A stretch of DNA of 64,000 nucleotides, taken from contig NZ_QHKY01000007.1 in NCBI RefSeq assembly GCF_003194605.1, positions 1 through 64,000 of the forward strand, given 5' to 3'. Origin of the DNA: Nocardioides gilvus. Its GTDB lineage: Bacteria > Actinomycetota > Actinomycetes > Propionibacteriales > Nocardioidaceae. The translations under genes were made by a program, and so were the position numbers. The notes beneath the pieces were generated by a model, which was not told where the DNA came from, did not search any database, and saw only the letters and a list, made by a program, of their open reading frames with translations. This document shows, in pieces, positions 1-64,000 of the stretch (positions are counted from its first letter, which is position 1; every line of letters begins with the position of its first letter).

Positions 1-274
1 GGTGGGGGTGGGGTCAACCGTGGGGGTCGGGTCGACGGTGGGGGTGGGCTCGACGGTGGGTGTCGGCTCCGCGGTGGGGGTCGGGTCGACGGTGGGGGTG
101 GGGTCAACCGTGGGGGTCGGGTCGACGGTGGGGGTGGGCTCGACGGTGGGTGTCGGCTCCGCGGTGGGGGTGGGCTCGACGGTGGGGGTCGGCTCCGCGG
201 TGGGGGTCGGGTCGACGGTGGGGGTCGGCTCCGCGGTGGGAGTCGGCTCCGCGGTGGGAGTGGGCTCGACGGTG
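1..274 (-). repeat. 18-bp coding tandem repeat, about 15 copies, with 90-bp higher-order period
   Basis: Each 18-bp unit encodes PTPT(V/A)(D/E) in the minus-strand sigma-like gene. About 15 units lie in the window. The variant ggtcaaccg recurs at 12-20 and 102-110, showing a 90-bp (five-unit) higher-order duplication. The array probably continues beyond base 1. Such Pro-Thr stalks are typical of wall-spanning or cell-surface linkers. Confidence 0.9.
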
Positions 275-1602
275 GGATCAGTCGGCGGCTGGGGCGAAGG
301 CGTACGCGAGGGCTGCGGCGCGGGGCTCGGGAGCAGGGGAGGAGCAGGCGTAGGAGCTGGCTCCGGCGCAGGGAGGGGCGGTGTGTCGGCGTCTCCGCCC
401 CCGTCGGAGGATCCGTCTCCGGGCCCGTTGCCCGGTGCGTCGGAGGCGACCGGTGCTTCCGGAAGCACCTCGAGCGGCACCCCGGGAGACGGGATCTGTG
501 GCAGGAGGGACGCCAACAGCGGAAGGGGGATAGTGCTGGCCGCGTCGTCCTCGGTCTCGTCGAGGTCGTCCTCATCGCCGGCGACCGAACTCGGACCTTC
601 GGCCGAGGGTGAAGCCGCCAGCACGTTCCCTGCAGGCGGCTGTCCGCCGATGGGCGGCGCGTTGTTCGGCATGGCCGTGACGATGGCCGCCACCGCAGCG
701 CCGGTGACGACGACCCCCGCCACTCCGGCCGCAGCCGAGACACCCGCATTGCCGACCACCACGTCGCGGATCCGTCCCACCAGGGCACTGAGCGCGCCCG
801 CGGACACTGTGCCGCCCCCTGCTGAGGCCAGGTATCCCGTTGCCAGCCCACCGAGCAGCAGGGGAGCAAGAACTCCGGCAAGGTTGGAGTTGACCTCGGT
901 CAGCTCCAGGTAGATCGCGGCGCAGGGACGACACTCCTTGATGTGAGACTCCAACTTCTTGGAGTCGCGGCGTGACGTGCCGTCGCGGATATGCGCCCCC
1001 ATCGTCCGGTGCGCCCAGCGGCACTCGTCTCCCTCGATCGCCTGGGCGTGCTCGGTGAGGAAGGCCTGGCGCAAACCTTCTCGGGCCCGGTAGGCCAACG
1101 CCGAGACGGAGTTCGGGCTCATCCCCAGGAGTGGTGCGACGTCGGCGGGCTTGGCCCCCTCGACCTCGGTGTGCCACAGCACCAACTGCCAGCGCTCCGG
1201 CAGCGACGCGAACGCACGGGCAGCGGCAGCGTTCTCGAAGCCTTCTACAGCGGTGTCGTGGAACGGCACCCCGGGAGCGAAGGACTCCAGGTCGTCGGTC
1301 GGGCGCACCTTGTGGCCGGCCCGGTGCCGGTCGACGCTGACGCTGCGCAGGGCCGTGAGGAGGTAGGCGCGGAAGGAGACGTCGGGGCCCCCACCGCGCT
1401 GCAGGATGCCGAGCACCTTCGCGAAGGCGTCGGAGACCAGGTCATCGGCGTCAGGGCCGGTGGCCAGTTGACGCGAGAGACGGCGAGCTGATTCGACGTG
1501 GCGGGCATACAGGATCCCGTACGCCTCGAGGTCCCCGCCGCGTACGGCAGAGATGAGCTCGGCGTCGCCGGGTCCGTCGATTTTCAGTGGTGCAGAAGTC
1601 AC
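1..1602 (-). CDS. ECF-type sigma factor fused to zinc anti-sigma-like domain, membrane segments and Pro/Thr stalk (3' end off window)
   Basis: GTG start at 1602 with a GAGGTG ribosome site five bases upstream; 534 codons are visible and the frame is open at the left edge. Sigma region 2 lies at about residues 20-90 and region 4 at about 130-185 (LPERWQLVLW, then a helix-turn-helix). A zinc-binding HxxxCxxC signature follows (H220, C224, C227), as in ZAS anti-sigma domains. Hydrophobic segments lie at about 241-259 and 285-310. The rest is Pro/Thr/Glu-rich and ends in PTPT(V/A)(D/E) repeats. Inference: a sigma factor tethered to the membrane with an extracellular stalk, resembling actinobacterial ECF groups with long C-terminal extensions. 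Sigma identity is sure; the sensing role is not. Confidence 0.85.
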   Translation of the reverse strand, partial: MTSAPLKIDGPGDAELISAVRGGDLEAYGILYARHVESARRLSRQLATGPDADDLVSDAFAKVLGILQRGGGPDVSFRAYLLTALRSVSVDRHRAGHKVRPTDDLESFAPGVPFHDTAVEGFENAAAARAFASLPERWQLVLWHTEVEGAKPADVAPLLGMSPNSVSALAYRAREGLRQAFLTEHAQAIEGDECRWAHRTMGAHIRDGTSRRDSKKLESHIKECRPCAAIYLELTEVNSNLAGVLAPLLLGGLATGYLASAGGGTVSAGALSALVGRIRDVVVGNAGVSAAAGVAGVVVTGAAVAAIVTAMPNNAPPIGGQPPAGNVLAASPSAEGPSSVAGDEDDLDETEDDAASTIPLPLLASLLPQIPSPGVPLEVLPEAPVASDAPGNGPGDGSSDGGGDADTPPLPAPEPAPTPAPPLLPSPAPQPSRTPSPQPPTDPTVEPTPTAEPTPTAEPTPTVDPTPTAEPTPTVEPTPTAEPTPTVEPTPTVDPTPTVDPTPTVDPTPTAEPTPTVEPTPTVDPTPTVDPTPT

Positions 1603-1789
1603 AGCACCACCTCGGGTCGGGGACGTGTCGCTGCCGCAGTTCTTTCAGAGTAGCCAGAATTCACCCCTCTGCGCTCCTACTGGGCCGAGATTTCTTTACT
1701 TGTAGGTGCGTCATGGGAGTCCACCACCCACGTCACCTTCCTGAGTCGCCTCGCAGGGGCAGTCGGGCAGCAGGGGAGGTGAGAGGGCG

Positions 1790-2545
1790 ATGGGGATGTT
1801 CACCGCGCGCAGCAAGCAGCGGTCCGCAGACGCCGTCCGCTCCCCGGCCACACCCATGGACACACCCGGGGACATGGGGTTTCCGGTGGAGTTCGAAGCC
1901 GTGGGTGAGGCCTTGGTGGTCGAGGAGTGCCCACTCGCCTCCTGCGAGGCGACCGGTCGGGTGATGGCCGCGGACGGCGCCTCGGTGGACGAGGCGCTGT
2001 TCGGGCTGCGCGCGACCTGGCAACTCGTCCGGGGGCAGGATCCCGACTTCGAGGCGACCGTTGCCCTGGCACGCGCGTGGGGCGAGGAGACGCTCTCCCA
2101 CGTCAACCAGCTCAGCTGTGAAGACCCCTTGACCGGGCTCGCCTCGCTGCCACACGTGCGTACGATCGTTGCCGGCCTGTACCGGGCCGAGATGCGCGGA
2201 GGCGCACACCCCCGCGACTCCCATGCCCTGGTCGTTGTCGACCTTCTCGCGCTCCCGGGTGCCCGCCCTCCGCGGGACCCGTTCGGGGGCGCGCTGCGCC
2301 TCATGTCCCTGGGGGAGTCGGCGCAGGCGGTCTTCGGTCGGGCCGAGGTGATTGCGAGACTCACTCCCCAGCGCATCGTTGTGCTCGCCCTGCGTGAGTC
2401 CCGGCTCGGGGTCCGGGTCCGGCTGCTGCGGCGCCTCATCGAGGGCATGGAACTGGACGGTTATGGGCCTCGTATCTGGATCGAAGGCCTGCCCGCCTCT
2501 GAAACGGCCTCGCGCCACTTGCTCGACGAGCTCGCGCGCCGCTGA
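1790..2545 (+). CDS. degenerate GGDEF-like domain protein
   Basis: 251 residues; ATG at 1790 preceded by GGGGAGG at 1773-1779; ATG 1796 is an alternative. Residues about 108-125 contain DPLTGLASLPHVR, which matches the conserved start of diguanylate cyclase (GGDEF) domains (DPLTGLxNRR). The GGDEF active-site signature itself is absent, and the matching strand reads PQRIVVLALRES. Synthesis of c-di-GMP is therefore unlikely. It may be a regulatory or structural descendant. It is divergent from the sigma-like gene, with 187 bp between them. Confidence 0.6.
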   Translation: MGMFTARSKQRSADAVRSPATPMDTPGDMGFPVEFEAVGEALVVEECPLASCEATGRVMAADGASVDEALFGLRATWQLVRGQDPDFEATVALARAWGEETLSHVNQLSCEDPLTGLASLPHVRTIVAGLYRAEMRGGAHPRDSHALVVVDLLALPGARPPRDPFGGALRLMSLGESAQAVFGRAEVIARLTPQRIVVLALRESRLGVRVRLLRRLIEGMELDGYGPRIWIEGLPASETASRHLLDELARR

Positions 2546-2561
2546 GGCACAGGGGTCCGAC

Positions 2562-2567
2562 TAGGGT
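2562..2567 (+). promoter_or_regulatory. -10 element TAGGGT of a leaderless gene
   Basis: TAGGGT lies six bases before ATG 2574, the spacing expected when transcription starts at the start codon. It supports ATG 2574 rather than GTG 2568 as the SRAP start. Confidence 0.6.
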
Positions 2568-2573
2568 GTGGCC

Positions 2574-3332
2574 ATGTGCGGACGGTACGCATCGAGTCAA
2601 CGGCCCGAGGACCTCGTCGAGGAGTTCGAGGTCGTCGACAATCGCGTGCCCACGCCCCTCGAGCCCGATTGGAACGTCGCGCCCACCAAAGAGGTGTATG
2701 CCGTCCTGGAACGCCCCAGCCGCACGGACGCCGACGGGGTCGAGCACCCGACGCAGCGTCAGTTGCGGACCCTGACCTGGGGGTTGGTGCCGTCCTGGGC
2801 CAAGGACCCGGGGATCGGCAGTCGGATGATCAACGCACGGATGGAGACCGCTGCGGAGAAGCCGGCGTTCCGCAAGGCGATGCGGGCTCGGCGCTGCCTC
2901 CTGCCCGCCGACGGCTACTACGAGTGGTACGTGACCGAGGCGACGACAGCCACCGGTCAACCGACCAAGCAGCCGTACTTCATCTCTCCAGCCGACGGGG
3001 GAGTACTGGCGATGGCCGGGCTCTTCGAGATCTGGCGTGACCCCGAACGATCCGACGACGATCCTGACCGGTTCCGATGGACCTGCACAGTGCTGACCAC
3101 CGCGGCCACCGACGACCTCGGGCGCATCCACGACAGGATGCCGCTGATGGTGGAGCGCGATGCCTGGAGCCCTTGGTTGGACCCCACCCTGGACGGGGTG
3201 GAGGAGGCCCGGTCCCTGCTCGTGCCGGCAGCCCCCGGCCGGCTCCGCGCCTACCCGGTGTCGGCGGTCGTGGGCAACGTACGCAACAACGGACCACACC
3301 TGGTCGAACCGTTGTCGTTGAGCGAGGAGTGA
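2574..3332 (+). CDS. SOS response-associated peptidase (SRAP/HMCES/YedK family)
   Basis: Starts MCGRYASS. In this family the initiator Met is removed so that Cys2 becomes the N-terminal nucleophile, which crosslinks to abasic sites in single-stranded DNA and shields them. This fixes the start at ATG 2574; the in-frame GTG 2568 would bury the Cys. Other family features are WNVAPT near residue 37, NARMETAAEKPAFR and the ADGYYEW segment near residue 110, and a late H (IHDRMPLM). Length of 252 aa is normal. Likely role: abasic-site DNA-protein crosslink repair in the cytoplasm. Confidence 0.93.
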   Translation: MCGRYASSQRPEDLVEEFEVVDNRVPTPLEPDWNVAPTKEVYAVLERPSRTDADGVEHPTQRQLRTLTWGLVPSWAKDPGIGSRMINARMETAAEKPAFRKAMRARRCLLPADGYYEWYVTEATTATGQPTKQPYFISPADGGVLAMAGLFEIWRDPERSDDDPDRFRWTCTVLTTAATDDLGRIHDRMPLMVERDAWSPWLDPTLDGVEEARSLLVPAAPGRLRAYPVSAVVGNVRNNGPHLVEPLSLSEE

Positions 3333-3335
3333 GAC

Positions 3336-4106
3336 GTGGAACCGATTGAGGAACTCATCGACACACCGCGAGGGGAAGGGCGGCTCCTGACGTACGCGGC
3401 TGACAAGCCGGCCGCGGTGCTGCTGCTCAGCCACGGTGCGGGCGGCGGGGTGGACGCCCCGGACCTGATGGCGCTGGCCGAGGCGCTGCCCCGGCAGGGC
3501 GTGAGCGTCGTCCTCTTCGAGCAGCCCTGGCGTCGCGCCGGCCGGAAGGTCGCCACGCCCCCGCCCACGCTCGACGAAGCCTTTCTGGCAGCGGCAGCGG
3601 CACTGCCCCGGACCGGGCTTCCGTTGATCGTCGGGGGGCGTTCGGCCGGGGCCCGCTCTGCGGCTCGTACGGCGCTGCAGATCGGGGCCAGCGGTTGCCT
3701 GGCGCTCTCCTTCCCCCTGCACCCTCCGGGCAGGCCGGACAAGTCCCGGGTCGCGGAGCTGCACGGAGCCGAGGTCACCACGTTGGTGGTGCAGGGCGAG
3801 CGGGACACCTTCGGCAGCCCGGCGGAGTTCCCCGATGACGTCGACGTGTGCGTGATCCCGTTCGCGGACCACTCGTTGAAGGTGCCGAAGCGCGCGCCCA
3901 TCGGTCAGGACGAGGCCTGGGCGATCGTCATCGAGGCGACGCTCGAGTGGATCGTGCGCGAAGCGGCAGGGGCCGCAGTGGGGAACGAAGCGGCAGGGGC
4001 CGCAGTGGGGAACGAAGCGGCAGGGGCCGCAGTGGGGAACGAAGCGGCAGGGGCCGCAGTGGGGAACGAAGCGGCAGGGGCCGCAGTGGGGAATGATCCG
4101 CGATGA
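3336..4106 (+). CDS. alpha/beta hydrolase (KANL3/Tex30, dienelactone-hydrolase-like) with repeat C-terminus
   Basis: Starts GTG 3336, three bases after the SRAP stop. LLLSHGAGGG near residue 32 is the oxyanion region and GGRSAGARSA near residue 107 is the nucleophile elbow (Ser). A late D (GERDTF) and H (FADHSLKV) complete a catalytic triad. The family core ends near WIVR; after it come five exact EAAGAAVGN repeats encoded by the 27-bp array, then DPR and stop. Substrate unknown. The repeat tail is not part of the normal fold. The 3' end overlaps the proposed sigR promoter. Confidence 0.8.
   Translation: MEPIEELIDTPRGEGRLLTYAADKPAAVLLLSHGAGGGVDAPDLMALAEALPRQGVSVVLFEQPWRRAGRKVATPPPTLDEAFLAAAAALPRTGLPLIVGGRSAGARSAARTALQIGASGCLALSFPLHPPGRPDKSRVAELHGAEVTTLVVQGERDTFGSPAEFPDDVDVCVIPFADHSLKVPKRAPIGQDEAWAIVIEATLEWIVREAAGAAVGNEAAGAAVGNEAAGAAVGNEAAGAAVGNEAAGAAVGNDPR
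3960..4094 (+). repeat. five 27-bp tandem repeats carrying hairpins and GGGGAA motifs
   Basis: Copies at 3960-3986, 3987-4013, 4014-4040, 4041-4067 and 4068-4094 are identical except the last base (c to t in copy 5). Each holds GCGGC-AGGG-GCCGC, a 5-bp stem with 4-base loop, and ends in GGGGAAC or GGGGAAT. That ending matches the -35 element of SigR/SigE-type ECF promoters. In frame it encodes EAAGAAVGN. Confidence 0.95.
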
Positions 4107-4115
4107 CGTCGTGTT
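4090..4115 (+). promoter_or_regulatory. SigR-type promoter (GGAAT-N18-GTT), probable sigR autoregulation
   Basis: GGAAT at 4090-4094, an 18-base spacer, then GTT at 4113-4115. This is the consensus of Streptomyces SigR and mycobacterial SigH promoters. Start of transcription is expected near 4122, just after the hydrolase stop at 4104-4106. The -35 is the end of the fifth 27-bp repeat, with C changed to T. Confidence 0.75.
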
Positions 4116-4172
4116 GTGCCTGTCGTGCTGGAGACGCTGACCAACCCCGAGACGACGGTAGTGTGGGACTCG

Positions 4173-4787
4173 ATGACTGACTCCCTGACCGAAGAGACCG
4201 ACGCGCAGCGCTCCGAGCGCTTCGAGCGCGATGCTCTGCAGTACCTCGACCAGCTCTACTCGGCGGCCATGCGGATGACCCGCAACCCCACGGACGCCGA
4301 GGACCTCGTCCAGGAGACCTATGCGAAGGCCTTCTCCGCCTTCCACCAGTTCAAGCCGGGGACCAACCTCAAGGCCTGGCTGTACCGGATCCTCACCAAC
4401 ACCTTCATCAACATCTACCGCAAGAAGCAGCGTCAGCCGCAGCAGTCGATGGCCGACAACGTGGAGGACTGGCAGCTCGCGCGTGCCGAGTCACACACCT
4501 CAGGTGGCCTGAAGTCGGCCGAGACCGAGGCGCTCGAAGGACTGCCCGACTCCGAGGTGAAGGACGCGCTGCAGCGTCTCCCCGAGGAGTTCCGTCTGGC
4601 CGTCTATCTCGCTGACGTCGAGGGGTTCGCCTACAAGGAGATCGCAGAGATCATGGAGACGCCGATCGGCACCGTGATGTCGCGACTGCACCGGGGGCGG
4701 CGCCAGTTGCGGGACATGCTGAGTGACTACGTACGGGAGAACGACCTGATCCCGGTGGGCACGTCGCAGAAGGGTGAGGGCAAGTGA
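4173..4787 (+). CDS. sigR: RNA polymerase sigma factor SigR/SigH (thiol-oxidative stress)
   Basis: Region 2 holds [18 protein letters not shown] and [14 protein letters not shown]; region 4 holds [17 protein letters not shown] and the helix-turn-helix around [15 protein letters not shown]. This is the signature of the SigR/SigH/RpoE group that directs thioredoxin, mycothiol and protein quality-control genes. ATG 4173 gives 204 aa. In-frame GTGs at 4116, 4125 and 4161 would give longer forms, but 4116 lies upstream of the predicted transcription start. Streptomyces SigR is known to have a longer unstable isoform, so a second start is plausible. It overlaps rsrA by four bases. Confidence 0.93.
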
Positions 4788-5041
4788 GCCACGACGACCA
4801 GGGGTGCGCCGACTACCTCGAGCGCATCGTCTACTTCCTCGACAACGAGTTGGACGAGGCGGACTGCAGTGTCGTCCAGCAGCACCTGGACGAATGCGGT
4901 CCGTGCCTGAACAAGTACGACCTGCAGAAGACGGTGAAGACGATCGTGGCCCGTTCCTGCAGCGAATCGGCGCCGCAGAGCCTCCGCGAGCGGGTGCTGG
5001 TCGAGATCCGAGAGGTCCAGCTCCGCATCTCCGAGGGCTGA
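4784..5041 (+). CDS. rsrA: mycothiol-system anti-sigma factor RsrA
   Basis: 85 aa; GTG 4784 overlaps the sigR stop (GTGA). Zinc ligands C8, H34, C38 and C41 match the ZAS pattern of Streptomyces RsrA with a three-residue offset. There, zinc release and a Cys-Cys disulfide free SigR under thiol oxidation. C28 is an additional Cys, also seen in the family. Cotranscribed with sigR, so the pair forms a redox switch with feedback through the upstream promoter. Confidence 0.95.
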
Positions 5042-5133
5042 GCAAGGCCGCTGCGCAGGTCCCGGAGGCCCTGATTGGCGCCGTGACCACTACGTTTGAG
5101 AGGATGTCGGCACTGACATCCAGGAGGATCACC

Positions 5134-5208
5134 ATGGGTAAGACCGGACGCAAGCGCCGCGCTCGTCGCAAGAAGGGCGCGAACCACGGCAAGCGCCCCA
5201 ACGCCTGA
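5134..5208 (+). CDS. ribosomal protein bL37 (24 aa)
   Basis: Encodes a 24-residue, Lys/Arg-rich peptide beginning MGKTGRKRRA and ending ANHGKRPNA, with a strong AGGAGGA ribosome site at 5121-5127. The ANHGKRPN ending matches actinobacterial bL37, the small large-subunit protein first seen in mycobacterial ribosome structures. It sits after rsrA and before a strong terminator, and is too short for usual gene callers. Confidence 0.85.
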   Translation: MGKTGRKRRARRKKGANHGKRPNA

Positions 5209-5223
5209 GCGCTGACAAGCACC

Positions 5224-5256
5224 AGGACCCCCGAGCCATCCGGCGCCGGGGGTCCT
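5224..5256 (+). terminator. intrinsic terminator after the sigR-rsrA-bL37 unit
   Basis: Ten-base perfect stem AGGACCCCCG (5224-5233) with CGGGGGTCCT (5247-5256), 13-base loop, followed by TTTG. It may also serve the leftward thioesterase gene that ends at 5273. Confidence 0.8.
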
Positions 5257-5272
5257 TTGCTGTGTTGGGTCG

Positions 5273-5659
5273 TCAGCTCAGCCGGGACATGAACTTCTCG
5301 GTGTCGACCACGACCCGGGTGATCTCGCCGGACCCCACCACCTGGACAGGCTTGTCGTTGACGACGTTGCGCGCGGAGACCGTGAAGCGATGCAGCCGCC
5401 CGTCGACGTAGGCGAGAGAGACCTGGACCTCCACCTCGGCGCCCACCGCGCTCGGAGCCAGGTGCTCGACGTCGATGCGGGTCCCGACGCTGGTCCCGCC
5501 GGAGGGCAGGGAGGGGCCGATCGCCTCGCAGGTCACCGCCTCCATCCAGGCGATGAGTCGTGGCGTCCCGAGGACGGGCAGCGTGCCACTGCCCACGGCC
5601 AGCGCCGTGTCATCGGCTGCAACGGTGAAACGACGGGTCAGGTACGGCGAGGTGTCCAT
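5273..5659 (-). CDS. hotdog-fold thioesterase (fluoroacetyl-CoA thioesterase FlK-like)
   Basis: About 128 aa with hotdog signatures: TPRLIAWMEAVTCEA, then GTSVGTRIDVEHLAPS and a final strand near VVGSGEITRVVV. Such proteins hydrolyse acyl-CoA thioesters. ATG 5659 is chosen; ATG 5671 is in frame but directly abuts GAGGG, leaving no ribosome spacing. It follows the ThDP enzyme by about 15 bases and is very likely cotranscribed. Substrate not determinable; a short or toxic acyl-CoA is possible by family analogy. Confidence 0.8.
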   Translation of the reverse strand: MDTSPYLTRRFTVAADDTALAVGSGTLPVLGTPRLIAWMEAVTCEAIGPSLPSGGTSVGTRIDVEHLAPSAVGAEVEVQVSLAYVDGRLHRFTVSARNVVNDKPVQVVGSGEITRVVVDTEKFMSRLS

Positions 5660-5674
5660 GTCCGAGATCATCCC

Positions 5675-7333
5675 TCAGATGCCAAATGTGTTGCGGGGAT
5701 AGGCCGCCTCGACGTCAGTGATGACGTTCACGAGGTAGGGCACACCGGAGGCGTACGCCCGGTCGAGCGCCGGCCCGATCTGCTTCGGGTCGGTGACGGT
5801 CTCACCGGCCCCGCCCAAGGCCTTGACCACTCCGTCGTAGGCCGTGCGGGCGCCCAGGTCGGCGACCACGTCGTAGCCGTAGAGCATCTGCATGGGTCCC
5901 TTCTCCAGCCCCCACGCGGAGTTGTTGCCCATCACCATGACGACCGGCAGGTCGTGTCGCACCAATGTGTCGACGTCCATCAACGAGAAGCCTGCTGCCC
6001 CGTCGCCCAGCAGCAGCGTGACCTGGGCCGAGGGTCGGGCGATCCGAGCGGCGATGGCCGATCCGAGACCGGCACCGAGGCAGCCGTACGGGCCGGGATC
6101 CAGCCAGCCGCCGGGGCGCTGGGGCTCGACGAACTTGCCGGCGAAACTGACGAAGTCGCCGCCGTCCCCGATGACCACCGAGTCGTCCGCGAGCCGAGGA
6201 ACGAGCTCGCCGTAGATGCGGGCCGGGTGGATCGGGTCCGCCTCGGCGGTGAGGAGCAGGTGATCGCGTGCGGTGGCTGCCGCGACCGTCTCCTGGAGAC
6301 CGCTCACCCACGTCGACCAGACGGGCGGCGGCCCCGCGTGGTCGAAGGAGCTCGCGATTCCGTCCAGGGCCGCAGTGAGGTCACCCGACGCCGAGACGGC
6401 CAGTGAGGCGTGGGTCGAGACCTGGCCCGGGGAGTCGGCGACATGCACGACCTGGGCTAGGGGAGTGCCGTCCTTGCCTCCGAAGTTGCCGTAACCCAGA
6501 CGGAAGTCGAGCGGGGTGCCGACCACCACGACCAGGTCGGCGTGGCCCAGCGCCTGTCCACGCGCCTTGGTCACCAGCAGGGGATGACCTCCGGGGATCA
6601 CGCCACGACCCATGCCGTTGGTCAGCGTCGGGATGCCCAGAGCCTCGGTGAAGCGCAGCGCAGCCTCCTCGGCGCCGTCGGCCCAGACATCGGTTCCGAG
6701 TACGAGCACGGGGCGCTCAGAGCGCGCCAGCAGGCCTGCGATCCGGGCCAGGGCGTCGGTGTCGGGGGAGATTCGGTCGGCACCGGCGCCGGTCGGACTC
6801 GGGCCCTCGGCCGAGTTGAAGAACTCATCCATCGGGACGTCGACGAAGACTGGACCCCGGTGGGAGCTCCGTGCGGTGCGGAAGGCATCGTCCATGCCGC
6901 CCAGCACGTCACCCGCGGTGTGCAGCGTGCGCGCGTCCTTGGCGATCGAGGCGATGATCGGTGGCTGGTCCAACTCCTGCAGGCTGCCGGTGCCCCAACG
7001 GTTCTGCGGGGCACGTCCACCCACGACCACCATCGGTGAGCCGGCGAACTGCGCCTGCGCGATCGCACTGATGCCGTTGGTGACTCCGGGGCCCGCGGTC
7101 AGGACCGCGAGCCCGGGCGTACGGGTCAGTTTGCCGGTGGCCTCGGCGGCGAAGGCGGCCGTCTGTTCGTGTCGTACGTCGAGGAGTCGCATCGGTGGAT
7201 CGGCCTTGACGGCGCCGTCGTACATCGGGAAGACGTGTGCGCCCGACAGCGTGAACATGGTCTCGACGCCGTGGGAGCGCGCCGCCGCGACGGCCAGTTC
7301 GCCTGCATGGCCCTGGGTGGTCTCATCAGTCAT
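5675..7333 (-). CDS. thiamine-diphosphate enzyme, acetolactate synthase/2-hydroxyacyl-CoA lyase-like
   Basis: 552 aa. N-terminal ThDP-binding Pyr domain (about 8-175) with the catalytic Glu in RHEQTAAFAAEA; central domain about 195-330; C-terminal PP domain with the cofactor motif GDGAAGFSLMDVDTL and later NN (MGNNSAWGLEK). Overall it resembles actinobacterial IlvG-type proteins and oxalyl- or 2-hydroxyacyl-CoA lyases. It sits beside a thioesterase and no ilvN regulatory subunit. Branched-chain synthesis is therefore not assured; an acyl-CoA lyase role is a real alternative. Confidence 0.85.
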   Translation of the reverse strand: MTDETTQGHAGELAVAAARSHGVETMFTLSGAHVFPMYDGAVKADPPMRLLDVRHEQTAAFAAEATGKLTRTPGLAVLTAGPGVTNGISAIAQAQFAGSPMVVVGGRAPQNRWGTGSLQELDQPPIIASIAKDARTLHTAGDVLGGMDDAFRTARSSHRGPVFVDVPMDEFFNSAEGPSPTGAGADRISPDTDALARIAGLLARSERPVLVLGTDVWADGAEEAALRFTEALGIPTLTNGMGRGVIPGGHPLLVTKARGQALGHADLVVVVGTPLDFRLGYGNFGGKDGTPLAQVVHVADSPGQVSTHASLAVSASGDLTAALDGIASSFDHAGPPPVWSTWVSGLQETVAAATARDHLLLTAEADPIHPARIYGELVPRLADDSVVIGDGGDFVSFAGKFVEPQRPGGWLDPGPYGCLGAGLGSAIAARIARPSAQVTLLLGDGAAGFSLMDVDTLVRHDLPVVMVMGNNSAWGLEKGPMQMLYGYDVVADLGARTAYDGVVKALGGAGETVTDPKQIGPALDRAYASGVPYLVNVITDVEAAYPRNTFGI

Positions 7334-7343
7334 GTGACGCAGG

Positions 7344-8216
7344 TTACTTGCCGGTCACCCATCTGGGGAGATGCTGAGGGTTGGAGAACTGGAGGGCCTC
7401 GGAGATGACGAGCAACAGATCCGCTCGGGTCTTGGGTCGGTGCGGCCCGAGCAGCAGCAGGAGATGCAGCGTGCGGAGGAAGGTCTGGGCATTGTGCGTG
7501 CTCAGGTGGGGGTCGGCGCCGAGCACGACGAACTCAGGGTCGGCCTCGGACGCGATCCGTGCGATCCACTGCTCCAGGACCTCCAGACCCACCAGGTCGC
7601 GCACCACCACCTGGACGGCAGCAGCAGCGAGGTGGTCGATCTCGCCACTGAGCAGGGGGTTGGTGTCCAGCACCCGGTCGGCCAGGACGTCGAGCAACAC
7701 CGTCAGGCCGAGACGCTCGAGGTGACGTGACGAGGCCAGGGCAGCGATGGCGTCGGCTCCGTGAGCCACCGCGCGAGCAGTGCCCTGGCCAGGGATCCAC
7801 CCGCGTACGTCCTCCTCCCGCAGCATCCACACGGCGATCAGATCGCCCCAACGCAACACGTCGGACCCGGAGAGCAGTTCGGCGTCGTTGTCGCGGCGCA
7901 GGACCTGGGCGATCACCCGGGCCGACCAGCTGCGTCGGAAGACGGAGGTGCCTTCGCTCTCGCCGATCCCGACACGCAACCCGGCGACCATCCCGTCCCC
8001 GAGTCCGACGAGCAGGTCGTCGTAGACGCCGCGCCCGATCCACACCGTCAGCACCTGCAGGGCGAGGCCGTCGCGCAACTCAGGGTCGGGAGAGCCCAGC
8101 ATGGAGGTCAGTTCGGCGGTCAGGTCCCCGAGCGAGCGGTCGGGTGGGACCTGCACACCGTCCCGCACCACTCCGCGCCAGTAACCCGCACCCATGGCCG
8201 TCATTCTGCCAGTCAT
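7344..8216 (-). CDS. DUF2785 domain protein
   Basis: 290 aa if started at ATG 8216; ATG 8204 and 8195 are in-frame alternatives and no ribosome site is decisive. The sequence is helical and repeat-like (LRDGLALQVLTVWIGRGVY, then WSARVIAQVLRRD, near-C-terminal TFLRTLHLLLLLG), matching DUF2785. Function is unknown in the family. It precedes the ThDP enzyme by 10 bases, so the three leftward genes form an operon. Confidence 0.75.
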   Translation of the reverse strand: MTGRMTAMGAGYWRGVVRDGVQVPPDRSLGDLTAELTSMLGSPDPELRDGLALQVLTVWIGRGVYDDLLVGLGDGMVAGLRVGIGESEGTSVFRRSWSARVIAQVLRRDNDAELLSGSDVLRWGDLIAVWMLREEDVRGWIPGQGTARAVAHGADAIAALASSRHLERLGLTVLLDVLADRVLDTNPLLSGEIDHLAAAAVQVVVRDLVGLEVLEQWIARIASEADPEFVVLGADPHLSTHNAQTFLRTLHLLLLLGPHRPKTRADLLLVISEALQFSNPQHLPRWVTGK

Positions 8217-8288
8217 GGCCCCCCATTGGGGCCGGTACCTGCACAGGTCTCGTCCGGAGCGTTCACGTGCTGCACCCGGGGGAGGGCC

Positions 8289-8294
8289 TAGGCT
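8289..8294 (+). promoter_or_regulatory. -10 element TAGGCT of leaderless pdtaS
   Basis: TAGGCT followed by six bases and GTG 8301. The spacing predicts a transcript that begins at the start codon. Confidence 0.6.
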
Positions 8295-8300
8295 GTCGAA

Positions 8301-9803
8301 GTGCCCTCGTTGACTGAACTGGTGCGTGCCCACACCGAACTCGACACCGAAGACGTCGACTGGCTCCTGCGACTGATGGCCGACTGGCAGATCATCGCGG
8401 ACCTCTCCTTCGCCGACCTCGTTCTCTGGCTGCGGGACCAGGACGACCGTGGCTTCTGGGCCGCCGGACAGATGCGTCCCACCACCGGACCCACGGCGCT
8501 GGTGGACGACGTGGTGGGCACGTTTGTGCCCGCGGGGCGACGTCGGATGCTCGACATGGCCTGGGAGCAGAAGCGGCTCATCCGGGAAGGTGATCCCGAC
8601 TGGAACAACGACGTCCCGGTGCGCGTCGAGGTGATTCCGGTGCGTCGCGGGGACCGGGTGATCGCACTCATCGCCCGCAACACGAACCTGCTCGGGGTGC
8701 GCACCCCGAGTCGCCTCGAACTTGCCTACGTGCAGACCGCCACAGATCTGGCGCAGATGATCGCGCAGGGCTACTTCCCCCCCGAGGGCCAGCGCAGCGA
8801 CGATGCCGATGCGCCCCGGGTGGGCGACGGTTTCATGCGGATCGATGCAGTCGGACGGGTCACCTACGCCAGTCCCAACGCGCTCTCGGTCTACCGCAGG
8901 CTCGGCTTCCAGGGCGACCTGCCCGGACTGGTGCTGGGTGACCTGACCCGCCAACTGGTCCCGCCACGTCGCCGCGCCGACGAGGAGACGCTGAGTGCGG
9001 TGCTCGGTGGGCGAGCGCCCAGGGACGCCGAGATCTCCACCGACGAGGCGTCAGTGATCGTACGAGCCATTCCGTTGCGCCCCAGGGGCGAGGTGATCGG
9101 TGCCCTGATCCTGCTGCGAGACGTCACGGCCCTGCGGCGTCGTGAGCGTGAGTTGATCACGAAGGACGCGACGATCCGCGAGATCCACCACCGGGTCAAG
9201 AACAACCTTCAGACAGTCGCTGCGCTGCTCCGACTCCAGGCGCGTCGCATCGACGTCCCGGAGGCCAAGGCGGCCCTCGACGAGGCCGTGCGTCGGGTGG
9301 GCTCGATCGCCATCGTGCACGAGACCTTGAGTCAGGCGGTCGAGGAACACGTGGAGTTCGACGACATCGCTGATCGGTTGGCCCGCATGGTCAGCGACGT
9401 GAGTGCCACCGGCGACCGGGTGGAGATCCGTCGCGAGGGCTCCTTCTCCGACCTGCCGTCCGAGGTGGCGACGGCGTTGGCGATGGTGATCACCGAGGTC
9501 CTGCAGAACGCGGTCGAGCACGGGTACCCGCCCGTCTCGGACTCAGTGGACGCCTCCGAGGTGCGCGGAGTCGCTCCGGGTGTCATCGTGGTGTCGATCG
9601 CCCGGCCACCGGGGCGACTCCACGTCGACGTGGTCGACGACGGTGCGGGCCTGCCGCCTGACTTCAGCCTTGACGGGTCCACCAACCTCGGGCTCTCCAT
9701 CGTGCGCACCCTGGTCGAGTCCGAACTGGACGGACGGTTCTCGATGGGCGACGGCCCCGGCGGAGTGGGCACCCGGGTGGCCATCGACGTTCCGCTCGAC
9801 TGA
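8301..9803 (+). CDS. pdtaS: sensor histidine kinase PdtaS
   Basis: 500 aa. GAF-like N-terminus (1-155), PAS domain (about 175-280), then a HisKA_2-type dimerisation segment with EIHHRVKNNLQ (phospho-acceptor at H296/H297). The HATPase domain has N-box EVLQNAVEHGY and G-box DDGAGLPPDF. This order is that of mycobacterial PdtaS, a soluble kinase acting on the ANTAR antiterminator PdtaR. No membrane segment is seen. Its partner is not in this window. Convergent with whiB1, 33 bases apart. Confidence 0.93.
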   Translation: MPSLTELVRAHTELDTEDVDWLLRLMADWQIIADLSFADLVLWLRDQDDRGFWAAGQMRPTTGPTALVDDVVGTFVPAGRRRMLDMAWEQKRLIREGDPDWNNDVPVRVEVIPVRRGDRVIALIARNTNLLGVRTPSRLELAYVQTATDLAQMIAQGYFPPEGQRSDDADAPRVGDGFMRIDAVGRVTYASPNALSVYRRLGFQGDLPGLVLGDLTRQLVPPRRRADEETLSAVLGGRAPRDAEISTDEASVIVRAIPLRPRGEVIGALILLRDVTALRRRERELITKDATIREIHHRVKNNLQTVAALLRLQARRIDVPEAKAALDEAVRRVGSIAIVHETLSQAVEEHVEFDDIADRLARMVSDVSATGDRVEIRREGSFSDLPSEVATALAMVITEVLQNAVEHGYPPVSDSVDASEVRGVAPGVIVVSIARPPGRLHVDVVDDGAGLPPDFSLDGSTNLGLSIVRTLVESELDGRFSMGDGPGGVGTRVAIDVPLD

Positions 9804-9836
9804 CTCCCCCTCAGCCGCGGTCGACGACGGCGTCCG

Positions 9837-10088
9837 TCAGGCAGTACGTACGCGGGCGCGGGCGTTGCGACGCTTCAGTGCGCGTCGCTCGTCCTCGCTG
9901 AGGCCGCCCCACACGCCGTGGTCCTGACCAGCCTCAAGCGCCCAGGCCAGGCAGAGCTCCCGGACGTCACAACGGCGACAGACCTGCTTGGCCTCCTCGA
10001 TCTGGAGGATCGCGGGACCGGTGTTGCCGATGGGAAAGAAGAGCTCAGGGTCTTCGTCGAGACATGCAGAACGGTGGCGCCAATCCAT
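9837..10088 (-). CDS. whiB1: WhiB1-type iron-sulfur transcription factor
   Basis: 83 aa starting MDWRHRSAC. Cluster-ligand cysteines at C9, C37, C40 and C46 have the same spacing as mycobacterial WhiB1. GVWGG turn and a basic C-terminus (ALKRRNARARV) follow. The longer in-frame reading from 10151 is rejected because family members begin at MDW. WhiB1 binds a [4Fe-4S] cluster, associates with the main sigma factor and responds to nitric oxide in mycobacteria. Confidence 0.95.
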   Translation of the reverse strand: MDWRHRSACLDEDPELFFPIGNTGPAILQIEEAKQVCRRCDVRELCLAWALEAGQDHGVWGGLSEDERRALKRRNARARVRTA

Positions 10089-10271
10089 GGCTGAGGGTTC
10101 CTCATTCCGGGGAGTGTGGGAGGGAGTCCGGAAAATCGGTCTGTGGACCAATTCTTCAGTGGTGAAAATTGTGCTGCGGCGCCTCCGAGATCGTGGGCCG
10201 CACAGCGACCCTCAATCTCCCAAGTTATTGGATTTTGCACAACCCCCTTGGGACGTCACATCCGTCACAAC

Positions 10272-10277
10272 TAAAGT
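10272..10277 (+). promoter_or_regulatory. -10 element TAAAGT of a leaderless gene
   Basis: TAAAGT followed by six bases and GTG 10284. It lies in the 195-bp divergent gap that also holds the whiB1 promoter. Confidence 0.55.
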
Positions 10278-10283
10278 GGGGAC

Positions 10284-10724
10284 GTGACCGCCAGTTCTGT
10301 GCCAACCCCTGAATCCCAGTCCTCCGCCGACCGGTCCGGGCCTGGGCGTCCCCCCTGGGGCCTGGGCTGGGCGCTGTGGCTGGGGATCGCTGCCGTGCTG
10401 CTCGAAGCGACCGTCCTGATCGGTCTCGGCACAGCCGAGCTGGTCTCCCTCTCCTCGGTTCGCCTGGCCATGGGGTTGAGCACCGCCGCCTTCTTCCTGG
10501 GCTACGGAGCATTGCTGTTCTTCTGCGCCCGAGGCCTGTGGCGACGCGAGGCGTGGGGGCGCAGCATCATCGTGATGGGGCAACTCATCCAACTCGGGGT
10601 GGCCTGGAGCTATCGCTCCGCCACTCCCGTCCTGGCTCTGGCCCTCGCCGTTACCGCCACCGTGGTGCTGTTCGCGATCTTCCACCCCACGAGCCTCAGG
10701 GTGCTGGGGGACGACGAGGAGTGA
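10284..10724 (+). CDS. four-helix integral membrane protein, unknown function
   Basis: 146 aa with hydrophobic helices at about 29-48, 61-82, 93-108 and 114-132 and a soluble Pro/Ser-rich N-terminus. No catalytic motif is visible. A similar small membrane protein often neighbours whiB1 in related actinobacteria (recollection, not tested). GTG start fixed by the leaderless -10 spacing. Confidence 0.75.
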   Translation: MTASSVPTPESQSSADRSGPGRPPWGLGWALWLGIAAVLLEATVLIGLGTAELVSLSSVRLAMGLSTAAFFLGYGALLFFCARGLWRREAWGRSIIVMGQLIQLGVAWSYRSATPVLALALAVTATVVLFAIFHPTSLRVLGDDEE

Positions 10725-10757
10725 TCGGTCGCCCCTGAACGGCGCTGGGGCTGCAGC

Positions 10758-11570
10758 TCACTCAGGTTCGAGCGAGTTGCGCAGTCGCTCCAAGGTGCGG
10801 GTCAACAGCCTGGAGACGTGCATCTGGGAGATGCCCACCTCGGCCGCGATCTGCGACTGCGTCATGTTCTTGAAGAAGCGCAGCAGCAGGATCCGCTTCT
10901 CCCGCGGGTCCAGTCCCTCGAGCAGCGGCTTGAGTGACTCCCGGATCTCGACCTGGTCGAGCTCGAGGTCGTCCACGCCCAAGGAGTCGACCAGACGCGG
11001 TGTCTGGTCGTCGCCGCTGTCGCTGCCGGCGTCGAGGGACAGCGTCGAGTAGGCGTTGGCGGATGCCATGCCCTCGATGACTTCGTCGAGTGAGCAGCCG
11101 ATGTGCACGGAGAGCTCACGCGGAGTGGGGGAGCGCCCCAACTGTTGGGAGAGCTCTGCGGTGGCGGACATGATCTGCATCCGCAACTCCTGCAGGCGTC
11201 GCGGCACACGGATGGCCCAACCCTTGTCCCGGAAGTGTCGCTTGATCTCGCCGATGATGGTCGGGGTGGCGTATGTCGTGAACTCGACACCGCGTTCGAG
11301 GTCGAACCGGTCGATCGACTTCAAGAGACCGATCGTGCCCACCTGGACGAGGTCCTCCAGCGGTTCTCCGCGGTTGCGGAAGCGCCGGGCGCAGTGGTCG
11401 ACCAGGGGGAGATGAAGGTGGACCAGTGCCTCACGCGCATTGAGCGCGCCGGGGGAGTCCTCAGGGAGACTGCCCAACTCGGTGAACAGGTCGCGGCTCT
11501 TGCGCCGGATCGCCTCGAGTGGAGTCTCGGCTCTGTCGCGGACGTCCTCGTCCTCACGCAACTGGTTCAT
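10758..11570 (-). CDS. sigF: RNA polymerase sigma factor, SigB/SigF/SigG family
   Basis: 270 aa. Region 2 EDLVQVGTIGLLKSIDRFD and FTTYATPTIIGEIKRHFRDK; region 3; region 4 KRILLLRFFKNMTQSQIA with the HTH ISQMHVSRLL. This is the general-stress/late-phase sigma class controlled by partner switching. The start is one base after the stop of the anti-sigma gene, so the two are translationally linked, as in mycobacterial usfX-sigF. Confidence 0.92.
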   Translation of the reverse strand: MNQLREDEDVRDRAETPLEAIRRKSRDLFTELGSLPEDSPGALNAREALVHLHLPLVDHCARRFRNRGEPLEDLVQVGTIGLLKSIDRFDLERGVEFTTYATPTIIGEIKRHFRDKGWAIRVPRRLQELRMQIMSATAELSQQLGRSPTPRELSVHIGCSLDEVIEGMASANAYSTLSLDAGSDSGDDQTPRLVDSLGVDDLELDQVEIRESLKPLLEGLDPREKRILLLRFFKNMTQSQIAAEVGISQMHVSRLLTRTLERLRNSLEPE

Positions 11571-11571
11571 C

Positions 11572-11997
11572 TCAGTGCGCGGCCTGGCCCGGCGCGACGT
11601 CCATCGCGGCGAGGGTGGAGCGGAGGGCGAGACGGATGTGGGCGCGACCGTCAGCGTGGCCGGCGTCGCACTCGGTCGCCAAGGTGCTGAGGACCTGCCA
11701 TGCGAAGGAGTCGGAGACGATGGGCAGCGGGGACTCGCTGGGCAGGGAGATGGTGGCCGTGATCTGCTCAGAGGTCAGCGCGAAGTGGCAGAGCAGGTCC
11801 GTGCCCGTTCCGCCCAGGTCGAGCAACAGGGAGGCCGCTTCACCGATCGCGATGCGGATGTCCTCGATGTCATCGACGGTGAAGTCGAGACGACCCGCGA
11901 TGCTGGCGGCGGTGGTGCGCAACACGTACACGTAGGCGCCGTCCGCCGGGACGCGCAGTTCGACGTCGGCTCCGCTGCCTGCGACGTGGTTGATCAT
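11572..11997 (-). CDS. anti-sigma factor, RsbW/UsfX-like ATPase-fold protein
   Basis: 141 aa with a HATPase_c_2 fold. N-box region IRIAIGEAASLLLDL keeps the Glu but lacks the usual Asn, as in mycobacterial UsfX. DSFAWQVLSTLA resembles UsfX GSFSWHVLTALA. Expected to bind SigF and hold it inactive. No anti-anti-sigma (STAS) gene is adjacent; the STAS gene near 47 kb is one possible partner. Confidence 0.85.
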   Translation of the reverse strand: MINHVAGSGADVELRVPADGAYVYVLRTTAASIAGRLDFTVDDIEDIRIAIGEAASLLLDLGGTGTDLLCHFALTSEQITATISLPSESPLPIVSDSFAWQVLSTLATECDAGHADGRAHIRLALRSTLAAMDVAPGQAAH

Positions 11998-12068
11998 GGT
12001 GTCATCCGTCCTGCTGCCAAGGGGTGTGCTTGGAGGTCGTGGGTGCTGTGGTTGCGTGTCGAGAGCAG

Positions 12069-12100
12069 ACGGAGGCGATCCCCTGCGGGACCGCCTCCGT
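12069..12100 (-). terminator. hairpin downstream of sodN
   Basis: Nine-base perfect stem ACGGAGGCG (12069-12077) with CGCCTCCGT (12092-12100). No clear T-run follows on the minus strand, so termination strength is uncertain. Confidence 0.5.
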
Positions 12101-12114
12101 CCTGAGAGCCTGCG

Positions 12115-12516
12115 TCAGGCCTTCTTGGTCTCCCAGAAGATCTCGGCGATCTCATCGATCTTGGCGAGCAACTCATCTGCGGCTGCCGCGTCGAGCGTGC
12201 CCTTGGTGCCACCGGCACCGGCGAGCTTGGTGGCCTCGTTGAAGAGGGTGTGCAGCTGCGGGTACTTCTCGAAGTGAGGTGCCTTGAAGTAGTCGGTCCA
12301 CAGGACCCAGAGGTGGTGCTTGACGAGCTCGGAGCGCTCTTCCTTGATCAGCACGGCGCGGGTGCGGAAGTCGGCGTCGTCATTGTCGGCAACCTTGCCG
12401 ATGAGGGCCTTGATCGACTCGGCCTCGATGCGGGCCTGGGCCGGGTCGTAGACGCCGCAGGGGAGGTCGCAGTGGGCGGAGGCGGTGACGGTCGGGGTGA
12501 TGAATCGGGAGAACAT
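12115..12516 (-). CDS. sodN: nickel superoxide dismutase
   Basis: 133 aa. A 14-residue leader precedes HCDLPCGVY at residues 15-23, the nickel hook. After removal of the leader, His1, Cys2 and Cys6 bind Ni. The helical body (VKHHLWVLWTDYFK) is typical. Ribosome site GAGAGGAA. The cytoplasmic enzyme converts superoxide to peroxide and oxygen. Divergent from sodX, which encodes the leader protease. Confidence 0.97.
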   Translation of the reverse strand: MFSRFITPTVTASAHCDLPCGVYDPAQARIEAESIKALIGKVADNDDADFRTRAVLIKEERSELVKHHLWVLWTDYFKAPHFEKYPQLHTLFNEATKLAGAGGTKGTLDAAAADELLAKIDEIAEIFWETKKA

Positions 12517-12572
12517 CAGTGTTCCTCTCGGTCGTGCGTTGAGCCTGACTTGATGACTGCGACACTACTCGC

Positions 12573-12932
12573 ATGCGCCGACCTCGTTCCAAGGCAGCCA
12601 CGCCCGTCGGCCTGGCGCGGGTGCGGGGACGCTCCATGGAACCGACGCTCGCCGGGGGAGACCTGCTCCTGGTGCGCCACGGCGCAGCGGTGCGGCCGGG
12701 GCTGCTGGTGCTCGCGCGTTTCCCCGACGGCACGCTCGTGGTGAAGCGCGTCGCGGAGTCCCGGGCAACGCGTACGGGCTCGCGGGGCTGGTGGTTGCTC
12801 AGTGACAACCCTGGAGAGGGGATCGACTCCAGGCATCGCGGTGCCATCGCGGACGAGGACGTGGTGGCGGTGGTGCGGGCGAGGCTCTGGCCGTCGCCTT
12901 GCCGGAGCCGGCGCCTGCTACACGAGGCGTAG
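12573..12932 (+). CDS. sodX: SodN maturation protease SodX (S26/S24 signal-peptidase family)
   Basis: 119 aa. The Ser nucleophile lies in RGRSMEPTLAGGD (near residue 21) and the Lys base in TLVVKRVAES (near residue 58), the serine-lysine dyad of signal peptidases. There is no membrane helix, as expected for the soluble protease that trims the SodN leader so that Ni can bind. Fifty-six bp separate it from sodN. Confidence 0.92.
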   Translation: MRRPRSKAATPVGLARVRGRSMEPTLAGGDLLLVRHGAAVRPGLLVLARFPDGTLVVKRVAESRATRTGSRGWWLLSDNPGEGIDSRHRGAIADEDVVAVVRARLWPSPCRSRRLLHEA

Positions 12933-13009
12933 AGAATATAGGGGGTAATCTGCGTCACTGGCGCGCGTCGCCGCGCCGGACGGCGCGCGGTCACACCCCT
13001 GTGGCGTGT

Positions 13010-13015
13010 CACAAT
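13010..13015 (+). promoter_or_regulatory. -10 element CACAAT of leaderless malic enzyme gene
   Basis: CACAAT, seven bases, then ATG 13023; no ribosome site precedes the ATG. Confidence 0.45.
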
Positions 13016-13022
13016 CGCGTTC

Positions 13023-14213
13023 ATGTCTGACGTCCCCGATTCCGCTCCGCACCCTTACTACGGCGACCCGGTCTTCGACCTTCACGTGGGCGGCAAACTG
13101 GAGACGGTCTCGCGGGTGGCGCTCGCCGGTCCTGACGAGTTGGCCCTGGCCTACACGCCCGGGGTGGCACTGGTCTGCGAAGCGATCGCAGCAGACCCGT
13201 CGATGACGCAGTCCTACACCTGGGTCCCGAACGTCGTGGCAGTCGTCTCCGACGGCACGGCCGTGCTCGGGCTGGGCGACATCGGACCGGCTGCTGCGAT
13301 GCCCGTGATGGAGGGCAAAGCCGTTCTCTTCAAGCAGTTCGGCGGCGTCGACGCGGTGCCCATCTGCCTTGACACCACCGACACCGAGGAGATCATCGAG
13401 ACGGTCGTCCGCCTGGCGCCGAGCTTCGGGGGCATCAACCTCGAGGACATCTCGGCCCCGCGCTGTTTCGAGATCGAGGCACGGCTCAAGGAGCGGCTCG
13501 ACATCCCGGTCTTCCACGACGACCAGCACGGCACCGCCGTCGTTGCGCTGGCCGCCCTGAAGAACGCGCTCAAGCTCACGGGTCGTACGCCTGAAGGCAC
13601 GCGGGTCGTCGTCTCGGGTGCGGGTGCTGCGGGCGTCGCGGTGGCGCGGATCCTGCTGGGTGCCGGCATCCGAGACATCGCGGTCCTCGACCGCAAGGGA
13701 GTGCTGAACTCCGAGCGCAGCGACCTCACCGAGGTCAAGGAGGCGCTGGCGCGCGACACTGCGGACAACTTCGGCCGGACCGGCACCCTGGCCGACGCGA
13801 TGGACGGCGCCGACGTCTACATCGGCGTCTCAGGTGGCACCGTTCCCGAGGAGATCGTCGCCACGATGGCGCCCGACTCGATCATCTTCGGCCTCGCCAA
13901 CCCCATGCCCGAGGTTCATCCCGACGTAGCGCGCAAGTACGCCCGGGTCGTGGCGACCGGTCGCTCGGACTTCCCCAACCAGATCAACAACGTGCTCTGC
14001 TTCCCCGGCATCTTCCGCGGCGCCTTCGACGTCCACGCCACCGCCATCACCGAGGGCATGAAGCTCGCTGCCGCGGACGCGCTGGCCGACCTCGTGGGTG
14101 ATGCGCTGAGCGAAGAGATGATCATCCCGTCGCCGTTCGATCCGCGCGTGGGCCCCGCCGTCTCCCAGGCCGTGGCCCGGGCAGCCCGTGTCGACGGTGT
14201 CGCACGCAAGTAG
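13023..14213 (+). CDS. NAD(P)-dependent malic enzyme
   Basis: 396 aa. Converts malate to pyruvate, CO2 and NAD(P)H. The N-terminal malic domain has YTPGVA, GLGDIGPAAAMPVMEGKAVLFKQF, the metal-binding EDISAP and FHDDQHGTA. The Rossmann domain has GAGAAGVA, and a late ANPMPEVHPD and FPNQINNVL. Single-domain form without the phosphotransacetylase-like C-terminus. Cofactor preference cannot be read with confidence. Supplies NADPH and links the C4 pool to pyruvate. Confidence 0.95.
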   Translation: MSDVPDSAPHPYYGDPVFDLHVGGKLETVSRVALAGPDELALAYTPGVALVCEAIAADPSMTQSYTWVPNVVAVVSDGTAVLGLGDIGPAAAMPVMEGKAVLFKQFGGVDAVPICLDTTDTEEIIETVVRLAPSFGGINLEDISAPRCFEIEARLKERLDIPVFHDDQHGTAVVALAALKNALKLTGRTPEGTRVVVSGAGAAGVAVARILLGAGIRDIAVLDRKGVLNSERSDLTEVKEALARDTADNFGRTGTLADAMDGADVYIGVSGGTVPEEIVATMAPDSIIFGLANPMPEVHPDVARKYARVVATGRSDFPNQINNVLCFPGIFRGAFDVHATAITEGMKLAAADALADLVGDALSEEMIIPSPFDPRVGPAVSQAVARAARVDGVARK

Positions 14214-14216
14214 GCT
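14211..14216 (+). promoter_or_regulatory. -10 element TAGGCT overlapping the malic enzyme stop codon
   Basis: The TAG stop of the malic enzyme gene (14211-14213) is also the first half of TAGGCT. Seven bases later lies ATG 14224 of the next gene. Confidence 0.5.
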
Positions 14217-14223
14217 GGACCCC

Positions 14224-15201
14224 ATGTTTGCCGTCTACGCCTCGTCCTTCGCACCTCGTGATGCCGCCGATCCCCTGGCGGGACTGGTACTGGGGGAGCG
14301 GCCGGACCCGGTCGCTCCCGACGGCTGGACCACGGTCACCGTCAAGGCTGCTTCGCTGAATCACCACGACCTGTGGTCCTTGGCCGGAGTCGGTCTGCGT
14401 GCAGAGGCGTTGCCGATGATCCTCGGCTGCGACGCCGCCGGTCTGGACGAGGACGGCAACGAGGTCGTCGTCCACGCCGTGATCAGCGATCCCGCCTGGA
14501 GCGGCGACGAGACGCTCGATCCGAAGCGTTCGCTGCTGTCCGAGCGTCATCAGGGCACCTTTGCCGACAAGGTGATCGTCCCGAAGCGCAACGTCGTGGC
14601 AAAGCCGGCGTCGATGAGTTTCGCGGAGGCTGCGTGCCTGCCGACCGCCTGGCTCACCGCGTACCGGATGCTCTTCACCCAGGGCAACCTGAAGCCCGGT
14701 GACACGGTGCTCGTCCAGGGTGCGGGCGGCGGTGTCGCCACCGCGCTGATCACCTTGGCGCGAGCCGGCGGCCTGACCGTGCTGGCCACCTCGCGTGACG
14801 AGGCCAAGCGTGCCCGCGCGCTCGAGATCGGGGCCCACGAGGTGTTCGAGTCAGGTGCCCGGTTGCCGCTCAAGGTGGACGCGGTGATGGAGACCGTGGG
14901 CCGGGCCACCTGGTCGCACTCGATCCGTTCGCTGCGACCCGGCGGCAAGATCGTCATCAGCGGCACCACGAGTGGCCCCCAGCTCGACGACGCCGAACTC
15001 ACCAGGATCTTCTTCCTGCAGCTGCAGGTCATCGGCTCCACCATGGGTACCCGCGACGAACTCGCCTCCCTCGTGCGACTCCTGGATGCGACGGGGACCA
15101 AGCCGCTGGTCGACCGGACCATCGAGATGACCGAGGCGCGACAAGGATTCGAGGCCATGGCTCAGGGCGACGTCTTCGGGAAGATCGTCTTCACTCGATG
15201 A
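14224..15201 (+). CDS. zinc-independent MDR family oxidoreductase (quinone-reductase-like)
   Basis: 325 aa from ATG 14224. GroES-like N-terminal fold (SLNHHDLW, ILGCDAAGLDEDGNEVV) and Rossmann motif GAGGGVATALI near residue 175. The structural zinc Cys cluster of alcohol dehydrogenases is not apparent. NADPH-dependent reduction of a quinone or enone is likely. Four-base overlap (ATGA) with the following SDR gene indicates cotranscription. Confidence 0.88.
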   Translation: MFAVYASSFAPRDAADPLAGLVLGERPDPVAPDGWTTVTVKAASLNHHDLWSLAGVGLRAEALPMILGCDAAGLDEDGNEVVVHAVISDPAWSGDETLDPKRSLLSERHQGTFADKVIVPKRNVVAKPASMSFAEAACLPTAWLTAYRMLFTQGNLKPGDTVLVQGAGGGVATALITLARAGGLTVLATSRDEAKRARALEIGAHEVFESGARLPLKVDAVMETVGRATWSHSIRSLRPGGKIVISGTTSGPQLDDAELTRIFFLQLQVIGSTMGTRDELASLVRLLDATGTKPLVDRTIEMTEARQGFEAMAQGDVFGKIVFTR

Positions 15202-15917
15202 CCCGCACCCACGTCGTCACCGGCGCGGGATCGGGCATCGGCCGCGCTCTCGCCGCTCGCCTCGCCGACCGTGGGGATCGTTTGGTGCTGCCCGTACGCA
15301 GCGCTGAGCGGGCAGCGCAGGTGCAGGCCGAGTTCGGGCCGGAGCATCTGGTGGTCGTGCTCGACCTGGCTGACCCCGACGCCTGCGCCAGCGGCCTTGC
15401 TGCTCTGGTCGATTCCCTGACGTCAGCCGGGTGGAGCGTCGACTCGCTGGTGCACAGCGCCGGGGTCGTCGACCTCGCCGACGTCGCCGACTTCGACCAG
15501 GCCACGTGGGGCGCGCAGATTCAGGTCAACCTCACTGCACCCGCGGCTCTCACCGGCGCGCTGCTCCCCTTCCTGCGCCGGGCCCGGGGGAGCGTCGTCT
15601 TCGTGAACTCGACCTCGGGTCTCGTCGCCAACCCGACGTGGGGTGCGTACGCCGCCTCGAAGCACGGGTTGCGGGGACTGGCCGACTCCCTGCGCGCCGA
15701 GGAGGCACGCCACGGGGTGCGAGTCACGTCGGTGTTCCCCAGTCGGACGGCGACGGAGATGCAGGCCAAGGTTCACGCCCAGGAGGAGCGCGACTACCAT
15801 GCAGAGGTGTGGATGCGCCCCGAATCGGTGGCTGCCAGTCTCCTGCACGTGCTCGACCTGCCCGTCGACGCCACCATCACAGAACTCACCATCAGGACGT
15901 CACCGTCGCCGTCCTGA
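15198..15917 (+). CDS. short-chain dehydrogenase/reductase
   Basis: 239 aa. Cofactor motif TGAGSGIG at the N-terminus, NSTSGL (catalytic Ser) and YAASKHGL (YxxxK) near residue 152. A complete classical SDR, NAD(P)-dependent. Overlaps the MDR gene by four bases, suggesting a two-step redox pair. Substrate unknown. Confidence 0.9.
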   Translation: MTRTHVVTGAGSGIGRALAARLADRGDRLVLPVRSAERAAQVQAEFGPEHLVVVLDLADPDACASGLAALVDSLTSAGWSVDSLVHSAGVVDLADVADFDQATWGAQIQVNLTAPAALTGALLPFLRRARGSVVFVNSTSGLVANPTWGAYAASKHGLRGLADSLRAEEARHGVRVTSVFPSRTATEMQAKVHAQEERDYHAEVWMRPESVAASLLHVLDLPVDATITELTIRTSPSPS

Positions 15918-15946
15918 TCCCTTCGGACAAGCACGTCGCGGACTGA

Positions 15947-17329
<1,383 letters not shown>

Positions 17330-17364
17330 GTCCCACCCTGTCTTCGGCTGGACGCCAGCAGCTC

Positions 17365-17404
17365 GGAGCAAGGCGCTCTCCCGGTCGGGACGGCGCCTTG
17401 CTCC
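17365..17404 (+). terminator. terminator after gdhA
   Basis: Twelve-base perfect stem GGAGCAAGGCGC (17365-17376) with GCGCCTTGCTCC (17393-17404). It lies between convergent gdhA and the DUF1330 gene and can serve both. Confidence 0.8.
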
Positions 17405-17441
17405 GTTGACGACCGAGGCACGCACCTCGGCCATCGACCGC

Positions 17442-17807
17442 TCATGACCAGGGAGTCGTCGCCTGGAGGACCGCCTCGCTCAGGGCGCGGCCGCGAAGCT
17501 CGCTGACCTCCTGGTACTCCGGGTCCGCGATCATCTGCGTGAAGGCCTCTCGCGAGGGGTAGCGCACGAGCGCCACGGCGTCCCAGCTCTGTCCGGTCTC
17601 GGCGACCAACGGTGTCGACCCGTCACCGGAGTAGAGGACCTCGGCTCCGTAGCGGGGGAGGAAGGTCTTCCCCATCGCTCGCGCGTACTGGTCGTACAGG
17701 GCACGGCCGCCCTCGGCGAACCGCAGCAGGTTCAGCATCACCACCGGTCCGCCGGGGTCTTCGGTGAGGTAGCGCCTGACGTCGGTGCTGCTCGGGTCGA
17801 TAGCCAT
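17442..17807 (-). CDS. DUF1330 domain protein
   Basis: 121 aa, ferredoxin-like dimeric alpha/beta barrel family. GPVVMLNLLRF near the N-terminus and a conserved WDAVALVRYPSREAFTQM toward the C-terminus fit DUF1330. No catalytic role is established for the family. CAAGAT six bases before ATG 17807 suggests a leaderless transcript. Confidence 0.8.
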   Translation of the reverse strand: MAIDPSSTDVRRYLTEDPGGPVVMLNLLRFAEGGRALYDQYARAMGKTFLPRYGAEVLYSGDGSTPLVAETGQSWDAVALVRYPSREAFTQMIADPEYQEVSELRGRALSEAVLQATTPWS

Positions 17808-17889
17808 GCTCCGATCTTGGCACGGAGTTGGCCCCGGGGAGGCGGCACACGTCCAGCGGGTCGGCCGTGCCCGAGGCCGTCTCCCAAGC

Positions 17890-17927
17890 CCGAAGGCGCC
17901 GCTCCCCGGGGGGAACGGCGCCTTCGG
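17890..17927 (-). terminator. terminator after the DUF4193 gene
   Basis: Twelve-base stem CCGAAGGCGCCG (17890-17901) with CGGCGCCTTCGG (17916-17927) and 14-base loop. Confidence 0.7.
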
Positions 17928-17949
17928 CTGCCTCTCGACGTGTCAGCGG

Positions 17950-18246
17950 CTAGGCGCAGTCGATGCAGAGGTCGGCGGTGGGGGACGCACGTCGGGACTT
18001 GTGCTGGACCAGGAAGCACCCGGTGCAGGTGAACTCGTCGGCCTGCTTGGGGGTGACCTCGATGTCGAGGGTCTCGTGTGACAGGTCCGCCCCGGGCAGT
18101 TCGTACGCCTCGGCGGCCTCGGTCTCGTCCTCGTCAACCTTGCCTGAGGTCTTGTCCAGCTCGCCCGACGTCAGCCGTCGGGCCTCGAGGCTCTGTTCCT
18201 TCTGCTCATCCTCGGTCTTGCGTGATGCGTCGTAGTCGGTTGCCAT
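17950..18246 (-). CDS. DUF4193 zinc-ribbon-like protein
   Basis: 98 aa. Acidic N-terminal two thirds, then two CxxC pairs (CTGC near residue 75, CIDC at the C-terminus), a probable zinc ribbon. Conserved across actinobacteria, function unknown; an RNA polymerase or transcription link is sometimes proposed for such ribbons but is not shown here. Good ribosome site AGAGGAAG. Confidence 0.85.
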   Translation of the reverse strand: MATDYDASRKTEDEQKEQSLEARRLTSGELDKTSGKVDEDETEAAEAYELPGADLSHETLDIEVTPKQADEFTCTGCFLVQHKSRRASPTADLCIDCA

Positions 18247-18300
18247 GTGTTGCTTCCTCTCTGAGGGCCCGAACGCTAGCCCTGGGCGGCTTCTGGACCC

Positions 18301-18420
18301 AATCCCTGCAGGTCCCGCACCCGGCCACGGAGGAGAAGGGTGCTGAATCTGCGACTGGGTGATGTTCTTGGAAGTGGTGAAGTACTGCGCGACCTGCGGT
18401 GGCAGGGACGTGTTCTCAGG
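18301..18420 (-). other. possible scrap resembling sigma region 4
   Basis: In a 204-bp gap the minus strand reads VAQYFTTSKNITQSQIQ. The bases at 18347-18370 match the sigF segment at 10851-10874 in about 22 of 24 positions (KNxTQSQI). No longer homology is visible, there is no start, and the match may be chance. Otherwise nothing recognised in this gap. Confidence 0.2.
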
Positions 18421-18450
18421 GTGGAGACGGCCCGGGTGATGGCCTCGGAG

Positions 18451-18627
18451 TCAGTCCTCCGGGTCGTCCTCGCGTGCCAGCCACGTGGCCAGGCGCTCGA
18501 CGGCGACCTCGAACTCCGGGTGCAGGTCGGTGAACTCCTGGAGGCGGTCGGCCAGCCACGCCAGGGTGACTTCTTCGTCACCCCGGCGCTTCTCGAGCTC
18601 CTCGATGCCTCGATCGGTGAAGTACAT
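18451..18627 (-). CDS. DUF6104 small protein
   Basis: 58 aa, MYFTDRGIEELEKRRGDEEV..., ending EDDPED. Matches the short, acidic actinobacterial family DUF6104, commonly found beside kgd. Starts 21 bases after the kgd stop, so probably cotranscribed. Function unknown. Confidence 0.85.
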   Translation of the reverse strand: MYFTDRGIEELEKRRGDEEVTLAWLADRLQEFTDLHPEFEVAVERLATWLAREDDPED

Positions 18628-18648
18628 CAGCGCGACCTGCAGTCCTGC

Positions 18649-21600
18649 TCAGCCCTGGTGCTCGGCGAACGCGCGGGCGAGCAGGTCCTTCTGCTCCTCC
18701 ACGTGACGCTTCTGCGTGCCCACTGACGGCGACGCCGACGCCTTGCGTGTGACCGGAGCCACCTCGTGCGAGAGGTGCTTCCAGACGTTCAGGGCGTAGT
18801 GCGGCCAGGGGCCGTTGTTCTCCGGCTCGTCCTGGACCCAACGGACCGTCTTCAGGTTCGGGTACTTGGCGAGTTCGGCCTTGATGTCCTCGAGGGGCTC
18901 GGGGTACAACTGCTCGACTCGGCCGATGGCGAAGGTTTCGCCGTTCTCGCGCTTCGAACGCTCCACGACCAGGTCCCAGGTGACACGACCCGAGCAGAGG
19001 AGGAGAGTCTCCACCTTGGAGGCGTCGGCCCCGTCGTCCCCGATGAAGGGGCGGTAGGACCCCTCGGTGAAGTCGGACGGCTGCGAGGCAGCCTCCTTGC
19101 GCTTCAGCATCGACTTGGGGGTGAAGACCACCAGCGGACGGTGTTCTTCGCCGAGCGAGTGCGTGCGCAGCAGGTGGAAGTACGACGCCGGGGTCGAGGG
19201 CTGGGCCACGACCATCGCGTCCTCGGCACACATCGTCAGGAAGCGCTCGATGCGGGCCGACGAGTGGTCCGGGCCCTGTCCTTCGTAGCCGTGCGGCAGG
19301 AGAAGGACGACGCCGGACTGCTGGCGCCACTTGGTCTCGCCCGACGAGATGAACTCGTCGATGACGGTCTGCGCGCCGTTGACGAAGTCACCGAACTGCG
19401 CCTCCCACAACACCAGGGCATCGGGACGAGCCACGGAGTAGCCGTACTCGAAGCCCAGTGCCGCGTACTCGCTGAGCAGTGAGTCGTAGATGTAGAACTT
19501 CGCCTGGTCTTCGCTCAGGGTGGTGAGCGGGGTCCACTCGTCTGCGTTCTTGCGGTCGATGATGGTCGCGAAACGCGACACGAAGGTGCCTCGACGAGAG
19601 TCCTGACCGGCTAGACGGACCGGGCGGCCCTCCATGAGCAGCGAACCGAACGCGAGGATCTCTCCGGTGCCCCAGTCGATGGGGCCGTCGATGATCGCCG
19701 CCGCGCGACGCTGCAGCTGGGGCATCACCTTCGGGTGGACCGTGAAGCCCTCCGGCGGGGTGAGGTAGGCGTCCGAGATGCGCTTCATGACCTCGGGAGA
19801 GACGGCTGTGGTTGCGTCCCCGGCCGACTTCTCCGGGTAGTCCGGCACGGTGGTCCACTCGGACGGCTGCGAGGTGGCCTCGCGGACCTCGGTGAAGACG
19901 CGCTCCAACTGCTGCTGGTAGTCGCGCAACACCTGCTCGGCTTCTTCGATGGTGATGTCACCACGGCCGATGAGCGACTCGGTGTAGAGCTTGCGCACCG
20001 AGCGCTTCTGCTCGATGAGGTCGTACATGAGCGGCTGCGTGTAGCTCGGGTCATCACCCTCGTTGTGACCGCGACGGCGGTAGCAGACCAGGTCGATCAC
20101 GACGTCCTTGTTGAACGCCTGGCGGTACTCGAAGGCCAGGCGGGCGACGCGGATGCAGGCCTCCGGGTCGTCACCGTTGACGTGGAAGATCGGCGCCTGG
20201 ACCATGCGGGCCACGTCCGTGCAGTAGAGCGAGGAGCGCGACGAGCCGGGCGACGTGGTGAAACCGACCTGGTTGTTGACGACCACGTGGATCGTGCCAC
20301 CGGTGCGGTAACCGCGCAGCTGCGACAGGTTGAGCGTCTCAGCGACGACTCCCTGTCCTGCGAACGCGGCGTCGCCGTGCACGAGGAGCGGGAGGACGGG
20401 GAAGAACTCGCTGCCCCGGTCCAGTACGTCCTGCTTCGCGCGTGCGATGCCCTCGAGGACCGGGTCGACGGCCTCGAGGTGCGAGGGGTTGGCCGCGACC
20501 GACACCTTGACGGTGTCGCCGGTGCCGGCTTCGAACTCGCCCTCGGCGCCGAGGTGGTACTTGACGTCACCGGAGCCCTGGACGGTGCGGGGGTCGATGT
20601 TGCCCTCGAACTCCCGGAAGATCTGCGAGTACGACTTGCCCACGATGTTGGCGAGCATGTTGAGCCGGCCCCGGTGGGCCATGCCGATCGCGACCTCGTC
20701 GAGGTCAGCCTCGGCAGCTGCTTCGCAGATCTCGTCGACCAGCGGGATGGTGGTCTCGCCGCCCTCGAGGGAGAAGCGCTTCTGGCCGACGAACTTCGTC
20801 TGCAGGAAGGTCTCGAACGCCTCTGCCTGGTTGAGCTTCAGCAGGATGCGGAGCTGCTCGTCGCGCGGGGTCTTCTCGTGCGGGACCTCGATGCGCTCCT
20901 GGATCCAGCGGCGCTGCTCCGGGTCCATGATGTGCATGTACTCGACACCGGTGGTGCGGCAGTACGAGTCGCGCAGGATGCCGAGGATGTCGCGCAACTT
21001 CATGAAGCGCTTGCCCTCACCACCGAAGGACCCCGTCGCGAACTGACGGTCCAGGTCCCACAGGGTCAGGCCGTGACTCTCGATCTCGAGGTCCGGGTGG
21101 GTCCGCTGGCGGTACTCCAACGGGTCCGTGTCGGCCATCAGGTGGCCGCGGACGCGGTAGGCGTGGATCAGCTCGAGGATGCGGGCCTGCTTGCTGATGT
21201 CCTCGTCGTGCGAGGTGGAGATGTCCGCACCCCAGCGGATCGGCTCGTAGGGGATGCGCAGGGAGGCGAAGATCTCGTCGTAGAAGCCACCGTCGCCCAG
21301 CAGGAACTGGTGGACGAGACGGAGGAACTCTCCCGACTGGGCTCCCTGGATGACCCGGTGGTCGTACGTCGAGGTCATCGTCATGATCTTGCTGACCGCG
21401 TTGCGGGTCAGGGTCTCCTGGGAGGCGCCCTGGAACTCCGGCGGGTACTCCATGGATCCCACACCGAAGATGGCGGCCTGACCGGCCATCAGACGCGGCA
21501 CGGAGTGGCTGGTGCCCAGACCGCCGACGTTGGTCAGCGAGATGGTGGTGCCGGCGTAGTCGTCCATGCCCAGCTTGTTGTCGCGAGCCTTGCCGACCAT

Positions 21601-22419
21601 CTCTTCGTAGGCAGTCCAGAACGCTGCGAAGTCCATGGTCTCGCAGCCCTTGATGGAGGGAGCCACGAGCTGGCGGGTGCCGTCCTTCTTGCGCTGGTCG
21701 ATGGCCAGACCCAGGTTCACGTGGGCCGGACTGACGAGCGTCGGCTTGCCGTCGACCTCGGTGTAGGTGCTGTTCATCTCCGGCATCTCGCGCATGGCGC
21801 GGACGATGGCGTAACCGATGAGGTGGGTGAAGGAGACCTTGCCGCCACGCGCGCGGGTGAGGTGGTTGTTGATGACGATGCGGTTGTCCCACAACAACTT
21901 GACCGGGATGTTGCGCACCGAGGTGGCGGTGGGCACGGACAGGGAGATGTCCATGTTTTTGGCGGTGGCGCCCGGGATCCCACGCAGGGTGGTGTAGCGG
22001 GGCTCGTCCTTGGTCTCGGTCTTCGAGGCCGGGGCAGGGTCCTTCGCGACCGGGCTGGCGGTGCCCTTGGCGGGCTCGGCGGCGGCCGCGGTCGGACGAG
22101 GCTTGGCGACCGGGACGGGACCGGTGGTCGGGGAGGCGCTCTTGGGCGCGGGCGCCGGCTTGTCGTCGCTCTTGGCCGCAGCAGGGGCCGCGGCAGCAGC
22201 GGGTGCGGCGGGCTTCGACGAGGCCGCGGGGCTCTTCGCCGCCGGAGCACTGTTGTCCGGGGACTTGCGCCCCGCGAAGTAGGTGGCCCACTCGGGAGCC
22301 ACGCTCTTGGGGTCCTTCTGGTACTGCTCGAACATCTCCTCGACCAGCCACTCGTTGGCACCGAAGTCGGCGCCGGGGGTCGTCGTTGAGGGCTGGTCAG
22401 AGCTGGGGGACTGCGGCAC
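18649..22419 (-). CDS. kgd: multifunctional 2-oxoglutarate decarboxylase/dehydrogenase E1-E2 fusion (Kgd)
   Basis: 1256 aa from GTG 22419 (ribosome site GGAAGAGG). N-terminal segment FGANEWLVEEMFEQYQKD, then an Ala/Pro/Lys-rich linker (about 45-140), an E2-like acyltransferase core with TYDHRVIQGA (about 150-370), and the ThDP-dependent E1 from about 410. E1 shows GMAHRGRLNMLANI and HGDAAFAGQGVVAE. There is no lipoyl domain, as in mycobacterial Kgd and corynebacterial OdhA. It joins the pyruvate dehydrogenase E2/E3 in vivo and is inhibited by the FHA protein GarA/OdhI. TCA-cycle step from 2-oxoglutarate to succinyl-CoA. Confidence 0.97.
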   Translation of the reverse strand: MPQSPSSDQPSTTTPGADFGANEWLVEEMFEQYQKDPKSVAPEWATYFAGRKSPDNSAPAAKSPAASSKPAAPAAAAAPAAAKSDDKPAPAPKSASPTTGPVPVAKPRPTAAAAEPAKGTASPVAKDPAPASKTETKDEPRYTTLRGIPGATAKNMDISLSVPTATSVRNIPVKLLWDNRIVINNHLTRARGGKVSFTHLIGYAIVRAMREMPEMNSTYTEVDGKPTLVSPAHVNLGLAIDQRKKDGTRQLVAPSIKGCETMDFAAFWTAYEEMVGKARDNKLGMDDYAGTTISLTNVGGLGTSHSVPRLMAGQAAIFGVGSMEYPPEFQGASQETLTRNAVSKIMTMTSTYDHRVIQGAQSGEFLRLVHQFLLGDGGFYDEIFASLRIPYEPIRWGADISTSHDEDISKQARILELIHAYRVRGHLMADTDPLEYRQRTHPDLEIESHGLTLWDLDRQFATGSFGGEGKRFMKLRDILGILRDSYCRTTGVEYMHIMDPEQRRWIQERIEVPHEKTPRDEQLRILLKLNQAEAFETFLQTKFVGQKRFSLEGGETTIPLVDEICEAAAEADLDEVAIGMAHRGRLNMLANIVGKSYSQIFREFEGNIDPRTVQGSGDVKYHLGAEGEFEAGTGDTVKVSVAANPSHLEAVDPVLEGIARAKQDVLDRGSEFFPVLPLLVHGDAAFAGQGVVAETLNLSQLRGYRTGGTIHVVVNNQVGFTTSPGSSRSSLYCTDVARMVQAPIFHVNGDDPEACIRVARLAFEYRQAFNKDVVIDLVCYRRRGHNEGDDPSYTQPLMYDLIEQKRSVRKLYTESLIGRGDITIEEAEQVLRDYQQQLERVFTEVREATSQPSEWTTVPDYPEKSAGDATTAVSPEVMKRISDAYLTPPEGFTVHPKVMPQLQRRAAAIIDGPIDWGTGEILAFGSLLMEGRPVRLAGQDSRRGTFVSRFATIIDRKNADEWTPLTTLSEDQAKFYIYDSLLSEYAALGFEYGYSVARPDALVLWEAQFGDFVNGAQTVIDEFISSGETKWRQQSGVVLLLPHGYEGQGPDHSSARIERFLTMCAEDAMVVAQPSTPASYFHLLRTHSLGEEHRPLVVFTPKSMLKRKEAASQPSDFTEGSYRPFIGDDGADASKVETLLLCSGRVTWDLVVERSKRENGETFAIGRVEQLYPEPLEDIKAELAKYPNLKTVRWVQDEPENNGPWPHYALNVWKHLSHEVAPVTRKASASPSVGTQKRHVEEQKDLLARAFAEHQG

Positions 22420-22570
22420 GGCTTGGTTCGCCTCTTCCGGGGTACGCGCGCTGAAAGTGTGGTGAGTCGACGTCAAGGCTAGACCCACCCACCCACAAAT
22501 GCTGGGGGCAGGTCCGACTTTCCGGCAGGCTGTGGCGAGACACACGCGCCGAGAGGCGGAAGGGAGACCT

Positions 22571-23158
22571 GTGAGGCCTCGTTGGACTCGACCTGGCGCC
22601 GCTGTGGCGGGCCTGGCACTACTGATCGGTAGCCTCAGTGGCTGCTCCGGCGACGATCCCGCACCCGGGCCACGGGAGGATCCGCCGGCCGAGGTCGCGA
22701 CACCTGCGCCGCTGGCCACCTCGACCAAGGTGGTGAACGTCGCGGGCCGCTTGCCGAAGGCGCGCCGCGACGCGGTGGGTGAGCAGGTGACAGCAGTCGT
22801 CGATGCGTGGTTCGACGACGCCTTCGTGGGCGGGGAGTTCCCGCGGACCGTGGGGGAGGAGGCCTGGGGTGGCTTCACTCCCGACGCAGCCAAGAAGGCG
22901 CGCAAGGACAAGAAACTCACCTCGGCGGCTGCGGTGAGCGAGCAGGTGGAGAGCATCGCTGCCGATCGCCGTGTGGTCCGCAACGACGTGCTTGCCCACA
23001 AGGGTCGAGCCCAGGGAGTCACCGCCCGGGTGTTGCTGAGGTACGAGACCACCGGAGAGGTGGAGAGCACCTTCCTGGTCCGGGGGCGCGTCATGTTGTC
23101 CCCCGCCAAGGGTGGTTGGAAGATCTTCGGCTACGACCTCACCCAGGAGGAACGATGA
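22571..23158 (+). CDS. lipoprotein, unknown function
   Basis: 195 aa from GTG 22571 with AGGGAGA upstream. Signal peptide with lipobox LSGC (Cys25), then an acidic Pro-rich linker and a globular domain ending GGWKIFGYDLTQEER. Such a C-terminal half resembles Mce-associated or NTF2-like secreted domains, but I cannot name it. Overlaps the LCP gene by four bases, so it probably acts in the cell envelope with it. Confidence 0.8.
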   Translation: MRPRWTRPGAAVAGLALLIGSLSGCSGDDPAPGPREDPPAEVATPAPLATSTKVVNVAGRLPKARRDAVGEQVTAVVDAWFDDAFVGGEFPRTVGEEAWGGFTPDAAKKARKDKKLTSAAAVSEQVESIAADRRVVRNDVLAHKGRAQGVTARVLLRYETTGEVESTFLVRGRVMLSPAKGGWKIFGYDLTQEER

Positions 23159-24090
23159 GAGTCCGGTCGGCCACGATGCGGGGACACCTCCGGACCCGCG
23201 CCCTCGTACGTACGCCACTGCTCGCGCTGGTCCTGGCGCTCGTGGTGATCGCTGTCCCGGAGCCCGAGGTGGCGCCCACCCGCGTCAACCTCGTCAAGGT
23301 GGAACGGGCCCACCAGGTGGACCTGAGTCCTGACGTCATCTGGATCCTGGCGATCGGTTCGGATGCCAGGCCGGGGGAGAACATGACCAGAACTCGGGCC
23401 GACGCACTGCAGCTGGTCGGCATCCACGCCGACACCGGAGCCGCCACCGCGATCGGCATGGCTCGTGACTCCTACGTCAACATCCCTGGGTACGGCCGGG
23501 ACAGGATCAACGCGGCCATGGTGCGCGGGGGTCCGCAACTCCAGGCGCGCGCGGTGGAGCAACTGATCGGCATCGAGCCCGACTATGTGATGGTGACGCG
23601 GTTCGAAGGTCTCGAGGGCATGGTCCGCGAGATCGGGAACATCACCGTCAACAACCCGTATCCGTTCTCCGACCCCAACCTGAAGCGTGAAGGGTTCAGG
23701 GGCGGGAGGATCAGTCTCGGCTGGTACGACGCGATGGCGTTCTCGCGGATCCGCAAGGGTCTCAGGGATGGCGACTTCGGCCGGTCCGCCAACCAGCAGC
23801 GGGTGATGCGCGGCATCCACGCCAAGATCGTGGAGAAGCAGGCCAGGCCGGGCTTCATCGAGGGAGGCGTCGCGGCGGTGCTCAAGCACACGTCCACGGA
23901 CGCCTCGCCGGCCGAGATGTTCCGGATCGCGCAGGCGATCGGGACGGTGAAGTCACGCAAGATCTCCACCTGCGTGATCCAGGGCGGCATCGGTCAGGCC
24001 GGGGCGGCCAGCGTGGTCTTCCCCGACACCGCAGCGGCACGGCGCTACGGCAACGACGCCCGCAATGACGCGACGATCAAGCGCTGCTGA
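23155..24090 (+). CDS. LytR-CpsA-Psr (LCP) family cell-wall ligase
   Basis: 311 aa from ATG 23155 (ATGA overlap). One N-terminal membrane helix (about 18-36), then the LCP catalytic domain: WILAIGSDARPGE, TRADALQLVGIHADTGAAT, ARDSYVNIPGYGRDRINAAM, and LGWYDAMAFSRIRK with arginines that bind the polyprenyl pyrophosphate. LCP enzymes attach glycopolymers such as arabinogalactan or teichoic acids to peptidoglycan. Confidence 0.92.
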   Translation: MRVRSATMRGHLRTRALVRTPLLALVLALVVIAVPEPEVAPTRVNLVKVERAHQVDLSPDVIWILAIGSDARPGENMTRTRADALQLVGIHADTGAATAIGMARDSYVNIPGYGRDRINAAMVRGGPQLQARAVEQLIGIEPDYVMVTRFEGLEGMVREIGNITVNNPYPFSDPNLKREGFRGGRISLGWYDAMAFSRIRKGLRDGDFGRSANQQRVMRGIHAKIVEKQARPGFIEGGVAAVLKHTSTDASPAEMFRIAQAIGTVKSRKISTCVIQGGIGQAGAASVVFPDTAAARRYGNDARNDATIKRC

Positions 24091-24112
24091 ACCTGTTGGC
24101 ACAATGAAATGA

Positions 24113-24144
24113 CGAGAGCCGGACCATCTCTGGTCCGGCTCTCG
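24113..24144. terminator. bidirectional terminator between LCP gene and tRNA-Arg
   Basis: Fourteen-base perfect stem (24113-24126 with 24131-24144), tetraloop tctc. Serves the rightward LCP operon and the leftward tRNA. Confidence 0.85.
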
Positions 24145-24152
24145 GCGTTGGG

Positions 24153-24224
24153 TACCCCCGGCAGGATTCGAACCTGCGCTTCCGCCTCCGGAGGGCGGCG
24201 CTCTATCCCCTGAGCTACGGGGGC
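24153..24224 (-). tRNA. tRNA-Arg (anticodon CCG)
   Basis: Read on the minus strand: acceptor GCCCCCG pairing CGGGGGT (first pair G-T), D-stem GCTC/GAGC, anticodon stem CCGCC/GGCGG with loop CTCCGGA (anticodon CCG, decodes CGG), and T-arm GCAGG-TTCGAAT-CCTGC. Discriminator A. The 3' flank reads CCCA, so CCA is not encoded cleanly. It is divergent from argS, whose product charges it. Confidence 0.95.
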
Positions 24225-24359
24225 CCGTAGCGCCCAGAAGACTACCGGGCATCGGTCGAGCGAGCGAAACTGCCCCGCTTGCCGGGCGTGGGGCGCCACC
24301 GGTGGCGGGGTCAGGTCACGAGGGGTGAAACCGATGTCAGGCCACAGGCTCCGCGCGGA

Positions 24360-24365
24360 TAGGCT
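24360..24365 (+). promoter_or_regulatory. -10 element TAGGCT of leaderless argS
   Basis: TAGGCT, six bases, GTG 24372; no ribosome site is present. Confidence 0.6.
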
Positions 24366-24371
24366 GGTGCG

Positions 24372-26036
24372 GTGACCCCCGAGCATCTCTCCTCCCTGAT
24401 CGTCGACGTCCTCAACGGACTCGCCACCGACGGCGCGCTCACTTTGCCCGACGGTGTGCCGACCGACGTGACGGTGGAGCGACCCCGGCAGAAGGGGCAC
24501 GGCGACTACGCGACCAACGTCGCGCTGCAACTGGCGAAGAAGGCCGGCACCAACCCCCGGGCCCTCGCCGAGTTGGTGAAGGCCGGGCTCGAGGCCGATG
24601 CCGGCATTTCCGGCGTCGAGATCGCAGGTCCGGGCTTCCTGAACATCTCCGTCGATGCCGGCGCGCAGGGCCAGGTCGCGGCAGACATCGTGGCCGCCGG
24701 TGCGGCGTACGGCAGCTCCGACACCTTCGCGGGCGAGAAGATCAACCTGGAGTTCGTCTCCGCCAACCCGACCGGGCCGATCCACATCGGAGGCGTCCGT
24801 TGGGCGGCGGTCGGTGACGCGCTCGGCCGGATCTTCACCAAGACCGGCGCCGAGGTCACCCGCGAGTACTACTTCAACGATCACGGCGGGCAGATCGACC
24901 GCTTCAGCGGGTCACTGCTCGCCGCTGCCAAGGGTGAGCCGACCCCGGAGGACGGCTACGGCGGGCAGTACATCCACGACATCGCGGGAGCAGTCCTGGC
25001 CCAGCGCCCCGACGCGCTGGAGCAGGACTCCGAGACCGCGCAGGAGATCTTCCGAGCCGTGGGCGTCGAGATGATGTTCGCCGAGATCCGTCAGAGCCTT
25101 CACGACTTCGGCGTCGACTTCGACGTCTACTTCCACGAGGACACGCTGCACAGGTCCGGCGCCGTCGACCGTGCGGTCGCCAAGCTCGGCGAGCTCGGCA
25201 ACACCTACGAGAAGGACGGCGCGATCTGGCTGGCCACCGAGAAGTTCGGTGACGACAAGGACCGCGTGATCATCAAGTCCGACGGTCAAGGCGCCTACCT
25301 CTCCGGGGACCTGGCCTACTACCTCGACAAGCGTGAACGCGGCTTCGACCGTTGCTTCATCATGTTGGGCGCCGACCACCACGGCTACGTGGGTCGGATG
25401 ATGGCGATGTGCGCCGCGTTCGGTGACACTCCTGGCACCAACCTGGAGATCCTGATCGGCCAGATGGTCAACCTGCTTCGCGACGGCCAGCCGATGCGGA
25501 TGTCCAAGAGGGCCGGCACCGTGGTCACGATCGACGACCTGGTGAGCGCCATCGGGGTCGACGCGGCCCGTTACGCCCTGGCCCGCTACAGCTCGGACTC
25601 CAACATCGACCTGGACCTGGACCTGTGGGCCAAGGCCGGCAACGACAACCCCGTCTACTACGTCCAGTACGCGCACGCCCGAGTGGCTTCGCTGCTGCGC
25701 AACGGCGCGGACCTGGGTCTGGCGCCGGCCGGGGACGACTTCGACCCCACGCTGCTCTCCCACGAGAAGGAGGGCGAGCTGATCCGCGCCCTCGCCGAAT
25801 TCCCGCGGGTCATCGCGAGCGCGGCCGAGCTGCGCGAACCGCACCGGGTCGCGCGTTACCTCGAGGACCTCGCCGGCACCTACCACCGGTTCTACGACTC
25901 GTGTCGCGTACTGCCGATGGGCGACGAGGAGCCGGGCGACCTGCACCGAGCCCGCCTGCTGCTGGTGGCTGCCACCCGTACGGTCCTGGCCAACGGTCTC
26001 GACCTCCTCGGCGTCTCCGCCCCGGAGCGGATGTGA
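24372..26036 (+). CDS. argS: arginyl-tRNA synthetase
   Basis: 554 aa. Class I synthetase: N-terminal Arg-S domain ([16 protein letters not shown]), HIGH-like motif [13 protein letters not shown] near residue 134, MSKR motif ([16 protein letters not shown]) near residue 378, and anticodon-binding DALR domain ([13 protein letters not shown]). Attaches arginine to tRNA-Arg. First gene of argS-lysA-hom-thrC-thrB; the lysA start overlaps its stop by four bases, as in other actinobacteria. Confidence 0.97.
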
Positions 26037-27454
26037 GCGCCACCCACGAGGCCGGGTGGGCCCACGCGTCCGGGGCGCTGCGCGGACCTTCCTGGCTGCG
26101 CGAGCCCGCCGACCCCAATGCCCTCGTCACTCCGCTGTGGTCCAGCACGGCACGCAAGGTCGACGGTGTCCTGGAGATCGGTGGCGTCGCGCTGACCGAC
26201 CTGGTTGCCGAGCACGGCTCTCCGGCGTACGTCCTCGACGAGGTCGACTTCCGAGGCCGCGCTGCGGCCTTCCGCGACGCCTTCGCCGACTACGACGTCT
26301 ACTACGCAGGCAAGGCCTTCCTGAGCACGACCACCGCTCGGTGGATCGCCGAGGAAGGCCTCTGCCTCGACGTCTGCAGCGCCGGCGAGCTCCTCGTGGC
26401 CCAGCGGGCAGGCTTCGACATGGCCCGCGTCGGCTACCACGGCAACAACAAGACGGTCGCCGAGTTGGCCCGTGCCGTCGAGCTCGGTGTCGGCCGCATC
26501 ATCGTCGACTCCTTCGACGAGATCGAGCGCGTCGTGGCCCTTGCGACCGCCCGCCCGGTCGAGGAGCAACAGGCCAGCCCTGTACGGGTCATGGTGCGGG
26601 TCACTGCTGGCGTCGAGGCGCACACCCACGAGTACATCGCCACTGCCCACGAGGACCAGAAGTTCGGTTTCTCGATCACCTCGGGCGACGCCTTCGAAGG
26701 GGTCAGCCGCCTGAGCGCCGCACCGGGGGTGCACCTGCTCGGCCTGCACTCGCACATCGGCAGTCAGATCTTCGACTCGTCCGGGTTCGAGGTCGCCGCT
26801 CGTCGGGTCCTCGCACTGCACGCCCGCGTGGTCAACGATCTGGGCGTCGTCATGCCCGAGATGGACCTGGGCGGTGGCTTCGGCATCGCCTACACGACGC
26901 AGGACGACCCCTCGACCCCGGAGAACCTGGCCGGTGAGATGAGCGAGATCGTCGCCCACGAGTGTCGCGGGCTGGGCATCGAGGCGCCGCGACTCTCGAT
27001 CGAGCCCGGCCGCGCCATCGTGGGTCCGTCGATGTGCACCGTCTACACCGTCGGCACGGTCAAGGACGTCGCGCTCGACGGGGGAGCAAGCCGCCTCTAC
27101 GTCAGCGTCGACGGCGGGATGAGTGACAACATCCGGACCGCGTTGTACGACGCGGACTACTCCTGCACCGTGGCCAACCGCGCCTCCGACGCCGAGCCAC
27201 GCCTGACACGGGTGGTCGGCAAGCACTGCGAGGCAGGTGACATCGTGGTCAAGGACGAGTTCCTGCCCGGCGACGTGACCGCGGGCGACCTGGTGGCGGT
27301 CCCGGCGACCGGTGCCTACTGCCGTTCGATGGCATCCAACTACAACCATGCGCTGCGACCCCCTGTGATCGCCGTGCGGGACGGGGCGACACGCGTGGTC
27401 GTGCGCCGTGAGACTGAGGAAGATCTGTTGGCAACCGACGTGGGTGGAGCATGA
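26033..27454 (+). CDS. lysA: diaminopimelate decarboxylase
   Basis: 473 aa from GTG 26033. PLP-dependent fold-type III enzyme: YYAGKAFL (PLP Lys), [27 protein letters not shown] and a late CESGD-like CEAGD ([15 protein letters not shown]). Removes CO2 from meso-diaminopimelate to give lysine; also governs the DAP pool for peptidoglycan. N-terminal extension of about 30 residues is usual in actinobacteria. Confidence 0.97.
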
Positions 27455-28743
27455 GCAAGAAGTCGTTGAAGGTGGCGTTGCTGGGCTGTGGCTCGGTGGG
27501 GTCCCAGGTGGTTCGGCTCCTGACGGAGCAGGCCGGCGACCTCGAGGCGCGGGTGGGTGCCCCGGTGGAGTTGGTCGGCGTGGCCGTACGCCGACTCGAC
27601 GCGCCGCGCGAGGTGGAGGTGGCGCCAGAGCTGCTCACCACCGATGCCGAGGCCCTGGTCTCCCGCGCCGACGTGGACGTCGTGGTCGAGGTCATCGGCG
27701 GCATCGAGCCCGCCCGCACCCTGATCCTCGCGGCCCTGGCCAACGGGGCGTCCGTGGTCACCGCCAACAAGGCGCTCCTGGCCGAGGACGGTCCGACGCT
27801 CTTCGAGGCTGCCGCCAAGGCCGAGCGGGACCTCTACTACGAGGCCGCGGTGGCGGGTGCCATTCCGATCCTGCGTCCGTTGCGCGAGTCGCTGGCCGGT
27901 GACCGGGTCACCCGTGTCCTGGGGATCGTCAACGGCACCACCAACTTCATCCTCGACAAGATGGACACCTCGGGCGCGGGGTTCACCGATGCCCTCGAGG
28001 AGGCCCAGGAGCTGGGCTTCGCGGAGGCTGATCCCACCGCCGACGTCGAGGGGTTCGACGCGGCTGCCAAGGCCGCCATCCTGGCGAGCCTGGCCTTCCA
28101 CACGCGGGTCACCGTCGGCGACGTGCACCGCGAAGGCATCTCGGAGGTCACGGCTGCGGACATCGCCTCGGCCCGCGACATGGACGCCGTGGTCAAGCTG
28201 CTGGCCATCGCCGAGCTGCGCGACGACCAGGTGGCCGTGCGCGTGCACCCGGCGATGATCCCGCGCTCGCACCCACTGGCGAGCGTCCGTGAGGCGTACA
28301 ACGCAGTCTTCGTCGAGTCCGAGGCTGCCGGCCAGTTGATGTTCTACGGCCCGGGTGCGGGTGGTTCTCCCACCGCTTCAGCCGTGCTGGGAGACCTCGT
28401 CACGGTGGCACGCAACCGGCTCCACGACACCACCGGCGTGGGCGAGTCGGCCTACGCCGAGCGCGAGATCCTCCCGATGGGTCAGACCGTCACGCGCTAC
28501 CACGTCGCCATCGACGTGCAGGACCGCGCGGGCGTGCTCGCCGCGGTTGCCCAGGCCTTCGCAGACAACGACGTCTCGATCCAGATCGTCCGACAGGAGG
28601 GCCGCGGTGACGAAGCACAGCTCGTCGTGGTCTCCCACCAGGCCACGGACGCCCAGTTGAGTGCCACCGTCGAACAGTTGCGGGGCATGGAGATCGTTCG
28701 CGAGGTCACCTCGGTGATGCGCGTCGAAGGAGAGTCGGAATGA
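27451..28743 (+). CDS. hom: homoserine dehydrogenase
   Basis: 430 aa; ATGA overlap with lysA. NAD(P)-binding [29 protein letters not shown], catalytic [11 protein letters not shown] (including later [17 protein letters not shown] with Lys). The C-terminal ACT domain (about 345-425, [23 protein letters not shown]) is typical of threonine feedback-inhibited forms. Reduces aspartate semialdehyde to homoserine. Confidence 0.97.
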
Positions 28744-29807
28744 CAGTGCACCAGTGGTTGGGCGTCATCGAGGAGTACCGGGACCTCCTGGACATCCCCG
28801 CAGGCATGAAGGCCATCACCCTGCGTGAGGGCGGCACCCCGATCGTCGACTCCGGCTGGCTCTCCGAGCTCACCGGCGCCGAGGTCTGGCTCAAGGTCGA
28901 GGGCAACAACCCGACCGGGTCCTTCAAGGACCGCGGCATGACCACCGCGATCTCGGTGGCGGTCCACGAGGGGGCCAAGGCCGTCGTCTGCGCCTCCACG
29001 GGCAACACATCGGCCTCGATGGCCGCGTACGCAGCCAAGGCTGGCCTCAAGCCGCTGGTCCTCGTGCCCGAGGGCAAGATCGCGGCCGGCAAGATGGCCC
29101 AGGCGATCGTGCACGGTGGTCAGATCATCATGGTCCGCGGCAACTTCGACGACTGCCTCACGATGGCGCGGGAGTTGAGCGAGAAGTACCCGGTGGCGCT
29201 GGTCAACTCGGTCAACCCGGCCCGCCTCCAGGGGCAGAAGACCGCCGCCTTCGAGATCATCGACTTCCTGGGCGACGCCCCGGACCTGCACTTCCTCCCG
29301 GTGGGCAATGCCGGCAACATCGCCGCGTACTGGATGGGCTACAGCGAGTACGAGAAGGCCGGCAGGTCCACCCGCCGGCCGGTGATGCGCGGTTTCCAGG
29401 CCGAAGGTGCTGCCCCTCTCGTCCACGGTGCGCCGGTCGCCGACCCCGAGACCAAGGCGACGGCGATCCGCATCGGCAACCCGGCTTCGTGGGACCTTGC
29501 GGTCACCGCCAAGGAGGAGTCGGGAGGAAGCTTCGCGGCGATCAGCGACGACGACATCCTGGCTGCCCAGCGCGACCTCGCCGCCCACGACGGTGTCTTC
29601 GTCGAGCCGGCATCGGCCATCGGTGTGGCGGGCCTGCTCAAGGCTGTCGCTGCCGGCGAGGACTTCTCCGGCAAGCGCATCGTGATCACCGTGACCGGCA
29701 ACGGGCTCAAGGACACCGCCACCGCGCTGGAGGGCTTCGGTCCTCTGGTCGACGTGGTCGTCGACGCCGACGTCGACGCGGCAGCTGCTGCGGCCGGACT
29801 GGCCTGA
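28740..29807 (+). CDS. thrC: threonine synthase
   Basis: 355 aa; ATGA overlap with hom. PLP-binding Lys in [11 protein letters not shown] (near residue 62), [15 protein letters not shown], the phosphate-binding PVGNAGNI glycine loop, and [10 protein letters not shown]. Converts O-phosphohomoserine to threonine. Compact class without the long N-terminal domain of the yeast/E. coli type. Confidence 0.97.
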
Positions 29808-29810
29808 GGC

Positions 29811-30710
29811 GTGGCGCCGTTCGTCGAGGGGCCGGTCACCGTCAGCGTGCCGGCCACCTCCGCCAACCTCGGACCGGGGTTCGACGCGCTCGGCCTCGCC
29901 CTCTCCTCGCGTGACGAGCTCACCGCCGAGGTGACCGCAGGGGGCATCGAGGTCGACGTACGCGGGTGCGGCGCCGAGGACGTGCCGCGCGACGAGTCCC
30001 ACCTCGTCGTACGCGCCATGCGGATGGGCTTCCGTGCGATGGGCACGGAGCCCCAGGGTTTCACCCTCGAGTGCAAGAACGTCATCCCGCACACCCGTGG
30101 CATGGGCTCCTCCTCCGCCGCGATCGTGGGCGGTCTGGTGCTGGCCCGCGCCATGGTCGCTGGTGGCCAGCTGCTCCTCGACGACGACGCCATCTTCCGG
30201 CTTGCGGCAGGCCTGGAGGGACACCCCGACAACGTCGCCCCGGCGATGTACGGCGGATTCACGATCGCGGGTGACGACAACGGGCGATGGTTCGCGCTGA
30301 AGATGCCGGTCGACCCGCGCGTCACCACCGTGACCTTCGTGCCCACCGAGCCGGTGGCGACGAAGGTGGCTCGCGGGTTGCTCCCGAGCAGTGTTCCCCA
30401 CGCGGCGGCCGCGGCCAACGCTGGACGTGCGGCTCTGCTGGTGGCCGCGCTCTCGAGTCGGCCGGACTGGCTGCTCACCGCGACCGAGGACAAGCTGCAC
30501 CAGGATTACCGCGAGCCGGCGATGCCGGAGTCCCTGGCGCTCATCCGGCAGTTGCGTGCCGACGGGTTCCCGGCCGTCGTCTCGGGCGCCGGACCGACGG
30601 TGTTGGCGTTGACCGACCTGGGGTCGGTGGACGAGTTGATCCAACGCAGTCCTGCGGGATGGGCGACGCGTCACCTGTTGATCGACCAGGACGGCGCCCG
30701 GGTGGAATGA
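29811..30710 (+). CDS. thrB: homoserine kinase
   Basis: 299 aa; GTG three bases after thrC. GHMP kinase: motif 1 VPATSANLGPGFDALGLAL, ATP-binding MGSSSAAIVGGLV (near residue 100), and C-terminal GAGPTVLAL. Phosphorylates homoserine. Last gene of the five-gene operon. Confidence 0.97.
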   Translation: MAPFVEGPVTVSVPATSANLGPGFDALGLALSSRDELTAEVTAGGIEVDVRGCGAEDVPRDESHLVVRAMRMGFRAMGTEPQGFTLECKNVIPHTRGMGSSSAAIVGGLVLARAMVAGGQLLLDDDAIFRLAAGLEGHPDNVAPAMYGGFTIAGDDNGRWFALKMPVDPRVTTVTFVPTEPVATKVARGLLPSSVPHAAAAANAGRAALLVAALSSRPDWLLTATEDKLHQDYREPAMPESLALIRQLRADGFPAVVSGAGPTVLALTDLGSVDELIQRSPAGWATRHLLIDQDGARVE

Positions 30711-30786
30711 CCCGGCGATGACATGCCCGGGACGGCCCAGCGCCCTGGGCGTGAGCGGTGGTAGCGTGAGCGCGCGCCACTCGGCG

Positions 30787-30860
30787 TACCCACCCGATTC
30801 TGATGTCCTCATCGCGGGTGACCTCTTTCCTTCCGCCGCACGCGGGCACCACCCGTGGTG
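30787..30860 (+). promoter_or_regulatory. C-rich, G-poor rho leader with hairpin (candidate rut/autoregulation site)
   Basis: The 220-bp gap between thrB and rho includes a pyrimidine-rich stretch (30787-30837) of the kind bound by Rho, then a hairpin CACCA-CCCG-TGGTG around 30847-30860. Rho represses its own gene through leader rut sites in several bacteria; the inference here rests on composition only. A short GCCCAG/CTGGGC stem at 30735-30750 could end the thr operon. Confidence 0.35.
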
Positions 30861-30930
30861 AGCGGTTCCGGAGCAGAGACTTGACGTGAGCCGACCTCCA
30901 CCGTCGGCACTGAACGTGGGAAGGGCTCTC

Positions 30931-32964
30931 GTGAGCGAAACCACCACCGGATCCACCACCCCGCCGCCCGCCAAGAAGCGGGCCGCAAGCATCAACAGCA
31001 TGCTCCTCGCCGATCTCAAGGCGGTGGCTGGCGGTATCGGCATCGCCGGGGCCGGGTCCATGAAGAAGGCACAGCTGATCGAGGCCATCAAGGCCCATCA
31101 GGACAGCCATGCCGCCGGCGCGCCCCAGCGTGCGGCAGCGAAGGTGGAGCAGGCCAGGAAGGCCCCGACATCCGAGGGGGAGAAGACTGCTCCCGCTGAC
31201 GGGGCGCAGGAGTCCGCCGCCGCCGACGGTGGCGGCGACTCGAGCGCCGGGGACAAGCCCCGGGTCCGTACGACGCAACGCACCCGTCAGCGTCCGGTGC
31301 GCGCACCACAGGAAGGCGAGGCCCAGGCAGCGGAGCGTTCAGACGGCGCAGGGTCATCCGGTCAGGAGCAGGGCGCCAAGTCCGCCAGGTCCGCTCGACA
31401 GGACAAGCAGGAGTCGTCCGGCCAGGGCAAGCAGGAGCAGTCCGGCCAGGGCAAGCAGGGTCAGGGCAACAAGCAGGGTCAGGGCAACAAGCAGGCCAAG
31501 CAGGAGCAGTCCGGCCAGGGCAACAAGCAGGCCAAGCAGGAGCAGTCCGGTCAGGGCAAGCAGGATCAGCAGGAGCAGTCCGGCCAGGGCAAGCAGGATC
31601 AGCAGGGCAAGCAGAACCGACAGGACCAGAACCGACAGGACCAGAACCGCCAGGACCAGAACCGCCAGCAGGACCAGGGGCGTCAGGACCAGGCACGCCA
31701 GCAGGACGACGATGACTTCGACGACGAGGGTGGCAGTCGCCGCAATCGCCGCCGCCGCGGTCGCGAACGTACTGGCGGTCGAACGGGCGCCCGCAACGAG
31801 CCCGACACCACCATCCTCGAGGACGACGTCCTCGTGCCCGCTGCAGGGATCCTCGACGTCCTCGACAACTACGCCTTCGTCCGCACCAGTGGCTACCTGC
31901 CGGGAGCCGACGACGTCTACCTCTCGCTGTCGATGGTCCGCAAGTACGGCCTGCGCCGCGGGGACGCGCTCGTCGGGCAGGTGCGTCATCCGCGTGAGGG
32001 GGAGCGTCGGGAGAAGTTCAACCCGATGGTCCGTATCGACACGGTCAACGGCGTCGAGCCGGACGCTGCCCAGGAGCGCCCCGAGTTTGCCGACTTCACG
32101 CCGATCCACCCCGCTGAGCGGCTTCGTCTGGAGACCGACAGCTCCAACACCCTCGGTCGGGTGATCGACATCGCGGCCCCGATCGGCAAGGGACAACGCG
32201 GACTTGTCGTGGCGCCGCCACGCTCGGGCAAGACCGAGGTCATGGGGGCGATCGCCAGTTCGATCAGTGCCAACAACCCGGAGTGCCACCTGATGGTGGT
32301 GCTGATCGACGAGCGCCCTGAGGAGGTCACCGACTACCAGCGCTCGATCCGCGGCGAAGTCATCGCCTCGACGTTCGACCGCCCGGCCAGTGACCACATC
32401 CTGATCGCCGAGCTCGCCGTGGAGCGGGCGAAGCGGCTGGTCGAGCTGGGCCACGACGTCGTCGTCCTGATGGACTCCCTGACGAGTCTGGGTCGGGCCT
32501 ACAGCACCGTGGTCCCGGCGACCGGAAAGGTGCTGCACGGCGGTGTCGACTCCGCCGCACTGCATCCCGCCAAACAGCTCTTCGGTGCGGCGCGCAACGT
32601 GGAGGACGGTGGCTCACTGACCATCCTCGCCACCGCGATCGTCGAGACGGGGTCCTCCGCGGACGACGCCATCTTCGAGGAGTTCGCCGGCACGGCCAAC
32701 ATGGAGCTGGTGCTGCGCGGAGAGCTTGCCGCGCGTCGGCTCTTCCCGCCCGTCGACGTGGTCGGTTCGTCGACCCGGCGCGAGGAGCACCTCCTCGGCG
32801 AGGAGGAACAGGCCATCCTGCTCAAGTTGCGTACGGCCTTGATGGACGTCGACGCGCTGCCTGCTCTGGAGTCGGTGCTGGGGCGGATGTCGCGCACCAG
32901 GAACAACGTCGAATTCCTGTCCAAGGTCCAGCAGGCCGACGTCTCGGAACTGGCCAAGCGCTGA
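30931..32964 (+). CDS. rho: transcription termination factor Rho with Gln/Gly/Lys-rich insert
   Basis: 677 aa from GTG 30931 (GGAAGGG upstream); GTG 30886 is an in-frame alternative. N-terminal Rho_N helix-extension-helix (SINSMLLADLKAVAGGIGI). Residues about 70-270 form a disordered segment with GQGKQ-type repeats and NRQDQ repeats, then DDDDFDDEGG and an Arg-rich patch. After that come the RNA-binding domain (ILDVLDNYAFVRTSGYLPG) and the ATPase with PPRSGKTEVMG, LIDERPEEVTDY and the Q/R-loop region. Hexameric RNA translocase. The insert is larger and more glutamine-rich than in E. coli. Confidence 0.97.
   Translation: MSETTTGSTTPPPAKKRAASINSMLLADLKAVAGGIGIAGAGSMKKAQLIEAIKAHQDSHAAGAPQRAAAKVEQARKAPTSEGEKTAPADGAQESAAADGGGDSSAGDKPRVRTTQRTRQRPVRAPQEGEAQAAERSDGAGSSGQEQGAKSARSARQDKQESSGQGKQEQSGQGKQGQGNKQGQGNKQAKQEQSGQGNKQAKQEQSGQGKQDQQEQSGQGKQDQQGKQNRQDQNRQDQNRQDQNRQQDQGRQDQARQQDDDDFDDEGGSRRNRRRRGRERTGGRTGARNEPDTTILEDDVLVPAAGILDVLDNYAFVRTSGYLPGADDVYLSLSMVRKYGLRRGDALVGQVRHPREGERREKFNPMVRIDTVNGVEPDAAQERPEFADFTPIHPAERLRLETDSSNTLGRVIDIAAPIGKGQRGLVVAPPRSGKTEVMGAIASSISANNPECHLMVVLIDERPEEVTDYQRSIRGEVIASTFDRPASDHILIAELAVERAKRLVELGHDVVVLMDSLTSLGRAYSTVVPATGKVLHGGVDSAALHPAKQLFGAARNVEDGGSLTILATAIVETGSSADDAIFEEFAGTANMELVLRGELAARRLFPPVDVVGSSTRREEHLLGEEEQAILLKLRTALMDVDALPALESVLGRMSRTRNNVEFLSKVQQADVSELAKR
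31416..31705 (+). repeat. imperfect coding repeats in rho (SGQGKQ and NRQDQ units)
   Basis: Repeated tccggccagggcaagcag-like units (31416 to about 31606) encode SGQGKQ/EQSGQGNK. Repeated aaccgacaggaccag units (about 31615-31675) encode NRQDQ. Base changes between copies are mostly synonymous third positions. Confidence 0.85.
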
Positions 32965-32977
32965 ACCAGTGAGCCGC

Positions 32978-33021
32978 CACCTCCCTTCGCATACCGAATA
33001 TCCGGTAAGCGGAGGGAGGTG
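32978..33021 (+). terminator. long hairpin after rho
   Basis: CACCTCCCTTCGC (32978-32990) pairs with GCGGAGGGAGGTG (33009-33021) with one G-U pair. Then, after an A-A mismatch, TACCG pairs with CGGTA (33003-33007) around a six-base loop. About 18 bp of stem begin 14 bases after the rho stop. No U-run follows. Confidence 0.7.
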
Positions 33022-33067
33022 ATCGCTCTCGCTCCCGGATATTGCCCCGCACAGGGCCGATCCCTCT

Positions 33068-33073
33068 TAGGCT
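33068..33073 (+). promoter_or_regulatory. -10 element TAGGCT for the receiver gene
   Basis: TAGGCT 35 bases before ATG 33109, leaving a short leader that contains GAAGGG as ribosome site. Confidence 0.5.
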
Positions 33074-33108
33074 GCTCTCACCATCATTTGCGAAGGGTCG
33101 AACTGAAC

Positions 33109-33474
33109 ATGGCACACATCCTCGTTGCAGATGACGACGTGGACATCCGGGAGTTGGTCGAGTTCAAGCTGTCGACCATGGGTCACGAAGTCGTCGCTGT
33201 GGCTGACGGCGCTTCCGCGGTGGAAGAGGTACAGCGTCGCCGTCCGGACCTGGCCGTCCTCGACGTGATGATGCCCGGCATGTCCGGTCTTGAGGCCGTC
33301 CGGGTGATCCGCAACGACCCTGCTCTGGCGGACCTTCCGGTGATCCTGCTGACTGCTCGCGCCCAGGAGTCCGACCGCGAGACGGGGTTCGACTCAGGCG
33401 CCGACGACTACATCACCAAGCCCTTCAGTCCGAGGGAGTTGGCGGCCCGGGTCGAGGCTCTTCTCAACCGCTGA
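33109..33474 (+). CDS. single-domain response regulator (CheY-like)
   Basis: 121 aa, receiver domain only. Acidic pocket DDD at residues 8-10, phosphorylation Asp in LDVMMPGMSG (near residue 53), T (LLTARAQ) near 81, and K (ITKPFSP) near 103. No output domain, so it signals by protein contact or phosphotransfer. No kinase is adjacent; its partner is unknown. Confidence 0.9.
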   Translation: MAHILVADDDVDIRELVEFKLSTMGHEVVAVADGASAVEEVQRRRPDLAVLDVMMPGMSGLEAVRVIRNDPALADLPVILLTARAQESDRETGFDSGADDYITKPFSPRELAARVEALLNR

Positions 33475-33591
33475 GCGGCGTGCCCGGCCCCGGATTGGGT
33501 CGGGTGTGGCACCCAGTGGCAGAATTGACCCTCGGTACCGGTTCACGTGCTGCATCAGGCGGCACGACCCGGCGACCTCGAGAGGAATGAC

Positions 33592-33798
33592 ATGAAGAAG
33601 GACATCCACCCGGAGTACGTCACGACCGAGGTCACCTGCACCTGCGGCGCGACCTTCACCACCCGCAGCACCGCGACTTCCGGCACGCTCCGCGCCGACG
33701 TCTGCTCGCAGTGCCACCCGTTCTACACCGGTAAGCAGAAGATCCTCGACACCGGCGGCCGCGTGGCCCGCTTCGAGGCCCGCTACGGCAAGAAGTAG
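33592..33798 (+). CDS. rpmE: ribosomal protein bL31 (zinc form)
   Basis: 68 aa from ATG 33592 with AGAGGA upstream. Cysteines CTC (16, 18) and CSQC (38, 41) before HPFYTG are the zinc-binding C+ form, which is exchanged for a Cys-free paralogue under zinc limitation in many bacteria. Located between rho and prfA as in other actinobacteria. Confidence 0.97.
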
Positions 33799-33806
33799 TT
33801 CTGTCC

Positions 33807-33842
33807 GGACGCCGGTTCCCACTGAGGTGGGGGCCGGCGTCC
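33807..33842 (+). terminator. terminator after rpmE
   Basis: GGACGCCGG (33807-33815) pairs with CCGGCGTCC (33834-33842); an inner CCCAC/GTGGG stem extends it; TTCATTT follows. Confidence 0.85.
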
Positions 33843-33899
33843 GTTCATTTCTCCTGACGGTCCGGTCGGGAGTCCGCACCACCGTGCCAAGGAGAACCA

Positions 33900-34973
33900 G
33901 TGTTCGAGGCCATCGACGGTCTGCTCGCTGAGCACGCTGACATCGAGCAGCGCCTCGGGGCGCCGGAGACCCACGCCGACCAACGCCTGGCCAAGCAGTT
34001 GAACCAGCGCTATGCCGAGCTCTCCGCCGTGATCGCCGCCTGGCGCGAGATGAACGGCATCATCGACGACCTTGCGGCTGCCACCGAGCTCGCTGGTGAC
34101 GACGCCGACTTCGCCCTGGAAGCAGAGTCGCTCACCGCTCGTCTGCCGGTTGCCGAGGAACGACTCCGCCACCTGTTGGTGCCGCGGGACCCCACCGACT
34201 CCAAGGACGCGCTGCTCGAGATCAAGTCGGGGGAGGGGGGTGAGGAGTCGGCGCTCTTCGCCGGTGACCTGCTGCGCATGTACACCCGCTATGCGGAGAC
34301 CTGTGGGTGGGGCGTCGAGATCATCGACGCGGCCCACTCCGACCTTGGTGGCTACAAGTCGGTCACCGTGGCGGTCAAGGCCCGGGGAGTCTCCGAGCCC
34401 GGTCGTGCCCCCTACGCCCTGCTCAAGTTCGAGGGCGGAGTGCATCGCGTCCAGCGAGTGCCGGTGACCGAGTCCCAAGGTCGTGTCCACACCTCGGCGG
34501 CCGGCGTTCTGGTGATGCCGGAGACCGAGCAGGTCGAGTTCTCGATCGACGAGAACGACCTGCGCATCGACGTCTACCGCAGCTCGGGCCCCGGCGGCCA
34601 GAGTGTCAACACGACCGACTCGGCGGTCCGGATCACCCACGTCCCGACCGGCATCGTGGCCAGTTGCCAGAACGAGAAGAGCCAGCTCCAGAACAAGGAG
34701 CAGGCCATGCGCATCCTGCGGGCCCGGATGATGCAGGTTGCCCAGGACGCGGCTGACGCGGAGGCCTCGGATGCGCGGCGCTCCCAGGTGCGTACGGTGG
34801 ACAGGTCGGAGCGGATCCGCACCTACAACTACCCGGAGAACCGGATCTCGGACCACCGCACCGGCTACAAGTCCTACAACCTGGACCAGGTGCTCGACGG
34901 CGCGCTCGAGCCCGTCATCGAGTCGTGCGTGAAGGCCGACCTGACGACCCGCCTCGCGGCGCTCGAGGACTGA
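33900..34973 (+). CDS. prfA: peptide chain release factor 1
   Basis: 357 aa from GTG 33900 (AGGAGA upstream). The RF1-type tripeptide P-V-T sits in [15 protein letters not shown] (stop codons UAA/UAG). The universal GGQ is in [17 protein letters not shown] near residue 230, the Gln methylated by PrmC, encoded next. Confidence 0.97.
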
Positions 34974-34978
34974 CAGCG

Positions 34979-35833
34979 ATGTCGCCTCGGCGCGCAGCCC
35001 TCGCTGCCCAGCGACGTGCATGGGCTGACCTCCTCGCCGCAGGCGGAGTCGAGTCCCCAGAGTTCGACGTCAACCTGTTGCTCTCCCACGTGACCGGGCG
35101 CAGCCTGGGAAACCTGACACTGCTCGATGAGCTCACTGCAGGCCAGGTCGTGCAGATGGACGAGCTCGTCCATCGGCGTGCCACCCGAATCCCACTCCAG
35201 CACCTCACGGGGCGCGCCTACTTCCGACACGTCGAGCTCGAGGTGGGGCCGGGAGTCTTCGTGCCGCGACCCGAGACCGAGCTCCTTGCCGGCTGGGCAA
35301 TCGAGGCCTGCCAGGGCCTCGAGGCCCCGGTGGTCGTCGACCTCTGCACCGGCTCGGGGGCGATCGCCAAGGCGGTGGCCCACGAGGTGCCGAGCGCACG
35401 CGTGCACGCCGTCGAACTGGACGAGCCTGCGTACGGGTGGGCGGAGCGCAATCTCCGCAGCACCGGCGTCGACCTGCGCCAAGGAGACATGGCGGATGCC
35501 TTTCCCGAGCTGGACGGGACGGTCGACGTCGTGGTCTGCAATCCGCCCTACATCCCCCTCGAGGCCTGGGAGTCGGTGGCGAGCGAAGCCCGTGACCACG
35601 ACCCGCACCTGGCTCTCTTCTCGGGCCAGGACGGCCTGGACGCGCTGCGGGTCCTGGAGCGTCGGGCCGCTCTGCTGCTCCGGCCCGGGGGAGTGGTGGG
35701 AGCTGAGCACGCCGATGTCCAGGGGGCGAGTGCCCCCGGCATCTTCGTGACCGCCGGAAGGTGGAGCGAGGTGCACGACCATCGAGATCTTGCCGGTCGT
35801 GCGCGCTTCCTCACGGCCCGACTGGCACGATGA
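34979..35833 (+). CDS. prmC: release-factor glutamine methyltransferase
   Basis: 284 aa from ATG 34979, five bases after prfA. SAM-binding VVDLCTGSGAIA near residue 123 and the catalytic NPPYIP near residue 184, which holds the GGQ glutamine. N-terminal helical domain contacts the release factor. Shares ATGA with the next gene. Confidence 0.96.
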   Translation: MSPRRAALAAQRRAWADLLAAGGVESPEFDVNLLLSHVTGRSLGNLTLLDELTAGQVVQMDELVHRRATRIPLQHLTGRAYFRHVELEVGPGVFVPRPETELLAGWAIEACQGLEAPVVVDLCTGSGAIAKAVAHEVPSARVHAVELDEPAYGWAERNLRSTGVDLRQGDMADAFPELDGTVDVVVCNPPYIPLEAWESVASEARDHDPHLALFSGQDGLDALRVLERRAALLLRPGGVVGAEHADVQGASAPGIFVTAGRWSEVHDHRDLAGRARFLTARLAR

Positions 35834-36603
35834 GCACCATGCAACTGAGCACCGGAACCGAGACCGAACGCGACGAGGCCATGGAGGCTGCGACCCAGGC
35901 AGTCCGTCGGGGCGAACTGGTCGTGATCCCCACCGACACCGTCTACGGCATTGGTGCCGATGCGTTCGACGCGAGCGCGGTCACGGCGCTGCTCGCGGCG
36001 AAGGGGCGCGGACGCGACATGCCGCCTCCGGTGCTGGTCAGCAGCGCCACCACCCTGGACGCCCTCGCGACCGAGGTGCCGGAGTACGCGCGCGCCCTGG
36101 TCTCGGCGTTCTGGCCGGGCCCGCTCACGCTGGTCTGCCGCCAACAGGCGTCGTTGAAGTGGGACCTGGGGGAGACCCGCGGCACGGTCGCGGTACGCAT
36201 GCCCGATCACGAGATTGCGCTCGGCATCCTGGAGCGGACCGGCCCCCTGGCAGTCAGCTCTGCCAACCTGAGCGGAGAGCCTGCGGCCCGCGACGCCGAC
36301 GAGGCGACCGCCATGCTGGGCGAATCCGTTGCGGTGGTCGTCGACGCAGGTCGTACGCCGGGCGCGGACCCCTCCACCATCGTTGACGTCACCGGCAAGA
36401 GCTGTCGCGTGCTGCGCGTGGGCGCGGTGGGAGTGGCTGCCCTGCGCGAGGTCCTCGATCCGCTCGCCGTCATGCTCGTCGGTGAGGGCGTGGTGCCCGA
36501 GACCCCGGCCGAGGCCCCGTACGCCGCCCAGACGGACCCCGAGTCCGCGGACGATCCCGATGCCGAGGTCGCGCCTGCTCAAGAGGACACCGAGAAGGCC
36601 TGA
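35830..36603 (+). CDS. L-threonylcarbamoyladenylate synthase (Sua5/YrdC/TsaC family)
   Basis: 257 aa. YrdC core: [50 protein letters not shown] and [11 protein letters not shown]. Makes the TC-AMP intermediate for t6A37 in ANN-decoding tRNAs. Acidic C-terminal tail of about 45 residues is unlike the Sua5 domain. Overlaps prmC and abuts wecA (TGATG). Confidence 0.93.
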
Positions 36604-37748
36604 TGCGCGAGTTCCTCCTGGTCTTCACCGTCGCAGCAGCCTCGACGTACCTCCTCACGGTCATCGCGCGCGACATCGCGATCCGTACGGGCGCCGTCGC
36701 CCAGGTCCGCGACCGTGACGTCCACGCGGAGCCGATCCCCTACCTCGGGGGCCTGGCGATGCTGGGAGGGCTGTGGGCGGCCTGGTTCGTGGCCCGGGAG
36801 TTGCCCTTCCTCTCGGGCAGTGACCCCTTCGTCTTCCGCGACGCCGCCGCAGTGTTGATCGCAGGGTCGCTGATCTGTGCGGTCGGCGTGCTGGACGACG
36901 TCTTCGACATCGATGCCCTGACGAAGTTCGGTGGGCAGGTGTTGGCCGCCGGGCTCCTGGTCGCGTTCGGGGTGAAGTTCTACTTCTTCCCCAATGGTCA
37001 GGGGGAACAGTTCGCGCTCTCCAGCTCGGAGGGAGCGCTGTTGACCGTGCTCCTCGTCGTGTCGACGGTCAATGCGGTCAACATGGTCGACGGGCTCGAC
37101 GGACTGGCCTCCGGCGTCGTGGGCATCGGTGCCGCCGCCTGTTTCCTGTTCTGCTACCAGCTCTCCGACATCAACGGAGTCACCCTGGCCACCACGGGCG
37201 CGCTCCTGAGCGCTGCGCTGGCCGGCGCCTGCGCGGGCTTCCTGCCGCACAACTTCCACCCCGCCAGACTCTTCATGGGGGACTCGGGTTCGATGTTGAT
37301 CGGTCTGGTCCTCTCGGCGAGCGCGTTGACCCTGACCGGACAGTTCGACGGTTCGGAGATCGCGTTCGGTCGGGAGGGGGCCAACCCGGGATGGGCGGTC
37401 CTGCTGCCGTTGCTCCTCCCCGTCTCGCTGCTCGTCGTGCCGATGGCCGACATGGTGCTGGCCGTCGTACGCCGGACGCGTCAGGGCCGCTCACCCTTCG
37501 CGCCGGACAAGGAGCACCTCCACCACCGACTGCTGGAGATCGGCCACTCGCAGCGCCGGGCCGTCTTCATCATGTGGTTGTGGGCCGCGCTGATCAGTTT
37601 CGGTGCCGTCCTGATCAGCCTCTACAGCGGGCCCGCGCTGACCTGGGCGCTGTTGGCCGCGGGGGTAGCCGTGATCACCTTGACGTTCCTGTTGCCGCGG
37701 ATGCCCACCCCCCAACTGAAGCCGGCGGAGCACTCCGTCCACGAGTGA
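36603..37748 (+). CDS. wecA: polyprenyl-phosphate GlcNAc-1-phosphate transferase (WecA/MraY family)
   Basis: 381 aa, about 10-11 membrane helices. Motifs: VLDDVFDID (DDxxD), [23 protein letters not shown], and [12 protein letters not shown] (HxxHH loop). Family enzyme starts arabinogalactan linker or other wall glycopolymers on a lipid carrier. The same gene precedes the atp operon in mycobacteria. Confidence 0.93.
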
Positions 37749-37751
37749 TTC

Positions 37752-37775
37752 GGACGGGGCGTTTTCCGCCCGTCC
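37752..37775 (+). terminator. candidate hairpin after wecA
   Basis: GGACGGG (37752-37758) pairs with CCCGTCC (37769-37775), with GTTTTC in the loop. It would separate the wecA unit from the atp operon. Confidence 0.4.
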
Positions 37776-37782
37776 AGGACCT

Positions 37783-37798
37783 TGTGATAACTTTCACT
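37783..37798. promoter_or_regulatory. Crp/GlxR-type operator upstream of the atp operon
   Basis: TGTGA-TAACTT-TCACT, matching the TGTGA-N6-TCACA consensus of Crp/GlxR regulators at nine of ten half-site positions. It lies 55 bp before ATG 37854, the first gene of the ATP synthase operon. Confidence 0.6.
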
Positions 37799-37853
37799 AG
37801 CCCGCAGAGCACCGCGGTGCGAGACTCTTGTTCCCCACAGAACGGCCGCCGTC

Positions 37854-38321
37854 ATGACGACCGAGATGAACCGCCGCCCCGGTGACCCGGGCCTGCGAGT
37901 CCTCGGCCTGACGACCGTTGGGGCCTTCGCGATGGCCGCTCTGGTCACCCTCGTGGCGTGGGCTGCGGGCGGTGAGGGAGCGGTCGGGGGAGCGGCAGCC
38001 GGATCCTTCTCGTTGGCCGTCGTGATGTCGTTCGGCACCTTCGTCGTGCACTCCGTGGCAGCGGCGATGCCGAGCCTCTCGCTCCTCATCGCGTTGATGA
38101 CCTACGCCCTGCAGATCGTCATGACCGGGGCCTTCTTCCTGGCCCTGCAGAGGTCAGGCGCGCTGGGCACGACGATCGACGGCACGTGGCTCGTCGTGGG
38201 TGTCGTCGTGGCGAGCCTGACCTGGAGCGCGAGCCAGATCTGGTTGAGTGCACGGGCACGCGTCCCGATGTATGACCTTCCGGTCTCCGGAGCGTCCCAG
38301 ACGCAGGAGCCGGGTGCGTGA
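37854..38321 (+). CDS. ATP synthase-associated membrane protein (AtpI-like, four helices)
   Basis: 155 aa with helices at about 16-39, 43-65, 75-98 and 110-132. Position directly before the AtpZ-like gene and atpB, plus topology, suggest the AtpI family, which assists c-ring assembly or Mg2+ supply. Sequence similarity is weak by eye. Confidence 0.75.
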   Translation: MTTEMNRRPGDPGLRVLGLTTVGAFAMAALVTLVAWAAGGEGAVGGAAAGSFSLAVVMSFGTFVVHSVAAAMPSLSLLIALMTYALQIVMTGAFFLALQRSGALGTTIDGTWLVVGVVVASLTWSASQIWLSARARVPMYDLPVSGASQTQEPGA

Positions 38322-38354
38322 TGGACATCTTCGACTGCTATCGTCGCCACCGCG

Positions 38355-38618
38355 ATGACTCAAGAGAACCCATCCAACGGTCACGCCGCGGAACCGCATG
38401 TGGAGACACCGAGCCAGGATCCTTGGCGGGCTTTTGCCTACGTTGTCTCCGGTGTAGCGGTCTACGGATTCGCCGGGTGGGGTCTCGACCAGTGGTGGGG
38501 CACCGACTTCATGGTGGCCATCGGCATCGTCGTGGGAGCCGCTCTGGGCATCTACCTGACCTGGAAGGCGTTCACGCCACCGGATCCCACGGACAACGAC
38601 AAGTTCTTGAATCAGTAG
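38355..38618 (+). CDS. AtpZ/AtpI family protein (two helices)
   Basis: 87 aa. Soluble N-terminus, then two helices (about 26-46 and 52-70) with GWGLDQWWGTDFM between them, typical of the PF09527 AtpZ/AtpI family. Works with AtpI in ATP synthase assembly. 22 bases before atpB. Confidence 0.85.
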   Translation: MTQENPSNGHAAEPHVETPSQDPWRAFAYVVSGVAVYGFAGWGLDQWWGTDFMVAIGIVVGAALGIYLTWKAFTPPDPTDNDKFLNQ

Positions 38619-38640
38619 TGCGGCAGACACAGGAGACATT

Positions 38641-39474
38641 GTGAGTGTGATCGCGATGAGCGCGATTCGGGCAGAGGGATTCATCCCGCCGGGCCCGGCC
38701 GACTTCAACCTCCCCCCGTTGGGGCACACCAAGGACACCGCTCCCACGTTCGATTTCATGGGGTACGCCTTCTTCGCCGGGGTCACGAAGCCGATGCTGC
38801 AGCTGGCCCTCTCGGCCATCCTGGTCTTCGTCTTCTTCTACTACGCCTCGCGCAAGCGAGCGCTGGTGCCCGGCAAGCTGCAGTACATCGGCGAGGCCGG
38901 CTACGGCATGGTGCGCAACAGCATCGTCCGGGACAACGTCGGCAGCGAGCACTTCATGCGCTTCGTGCCGTTCCTGGTGTCGTTGTTCTTCTTCATCCTG
39001 GTGAACAACTACTTCGGCCTGTTCCCGGGCATCCAGTTCCCGACCGCATCGCGGGCCGGTGTGGCCTACGCCCTGGCACTCATCGCCTGGCTGGTCTACA
39101 ACTCGGTGGGCGTGCAGAAGCACGGCTTCTTCGGATACCTCAAGCACCAGACTCTTCCGAGCGGCATCAAGGGCCCCGTCCTGCTGCTGCTCATCCCGTT
39201 GGAGTTCTTCTCCAACATCGTGGTGCGCCCGGTCACCCTGGCACTGCGACTCCTGGCCAACATGTTCGCCGGCCACATCCTGCTGATGCTCTTCGCTCTG
39301 GGTGGTGAACACCTCCTGACGATGGGTGGGGCCTACATCGGCGCCGGCCTGATGTCCTTCGTGATGTTCATGCTCATCTGCGTCCTCGAGATGCTGGTCA
39401 TGTTCCTCCAGGCCTACGTCTTCGTCCTCCTCACCGCCATGTACATCGGCGGCGCGCTCGCGGACGAGCACTGA
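38641..39474 (+). CDS. atpB: F1Fo ATP synthase subunit a
   Basis: 277 aa, GTG start. Six-helix proton channel subunit; the essential Arg is in TLALRLLANMFAGH (near residue 203). Stator side of the proton path with subunit c. Confidence 0.97.
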   Translation: MSVIAMSAIRAEGFIPPGPADFNLPPLGHTKDTAPTFDFMGYAFFAGVTKPMLQLALSAILVFVFFYYASRKRALVPGKLQYIGEAGYGMVRNSIVRDNVGSEHFMRFVPFLVSLFFFILVNNYFGLFPGIQFPTASRAGVAYALALIAWLVYNSVGVQKHGFFGYLKHQTLPSGIKGPVLLLLIPLEFFSNIVVRPVTLALRLLANMFAGHILLMLFALGGEHLLTMGGAYIGAGLMSFVMFMLICVLEMLVMFLQAYVFVLLTAMYIGGALADEH

Positions 39475-39565
39475 TCTCCATCCCTGAGCCCGACACCGTC
39501 GGACTCTCCTGAATCACCGAACACCACACACTCCCAAAATCTGGGGACTACGAAAGGAAGAAGCC

Positions 39566-39769
39566 GTGGAAGGCTCTCTCAACATGCTCGGGTACGGCAT
39601 CGCGACGATCGGCCCCGGCCTCGCCGTGGGTCTGATCTTCGCCGCATACATCAACGGGGTGGCTCGCCAGCCCGAGTCGCAGGGTCGTCTCCAGCCGATC
39701 GCCATCCTGGGCTTCGCCCTGGCTGAGGCGCTCGCCATCATCGGTATCGCCCTCGCCTTCGTCATCTGA
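39566..39769 (+). CDS. atpE: F1Fo ATP synthase subunit c
   Basis: 67 aa hairpin of two helices, GTG start with AAGGAAG upstream. Conserved loop ARQPE and the proton-carrying Glu in [10 protein letters not shown] (near residue 54). Short form, at the low end for subunit c. Equivalent of the bedaquiline target in mycobacteria. Confidence 0.97.
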
Positions 39770-39820
39770 CGAAGACTTCGGCTGATACCTGTCGTCTGAA
39801 TCCAACAGAAGGACCTGCAC

Positions 39821-40354
39821 ATGCAGACTGAGGTCATCCGGGCAGCGGGTGGGGAGCCCAACTTCCTCTTCCCCCACCCCGTCGAGTTCGTCCTCGCAGT
39901 GATCTTCTTCGTCACACTCGTCGTGCTGATGAAGAAGTTCGTCGTGCCTGCCTTCGAGCAGGCGTACGCCGAGCGCACCGCCGCCATCGAAGGTGGACTG
40001 GCGGCCGCCGAGACGAAGCAGGCCGAGGCCGACGCCAAGCTGGCTGCGCTCGACCAGCAGCTCTCCGAGGCGCGGCACGAAGCTGCGCGCATCCGTGAGG
40101 AGGCGCGCGAGCAGGGAGCCACGATCATTGCGGAGTTGCGTGAGCAGGCTCAGGCCGAGGCAACCCGCATCGTCGACGCCGGCAAGGCACAGATCGAGGC
40201 GGAGCGCCAGCAGGCGGTCATCTCGTTGCGTGCCGAGGTCGGCAGCCTGGCCACCGGCCTGGCAGGACGCATCGTCGGCGAGAGCCTGGATGACGAGGCT
40301 CGTTCGAGCCGCGTCGTCGAGCGTTTCCTCGCCGAGCTGGAAGGCGCCAACTGA
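39821..40354 (+). CDS. atpF: F1Fo ATP synthase subunit b
   Basis: 177 aa. One N-terminal helix (about 22-42) then a long charged coiled coil (EAKQAEADAKLAALDQQ-like heptads). Peripheral stalk. Overlaps atpH by TGATG. Confidence 0.96.
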   Translation: MQTEVIRAAGGEPNFLFPHPVEFVLAVIFFVTLVVLMKKFVVPAFEQAYAERTAAIEGGLAAAETKQAEADAKLAALDQQLSEARHEAARIREEAREQGATIIAELREQAQAEATRIVDAGKAQIEAERQQAVISLRAEVGSLATGLAGRIVGESLDDEARSSRVVERFLAELEGAN

Positions 40355-41163
40355 TGTCTTTCCGTGGTGCTTCGGCCGACGCGTACGCCGCTCTGACCGG
40401 CTCCCTCAAGGGAGCCCTGAGCGGTGGCGCCGACGCCGCACAGGTCGGCACCGACCTGTTCTCGGTGGCCGAAGTGCTCCGTGGGCAGCCGACGCTTCGC
40501 CGTGTCGCGACCGACGTGTCGGTCGACGCGACGGCGAAGGTCGGCCTCGTCAACGGACTCTTCGCCGGCAAGCTGTCTCCGACCGCCGGCGAGTTGCTGG
40601 CTGAGGCCGTGGCCCAGCGGTGGACCCAACCTCGGGACCTGGCGCTGGCGCTCGAAGAGCTCAGCGTGGTCGCGACGGTCGAGTCCGCCGGGTCGGAGTC
40701 GGAGCAGTTGGCCTCCGAGCTCCACGACCTGGACCAGCTCCTCGATACCAACCCCGACCTGCGCTCGGCACTGTCCGACCCCGCTCGCTCGGTGCAGGAC
40801 AAGCGGGCCCTGATCAGGGGCCTGCTCGAGGGCAAGGTCCTGACCTCCACCATCACCCTGGCCGACCAGGCCCTGGCCGGTAGTCACCGGACCATGTCTG
40901 ACGCGATCTCCGCCTACCAGCAGCTCGCTGCCCAGGCACACGGTCAGAAGGTCGCCACCGTCACGGTGGCCCAGGAACTGAACGCGACCGACCAGGCCCG
41001 CCTCGCGGCGGCCCTGCAGCGCCAGTACGACCGCGAGATCCAACTCAACGTCGTAGTTGACCCGAACGTCATCGGTGGCGTCCGTGTCGAGATCGGTGAC
41101 GACGTCATCGACGGCACCGTCGTCAACCGCCTGGACGACGCCCGCCGCAAGCTGGCCGTCTGA
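40354..41163 (+). CDS. atpH: F1Fo ATP synthase subunit delta
   Basis: 269 aa; ends [23 protein letters not shown], the family C-terminus ([16 protein letters not shown]). N-terminal helical OSCP domain. Longer than the about 180 aa E. coli subunit, as is usual in actinobacteria, but lacking the b-delta fusion seen in mycobacteria. Confidence 0.96.
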
Positions 41164-41225
41164 GCCTCGGCTCAGCAGGGTCAACTCCACCAGAACTTCG
41201 AGCACACGAAAGTAAGGATGAGCAA

Positions 41226-42866
41226 ATGACGGAGCTTTCGATCCGTCCGGACGAGATCCGGGACGCGCTGCAGCGCTTCGTGGCGGACTACAAGCCCGAA
41301 ACTGCGAGCCGCGAAGAGGTCGGCACGGTTTCCGAGGCTGCGGACGGCATCGCCCGGGTCACCGGACTCCCGTCCGTCATGGCCAACGAGCTGCTCGAGT
41401 TCGAGGACGGCACGCTGGGCATCGCCCTGAACCTCGACACTCGCGAGATCGGCGTCGTTGTCCTTGGTGACTTCGACAAGATCGAAGAGGGCCAGGACGT
41501 TCGTCGTACCGGCGAGATCCTCTCGGTCCCCGTCGGCGACGGCTACCTGGGTCGCGTGGTGGACCCGCTCGGCACCCCGATCGACGGCCTCGGTGAGGTC
41601 GCGACGACCGGTCGCCGCGCGCTGGAGCTCCAGGCGCCTGACGTGATGCAGCGCAAGTCGGTGCACGAGCCCCTCTCGACCGGTATCAAGGCGATCGACG
41701 CCCTGACCCCGATCGGTCGTGGACAGCGCCAGCTGATCATCGGTGACCGCGCCACGGGCAAGACCACCATCGCGATCGACACGATCATCAACCAGAAGCA
41801 GAACTGGGAGTCCGGGGACCCGGACAAGCAGGTCCGCTGCATCTACGTCGCCATCGGCCAGAAGGGTTCGACCATCGCCTCCGTGCGTGGCGCCCTCGCC
41901 GAGGCCGGCGCGCTGGAGTACACCACCATCGTGGCCTCCCCGGCGTCCGACTCGGCCGGCTTCAAGTACCTCGCCCCGTACACCGGCTCGGCCATCGGCC
42001 AGCACTGGATGTACGACGGCAAGCACGTCCTGATCGTCTTCGACGACCTGACCAAGCAGGCCGAGGCTTACCGCTCCGTGTCGCTGCTGCTGCGTCGTCC
42101 GCCGGGCCGTGAGGCCTACCCGGGTGACGTCTTCTACCTGCACTCCCGTCTGCTGGAGCGTTGCGCGAAGCTCTCCGACGACATGGGCAAGGGCTCGATG
42201 ACCGGCCTGCCGATCATCGAGACCAAGGCCAACGACGTCTCGGCGTTCATCCCGACCAACGTCATCTCGATCACCGACGGACAGATCTTCCTCCAGTCCG
42301 ACCTGTTCGCGGCCAACCAGCGCCCCGCCATCGACGTGGGTGTCTCGGTCTCGCGAGTCGGTGGTGCCGCGATGACGAAGGCCATGAAGGCCGTCACCGG
42401 TTCGCTCAAGGTCGACCTGGCGCAGTTCCGTGCCATGGAGGCGTTCGCCATGTTCGCCTCCGACCTCGACGCCGCGTCGCGTCAGCAGCTGGACCGCGGT
42501 CAGCGCCTGATGGCGCTGCTCAAGCAGCCGCAGTACTCGCCGTACCCGGTCGAGGAGATGACGGCGTCGCTGTGGACCGGTACCTCCGGTCGCCTGGACA
42601 AGGTGCCGGCCGAGGACGTGCTGCGCTTCGAGGGCGAGTTCCTCGACTTCCTGCGCCGCTCGCACTCCGGGATCCTGTCCGCGATCCGCGAGACCGCCAA
42701 GTTCGAAGACTCCACCGAGGTCGAGTTGACCAAGGCGTACGACGCGTTCCTCGACCAGTTCGAGACCTCTGACGGTCACTCGATCAAGGTCGGCAAGGAA
42801 GAGCACGTCGCCCTGGATGACGAGGACGTCGAGCAGGAGCAGATCGTCAAGCAGAAGCGGGGCTGA
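41226..42866 (+). CDS. atpA: F1Fo ATP synthase subunit alpha
   Basis: 546 aa. Walker [10 protein letters not shown] near residue 172, ATP synthase signature [14 protein letters not shown]. Non-catalytic nucleotide-binding subunit. The C-terminus carries an extended acidic/Lys tail (about 35 residues), as in actinobacteria where it can limit ATP hydrolysis. Confidence 0.97.
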
Positions 42867-42868
42867 CG

Positions 42869-45239
<2,371 letters not shown>

Positions 45240-45240
<1 letters not shown>

Positions 45241-45635
45241 TGGCTGGCTCACTGCTGCAGGTGGAACTCGTCTCGGCCGACCGCCTCGTGTGGTCGGGCG
45301 AGGCGAAGATGGTCATCGCGCGCACCACCGAGGGTGACATGGGCGTCCTGCCCGGTCACGCTCCGGTGCTGTCGGTGATCATCGAGGGTGTCGTCGACAT
45401 CCAGACGCCGCAGGGCGAGACGTGGGTCGCAGCGGTTGACGCTGGCTTCCTGTCGGTCTCCAACGACCGAGTCTCGATCCTCTCCGAGCGGGCTGAGATG
45501 TCGCACGAGATCGACCTGGAGAAGGCCCGCAAGGACCTTGAGCGTCTCCGGGCCGCAGGCGAGAACGACGACGAAGCCAACGAAGCCGTACGTCGTGCCG
45601 AGGCACGCGTGCGCGCTGTCGAGCGGGCTTCCTGA
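45240..45635 (+). CDS. atpC: F1Fo ATP synthase subunit epsilon
   Basis: 131 aa; TGATG overlap with atpD. N-terminal beta barrel (VELVSADRLVWSGEAKMV, GDMGVLPGHAPVLS) and C-terminal helical pair. Couples and regulates F1. Confidence 0.96.
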
Positions 45636-45657
45636 CGGTCGGCACACAGGCACACGT

Positions 45658-45690
45658 AGGGTGAGCACACGGTTGACGTGTGCTCACCCT
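45658..45690 (+). terminator. terminator of the atp operon
   Basis: Fourteen-base perfect stem (45658-45671 with 45677-45690), five-base loop GTTGA, followed by GCTGCATTTG. Confidence 0.85.
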
Positions 45691-45754
45691 GCTGCATTTG
45701 TCGGGCGGGTGTCCGCACGGACCGGTCACGGTTCACAGGTGTCGAGGAGGTTGC

Positions 45755-46210
45755 ATGCACGACGGTTGGCTCGGAGTGCTGGACGCGCTCGGCGTCCTGC
45801 TGCTCCTCGTGGTGTGTCTGGGCATTGCCTTGGTCGTGCGTCGCCGTGCCATCTCCAAGCCAGGCGCGACGTTCGAACTCAGCCACCGCGTGCGTGACAC
45901 CCAACCCGGGCGCGGGTGGGTGCTAGGTCTGGGCCGTTACACCGGAGAGACCTTGGAGTGGTTTCGCATCTTCTCGTTGTCGCCCCGTCCCAAGCGCGTC
46001 TTCTCCCGTTCCGAGGTCGCCTACGAAGGGGTGCGGGACCCAGCACCCACTGAGGCCGGTGCGTTGTACGCCGACCACGTCGTGGTCGCCTGTCGCACTC
46101 CTGCCGGGCCCGTGGAGCTGGCCATGAGTCGCTCGTCGCTCATGGGCTTCCAGGCGTGGATCGAGTCCGGACCGCCCGGCACCAACTGGGACAGCAAGCC
46201 ACTGCGCTGA
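45755..46210 (+). CDS. DUF2550 membrane protein
   Basis: 151 aa from ATG 45755 with GAGGAGG at 45744-45750. One N-terminal helix (about 7-28), then a soluble domain with RGWVLGLGRYTGETLEWFRIFSLS. Conserved immediately after atpC in actinobacteria including mycobacteria. Function unknown. Confidence 0.88.
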   Translation: MHDGWLGVLDALGVLLLLVVCLGIALVVRRRAISKPGATFELSHRVRDTQPGRGWVLGLGRYTGETLEWFRIFSLSPRPKRVFSRSEVAYEGVRDPAPTEAGALYADHVVVACRTPAGPVELAMSRSSLMGFQAWIESGPPGTNWDSKPLR

Positions 46211-46256
46211 CCGCGCGCCCGCTTGCAGGTCGCCGGAGCCGCGACCTTCGGGACAG

Positions 46257-46832
46257 TCAGTCCCTCTCGCCCCCGGGCACCCACAGGACGTCACCGTTCT
46301 CGCGGTTCGCGTGGCGCGCGAGGATGAACAACAGGTCAGAGAGCCGGTTGAGGTACTTGATGGCCAGCAGGTTCATCGTCGCCTCGTGCTCGGCCCAGGC
46401 TGCCCAGCCGGAGCGTTCAGCGCGCCGAGTGACCGTGCGGGCCACGTGGAGGCTGGCCGCTGACGGTGTGCCGCCATTGAGGATGAACGAGCGCAGGTTG
46501 GGCAACTCCTCGTTGAACTCGTCGCACCAGCCCTCCAGACGGTCGACGTAGTCCTGGGTGATCCGCAGCGGCGGGTACTCCGGGCTCTCGACGACCGGGG
46601 TGCAGAAGTCCGCACCGACGTCGAAGAGGTCGTTCTGGATCCGGGTGAGGACCCGGACGACGTTCGCCTCGAGGCCGCCGGTGGCCAGCGCGACGCCGAT
46701 GGAGGCGTTCGCCTCGTCCACATCGGCGTAGGCGGCCAGTCGGAGGTCGGTCTTGGACGTCTCGCTCATGTCGCCGAGGCGGGTCGTGCCGGCATCGCCG
46801 GTGCGGGTGTAGATGCGGGTGAGGTTGACCAT
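46257..46832 (-). CDS. PduO-type ATP:cob(I)alamin adenosyltransferase
   Basis: 191 aa from ATG 46832. Motifs: TRTGDAGTTRLGD, ADVDEANASIG, RIQNDLFDVGAD, FILNGGTPSAASLHVARTVTRRAER. Makes adenosylcobalamin, the cofactor of the acyl-CoA mutase encoded 0.7 kb away. Convergent with DUF2550. Confidence 0.95.
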   Translation of the reverse strand: MVNLTRIYTRTGDAGTTRLGDMSETSKTDLRLAAYADVDEANASIGVALATGGLEANVVRVLTRIQNDLFDVGADFCTPVVESPEYPPLRITQDYVDRLEGWCDEFNEELPNLRSFILNGGTPSAASLHVARTVTRRAERSGWAAWAEHEATMNLLAIKYLNRLSDLLFILARHANRENGDVLWVPGGERD

Positions 46833-46838
46833 GCATCG

Positions 46839-46844
46839 AGGGTA
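46839..46844 (-). promoter_or_regulatory. -10 element TACCCT of the leaderless adenosyltransferase gene
   Basis: On the minus strand TACCCT, six bases, then ATG 46832. Confidence 0.5.
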
Positions 46845-46952
46845 GCGGCGCGGCTGGTCGGCCCTTGTGACTGGCCACGACAGCACTCCAGCCTCACGTG
46901 TGTCTTCACGTCACTTGCGGCACCTACCGGGGGGTCACCGGTCCGGGGGGTC

Positions 46953-46958
46953 GATAAT
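46953..46958 (+). promoter_or_regulatory. candidate -10 GATAAT for the STAS gene
   Basis: GATAAT is the best -10 match in the 230-bp gap; no clear -35 is seen. The leader to the STAS start would be about 100 bases. Confidence 0.35.
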
Positions 46959-47062
46959 CGGACGTTCGCGTCCGCCACGACGCAGAGGTGCTTGGAGCAT
47001 CAGGGTCCTGTGGGTTACCAATGGATCACGAGATCCAGATCGCCGCACAACGGGGTGAGGTG

Positions 47063-47437
47063 ATGGATCCGACCGGGGATGTCACAGACCTTCCTGGGGC
47101 CGGCGATTCGGGCGTCGGAAGGGGTGGAGACATGCAGATTGTCACCAGTGGGGCCACGTTGTACCTCGTAGGGGATTTCGACGTACGCAGCACCGGCGTC
47201 GTGCGAGACGCCATCTACAGCAGTTTTGCCGGCAGTGATTCGGTGGTCGTGGACCTCTCGGGCGTCGAGGTGGTCGACGTGACCGCTCTGCGGGTCCTCG
47301 CCATGGCGACACGTCATGCGACCCGCCGCGGCGCCCACCTGACCCTGCGCGGATGCGGTCCGTCGGTGCGGCGCATGCTGCACATCTCTCGGCTGATCCG
47401 CGCCGTCGAGGTCGAACGCGAACGCGCAATCGCGTGA
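47063..47437 (+). CDS. STAS domain protein (anti-sigma-factor antagonist-like)
   Basis: 124 aa from ATG 47063 (GGTGAGG just upstream). ATG 47021 and ATG 47132, the latter also with a good ribosome site, are alternatives. STAS fold: LYLVGDFDVRSTG, VVVDLSGVEVVDVTALRVL, and GCGPSVRRMLHIS. At the usual phospho-Ser position (DSSGL) the protein reads DVTAL, so Thr may take that role. Possible partner of the SigF/RsbW-like switch at 11 kb or of an unlinked kinase. Confidence 0.8.
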   Translation: MDPTGDVTDLPGAGDSGVGRGGDMQIVTSGATLYLVGDFDVRSTGVVRDAIYSSFAGSDSVVVDLSGVEVVDVTALRVLAMATRHATRRGAHLTLRGCGPSVRRMLHISRLIRAVEVERERAIA

Positions 47438-47462
47438 GGCCGCCGCGGTCGGCTGACCGCTG

Positions 47463-47478
47463 AGTGGTATTTCCCACT
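47463..47478. promoter_or_regulatory. inverted repeat AGTGG-N6-CCACT upstream of ecm
   Basis: AGTGG-TATTTC-CCACT lies 34 bp upstream of the proposed -10 of ecm. A dimeric regulator site is possible; no matching copy was seen at the other pathway genes. Confidence 0.3.
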
Positions 47479-47511
47479 GCGAGACTCGTTCCGGCGTGTG
47501 TCCGTGGGGTT

Positions 47512-47517
47512 TAACAT
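47512..47517 (+). promoter_or_regulatory. -10 element TAACAT of leaderless ecm
   Basis: TAACAT, six bases, ATG 47524. Confidence 0.55.
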
Positions 47518-47523
47518 TCGGGC

Positions 47524-49533
47524 ATGACTGAGCCCCAGCACGCCAAGGACCGCCCGTGGGTCATGCGCACCTACGCCGGCCACTCGACGGCTGCCGCGTC
47601 CAACGCGCTGTACCGGACCAACCTGGCCAAGGGCCAGACAGGTCTGTCCGTCGCGTTCGACCTGCCCACCCAGACCGGATACGACCCTGATTCGCCGCTC
47701 AGCCGCGGAGAGGTCGGAAAGGTCGGCGTCCCGGTGCCCCACCTGGGCGAGATGCGCCGCTTGTTCGAGGACATCCCGCTCACTGCGATGAACACCTCGA
47801 TGACCATCAACGCCCCGGCGATGTGGATGCTGGCGCTCTACCAGGTCGCCGCGGAGGAGCAGAACCCGGACCTGGACCCCACCGAGGTCGCGGCTCAGCT
47901 CGCCGGCACCACCCAGAACGACATCATCAAGGAGTACCTGTCCCGCGGCACGTACGTCTTCGGTCCGGAGCACTCGCTGCGCCTCACCGCCGACATGATC
48001 GCGTACACGGTCAACCTGATCCCCAAGTGGAACCCGATCAACATCTGCAGTTACCACCTGCAGGAGGCCGGAGCCACCCCCACCCAGGAGCTCGCCTACG
48101 CGCTCTGCACGGCCATCGCGGTGCTCGACCGCGTCAAGGAGACCGGTCAGGTCTCCGACGCCGACTTCGAGAAGGTCGTCGGTCGCATCTCCTTCTTCGT
48201 GAACGCCGGCGTCCGTTTCATCGAGGAGACCTGCAAGATGCGCGCTTTCGTGCAGTTGTGGGAAGAGATCACCGTTGAGCGCTACGGCGTCCAGGACCCC
48301 AAGATGCGCCGCTTCCGTTACGGGGTCCAGGTCAACTCCCTGGGTCTGACCGAGGCGCAGCCGGAGAACAACGTCCAGCGCATCGTGCTCGAGATGCTCG
48401 GAGTCACGCTGAGCAAGAACGCGCGGGCCCGCGCGGTCCAGCTGCCGGCCTGGAACGAGGCCCTCGGCCTTCCGCGTCCTTGGGACCAGCAGTGGTCCCT
48501 GCGCCTGCAGCAGGTGCTTGCCTTCGAGTCCGACCTCCTCGAGTACGAGGACATCTTCGACGGCAGCCACGTCATCGAGGCCAAGGTGGCCGACCTCGTC
48601 GCCGGTGCCCGGGCCGAGATGGACAAGGTCCAGGCCATGGGTGGTGCGATCGCAGCCGTCGAGTCGGGTTACATGAAGTCCGAGCTGGTCTCTGCCCACG
48701 CTGCGCGCCGCTCGCGGATCGAGAACGGTGACGAGATCATCGTCGGCGTCAACAAGTTCGAGACGACTGAGCCCTCGCCCCTCACCGCCGACCTCGACGG
48801 AGCAATCCAGAAGGGCGACCCGGCGGCCGAGCAGGCCGCCCTGGACAGCGTCGCGGCCTGGAAGGACGCGCGTGACGAATCAGCCGTGCAGGAGGCCTTG
48901 AGTCGCCTGGCTGCCGATGCCAAGACCGACGTCAACCTGATGGACGCCACCTTGGCTGCCGCCCGTGCCGGTGCGACCACGGGGGAGTGGGCCGGGACCC
49001 TGCGCGAGGTGTTCGGTGAGTTCCGTGCGCCCACCGGCGTCTCCGGTGCGGTGGGCGTGGCCGAGGCTGGTGCGGACCTGACCTCCGTACGCCAGCGGGT
49101 CACCGCCACCGGTGATGAGCTGGGCGGGCGTCTGCGCCTTCTGGTGGGCAAGCCGGGCCTCGACGGGCACAGCAACGGGGCCGAGCAGGTCGCCGTACGG
49201 GCCCGGGACGCCGGTTTCGAGGTCATCTACCAGGGGATTCGCCTCACCCCGGAGCAGATCGTTTCCGCTGCGGTGGCCGAGGACGTGCACTGCGTCGGGC
49301 TCTCGATCCTCTCCGGGTCGCACATGGAACTGGTCCCTGCCGTGCTCGACGGTCTCCGTGAGGCCGGGTTGGAGGACCTGCCCGTCATCGTGGGCGGCAT
49401 CATCCCGGAGTCGGACGGTCGGGCCCTGGAGGCGCAGGGTGTGGCTGCGGTCTACACGCCGAAGGACTTCGGGCTCACCGAGATCATGGACGGCATCGTC
49501 GACGTCATTCGTCGGGCCAACGGCCTGGCCTGA
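47524..49533 (+). CDS. ecm: ethylmalonyl-CoA mutase (MeaA/Ecm)
   Basis: 669 aa. Begins DRPWVMRTYAGHSTAAASNALYR; the RTYAGHSTA motif is typical of Ecm, where methylmalonyl-CoA mutase has RQYAGFSTA. TIM barrel (about 1-500), then the B12-binding domain with GLDGHSNGAEQV (DxHxxG-type, lower-ligand His; here D-G-H-S-N-G) and GLSILSGSHM. Converts ethylmalonyl-CoA to methylsuccinyl-CoA in the ethylmalonyl-CoA pathway using adenosylcobalamin. Ecm over Mcm is a family-motif call. Confidence 0.9.
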   Translation: MTEPQHAKDRPWVMRTYAGHSTAAASNALYRTNLAKGQTGLSVAFDLPTQTGYDPDSPLSRGEVGKVGVPVPHLGEMRRLFEDIPLTAMNTSMTINAPAMWMLALYQVAAEEQNPDLDPTEVAAQLAGTTQNDIIKEYLSRGTYVFGPEHSLRLTADMIAYTVNLIPKWNPINICSYHLQEAGATPTQELAYALCTAIAVLDRVKETGQVSDADFEKVVGRISFFVNAGVRFIEETCKMRAFVQLWEEITVERYGVQDPKMRRFRYGVQVNSLGLTEAQPENNVQRIVLEMLGVTLSKNARARAVQLPAWNEALGLPRPWDQQWSLRLQQVLAFESDLLEYEDIFDGSHVIEAKVADLVAGARAEMDKVQAMGGAIAAVESGYMKSELVSAHAARRSRIENGDEIIVGVNKFETTEPSPLTADLDGAIQKGDPAAEQAALDSVAAWKDARDESAVQEALSRLAADAKTDVNLMDATLAAARAGATTGEWAGTLREVFGEFRAPTGVSGAVGVAEAGADLTSVRQRVTATGDELGGRLRLLVGKPGLDGHSNGAEQVAVRARDAGFEVIYQGIRLTPEQIVSAAVAEDVHCVGLSILSGSHMELVPAVLDGLREAGLEDLPVIVGGIIPESDGRALEAQGVAAVYTPKDFGLTEIMDGIVDVIRRANGLA

Positions 49534-49548
49534 GCACGAACTGGCTGT

Positions 49549-49588
49549 CCACAGGGCCCCGTCCACGCAGGTGGACGAGGCCCTGTGG
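49549..49588 (+). terminator. terminator after ecm
   Basis: CCACAGGGCC (49549-49558) pairs with GGCCCTGTGG (49579-49588) and an inner GTCCAC/GTGGAC stem caps it. Confidence 0.8.
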
Positions 49589-49613
49589 GGCTGTTCCGGA
49601 GTCCGGTTTGAAG

Positions 49614-49629
49614 GTAAGGCATGCCTTAC
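49614..49629. promoter_or_regulatory. perfect 16-bp palindrome, iron-box-like (DtxR/IdeR candidate)
   Basis: GTAAGGCATGCCTTAC, perfectly symmetric, eight bases before the -10 TAGGGT (49637-49642). The AAGGC/GCCTT half-sites recall iron-dependent DtxR/IdeR boxes in actinobacteria, but the canonical box is 19 bp with an odd centre, so the match is partial. Confidence 0.5.
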
Positions 49630-49636
49630 TCCGTGC

Positions 49637-49642
49637 TAGGGT
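49637..49642 (+). promoter_or_regulatory. -10 element TAGGGT of a leaderless small gene
   Basis: TAGGGT, six bases, ATG 49649. Confidence 0.55.
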
Positions 49643-49648
49643 CGTCCC

Positions 49649-49855
49649 ATGGGCAAGGGAAAGCAGGGGAAGTCGGCCGTCGCCAAACTCCCCAAGAAGA
49701 AGTGCTGTGAGTCGAAGTCTCGCTGCGGACGCTGCCCCCTGCGCATGCTGAAGGAGGGCACCCTGCCCGCGGGTTACACCGTTCACAAGCGCAAGTTGAT
49801 GAAGGTCGGCGAAGTGCCGGCTGCCTCGAAGAAGAAGAAGAAGAAGGCCGCCTGA
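49649..49855 (+). CDS. Lys-rich small protein with Cys cluster, unknown function
   Basis: 68 aa. Central KKKCCESKSRCGRCPLRML holds CC, C and CxxC arranged like a metal or cluster site. Both ends are strongly basic, ending in a poly-Lys run. Very basic, so nucleic acid or ribosome contact is possible. The iron-box-like palindrome overlaps its promoter. I recall similar small proteins in related actinobacteria but no function. Confidence 0.75.
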   Translation: MGKGKQGKSAVAKLPKKKCCESKSRCGRCPLRMLKEGTLPAGYTVHKRKLMKVGEVPAASKKKKKKAA

Positions 49856-49884
49856 CCTTCGTCGGCGCCCGCCCGGGGCCACGG

Positions 49885-50568
49885 TCAGAAGAGGCGGTGC
49901 TCCGAGTCGTCCATTCCGCGCAGGGCGTCGTAGTCGATGACAGCGCAGGTGATTCCCCGGTCTTCGGCCAGCACGCGAGCCTGGGGCTTGATCAGTTGCG
50001 CCGCGAAGACGCCGCGCACCGGCCCCTTGGCGGTCAACAGCGGATCGCGGTTGAGCAGCTCCAGGTAGCGAGTCAGCTGCTCGACACCGTCGATCTCTCC
50101 CCGGCGCTTGATCTCGACGGCGACTGAGAGCCCGGTGGAGTCACGACACATCAGGTCGACCGGACCGATGGCGGTGGGGAACTCACGTCGTACCAGGGTC
50201 AGACCGTCGTTGATCGTCTGCGGATGCTCCGCCAGCAACTCCTGTAGATGCTTCTCGACTCCGTCCTTCTGCAGTCCGGGGTCGACCCCGAGCTCGTGAC
50301 GGGAGTCGTGGTGGATCTCCGTCAGCAGGATCCGCAGTGTGTCTCCCGCTTTGGACGTGACGACCCATTCGGGGTGTCCGTCCTCGTCGAGGCCCTCGCG
50401 CACGGTGCACGGTGGGGACATCCAGTTGAGCGGCTTGTACGAGCCGCCGTCACTGTGTACCAGCACGGATCCGTCGGCCTTGATCATCAGGACGCGGGTG
50501 GCCAGGGGGAGGTGGGCGGTCAGTCGGCCGGCGTAGTCGACCTGGCAGGTGGCAACGACAAGTCTCAC
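49885..50568 (-). CDS. nucS: mismatch-specific endonuclease NucS
   Basis: 227 aa from GTG 50568 ([16 protein letters not shown]), the conserved start; longer frames to 50607 are discarded. N-terminal DNA-binding domain with [10 protein letters not shown] and C-terminal nuclease core [20 protein letters not shown] (D-x-ExK). Carries non-canonical mismatch repair in actinobacteria that lack MutS/MutL, acting with the sliding clamp. Confidence 0.95.
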
Positions 50569-50661
50569 GGGCAGGCAATCTACCGGGTGGGCGCCGCAGC
50601 GGTGCACCGTGCCTGCGCCCGGCGTGTGGTGTGCATCTCGCGGGGACTCTGCGATTGCCTC

Positions 50662-50690
50662 TTGTTACCACTGGGTAAGAAAGGCATAGT
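50662..50690 (+). promoter_or_regulatory. sigma-70-type promoter of the 3-hydroxyacyl-CoA dehydrogenase gene
   Basis: TTGTTA (50662-50667), 17-base spacer, CATAGT (50685-50690), ATG 50698 seven bases later, so the transcript is probably leaderless. Confidence 0.6.
50665..50678. promoter_or_regulatory. operator palindrome TTAC-N6-GTAA in the dehydrogenase promoter
   Basis: TTAC-CACTGG-GTAA lies across the -35 and spacer. The same TTAC-N6-GTAA pattern is found before ccr at 56361-56374. Such sites are typical for TetR-family dimers. Confidence 0.55.
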
Positions 50691-50697
50691 GCCTCCC

Positions 50698-51879
50698 ATG
50701 ACTGAGAGCGCTCCTGGCACCGAGATCACCAACGACCTGATCATGCCCTACCTGAACCATGCCATCCGTATGTACGCCGAGGGGTACGCCTCCCACGCGG
50801 ACATCGATGCCGCGATGCGTTTTGGTTGCGGATACCCGGTCGGTCCGCTGACCGCCACGGAGCAGATCGGCCTGGCAGAGGTCCGCGACCTGCTCGCTGC
50901 CCAGTACGCGGTCACCGGTGACGAGCTGCACAAGCCCGCCGCCCTGCTGGAGAAGCTGGTCAGCGATGGTGCCACGACACTCTCGGTCCCGGGTGCGAGC
51001 GACGAGGCAGCCGCCCCCGAGTTGCGCCACGAGATTCGCAAGGTCGGGGTGGTCGGCACCGGCACGATGGCCGCCGGCATTGTCGAGGTCTTCGCCAAGG
51101 GTGGATTCGACGTCGTCTACGTCGGGCGCAGCCAGGAGAAGTTGGACGGCGTGGTCTCCGGGATCACCCGCTCGCTCGACAAGGCGATCTCTCGCGGCAA
51201 GCTCACCGAGGACGGCAAGACCGAGGTGCTCGACCGGCTGACGGGCGCGACCAGCCGCGAGGACCTCGCGGACGTGGACCTCGTGGTCGAGGCGATCGCC
51301 GAAGACCTGCAGATCAAGAACGAGCTCTTCGCCGACCTCGACCGGATCACCAAGCAGGGTGCCATCCTGGCCACGACGACCTCCTCGCTCCCGATCACGA
51401 CGCTGGCCCGTGCCACGTCACGCCCCGAATGGGTCATCGGGATGCACTTCTTCAACCCGGCTCCCGTGATGAAGCTGGTCGAGGTCGTCACCACCGAGCA
51501 GACCGATCTGGCCGTGGACGAGACCGTCAGGGCACTGTGCTCGACGCTGGGCAAGGTGGCGGTCTCCTGTGGGGACCGCGCCGGCTTCATCGTCAACGCC
51601 CTGCTTTTCCCCTACCTCAACGACGCCGTCAAGATGCTGGAGTCGGGCCGCGCGGAGATGAGCCAGATCGACGCCGAGGTGAAGGAGCAGGTCAAGCTGC
51701 CCCTGGGCCCCTTCGAACTGCTCGACGTCGTCGGCAACGACGTGTCGCTCGCCATCCAGAAGGAGTTGCACACCGAGTTCAAGCACGACGGCTTCGCTCC
51801 CGCCCCGATGCTGGAGGAGGTCGTCGCCCAGGGCCGCCTCGGTCGCAAGACCAAGCACGGCTTCCACGACTACCGCTGA
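50698..51879 (+). CDS. 3-hydroxybutyryl-CoA dehydrogenase with extra N-terminal 3HCDH domain
   Basis: 393 aa. Residues about 10-90 (YPVGPLTATEQIGLAEVRDLL) form a C-terminal-type 3HCDH domain placed in front. Then come the NAD-binding domain (KVGVVGTGTMAAGIVEVFAKGG from about 115), catalytic GMHFFNPAPVMKLVEVV (His) with later Ser/Asn, and the normal C-terminal domain with LPLGPFELLDVVGNDV. Oxidises or forms 3-hydroxybutyryl-CoA. Its place beside ccr, ecm and thiolase fits acetoacetyl-CoA reduction in the ethylmalonyl-CoA pathway; beta-oxidation is the alternative. Confidence 0.9.
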   Translation: MTESAPGTEITNDLIMPYLNHAIRMYAEGYASHADIDAAMRFGCGYPVGPLTATEQIGLAEVRDLLAAQYAVTGDELHKPAALLEKLVSDGATTLSVPGASDEAAAPELRHEIRKVGVVGTGTMAAGIVEVFAKGGFDVVYVGRSQEKLDGVVSGITRSLDKAISRGKLTEDGKTEVLDRLTGATSREDLADVDLVVEAIAEDLQIKNELFADLDRITKQGAILATTTSSLPITTLARATSRPEWVIGMHFFNPAPVMKLVEVVTTEQTDLAVDETVRALCSTLGKVAVSCGDRAGFIVNALLFPYLNDAVKMLESGRAEMSQIDAEVKEQVKLPLGPFELLDVVGNDVSLAIQKELHTEFKHDGFAPAPMLEEVVAQGRLGRKTKHGFHDYR

Positions 51880-51887
51880 TGTCTCTG

Positions 51888-51922
51888 CGATCCCGCCCAC
51901 GCGCTCGACGTGGGCGGGATCG
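51888..51922 (+). terminator. terminator after the dehydrogenase gene
   Basis: Fourteen-base perfect stem (51888-51901 with 51909-51922), seven-base loop; CCATTTC follows. Confidence 0.85.
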
Positions 51923-51976
51923 GCCATTTCAGCCAGTTCCCCCGACTCCTCACTGCCGGCCCCTTCGTGCCTGACC

Positions 51977-51982
51977 TAGGCT
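51977..51982 (+). promoter_or_regulatory. -10 element TAGGCT of a leaderless gene
   Basis: TAGGCT, six bases, ATG 51989. Confidence 0.55.
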
Positions 51983-51988
51983 GGAGAC

Positions 51989-52774
51989 ATGGTTGAACTC
52001 CTGGTGGTGGCGCTCATCGTGGGTGGGGCCCTGTGGGCCGTCGTCCGGGCCTCGAACAAGTCCAAGGCCCGAGCCCTCGAGCGGGCAGAGGCGGAGTTGG
52101 CTCCGGTACGCCGACTGGTCGAGGAGGACATCACTGCCCTCGGCGTCGAGCTGCAGGACCTGGACATCGACGTGGCCGGTCACAGCCTCGATGCCGGCGC
52201 CCACTCCGACTACCAACGAGCCCTGGACGCGTACGAGGCCGCCAAGGTCGCCGCAGCCCAGCTGACGGCCCCAGAGCAGGTCAGGAACGTGACCGAGATC
52301 CTCGAGGACGGTCGCTACGCCATGGCGTGCGTACGGGCGCGAGTGGTTGGCGATGCGCTCCCGTCACGCAGGCCACCCTGCTTCTTCGATCCCCGGCACG
52401 GGCTCTCCGTCGCTGACGTGTCATGGACCCCGCCGGGCGGCGCGCCCCGCGACGTCCCGGCCTGTGCGCTGGACATCGAACGGGTCCGCGCCGGGGCCGA
52501 GCCCGACATCCGCAAGGTCATGGTGGGGTCGCAACGGGTTCCCTACTGGCAGGGCGGGCGGGCGTACCAGCCGTACGCCGCCGGATACTACGGGGGTTTC
52601 GGGCCCATGCAGTGGATGTTCATGGGAGTGCTCTTCAGCGGTGGCCTGGACGGTTTCGGCGACGCCGTGGGTGGCATCGGCGAGGGCATCGGGGACGCGA
52701 TCGGCGGTATCGGTGAGGGCATGGGGGACGCCTTCGGTGGTCTCGGAGACCTCTTCGACGGTTTCGACCTGTGA
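51989..52774 (+). CDS. membrane-anchored protein with Gly-rich tail, unknown function
   Basis: 261 aa. N-terminal helix (VELLVVALIVGGALWAVV), a charged helical region, a middle part with Cys (PPCFFDPRHGL, PACALDIERV), then a Tyr/Gly segment and a tail of repeats of the type GDAxGGIGEGxGDAxGG (about 220-255). No recognised domain. Overlaps the next hydrolase gene by four bases (GTGA). Confidence 0.75.
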   Translation: MVELLVVALIVGGALWAVVRASNKSKARALERAEAELAPVRRLVEEDITALGVELQDLDIDVAGHSLDAGAHSDYQRALDAYEAAKVAAAQLTAPEQVRNVTEILEDGRYAMACVRARVVGDALPSRRPPCFFDPRHGLSVADVSWTPPGGAPRDVPACALDIERVRAGAEPDIRKVMVGSQRVPYWQGGRAYQPYAAGYYGGFGPMQWMFMGVLFSGGLDGFGDAVGGIGEGIGDAIGGIGEGMGDAFGGLGDLFDGFDL

Positions 52775-53580
52775 GCGGCCCATCCACTGAACCCCTGCAC
52801 ACGGTCAGCCTGGGGGACTCCGGTCCACCGGTCGTCTTCTGCCACGGACTCTTCGGTCAGGGACGCAACTGGACCCAGATCGGGAAGGAATTGGCAGACG
52901 ATCACCGGGTCCTCCTGGTCGACCTGCCCAACCACGGCCAGTCACCGTGGACGGAGTCCGTGGATCTTGTGGACGACGCCGACCGCCTTGCCGAACTGAT
53001 CAGGCCACTGGGCCCGGTCGCGTTGGTGGGGCACTCCATGGGCGGCAAGGTGGCGATGTTGACGGCCTTGCGTCATCCGGACCTGGTCGAGCGCCTCGCG
53101 ATCGTGGACATCTCCCCGGTGACCTACGACAGCAAAGACGAGTTCGCGGGGTACATCGACGCGATGACCGCTCTCGACCTGGACGCGATCGAGCGGAGGT
53201 CGGACGCTGACGCCCGGCTGCGGCAGGCAGTGCCGATCCCCATGGTGCGCAGTTTTCTGCTCCAGAACCTGCGACGGAGCGATGAGGGGTGGCGCTGGCA
53301 ACTGAATCTGCCCGTGCTCCGTGCTGCCCTCGACGACATCGGCGGCTGGCACGAGGAGTGGACCCAGGACAGTGAGCCGTACGACGGGCCCACGTGGTGG
53401 ATCGCCGGCGCGAACTCGGCCTACGTGCAGGACGAGTACGCGCCGGCGATGGAGGCGCTCTTTCCGAGGGTGCGGCGGGTCACCGTCAAGGAGGCCGGGC
53501 ACTGGGTGCACTCCGAGCGCCCGGACGTCTTCGTCCAGGTGCTGGAGCAGTTCCTCAGCTCTGGTCGTCGTCCTCGCTGA
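52771..53580 (+). CDS. alpha/beta hydrolase (YbfF-like esterase)
   Basis: 269 aa, GTG start. Oxyanion region FCHGLFGQGRNW, nucleophile elbow GHSMGGK (Ser near residue 90), D in AGANSAYV region, and H in EAGHWVHSERPD. Similar to E. coli YbfF acyl-CoA/short-chain esterases. The 3' end overlaps the opposite-strand coiled-coil gene by 26 bp. Confidence 0.88.
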   Translation: MSGPSTEPLHTVSLGDSGPPVVFCHGLFGQGRNWTQIGKELADDHRVLLVDLPNHGQSPWTESVDLVDDADRLAELIRPLGPVALVGHSMGGKVAMLTALRHPDLVERLAIVDISPVTYDSKDEFAGYIDAMTALDLDAIERRSDADARLRQAVPIPMVRSFLLQNLRRSDEGWRWQLNLPVLRAALDDIGGWHEEWTQDSEPYDGPTWWIAGANSAYVQDEYAPAMEALFPRVRRVTVKEAGHWVHSERPDVFVQVLEQFLSSGRRPR

Positions 53581-54820
53581 ACCCTGCGACCACGTCGCGC
53601 AGGGCACCCAACTGCGCGGTGATCGCGTCACGACGCTTGCCCATGCGATCGACCTCTGAACGCAGGGCAGCGAGCTCGCGCTCGGCGTCCGCGTGACCGC
53701 TGGCGGCGATGGCCTCAGCCTGGGTCTTCGCCGACGTCACGATCTGCTGGGCCTCGCGACGGGCGCGCACCACGAGCGCCTCGGCCTCCGTCTGGGCCTG
53801 CTGACGCTTGGCGGCGGCCTGGGTCATCGCTTCACGGGCTCGGGTCTCGGCGGCGGTGGCGCGCTCCTCGGCCTCCTTGACCAGACGTGCAGTCTCCGCA
53901 GTGGCGTTGCTGTGGTGCTCCGAGGCCTCGCGAGCCAGACGCTCCTTCTCCACGGCCAGGGTGCGACGGGCCTCCTGGACCTCGCGATCGGCCGCAGCGC
54001 GGGACTGCTCGGCTTCCCGGGTGGCGGTGGTGCGCAGGTCCTGGGTCTCCTGCTGTGCGGCCAGACGGAGCTGCTCCGCCTCCCGCTTGGCCGATGCGCG
54101 CAGGTCCTCGGCCTCGGAGACGGCCAGCGCTCGCTCCTGCTCGGCGTCGGCCAGGACTCGTACGCGGGAGTCCTCGAGCTCCTTCAGCTGCACGACCCGC
54201 ATGTCCTCGGCCTCGCGGGATGCCTCGGCCCGGATGGCCCGGGCGTCGCGCTGCGCCTGCTCCCGGATCTCCTCGGCCTCGCGCACCGCGGCGGCCCGCA
54301 CGTCAGCGGCCTCGTCCTCGGCCAGCCGGAGCATGGAGGCTGCCCGACCGCCCAGGCCCGCGTACGTCGGCTTCTCGGACTCGTCGAGGGACGCGCGCGT
54401 CTGCTCGAGCTCGGTCTCGAGCGCAGTTGTCCTGGCGAGGGCCTGCTGCACACGGGCGTTCAGGTCGGCGATGGCCGCGCTGTTGGACTGCAGGAACCTG
54501 TCGACGGCGTCCTTGTCGTAGCCGCCTCGTCGTACGAGCGGAAGCGACGGGACAGCGGGACCTGACGTGGCCGGCGCACCGGTGGCCGGGGTCGGCGTCA
54601 CGGGACGTGCGGGCTGGGCAGCGGCGGCCGCCGGGCGAGTCGTGGCGACCTTGACCGGGTTGGCCGCAGGAGTGGCTCGGGTCACTGTGGGGATGGCTCG
54701 GGTGGGGGCATTCTCGGACTCGGCGGAAGAGGGTTTGACCTTCACCCGCTGGGTCTCCACGGAGTCGTTGGAAGCCTCCGGTTCAGCGTCAAAGATGGAC
54801 AGGCCCTCGTCGCGGCTCAT
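53555..54820 (-). CDS. DivIVA/FilP/Scy-like coiled-coil protein
   Basis: 421 aa from ATG 54820 (MSRDEGLSIFDAEPE); ATG 54847 is an in-frame alternative. Ala/Pro/Thr-rich disordered N-terminus (to about 100), then a DivIVA-type segment (RRGGYDKDAVDRFLQSNSAAIADL). About 280 residues of coiled coil with repeated REAE/REAEE heptads follow. Such proteins organise polar growth or the cytoskeleton in actinobacteria. Convergent overlap with the esterase gene. Confidence 0.85.
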   Translation of the reverse strand: MSRDEGLSIFDAEPEASNDSVETQRVKVKPSSAESENAPTRAIPTVTRATPAANPVKVATTRPAAAAAQPARPVTPTPATGAPATSGPAVPSLPLVRRGGYDKDAVDRFLQSNSAAIADLNARVQQALARTTALETELEQTRASLDESEKPTYAGLGGRAASMLRLAEDEAADVRAAAVREAEEIREQAQRDARAIRAEASREAEDMRVVQLKELEDSRVRVLADAEQERALAVSEAEDLRASAKREAEQLRLAAQQETQDLRTTATREAEQSRAAADREVQEARRTLAVEKERLAREASEHHSNATAETARLVKEAEERATAAETRAREAMTQAAAKRQQAQTEAEALVVRARREAQQIVTSAKTQAEAIAASGHADAERELAALRSEVDRMGKRRDAITAQLGALRDVVAGFSEDDDQS

Positions 54821-54898
54821 GTATGAGGACACCCTTTCAGGATTCATCGGTGGGATCGTTCCGGCTCTTCGTCAAGTGTGACTGATGGGAAAAACAAA

Positions 54899-54950
54899 CA
54901 CACCCCGCATCGCCAACTTGGGACCACGAAGTTGGGCGGTGCGGGGTGTG
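54899..54950 (-). terminator. strong intrinsic terminator of ccr
   Basis: About 21 bp of stem (54899-54919 with 54929-54950, one bulged G, one G-U), nine-base loop. On the minus strand it is followed by TGTTTGTTTTT, a rare U-tract in this GC-rich window. Confidence 0.9.
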
Positions 54951-54980
54951 CGAGGTGGAACGGTGCCGCAGGAGGCTTGA

Positions 54981-56321
54981 TCAGACTCCGCGGAAGCGGT
55001 TGAGCGCTTCGAGGTGTTCGGCGCGCATCTCCTGGTTGCGCACGCCCTGGCCCTCCTCGGGAGCGAGGCAGAGCACGCCGACCTTGCCCTGGTGGGCGTT
55101 CTTGTGGACGTCGAGGGAAGCCTGGCCGACCTCGTCGAGGGAGTAGGTCTTCGACAGTGTCGGGTGGATCTTGCCCTGGGCGATGAGGCGGTTGGCCTCC
55201 CACGACTCGCGGTAGTTGGCGAAGTGGCTGGAGATGATGCGCTTGAGGTTCATCCACAGGTAGCGGTTGTCGTACTCGTGCATGTAGCCCGAGGTGGAGG
55301 CGCAGGTGGTGATCACCCCGCCCTTGCGGGTGACGAAGACCGAGGCGCCGAAGGTCTCACGGCCCGGGTGCTCGAAGACGATGTCGATGTCTTCGCCGCC
55401 GGTGAGCTCGCGGATCTTGGAGCCGAGGCGCTTCCACTCCTTGGGGTCCTGCTTGGTGCCCTCTTCGTTCCAGAACTTGTAGTTCTCCTCGGAGCGGTTG
55501 ATGATCAGCTCCGCGCCCATGGAGCGGGCGATGTTGGCCTTTTCCTCGTTGGAGACCACGCAGATCGGGTTGGCACCGCCGTTGAGGGCGTACTGGGTGG
55601 CGAAACCGCCGAGGCCACCGGAGGCGCCCCAGATCAGGACGTTGTCGCCCTGCTTCATGTTGCCGCCGTTGGCGGAGACGAGCTGGCGGTAGGCGGTGGC
55701 GTTGACCAGGCCGGGGGCCGCGGCCTCTTCCCAGGTGAGGTGCTCAGCCTTGGGCATGAGCTGGTTGGCCTTGACCAGGGCCACATGAGCGAGTCCACCG
55801 AAGTTGGTCTCGAAGCCCCAGATGCGCTGCTCGGTGTCGAGCATCGTGTCGTTGTGGCCGTCGGGGCCCTCGAGGTCGACCGAGAGGCAGTGCGCGACCA
55901 CGCGGTCGCCGGCCTTCCAGCGCTGGACGCCGGGTCCGGTCTGGAGGACCACGCCGGAGAGGTCGGAACCGACCACGTGGTACGGCAGGTCGTGGCGCTT
56001 GCCGAGGTCGGAGCTCCGTCCCAGGCGCTCGAGGAAGCCGAAGGTGGAGACGGGCTCGAAGATCGAGGTCCACACGGTGTTGTAGTTGATGGCCGAGGCC
56101 ATCACGGCGACGAGGGCTTCTCCGGGGCCGAGCTCCGGCATCGCGACGTCGTCGATGTGCAAGGACTTGCGCGGGTCCTTGTCGCGGCTCGCCATGCCCT
56201 CGAACATGTTCGCGTCCTCCTTCTTCACGAAGGCGGCACGGTAGTGGTCGGGCAGTTCGAGGTTGGCGAAGTCATCGGACGTCGCGCTGTCGGACTGGAT
56301 GGCTTCGAGGATCTTCTGCAC
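54981..56321 (-). CDS. ccr: crotonyl-CoA carboxylase/reductase
   Basis: 446 aa from GTG 56321 (TAGGAG at -8). MDR fold with Ccr hallmarks: AINYNTVWTSIFEP, YHVVGSDLSGVV, LVNATAYRQLVS, NVLIWGASGGLGGFATQYAL, FEHPGRETFGASVFV, and ISSHFANYRESWEANR. Reductively carboxylates crotonyl-CoA to ethylmalonyl-CoA with NADPH, the key step of the ethylmalonyl-CoA pathway and a source of polyketide extender units. Confidence 0.97.
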   Translation of the reverse strand: MQKILEAIQSDSATSDDFANLELPDHYRAAFVKKEDANMFEGMASRDKDPRKSLHIDDVAMPELGPGEALVAVMASAINYNTVWTSIFEPVSTFGFLERLGRSSDLGKRHDLPYHVVGSDLSGVVLQTGPGVQRWKAGDRVVAHCLSVDLEGPDGHNDTMLDTEQRIWGFETNFGGLAHVALVKANQLMPKAEHLTWEEAAAPGLVNATAYRQLVSANGGNMKQGDNVLIWGASGGLGGFATQYALNGGANPICVVSNEEKANIARSMGAELIINRSEENYKFWNEEGTKQDPKEWKRLGSKIRELTGGEDIDIVFEHPGRETFGASVFVTRKGGVITTCASTSGYMHEYDNRYLWMNLKRIISSHFANYRESWEANRLIAQGKIHPTLSKTYSLDEVGQASLDVHKNAHQGKVGVLCLAPEEGQGVRNQEMRAEHLEALNRFRGV

Positions 56322-56360
56322 GGGGTGTCTCCTAGGAGGCTCAGGGCGTTCCGGTGAAGG

Positions 56361-56374
56361 TTACGTGTCAGTAA
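56361..56374. promoter_or_regulatory. operator palindrome TTAC-N6-GTAA upstream of ccr
   Basis: TTAC-GTGTCA-GTAA, extended to GGTTAC/GTAACC, 40 bp before the ccr start. It overlaps a candidate minus-strand -10 TAACCT. Same pattern as at 50665-50678. Confidence 0.6.
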
Positions 56375-56448
56375 CCCTGTCGGGAAGGGCTGTGCGCCAC
56401 TTCACACCCTGAGCGCCCAGGGCGTGGCGGGTGTCGGCGGGGTGAAAG

Positions 56449-56901
56449 TCAGTGGGCCGCGTGCGCAGCCGGCTCGACCAGCTCGACCAGCACGCCGCCG
56501 GCGTCCTTCGGGTGCACGAAGTTGATGCGCGAGTTCGCGGTACCGCGCTTGGGGGCGTCGTACAGGAGTCGGACGCCGCGCTCGCGCAGGATGGCGCTGA
56601 CGGCGTCGACGTCGGTGACCCGGTAGGCCAGCTGCTGCAGGCCCGGCCCGGACCGTGTGAGGAACTTGGCGATGGTCGACTCCTCGTTGAGGGGAGCGAG
56701 CAGCTGGATGAATGAGCCGGACTCGCCCACCGCGACCATGGCCTCTCGGACGCCCTGCTCCTCGTTGGTCTCACTGTGGGCGACCTCCATGCCGAAGACA
56801 TCGCGGTAGAGCGCGATCGCCTCGTCGAGGTCAGGGACCGCGATGCCGACGTGGTCGATGGCGGTGAAGAGGTGGGCGGGGATCTCCAACGATGCGTTCA
56901 T
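56449..56901 (-). CDS. methylmalonyl-CoA epimerase
   Basis: 150 aa from ATG 56901. Glyoxalase/VOC fold: AIDHVGIAVPDLDEAI (metal His), FIQLLAPLNEEST, GLQQLAYRVTDVD (metal His replaced in this strand by Gln-Gln-Leu-Ala-Tyr), RINFVHPKDAGGVLVELVEP (metal Glu). Epimerises methylmalonyl-CoA; also acts on ethylmalonyl-CoA in this pathway. 127 bp before ccr, so ccr probably has its own promoter. Confidence 0.92.
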   Translation of the reverse strand: MNASLEIPAHLFTAIDHVGIAVPDLDEAIALYRDVFGMEVAHSETNEEQGVREAMVAVGESGSFIQLLAPLNEESTIAKFLTRSGPGLQQLAYRVTDVDAVSAILRERGVRLLYDAPKRGTANSRINFVHPKDAGGVLVELVEPAAHAAH

Positions 56902-56983
56902 GGCTACATGTTCGCCCCGCCCCGGTGGACACGGACACCGGGTCCACATCCGGGACACCCGAAGGGGGCGCGGGGGTGGCGAC

Positions 56984-56989
56984 TAGGCT
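56984..56989 (+). promoter_or_regulatory. -10 element TAGGCT for the thiolase gene
   Basis: TAGGCT about 37 bases before ATG 57026; the leader holds AGGAGG at 57011-57016. Confidence 0.5.
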
Positions 56990-57025
56990 CGGTCCATCAG
57001 CTTGTCCACCAGGAGGCCATCACCC

Positions 57026-58219
57026 ATGTCAGGCATCACTTCAGTCATCGTTGCAGGCGCGCGCACCCCCATCGGTCGACTCCTTGGAGGGCTCAAGGAC
57101 CAGAGCGCCGCAGATCTCGGTGGCGTGGCCATCGCAGGCGCGCTCGAGAAGGCCGGCGTGTCCGGTGAGCAGGTCGAGTACGTGGTCATGGGTCACGTCA
57201 TCCAGGCGGGCACAGGCCAGATCACCGCTCGTCAGGCCGCGGTCAAGGGCGGCATCCCGATGGGTGTCCCGGCCCTGACCATCAACAAGGTGTGCCTCTC
57301 CGGCATCAACGCCATCGCCTTGGCCGACCAGTTGATCCGTGCTGGCGAGCACGAGATCGTCGTGGCCGGTGGCATGGAGTCGATGACCCAGGCCCCGCAC
57401 CTGCTCCAGAAGTCCCGTGAGGGCTTCAAGTACGGCGACACCGCTCTGGTCGACTCGATGGCCTACGACGCGCTCTTCGACCAGTTCACCGACCAGGGCA
57501 TGGGCAACCTCACCGAGTCCTGCAACCAGGCCGGCGCCAGCCTCTCCCGCGAGGAGCAGGACGCTTTCTCGGCCCAGTCGCACCAGCGTGCCGCAGAGGC
57601 CTGGAAGAACGGCGTCTTCGCCGACGAGGTCGTGCCGGTGACCATCAAGTCACGCCGTGGCGACACGGTCGTCTCCACCGACGAGGGCGTGCGGGGCGAC
57701 ACCACGACCGAGTCGTTGAGCGGTCTGCGTCCGGCCTTCGCCAAGGACGGCACCATCACCGCAGCCTCCTCGTCGCAGATCTCCGACGGCGCTGCCGCTG
57801 TCGTCGTGATGAGCAAGGCCAAGGCCGAGGAACTGGGCCTCACCTGGCTCGCCGAGATCGGCGCCTCCGGCCAGGTTGCCGGGCCCGACTCCACGCTCCA
57901 GTTGCAGCCGGCCAACGCCATCAAGAAGGCTGCCGAGAAGGAGGGCATCGCCGTCGCGGACATCGACCTCTTCGAGCTCAACGAGGCCTTCGCCGCCGTC
58001 GGCATCGAGTCCGCGCGCGCGCTCGGCGTCTCCGAGGACAAGGTCAACGTCAACGGTGGCGCAATCGCCCTCGGACACCCCGTGGGCATGTCCGGTGCCC
58101 GCATCGTGCTGCACCTGGCGCTCGAGCTCCAGCGCCGTGGTGGCGGCGTCGGTGCCGCTGCTCTGTGTGGTGGAGGCGGTCAGGGCGACGCCCTGATCGT
58201 CCGGGTCCCGAAGGCCTGA
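57026..58219 (+). CDS. acetyl-CoA C-acetyltransferase (thiolase)
   Basis: 397 aa from ATG 57026. Active sites: Cys in [11 protein letters not shown] (near residue 89), His in [16 protein letters not shown] (near 353), Cys in [12 protein letters not shown] (near 383). Biosynthetic thiolase that joins two acetyl-CoA to acetoacetyl-CoA, the entry step of the ethylmalonyl-CoA pathway. Divergent from epimerase; eight bases before meaB. Confidence 0.95.
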
Positions 58220-58227
58220 TCGCACCA

Positions 58228-59199
58228 ATGAACGTGCAGACCGGGGGCCGACGCCGCGAGGTGTCGGTCCCCGATCTCGTCTCCAGGGCGAGAGCGGGCC
58301 AACAGGCTGCAGTGGCGCGCCTGATCTCCTTGGTCGAGCAGGCTTCTCCGGCCCTGTCAGAGGTGATGGCCGCCGTGGCACCGCTCACGGGCCACGCACA
58401 CGTGGTGGGGCTCACGGGGTCGCCGGGTGTGGGGAAGTCGACCACCACCAATGCGTTGGTGGGAGAGCTGCGTCAACGGGGTCTGCGTGTAGCGGTCCTG
58501 GCTGTCGACCCGTCGTCCCCCTTCTCCGGCGGTGCGCTCCTGGGCGATCGGGTGCGGATGGCGGACCATGCCCAGGACCCGGATGTGTTCATCCGCTCCA
58601 TGGCTTCGCGCGGTCACCTCGGAGGGCTCTCCTGGGCAGCACCCCAGGCCATTCGAGTCCTCGACGCGGCGGGCTTCGACGTGGTCCTCGTCGAGACCGT
58701 GGGTGTGGGGCAGAGCGAGGTCGAGATCGCAGGATTGGCGGACACGACGATCGTGCTGCTGGCTCCTGGCATGGGTGACGGCATCCAGGCGGCCAAGGCC
58801 GGCATCCTGGAGATCGGGGACCTGTACGCGGTCAACAAGGCGGATCGCGACGGGGCCGACGTCGTGCGCCGCGAGATTCGCACCATGTTGTCGATGGCCG
58901 CTCGCCCCGAAGGAGCGTGGAAGCGACCGGTGCTCAAACTGGTTGCCCGGTCCGGGGACGGCATGGCGGCCCTCGTCGACGCCCTCGACCAGCACCGCGC
59001 CTGGTTGGACTCGAGTGGCGACCTGGTTCGGCGGCGTACGGCCCGAGCACGGCGGGAGGTGGAGGCCGTGGCGATGGAGTCCCTGCGCTCGCGCTGGGCC
59101 CGGGTGGGGGAGGCGGACATGCTCGAGGAGCTCTCGCTGGCGGTGGCCCAAGGACGACTCGACTCGCACACGGCGGCGCAGCGGCTGCTGGCGGAGTGA
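58228..59199 (+). CDS. meaB: MeaB-type GTPase, acyl-CoA mutase chaperone
   Basis: 323 aa from ATG 58228. G3E GTPase: Walker A GSPGVGKSTTTNALV near residue 65, VDPSSPFSGGALLGDRVRM, ETVGVGQSE, and NKADRDGAD. Loads and protects the B12 cofactor of methylmalonyl- or ethylmalonyl-CoA mutases. Cotranscribed with thiolase. Confidence 0.96.
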   Translation: MNVQTGGRRREVSVPDLVSRARAGQQAAVARLISLVEQASPALSEVMAAVAPLTGHAHVVGLTGSPGVGKSTTTNALVGELRQRGLRVAVLAVDPSSPFSGGALLGDRVRMADHAQDPDVFIRSMASRGHLGGLSWAAPQAIRVLDAAGFDVVLVETVGVGQSEVEIAGLADTTIVLLAPGMGDGIQAAKAGILEIGDLYAVNKADRDGADVVRREIRTMLSMAARPEGAWKRPVLKLVARSGDGMAALVDALDQHRAWLDSSGDLVRRRTARARREVEAVAMESLRSRWARVGEADMLEELSLAVAQGRLDSHTAAQRLLAE

Positions 59200-59322
59200 T
59201 CCTCCCCAGTTCCTCGCCCCACGAGCAGACACGCGGCAGCGGCGGGCGCGCCTGCTGGGTGCGGGCCGTGCCACCTGATAGAAATGTCTGGACCTGTGAC
59301 CTGACCGAAGGGAGCTTTGAGG

Positions 59323-59493
59323 ATGAAGGCCAAGAAAGTCATTCTCCTCGTGCTGCTCGGCTTCCTCATCTTCTGGCTCTTCTCGGACCCGACGGGTCTG
59401 GCGAACTCAGGGGAGTCGCTGGCGGCGGACGCGTGGGACCTGTTGATCTCTCTCTTCGAGGCGATCCTCGACTTCGTGAGGGCCTTGGGGTGA
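59323..59493 (+). CDS. small single-helix membrane protein (56 aa)
   Basis: Starts MKAKKVILLVLLGFLIFWLF, one transmembrane helix, then an amphipathic helix LISLFEAILDFVRALG. GGGAG-like site (AGGGAG) ten bases upstream of ATG 59323. Similar tiny proteins are conserved in actinobacteria (recollection). Function unknown. Confidence 0.75.
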   Translation: MKAKKVILLVLLGFLIFWLFSDPTGLANSGESLAADAWDLLISLFEAILDFVRALG

Positions 59494-59536
59494 CCATGGG
59501 GTCCGGGGCCGCTGGGGGAAGGGGCGCCACCGCCCC

Positions 59537-60067
59537 GTGTGCGTCGTGGGTCTGATCTCAGGACTCATCGATCCCGACATCGGTCAGTACCTCCTGCGAG
59601 AGGAGGGCGAAGTCGTCGTCGACGAGGTGCGACACCACTGGGTGGCATACGTGCGCGCGTCCCTGGAGTACCTCGCGGGAGCGCTGCTCCTGCTCCTCGT
59701 GCCCTTCGCGCACGTCGACATCGCCTGGTTGCCCATGGTGCTGTGGCTGCTGCTCTGGAGCCACGCCACCTGGCTGGCGTTGGGGGTGCACATGGATCGC
59801 TTCGTGATCACCAACATGCGGGTGTTTCGCGTCAAGGGTGTGCTGGACCGTCAGGCGGCCACCATGCCGCTGTCGAGGATCCTCGACATCACGGTCAGCA
59901 AACCGATTCTGGGGCGTCTGACCGGCTACGGCCACTTCTGCTTCGAGTCAGCTGCGCAGGAGCAGGGGCTGCGCGACATCCGTTTCGTGAGTCGACCCAA
60001 TGAGCGGGACCAAGCCATCCAGCGAGTCGTGCAGCGCTCGGGCCTCCGTGGCCCGAGGCCGAACTAG
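59537..60067 (+). CDS. bacterial PH-domain membrane protein
   Basis: 176 aa from GTG 59537; GTG 59546 is an in-frame alternative. Two helices (about 38-58 and 62-82) then a bPH2 domain with FVITNMRVFRVKGVLDRQAATMPLSRILDITV and YGHFCFESAAQEQGLRDIRF. Found widely in actinobacteria; probably envelope-related. Follows the 56-aa membrane gene by 43 bases. Confidence 0.85.
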   Translation: MCVVGLISGLIDPDIGQYLLREEGEVVVDEVRHHWVAYVRASLEYLAGALLLLLVPFAHVDIAWLPMVLWLLLWSHATWLALGVHMDRFVITNMRVFRVKGVLDRQAATMPLSRILDITVSKPILGRLTGYGHFCFESAAQEQGLRDIRFVSRPNERDQAIQRVVQRSGLRGPRPN

Positions 60068-60084
60068 ACCACGCCCCCAGCAGA

Positions 60085-60837
60085 TCAGCGACGAACCGAC
60101 GCGTGCAGGGTCTGGCCGCTGAGCGTCGAGGCGCCCGCGCTGGCCAGGAACAGTGCGACCGGGGCGATCTGCTCGTCGGCGACTTCGCGGGCTACGCGCA
60201 GCCTGGTCAGCAGAGCACCGGTGTCAGGGGAGACCCCCGACTCGAACATCTCGCCCTTCTGCTGGGACGGCACGGTGACCTGGGTGGGGGAGAGCACGGT
60301 GTTGACCCGTGCGCCGATGCGGGACCAGGCGCGTCCGGCTTGGGCGGTCTGGGCGCGCAACTCACTCTCCGCGTCGGCCGCGCTCAGCGTGAGCTCCAGC
60401 CACGCCAGCGAGTGGGACGTGTGGATGACAGCGCCACCGCCCGGAGTCGGGGAGGCGCAGAGACGGTGGCGGAGCTGCTGGGTGAGTCGTTGGGGTCCCA
60501 CGAACCCGAGCCGGGCCGAGTGGCACAGGAACTCACGCTCATGAGCGTCCAGGCTGGTGGACAGGCGGGCGCCAGCGGCGTTGACCAGGACATCGACCGA
60601 GCCGATGCGATCGACGAAGGAGTCGATGGCCTCGCTGTTGGCCAACTGCAGCTGGTGGTAGTCGAACGGTGACAGATCGGCGTCGTACAGCGACGGAAGG
60701 ATCTTGGTGCCGGTGACGGAGACCCGGGCGCCCGCAGAGACGAATCCCTGAGCCACGGCCAGCCCGAGGCCGCGCGTGCCCCCGCTGACCAGGACGTGAC
60801 GGCCGGTGAAGTCGAACCCGAAGTCGATCGCTGACAT
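60085..60837 (-). CDS. SDR-family protein lacking the catalytic Tyr-Lys pair
   Basis: 250 aa from ATG 60837. Cofactor motif VSGGTRGLGLAVAQG is intact, and NAAGARLS (NNAG region) is recognisable. The active-site strand reads IHTSHSLAWLELTLSAADAE: no YxxxK follows the Ser. C-terminal half (VAREVADEQIAPVALFLASAGASTLSGQTL) is normal. Could bind NAD(P) without classical catalysis. Confidence 0.8.
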   Translation of the reverse strand: MSAIDFGFDFTGRHVLVSGGTRGLGLAVAQGFVSAGARVSVTGTKILPSLYDADLSPFDYHQLQLANSEAIDSFVDRIGSVDVLVNAAGARLSTSLDAHEREFLCHSARLGFVGPQRLTQQLRHRLCASPTPGGGAVIHTSHSLAWLELTLSAADAESELRAQTAQAGRAWSRIGARVNTVLSPTQVTVPSQQKGEMFESGVSPDTGALLTRLRVAREVADEQIAPVALFLASAGASTLSGQTLHASVRR

Positions 60838-61019
60838 TCTTCCCCCCAAGGAAGGTCGCCGGGCAGGTTGCTCAGGCCTGCTCAGCAAGAGTTTTGCGTC
60901 CGCTGGCGGCAGGTAGCGGACAACCTATTTCTATCACCGTGGGGTGCCGATGTGAAGGGTCGTGTCAGCCACTGAACCTGTTTCGAGCAGGGGTCCAGAC
61001 CACCGCTGGTGGGGCTGCG

Positions 61020-63089
61020 TCAGCTGCGCGGGACGGGTGTGGCCAGAGTGAAGCTGAACGTGCTGCCCACCCCGTCCGGCCCGTCGGTGACGGTGATGTG
61101 CCCCCCGTGCCGCTCCACCACTCGGGCACAGATGGAGAGGCCGAGTCCCGTTCCTGCGTATCCGGGGCGGTCGAGCCGGTAGAAGCTGTCGAAGATGCGC
61201 TTGCGGAACTCCCGCGGGATGCCCAGGCCGTTGTCCGTGATGTCCACCCGGATGCGTCCCTGGTGGGGCGTGGTGGTGACCCGTACGTGCGGGACGGTGT
61301 CCGGGGCCACGTACTTGACGGCATTCGCGACGAGGTTGTCGAGGAGCTGGCGCAGCAGCACTACGTCCGCCAGCACCATGTGTGAGGCCGCCACCTCGAT
61401 GTGAGGTGCTGTCTGGCCGTTCCGCGCCGCCGACGTGTGGGCCCCCGCGACCTCGTTGACCAGGGTGCCCAGATCCACCGGGGCCAGCCGCAGGGTGTGG
61501 TCACGAGCGATCGTGTAGGAGAGGAGCTCGGTGATCAGGGTCCGCATGGTGTGCGCGGCAGTGCTGATGCGGTGCACCATCGGGAGCACCTGCCGGGACT
61601 CGACCTCCGCGTGCTCTGCCAGCTCGGACTCCAGCATCTCGGACCACCCCTCGATCACCGTGAGGGGATTCTTCAGGTCGTGGGCCACCTCACCGGCGAA
61701 GGCCGAGAGGGCTGTGGTGTGAGCATGCTCCTCGGTCATGTCTGCCAGCGTCAGCAGTACTTCGCGTCCATCGGTGCCACCGGCCATCAGGTGGGCGGTG
61801 ACACGGAGAAACCGCTCGCCGGCCCCGTCCTCATCGATGACACGGAATTCCTCGCCGGTGACGTGCTCACCGCCCAGGGCACGGACATGGGGCAGAGCCG
61901 CCGGATCCAACTCGGTCCCATCGGGGGAGGTGACTCGCTCGAGGTGCAGGTCCTCCACCGTCGCCACGGTGCTGGCGACGTCCAGGAGTCGGAGTGCTGC
62001 GGCGTTGGCCACCATGATCTCGCCGGACTCCTTGAGGTGCAGGACCCCGGCGGTGCTGGTGGCGAGCAGCCGGTTCATGAGCTCGGCCCGGCCGTGGGCC
62101 TCCTGTTCGGCGATCCGGAGTCGAGTGCTCAGCAGAGACAGGAAGAGAGTCGTGGCGAAGAGCACCGTGAAGAAGGTCTGGGCCAGGAATGCGGCCATCA
62201 CCGCGGTGTCGACCTGCGCGAACCGGCCGTAGCCGTTGAGCGTGAAACCAATCATCACCAGCCCCGTCGCGAGCGCGTACGTGGCAGCAGGCAGGGGAGC
62301 GAAGCGGGCACCGACCCACGTGGCGGGGATGAAGAGTAGGAACGAGATCGGCAGGTCGGGGGAGTTCACCTGGGAGAGCACCATCAGGGCGATGGTCAGG
62401 GCGCCCACGCCCGACACCTCGAGAGCCCGACGCCGGAGATAGAAGGGGTGTGTGGAGCGGTCCTGGTGCGAGGAACCTCCCCAGGCCTGCCGGCCCAGCG
62501 AGGCCAGCAGTAGGTAGCCGGTGCTGACGACCGCGAAGATCGCAGTGACTCCGCGCGACCATCGATGGATGACCGTGTGCCACTGGGAGAGGTCAGTGAG
62601 GGTGTCCAGAGCGGCGAGGCTGATCACGGTGTCCACCAGGCTGGCGACCACCGCAGCGGCACCGATCGTCGCGAACGTCGAGACCGACCGCACGGCGGTC
62701 CCGGCGAACGGGGCGCTGCCCAGGCTCGTCCACCGGTGCAGAATCCACCGGAAGACGAGCGCCATGACGATGGCACCGATGGCTCTGCCGAGCGAGTAGT
62801 CGAAGTCGGCTCCCGTGGTCACCGGGACGACCACTGCGGCTGCCGCCAGGACGGGGAGATCCAGCGGAAGGGATCGTTTCGTCGCCGTTGCGATCCACAA
62901 GGTCACCACCCCGGCTGAGGGCCACACAAGGCTGACCGCGTTGCCGGGGAGGCTGGAGGCGATGGCGATCCAGCTGGTGGTCAGGTAGACGGCCAGGTAG
63001 ACGAGCGCCCGCAGGACGGTCTCGGTCCGGGAGCGTGGCCCGGCCAGGATGCTGGCGAGGCGGGCAGCGCGCCGGTTCCGAGTTTCCAC
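61020..63089 (-). CDS. MASE1-type membrane sensor histidine kinase
   Basis: 689 aa. About eight N-terminal helices (20-330) of MASE1 type (VSLVWPSAGVVTLWIATA), a PAS-like domain (about 335-450), HisKA with EVAHDLKNPLTVIEGW (phospho-His) near 470, and HATPase with N-box LLDNLVANAVKYV, G1 DNGLGIP and G2 GTGLGLSI. Cytoplasmic output; no response regulator is adjacent. Divergent from the next gene. Confidence 0.92.
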   Translation of the reverse strand: METRNRRAARLASILAGPRSRTETVLRALVYLAVYLTTSWIAIASSLPGNAVSLVWPSAGVVTLWIATATKRSLPLDLPVLAAAAVVVPVTTGADFDYSLGRAIGAIVMALVFRWILHRWTSLGSAPFAGTAVRSVSTFATIGAAAVVASLVDTVISLAALDTLTDLSQWHTVIHRWSRGVTAIFAVVSTGYLLLASLGRQAWGGSSHQDRSTHPFYLRRRALEVSGVGALTIALMVLSQVNSPDLPISFLLFIPATWVGARFAPLPAATYALATGLVMIGFTLNGYGRFAQVDTAVMAAFLAQTFFTVLFATTLFLSLLSTRLRIAEQEAHGRAELMNRLLATSTAGVLHLKESGEIMVANAAALRLLDVASTVATVEDLHLERVTSPDGTELDPAALPHVRALGGEHVTGEEFRVIDEDGAGERFLRVTAHLMAGGTDGREVLLTLADMTEEHAHTTALSAFAGEVAHDLKNPLTVIEGWSEMLESELAEHAEVESRQVLPMVHRISTAAHTMRTLITELLSYTIARDHTLRLAPVDLGTLVNEVAGAHTSAARNGQTAPHIEVAASHMVLADVVLLRQLLDNLVANAVKYVAPDTVPHVRVTTTPHQGRIRVDITDNGLGIPREFRKRIFDSFYRLDRPGYAGTGLGLSICARVVERHGGHITVTDGPDGVGSTFSFTLATPVPRS

Positions 63090-63189
63090 GACTCAATCAT
63101 CCTCGATCTGGCGCGGATCGGTGGCGTTCTTGCGGGGTCCGCCCCACCTTGGGTGTGCGCGCGTGGAGCGATCCGCGACAATGTGTCCC

Positions 63190-64000
63190 ATGACGCAGCA
63201 GCCGTTCTCCCGTCCCGGTGCCATCGACCTCTCCGCGCTCAAGCGCCCGACGCCGGCCCAGCCGCCGGGTGGGAGTTCCACCTCCGGTGAGGCGGGGCCC
63301 CAGGGTGGCACGGGCGGTGTGGGTGGATCGGCGTACGCGGTCCTGGTGGACGAGCAGAACTTCCAGGGGATCCTCGAGGCGTCCATGGGTGCCGCTGTGC
63401 TCCTGGTCTTCTACTCGCAGTCCCGGATGCCCCAGAGCGTCGGGCTGGCCGAGGACATGCAGACTCTCTCGGACGAGTTCGAAGGACGTTTCCTGGTGGG
63501 CCTGGTCGACGTGGACGCAGTGCCCCAGATCGCGCAGGCCATGCAGATCCCGTCGATCCCCCTGGTGATCGCGGTGATCGACGGACGTCCCATGCCGCTC
63601 TTTCAGGACCTGGCCCCCCTCGACCAGTTGCGTGAAGCCCTGACCCAGGTCGGCCAGCAGCTCACCGGTCAAGGGATCACCGGCCGGCACCAGCCCCGCA
63701 GCACGGTGGTCGCTAGCGAGGACGGCGAGCCGGTCGTGGACCCCCGCTACGCCCCGGCCCAGGACGCCTTGGGAGAGGGCAACATCGAGTTGGCCGTGTC
63801 GGAGTACCAGAAGCTGGTGGATGCCAATCCGGCCGACGTCGAGGCTGCCGCGGGTCTGGCCATGGCGCAACTGCTGCTGCGCACCCAAGGTGTCGATCTG
63901 AACACAGCACGCGCAGCTGCCGCCGCTGCACCGGACAATCTCGACGCCCAGATCATGGTGGCTGACCTCGACATGCTGGGCGGCCACGTCGAGGACGCCT
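63190..64000 (+). CDS. CnoX/YbbN-like thioredoxin-TPR protein (3' end off window)
   Basis: ATG 63190, open to the right edge, 270 codons visible. Low-complexity N-terminus (to about 55), then a thioredoxin fold (AYAVLVDEQNFQGILEASMGAAVLLVFYSQSRMPQS to about 165). The CxxC site is replaced by SRMP. Next come TPR-like helices (YAPAQDALGEGNIELAVSEYQKL). Redox-inert thioredoxin-TPR proteins act as chaperone-holdases in the CnoX group. GACAAT seven bases before ATG suggests a leaderless transcript. Confidence 0.88.
   Translation, partial: MTQQPFSRPGAIDLSALKRPTPAQPPGGSSTSGEAGPQGGTGGVGGSAYAVLVDEQNFQGILEASMGAAVLLVFYSQSRMPQSVGLAEDMQTLSDEFEGRFLVGLVDVDAVPQIAQAMQIPSIPLVIAVIDGRPMPLFQDLAPLDQLREALTQVGQQLTGQGITGRHQPRSTVVASEDGEPVVDPRYAPAQDALGEGNIELAVSEYQKLVDANPADVEAAAGLAMAQLLLRTQGVDLNTARAAAAAAPDNLDAQIMVADLDMLGGHVEDA

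Follow-up and report, generated by a model that had tools for sequence, protein, structure and literature searches.

The window, i.e. the whole 64,000-nucleotide stretch of Nocardioides DNA analysed here, contains a perfect tandem array of five 27-bp units, which encodes the end of an alpha/beta hydrolase and extends into the -35 element of the predicted promoter of sigR. In all likelihood, this array constitutes a passenger expansion of the gene tail, in which the fifth copy would provide the sole working promoter while copies 1-4 would be inactive. The underlying arrangement, with the -35 element encoded by the final codons of the upstream gene, is found in many Nocardioides and is a more solid result than the array itself.

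The coding tandem array

Tandem Repeats Finder reports 5.0 copies of a 27-bp repeat at 3959-4093 (forward strand) with 100% match and a score of 270. The array resides in the 3' end of a gene for an alpha/beta hydrolase (Abhydrolase_11; 3336-4106, forward strand; Pfam PF20408, 6.4e-37, residues 26-206), which also accommodates the -35 element. Read in the register 3960-4094, each unit corresponds to GAAGCGGCAGGGGCCGCAGTGGGGAA(C/T) and encodes EAAGAAVGN; the C-terminus of the protein consists of (EAAGAAVGN)x5 followed by DPR, and the frame stays open as far as the stop codon at 4104-4106. With a unit length that is a multiple of three, an open frame and a position past the end of the domain at residue 206, the array represents an in-frame coding minisatellite. 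In the register that begins at 3959, the C terminating copies 1-4 already belongs to the next unit as its first base, and the T of the last copy is the base directly past the array. The 3' edge of the array falls within the -35 element, and the array thus overlaps or abuts the predicted sigR promoter. A search of the genome with 3900-4200 matched this region only and yielded no second copy of the array. The original prediction had described 27-bp units that end in GGGGAA(C/T), encode EAAGAAVGN and form one hairpin each, which is borne out by the five perfect copies in register 3960-4094 and by a unit hairpin, GCGGC-AGGG-GCCGC, of -9.8 kcal/mol and a z of -2.1 (10 of 200 shuffled sequences fold as well).

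Because of its coding capacity, the array might be selected via the hydrolase protein, for instance through an effect of the Ala/Gly-rich tail on stability or location, with the promoter as a bystander. In favour of this, the units are exactly in frame with nine residues each and supply 45 low-complexity residues of a tail that extends 48 residues past the domain. Nevertheless, the median tail at 199 genus loci comprises nine residues, nothing similar occurs elsewhere among the 203 genus loci scanned, and a 27-bp unit preserves the frame regardless, which makes selection through the protein improbable. An even smaller probability attaches to the copy number being an artefact of assembly: perfect repeats can be misjudged by assemblies, but the edges of the array are clean, and five copies amount to 135 bp and hence lie inside common read lengths.

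Further tandem repeats are present in the window, namely at its edge (1-276), where 18-bp units form a 90-bp higher-order repeat, and at 31399-31707, with periods of 15-69 bp and units such as CAGGGCAAGCAGGAGCAGTCCGGC.

The predicted SigR-type promoter in the fifth copy

Copy 5 (GGAAT at 4090-4094) is alone among the copies in running into GGGAAT-N18-GTT (4089-4115), just as the original prediction had it, with GGAAC-N18-GTG in each of the four others. The sequence conforms to the SigR/SigH-type layout, i.e. a GGAAY -35 element, a distance of 17-19 bases and a GTT -10 element. In the proposed SigR-dependent promoter of sigR, termed p2, the -35 element GGGAAT occupies 4089-4094 on the forward strand, where it encodes Gly-Asn in the hydrolase frame by means of the Asn codon AAT, and the -10 element GTT occupies 4113-4115 on the same strand. 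When both strands of the window were scored with a model built from the 187 genus sites with an N18 spacer, the window's own site included, 4089-4115 ranked top of 127,924 positions with 21.2 bits, ten bits ahead of the runner-up at 11.2. In the genome as a whole, GGGAAT-N18-GTT occurs 10 times compared with 0 occurrences of the reversed pattern, and the more general GGAAY-N18-GTT is found at 76 sites compared with 21 for its reversed-pattern control.

The conservation of this site was traced in 215 Nocardioides genomes, one per species. A sigR orthologue was present in 211 of them and lacking in four (G179, G186, G196 and G199); since one genome (G205) carries two, the set comprises 212 loci, from which a second sigR-like match of G197 (C44) was kept out. 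Within 320 nt upstream of sigR, GGAA(T/C)-N17..19-GTT was detected at 207 of the 212 loci, 187 times with N18 and 20 times with N19. By comparison, first-order Markov sequences showed the motif at 1.16 loci on average and at no more than 4 in 50 runs, and four permuted motifs gave 0, 0, 1 and 0. Four of the five misses read GGAAG-N18-GTT, and at the fifth (L274) the upstream sequence is limited to 86 nt; hence a GTT-bearing site, GTT being required by the search, is found at 211 of 212 loci. Beyond the genus, a sample of 40 loci from 18 genera of the family, hand-picked from 120 matched genomes to cover genera, showed the site within 400 nt upstream in all 40 cases. The claim of the original prediction that 4089-4115 completes a SigR promoter of sigR is thereby strongly supported, and its statement that the -35 element recurs in the array is likewise correct. 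Taken together, 4089-4115 very likely harbours a genuine SigR-type promoter, and we infer that it is used by SigR. Moreover, the occurrence at almost every sigR locus, as against about one expected by chance, shows that GTT is near-obligatory at these sites.

Some individual sites deserve mention in their own right. The four loci with GGAAG as -35 element of the sigR promoter (L108, L111, L115 and L276) have it outside the hydrolase gene, with a common GTTGAGCATCGACGTGA. The two sigR loci of G205 (L274 and L334), one of which is partial at a contig end, perhaps reflect a mixed assembly. Among the 10 occurrences of GGGAAT-N18-GTT in the genome, L261 (G000:C1:123572-123598) is situated 49 nt 5' of a potential start codon of a gene with similarity to primary-type (SigB/RpoD-like) sigma factors, although none of the full-length primary-type models attained its curated cut-off in a search with 300 residues. 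Finally, L266 and L267 (G000:C4:442923 and 443640) are identical SigR-like matches 717 bp apart in an apparent long direct repeat.

The start region of sigR-rsrA

Downstream of the array, the forward strand carries sigR, which encodes an ECF sigma factor (4173-4787; TIGR02947, 3.1e-108), and rsrA, which encodes its anti-sigma factor (4784-5041; TIGR03988, 7.6e-28). Shortly 3' of rsrA, a gene for the ribosomal protein bL37 with 24 residues is located at 5134-5208 (NF047428).

Nine nucleotides past the GTT of p2, a GTG at 4125-4127 (forward strand) is the proposed start of an extended SigR isoform with 16 additional residues. This in-frame start is conserved: at 206 of 211 loci, a start codon (ATG or GTG) in the sigR frame follows 8-10 nt past GTT, as opposed to 1 and 0 in the other two frames. 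Eight nucleotides before the sigR ATG at 4173, the hexamer TAGTGT (4159-4164, forward strand) is the proposed -10 element of a housekeeping promoter, p1. A corresponding TANNNT precedes the in-frame start by 8 nt (180 loci) or 5 nt (25 loci), i.e. at 205 of 211 loci, compared with a mean of 2.8 and a maximum of 8 in Markov controls. The p2 transcript is thus probably leaderless or nearly so, and the conserved spacings suggest leaderless expression of long and short SigR isoforms across the genus.

The positions of p2 and p1 also bear on the notion that the array acts in RNA, where its hairpins would slow or stop read-through from the hydrolase gene into sigR. Indeed, the whole array is predicted to fold strongly, at -55.4 kcal/mol with a z of -4.7, and none of 200 shuffled sequences folds as well. 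Nonetheless, the array is lineage-specific and lies upstream of the predicted p2 and p1 transcript starts, and no terminator-like site was found at 3300-5300, for which reason a reading as terminator or attenuator was discarded. An action in RNA therefore appears very improbable.

The -35 element within the gene tail

The hydrolase gene could be resolved at 199 of the 207 sites for counting overlaps and at 203 of the 212 loci for scanning arrays. By rule, the -35 element does not reach beyond the hydrolase frame at 131 of 199 loci. Upon recheck, 122 of these end before the stop codon, seven overlap it, and two (L095 and L318) are uncertain owing to a hydrolase match that breaks off; after removal of this pair, the -35 element lies within the last hydrolase codons at 129 of 199 genus loci. 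At 96 loci, exactly 15 bases separate its end from that of the stop codon. The arrangement extends to other genera of the family, in which the terminal codons of the neighbouring gene contain the -35 element at 21 of 34 sampled loci.

The codons concerned bear the mark of the promoter. Inside the -35 element, Asn is encoded by AAT in 114 of 118 cases, in contrast to the other Asn codons within the last 600 nt of the hydrolase genes, of which 206 of 211 are AAC, four of these being the array's own, and 5 are AAT. Hence, the promoter contains a codon seldom used otherwise.

Across the genus, hydrolase tails often consist of Val/Ala-Gly-Asn plus a few further residues. Five loci (L119, L131, L282, L286 and L300) feature tails with two Gly-Asn each; there, only the last one corresponds to the promoter's GGGAAT, the earlier one being encoded by GGCAAC, GGGAAC or GGAAAT. 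L282 represents the clearest 12-bp duplication among them, the other four being too diverged for certainty.

The array and its possible influence on sigR

In the genus, the array occurs at 1 of 203 loci, namely in this genome only; no such array was found at the other 202 loci scanned, where the next-best tandem score is 9 as compared with 27, nor at 34 loci from other genera, with a best tandem score of 6. Consequently, the array is not a conserved control device. The hydrolase genes of the nearest relatives end in REAAGDVVGNQSA (L003) and REAAGDALGNQTA (L270), with one unit each. The idea that a near-unchanged ancestral unit precedes the working -35 element was dropped, since the 27 nt 5' of it share only 15 and 17 of 27 positions with L003 and L270, respectively; by the same token, the upstream context of the working -35 element may have been altered.

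Copies 1-4 differ from copy 5 in the default Asn codon AAC and in the -10 region. Their GGAAC, at 3982, 4009, 4036 and 4063, satisfies the GGAAY -35 element, but at 17-19 bases no GTT -10 element follows; each has GTG 18 bases on instead (3982-4088 in total, forward strand). Accordingly, they score -1.2 bits each compared with 21.2 for copy 5, a difference to which the penalty for GTG contributes in a partly circular manner, as the model sites were collected by requiring GTT. They rank 56th of the 127,924 window positions on both strands, which means that part matches as good as these arise about once per kilobase. Outside the array, GGGGAAC-N18-GTG has six further occurrences in the genome (reversed-pattern control, 4). 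The GTG encodes the Val in the Val-Gly-Asn of the following unit, and the 18-base distance thus follows automatically from tandem copying of 27 bp. Because the copies are identical, any decay of copies 1-4 is not visible within this genome.

The original prediction had regarded copies 1-4 as near-promoters that could act as sigma decoys. This view found no support: with -1.2 bits each and four part sites set against 76 fuller matches in the genome, a decoy function is unlikely. In a broader form, the array might be a promoter tandem repeat that tunes sigR, whereby extra -35 elements would keep or supply SigR holoenzyme close to the promoter, or compete with the latter, and a change in copy number would shift the stress response. 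Several observations accord with this. GGAACG in copies 1-4 fits the GGAAYR -35 element of SigH from Mycobacterium tuberculosis, GGAAC is found at 13 of the 207 natural genus sites, and in M. tuberculosis there are promoter tandem repeats whose copy number has been argued to matter for expression. The 10 to 12 differences from the nearest relatives within the 27 nt before the working -35 element point in the same direction, and instability is to be expected of perfect 27-bp repeats. With a perfect -35 element and two of three -10 bases, weak binding of SigR at copies 1-4 is possible. On the other hand, these copies lack GTT, are outnumbered by the fuller sites of the genome and belong to an array that is not conserved, which renders tuning of sigR by the array unlikely. 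The specific proposal that holoenzyme binds weakly to the extra -35 elements and that changes in the number of repeats adjust SigR autoregulation in its gain or threshold is no more probable.

Relation to known systems

In Streptomyces coelicolor, sigRp2 is the autoregulatory SigR promoter, from which a SigR extended by 55 or 58 residues is produced (PMC5472188, PMC4921905). The Nocardioides locus resembles this system in having a SigR-type promoter upstream of sigR-rsrA, a second promoter downstream and a predicted N-terminally extended SigR. It differs in that the -35 element lies inside the upstream hydrolase gene with a tandem array abutting it, that the proposed extension measures 16 residues, and that both transcripts would be leaderless or nearly so judging by sequence. 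The predicted start region fits the two-promoter, two-isoform design of S. coelicolor, with short or absent leaders.

Concerning the promoter elements, the GGAA...GTT layout is shared with the SigH promoters of M. tuberculosis and Corynebacterium glutamicum (PMC4803200, PMC3489674), which likewise serve a SigR/SigH-type sigma factor. For M. tuberculosis SigH, the consensus is GGAAYR-N17-GTT, with some tolerance reported at each -10 position (PMC4803200). Unlike these promoters, copies 1-4 present GTG at the -10 position, and only copy 5 matches in full. Like DNA sponges, i.e. decoy binding sites (PMC7686491), an array with several copies of a binding site might in principle titrate away a regulator; the present case departs from such sponges with four part-matching sites against 76 fuller ones in the genome.

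By position, the array belongs to the broad kind of promoter tandem repeats. Those at dop, lpdA and cysG of M. tuberculosis vary between isolates as well as within cultures and have been argued to change expression (PMC12817950). Like them, the present array reaches into or abuts a promoter; in contrast to them, its unit carries a -35 element only and codes for protein. The original statement that no described case was known consequently goes too far for the general kind (PMC12817950). For an array of precisely this type, a literature search of titles and abstract openings, covering few subscription papers, yielded no description.

Proposed origin and implications

The passenger expansion preferred here can be pictured as follows. 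The site at 4089-4115 would be an old promoter through which SigR regulates its own operon, sigR-rsrA, with a -35 element encoded, as in many Nocardioides, by the final codons of the hydrolase gene upstream. In this lineage, a 27-bp stretch of the tail comprising most of the -35 element would have been tandemly duplicated and then, by a recent in-frame expansion, have reached five identical copies, with slippage or unequal recombination as the likely route. The last copy would retain the ancestral junction and thereby remain a working promoter. The -35 element probably went along as a passenger: copies 1-4 would have kept GGAAC but lack GTT, and no transcription start is expected from them. 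The simplest cause of their AAC is the duplication boundary, given that the C is the next unit's first base in the 3959 register; alternatively, a T-to-C change may have preceded amplification. We infer that the array has little or no effect on sigR expression.

Should the array tune SigR nonetheless, it would provide a simple, slippage-driven means of varying a stress response, such that replication slippage in the tail of a hydrolase gene would tune the response to thiol stress. Irrespective of the array, two codes are written in the same bases at these loci, where the -35 element is encoded by codons of a gene tail and marked by the otherwise rare Asn codon AAT. The array would represent a natural case in which half a promoter is duplicated along with the coding tail that contains it.
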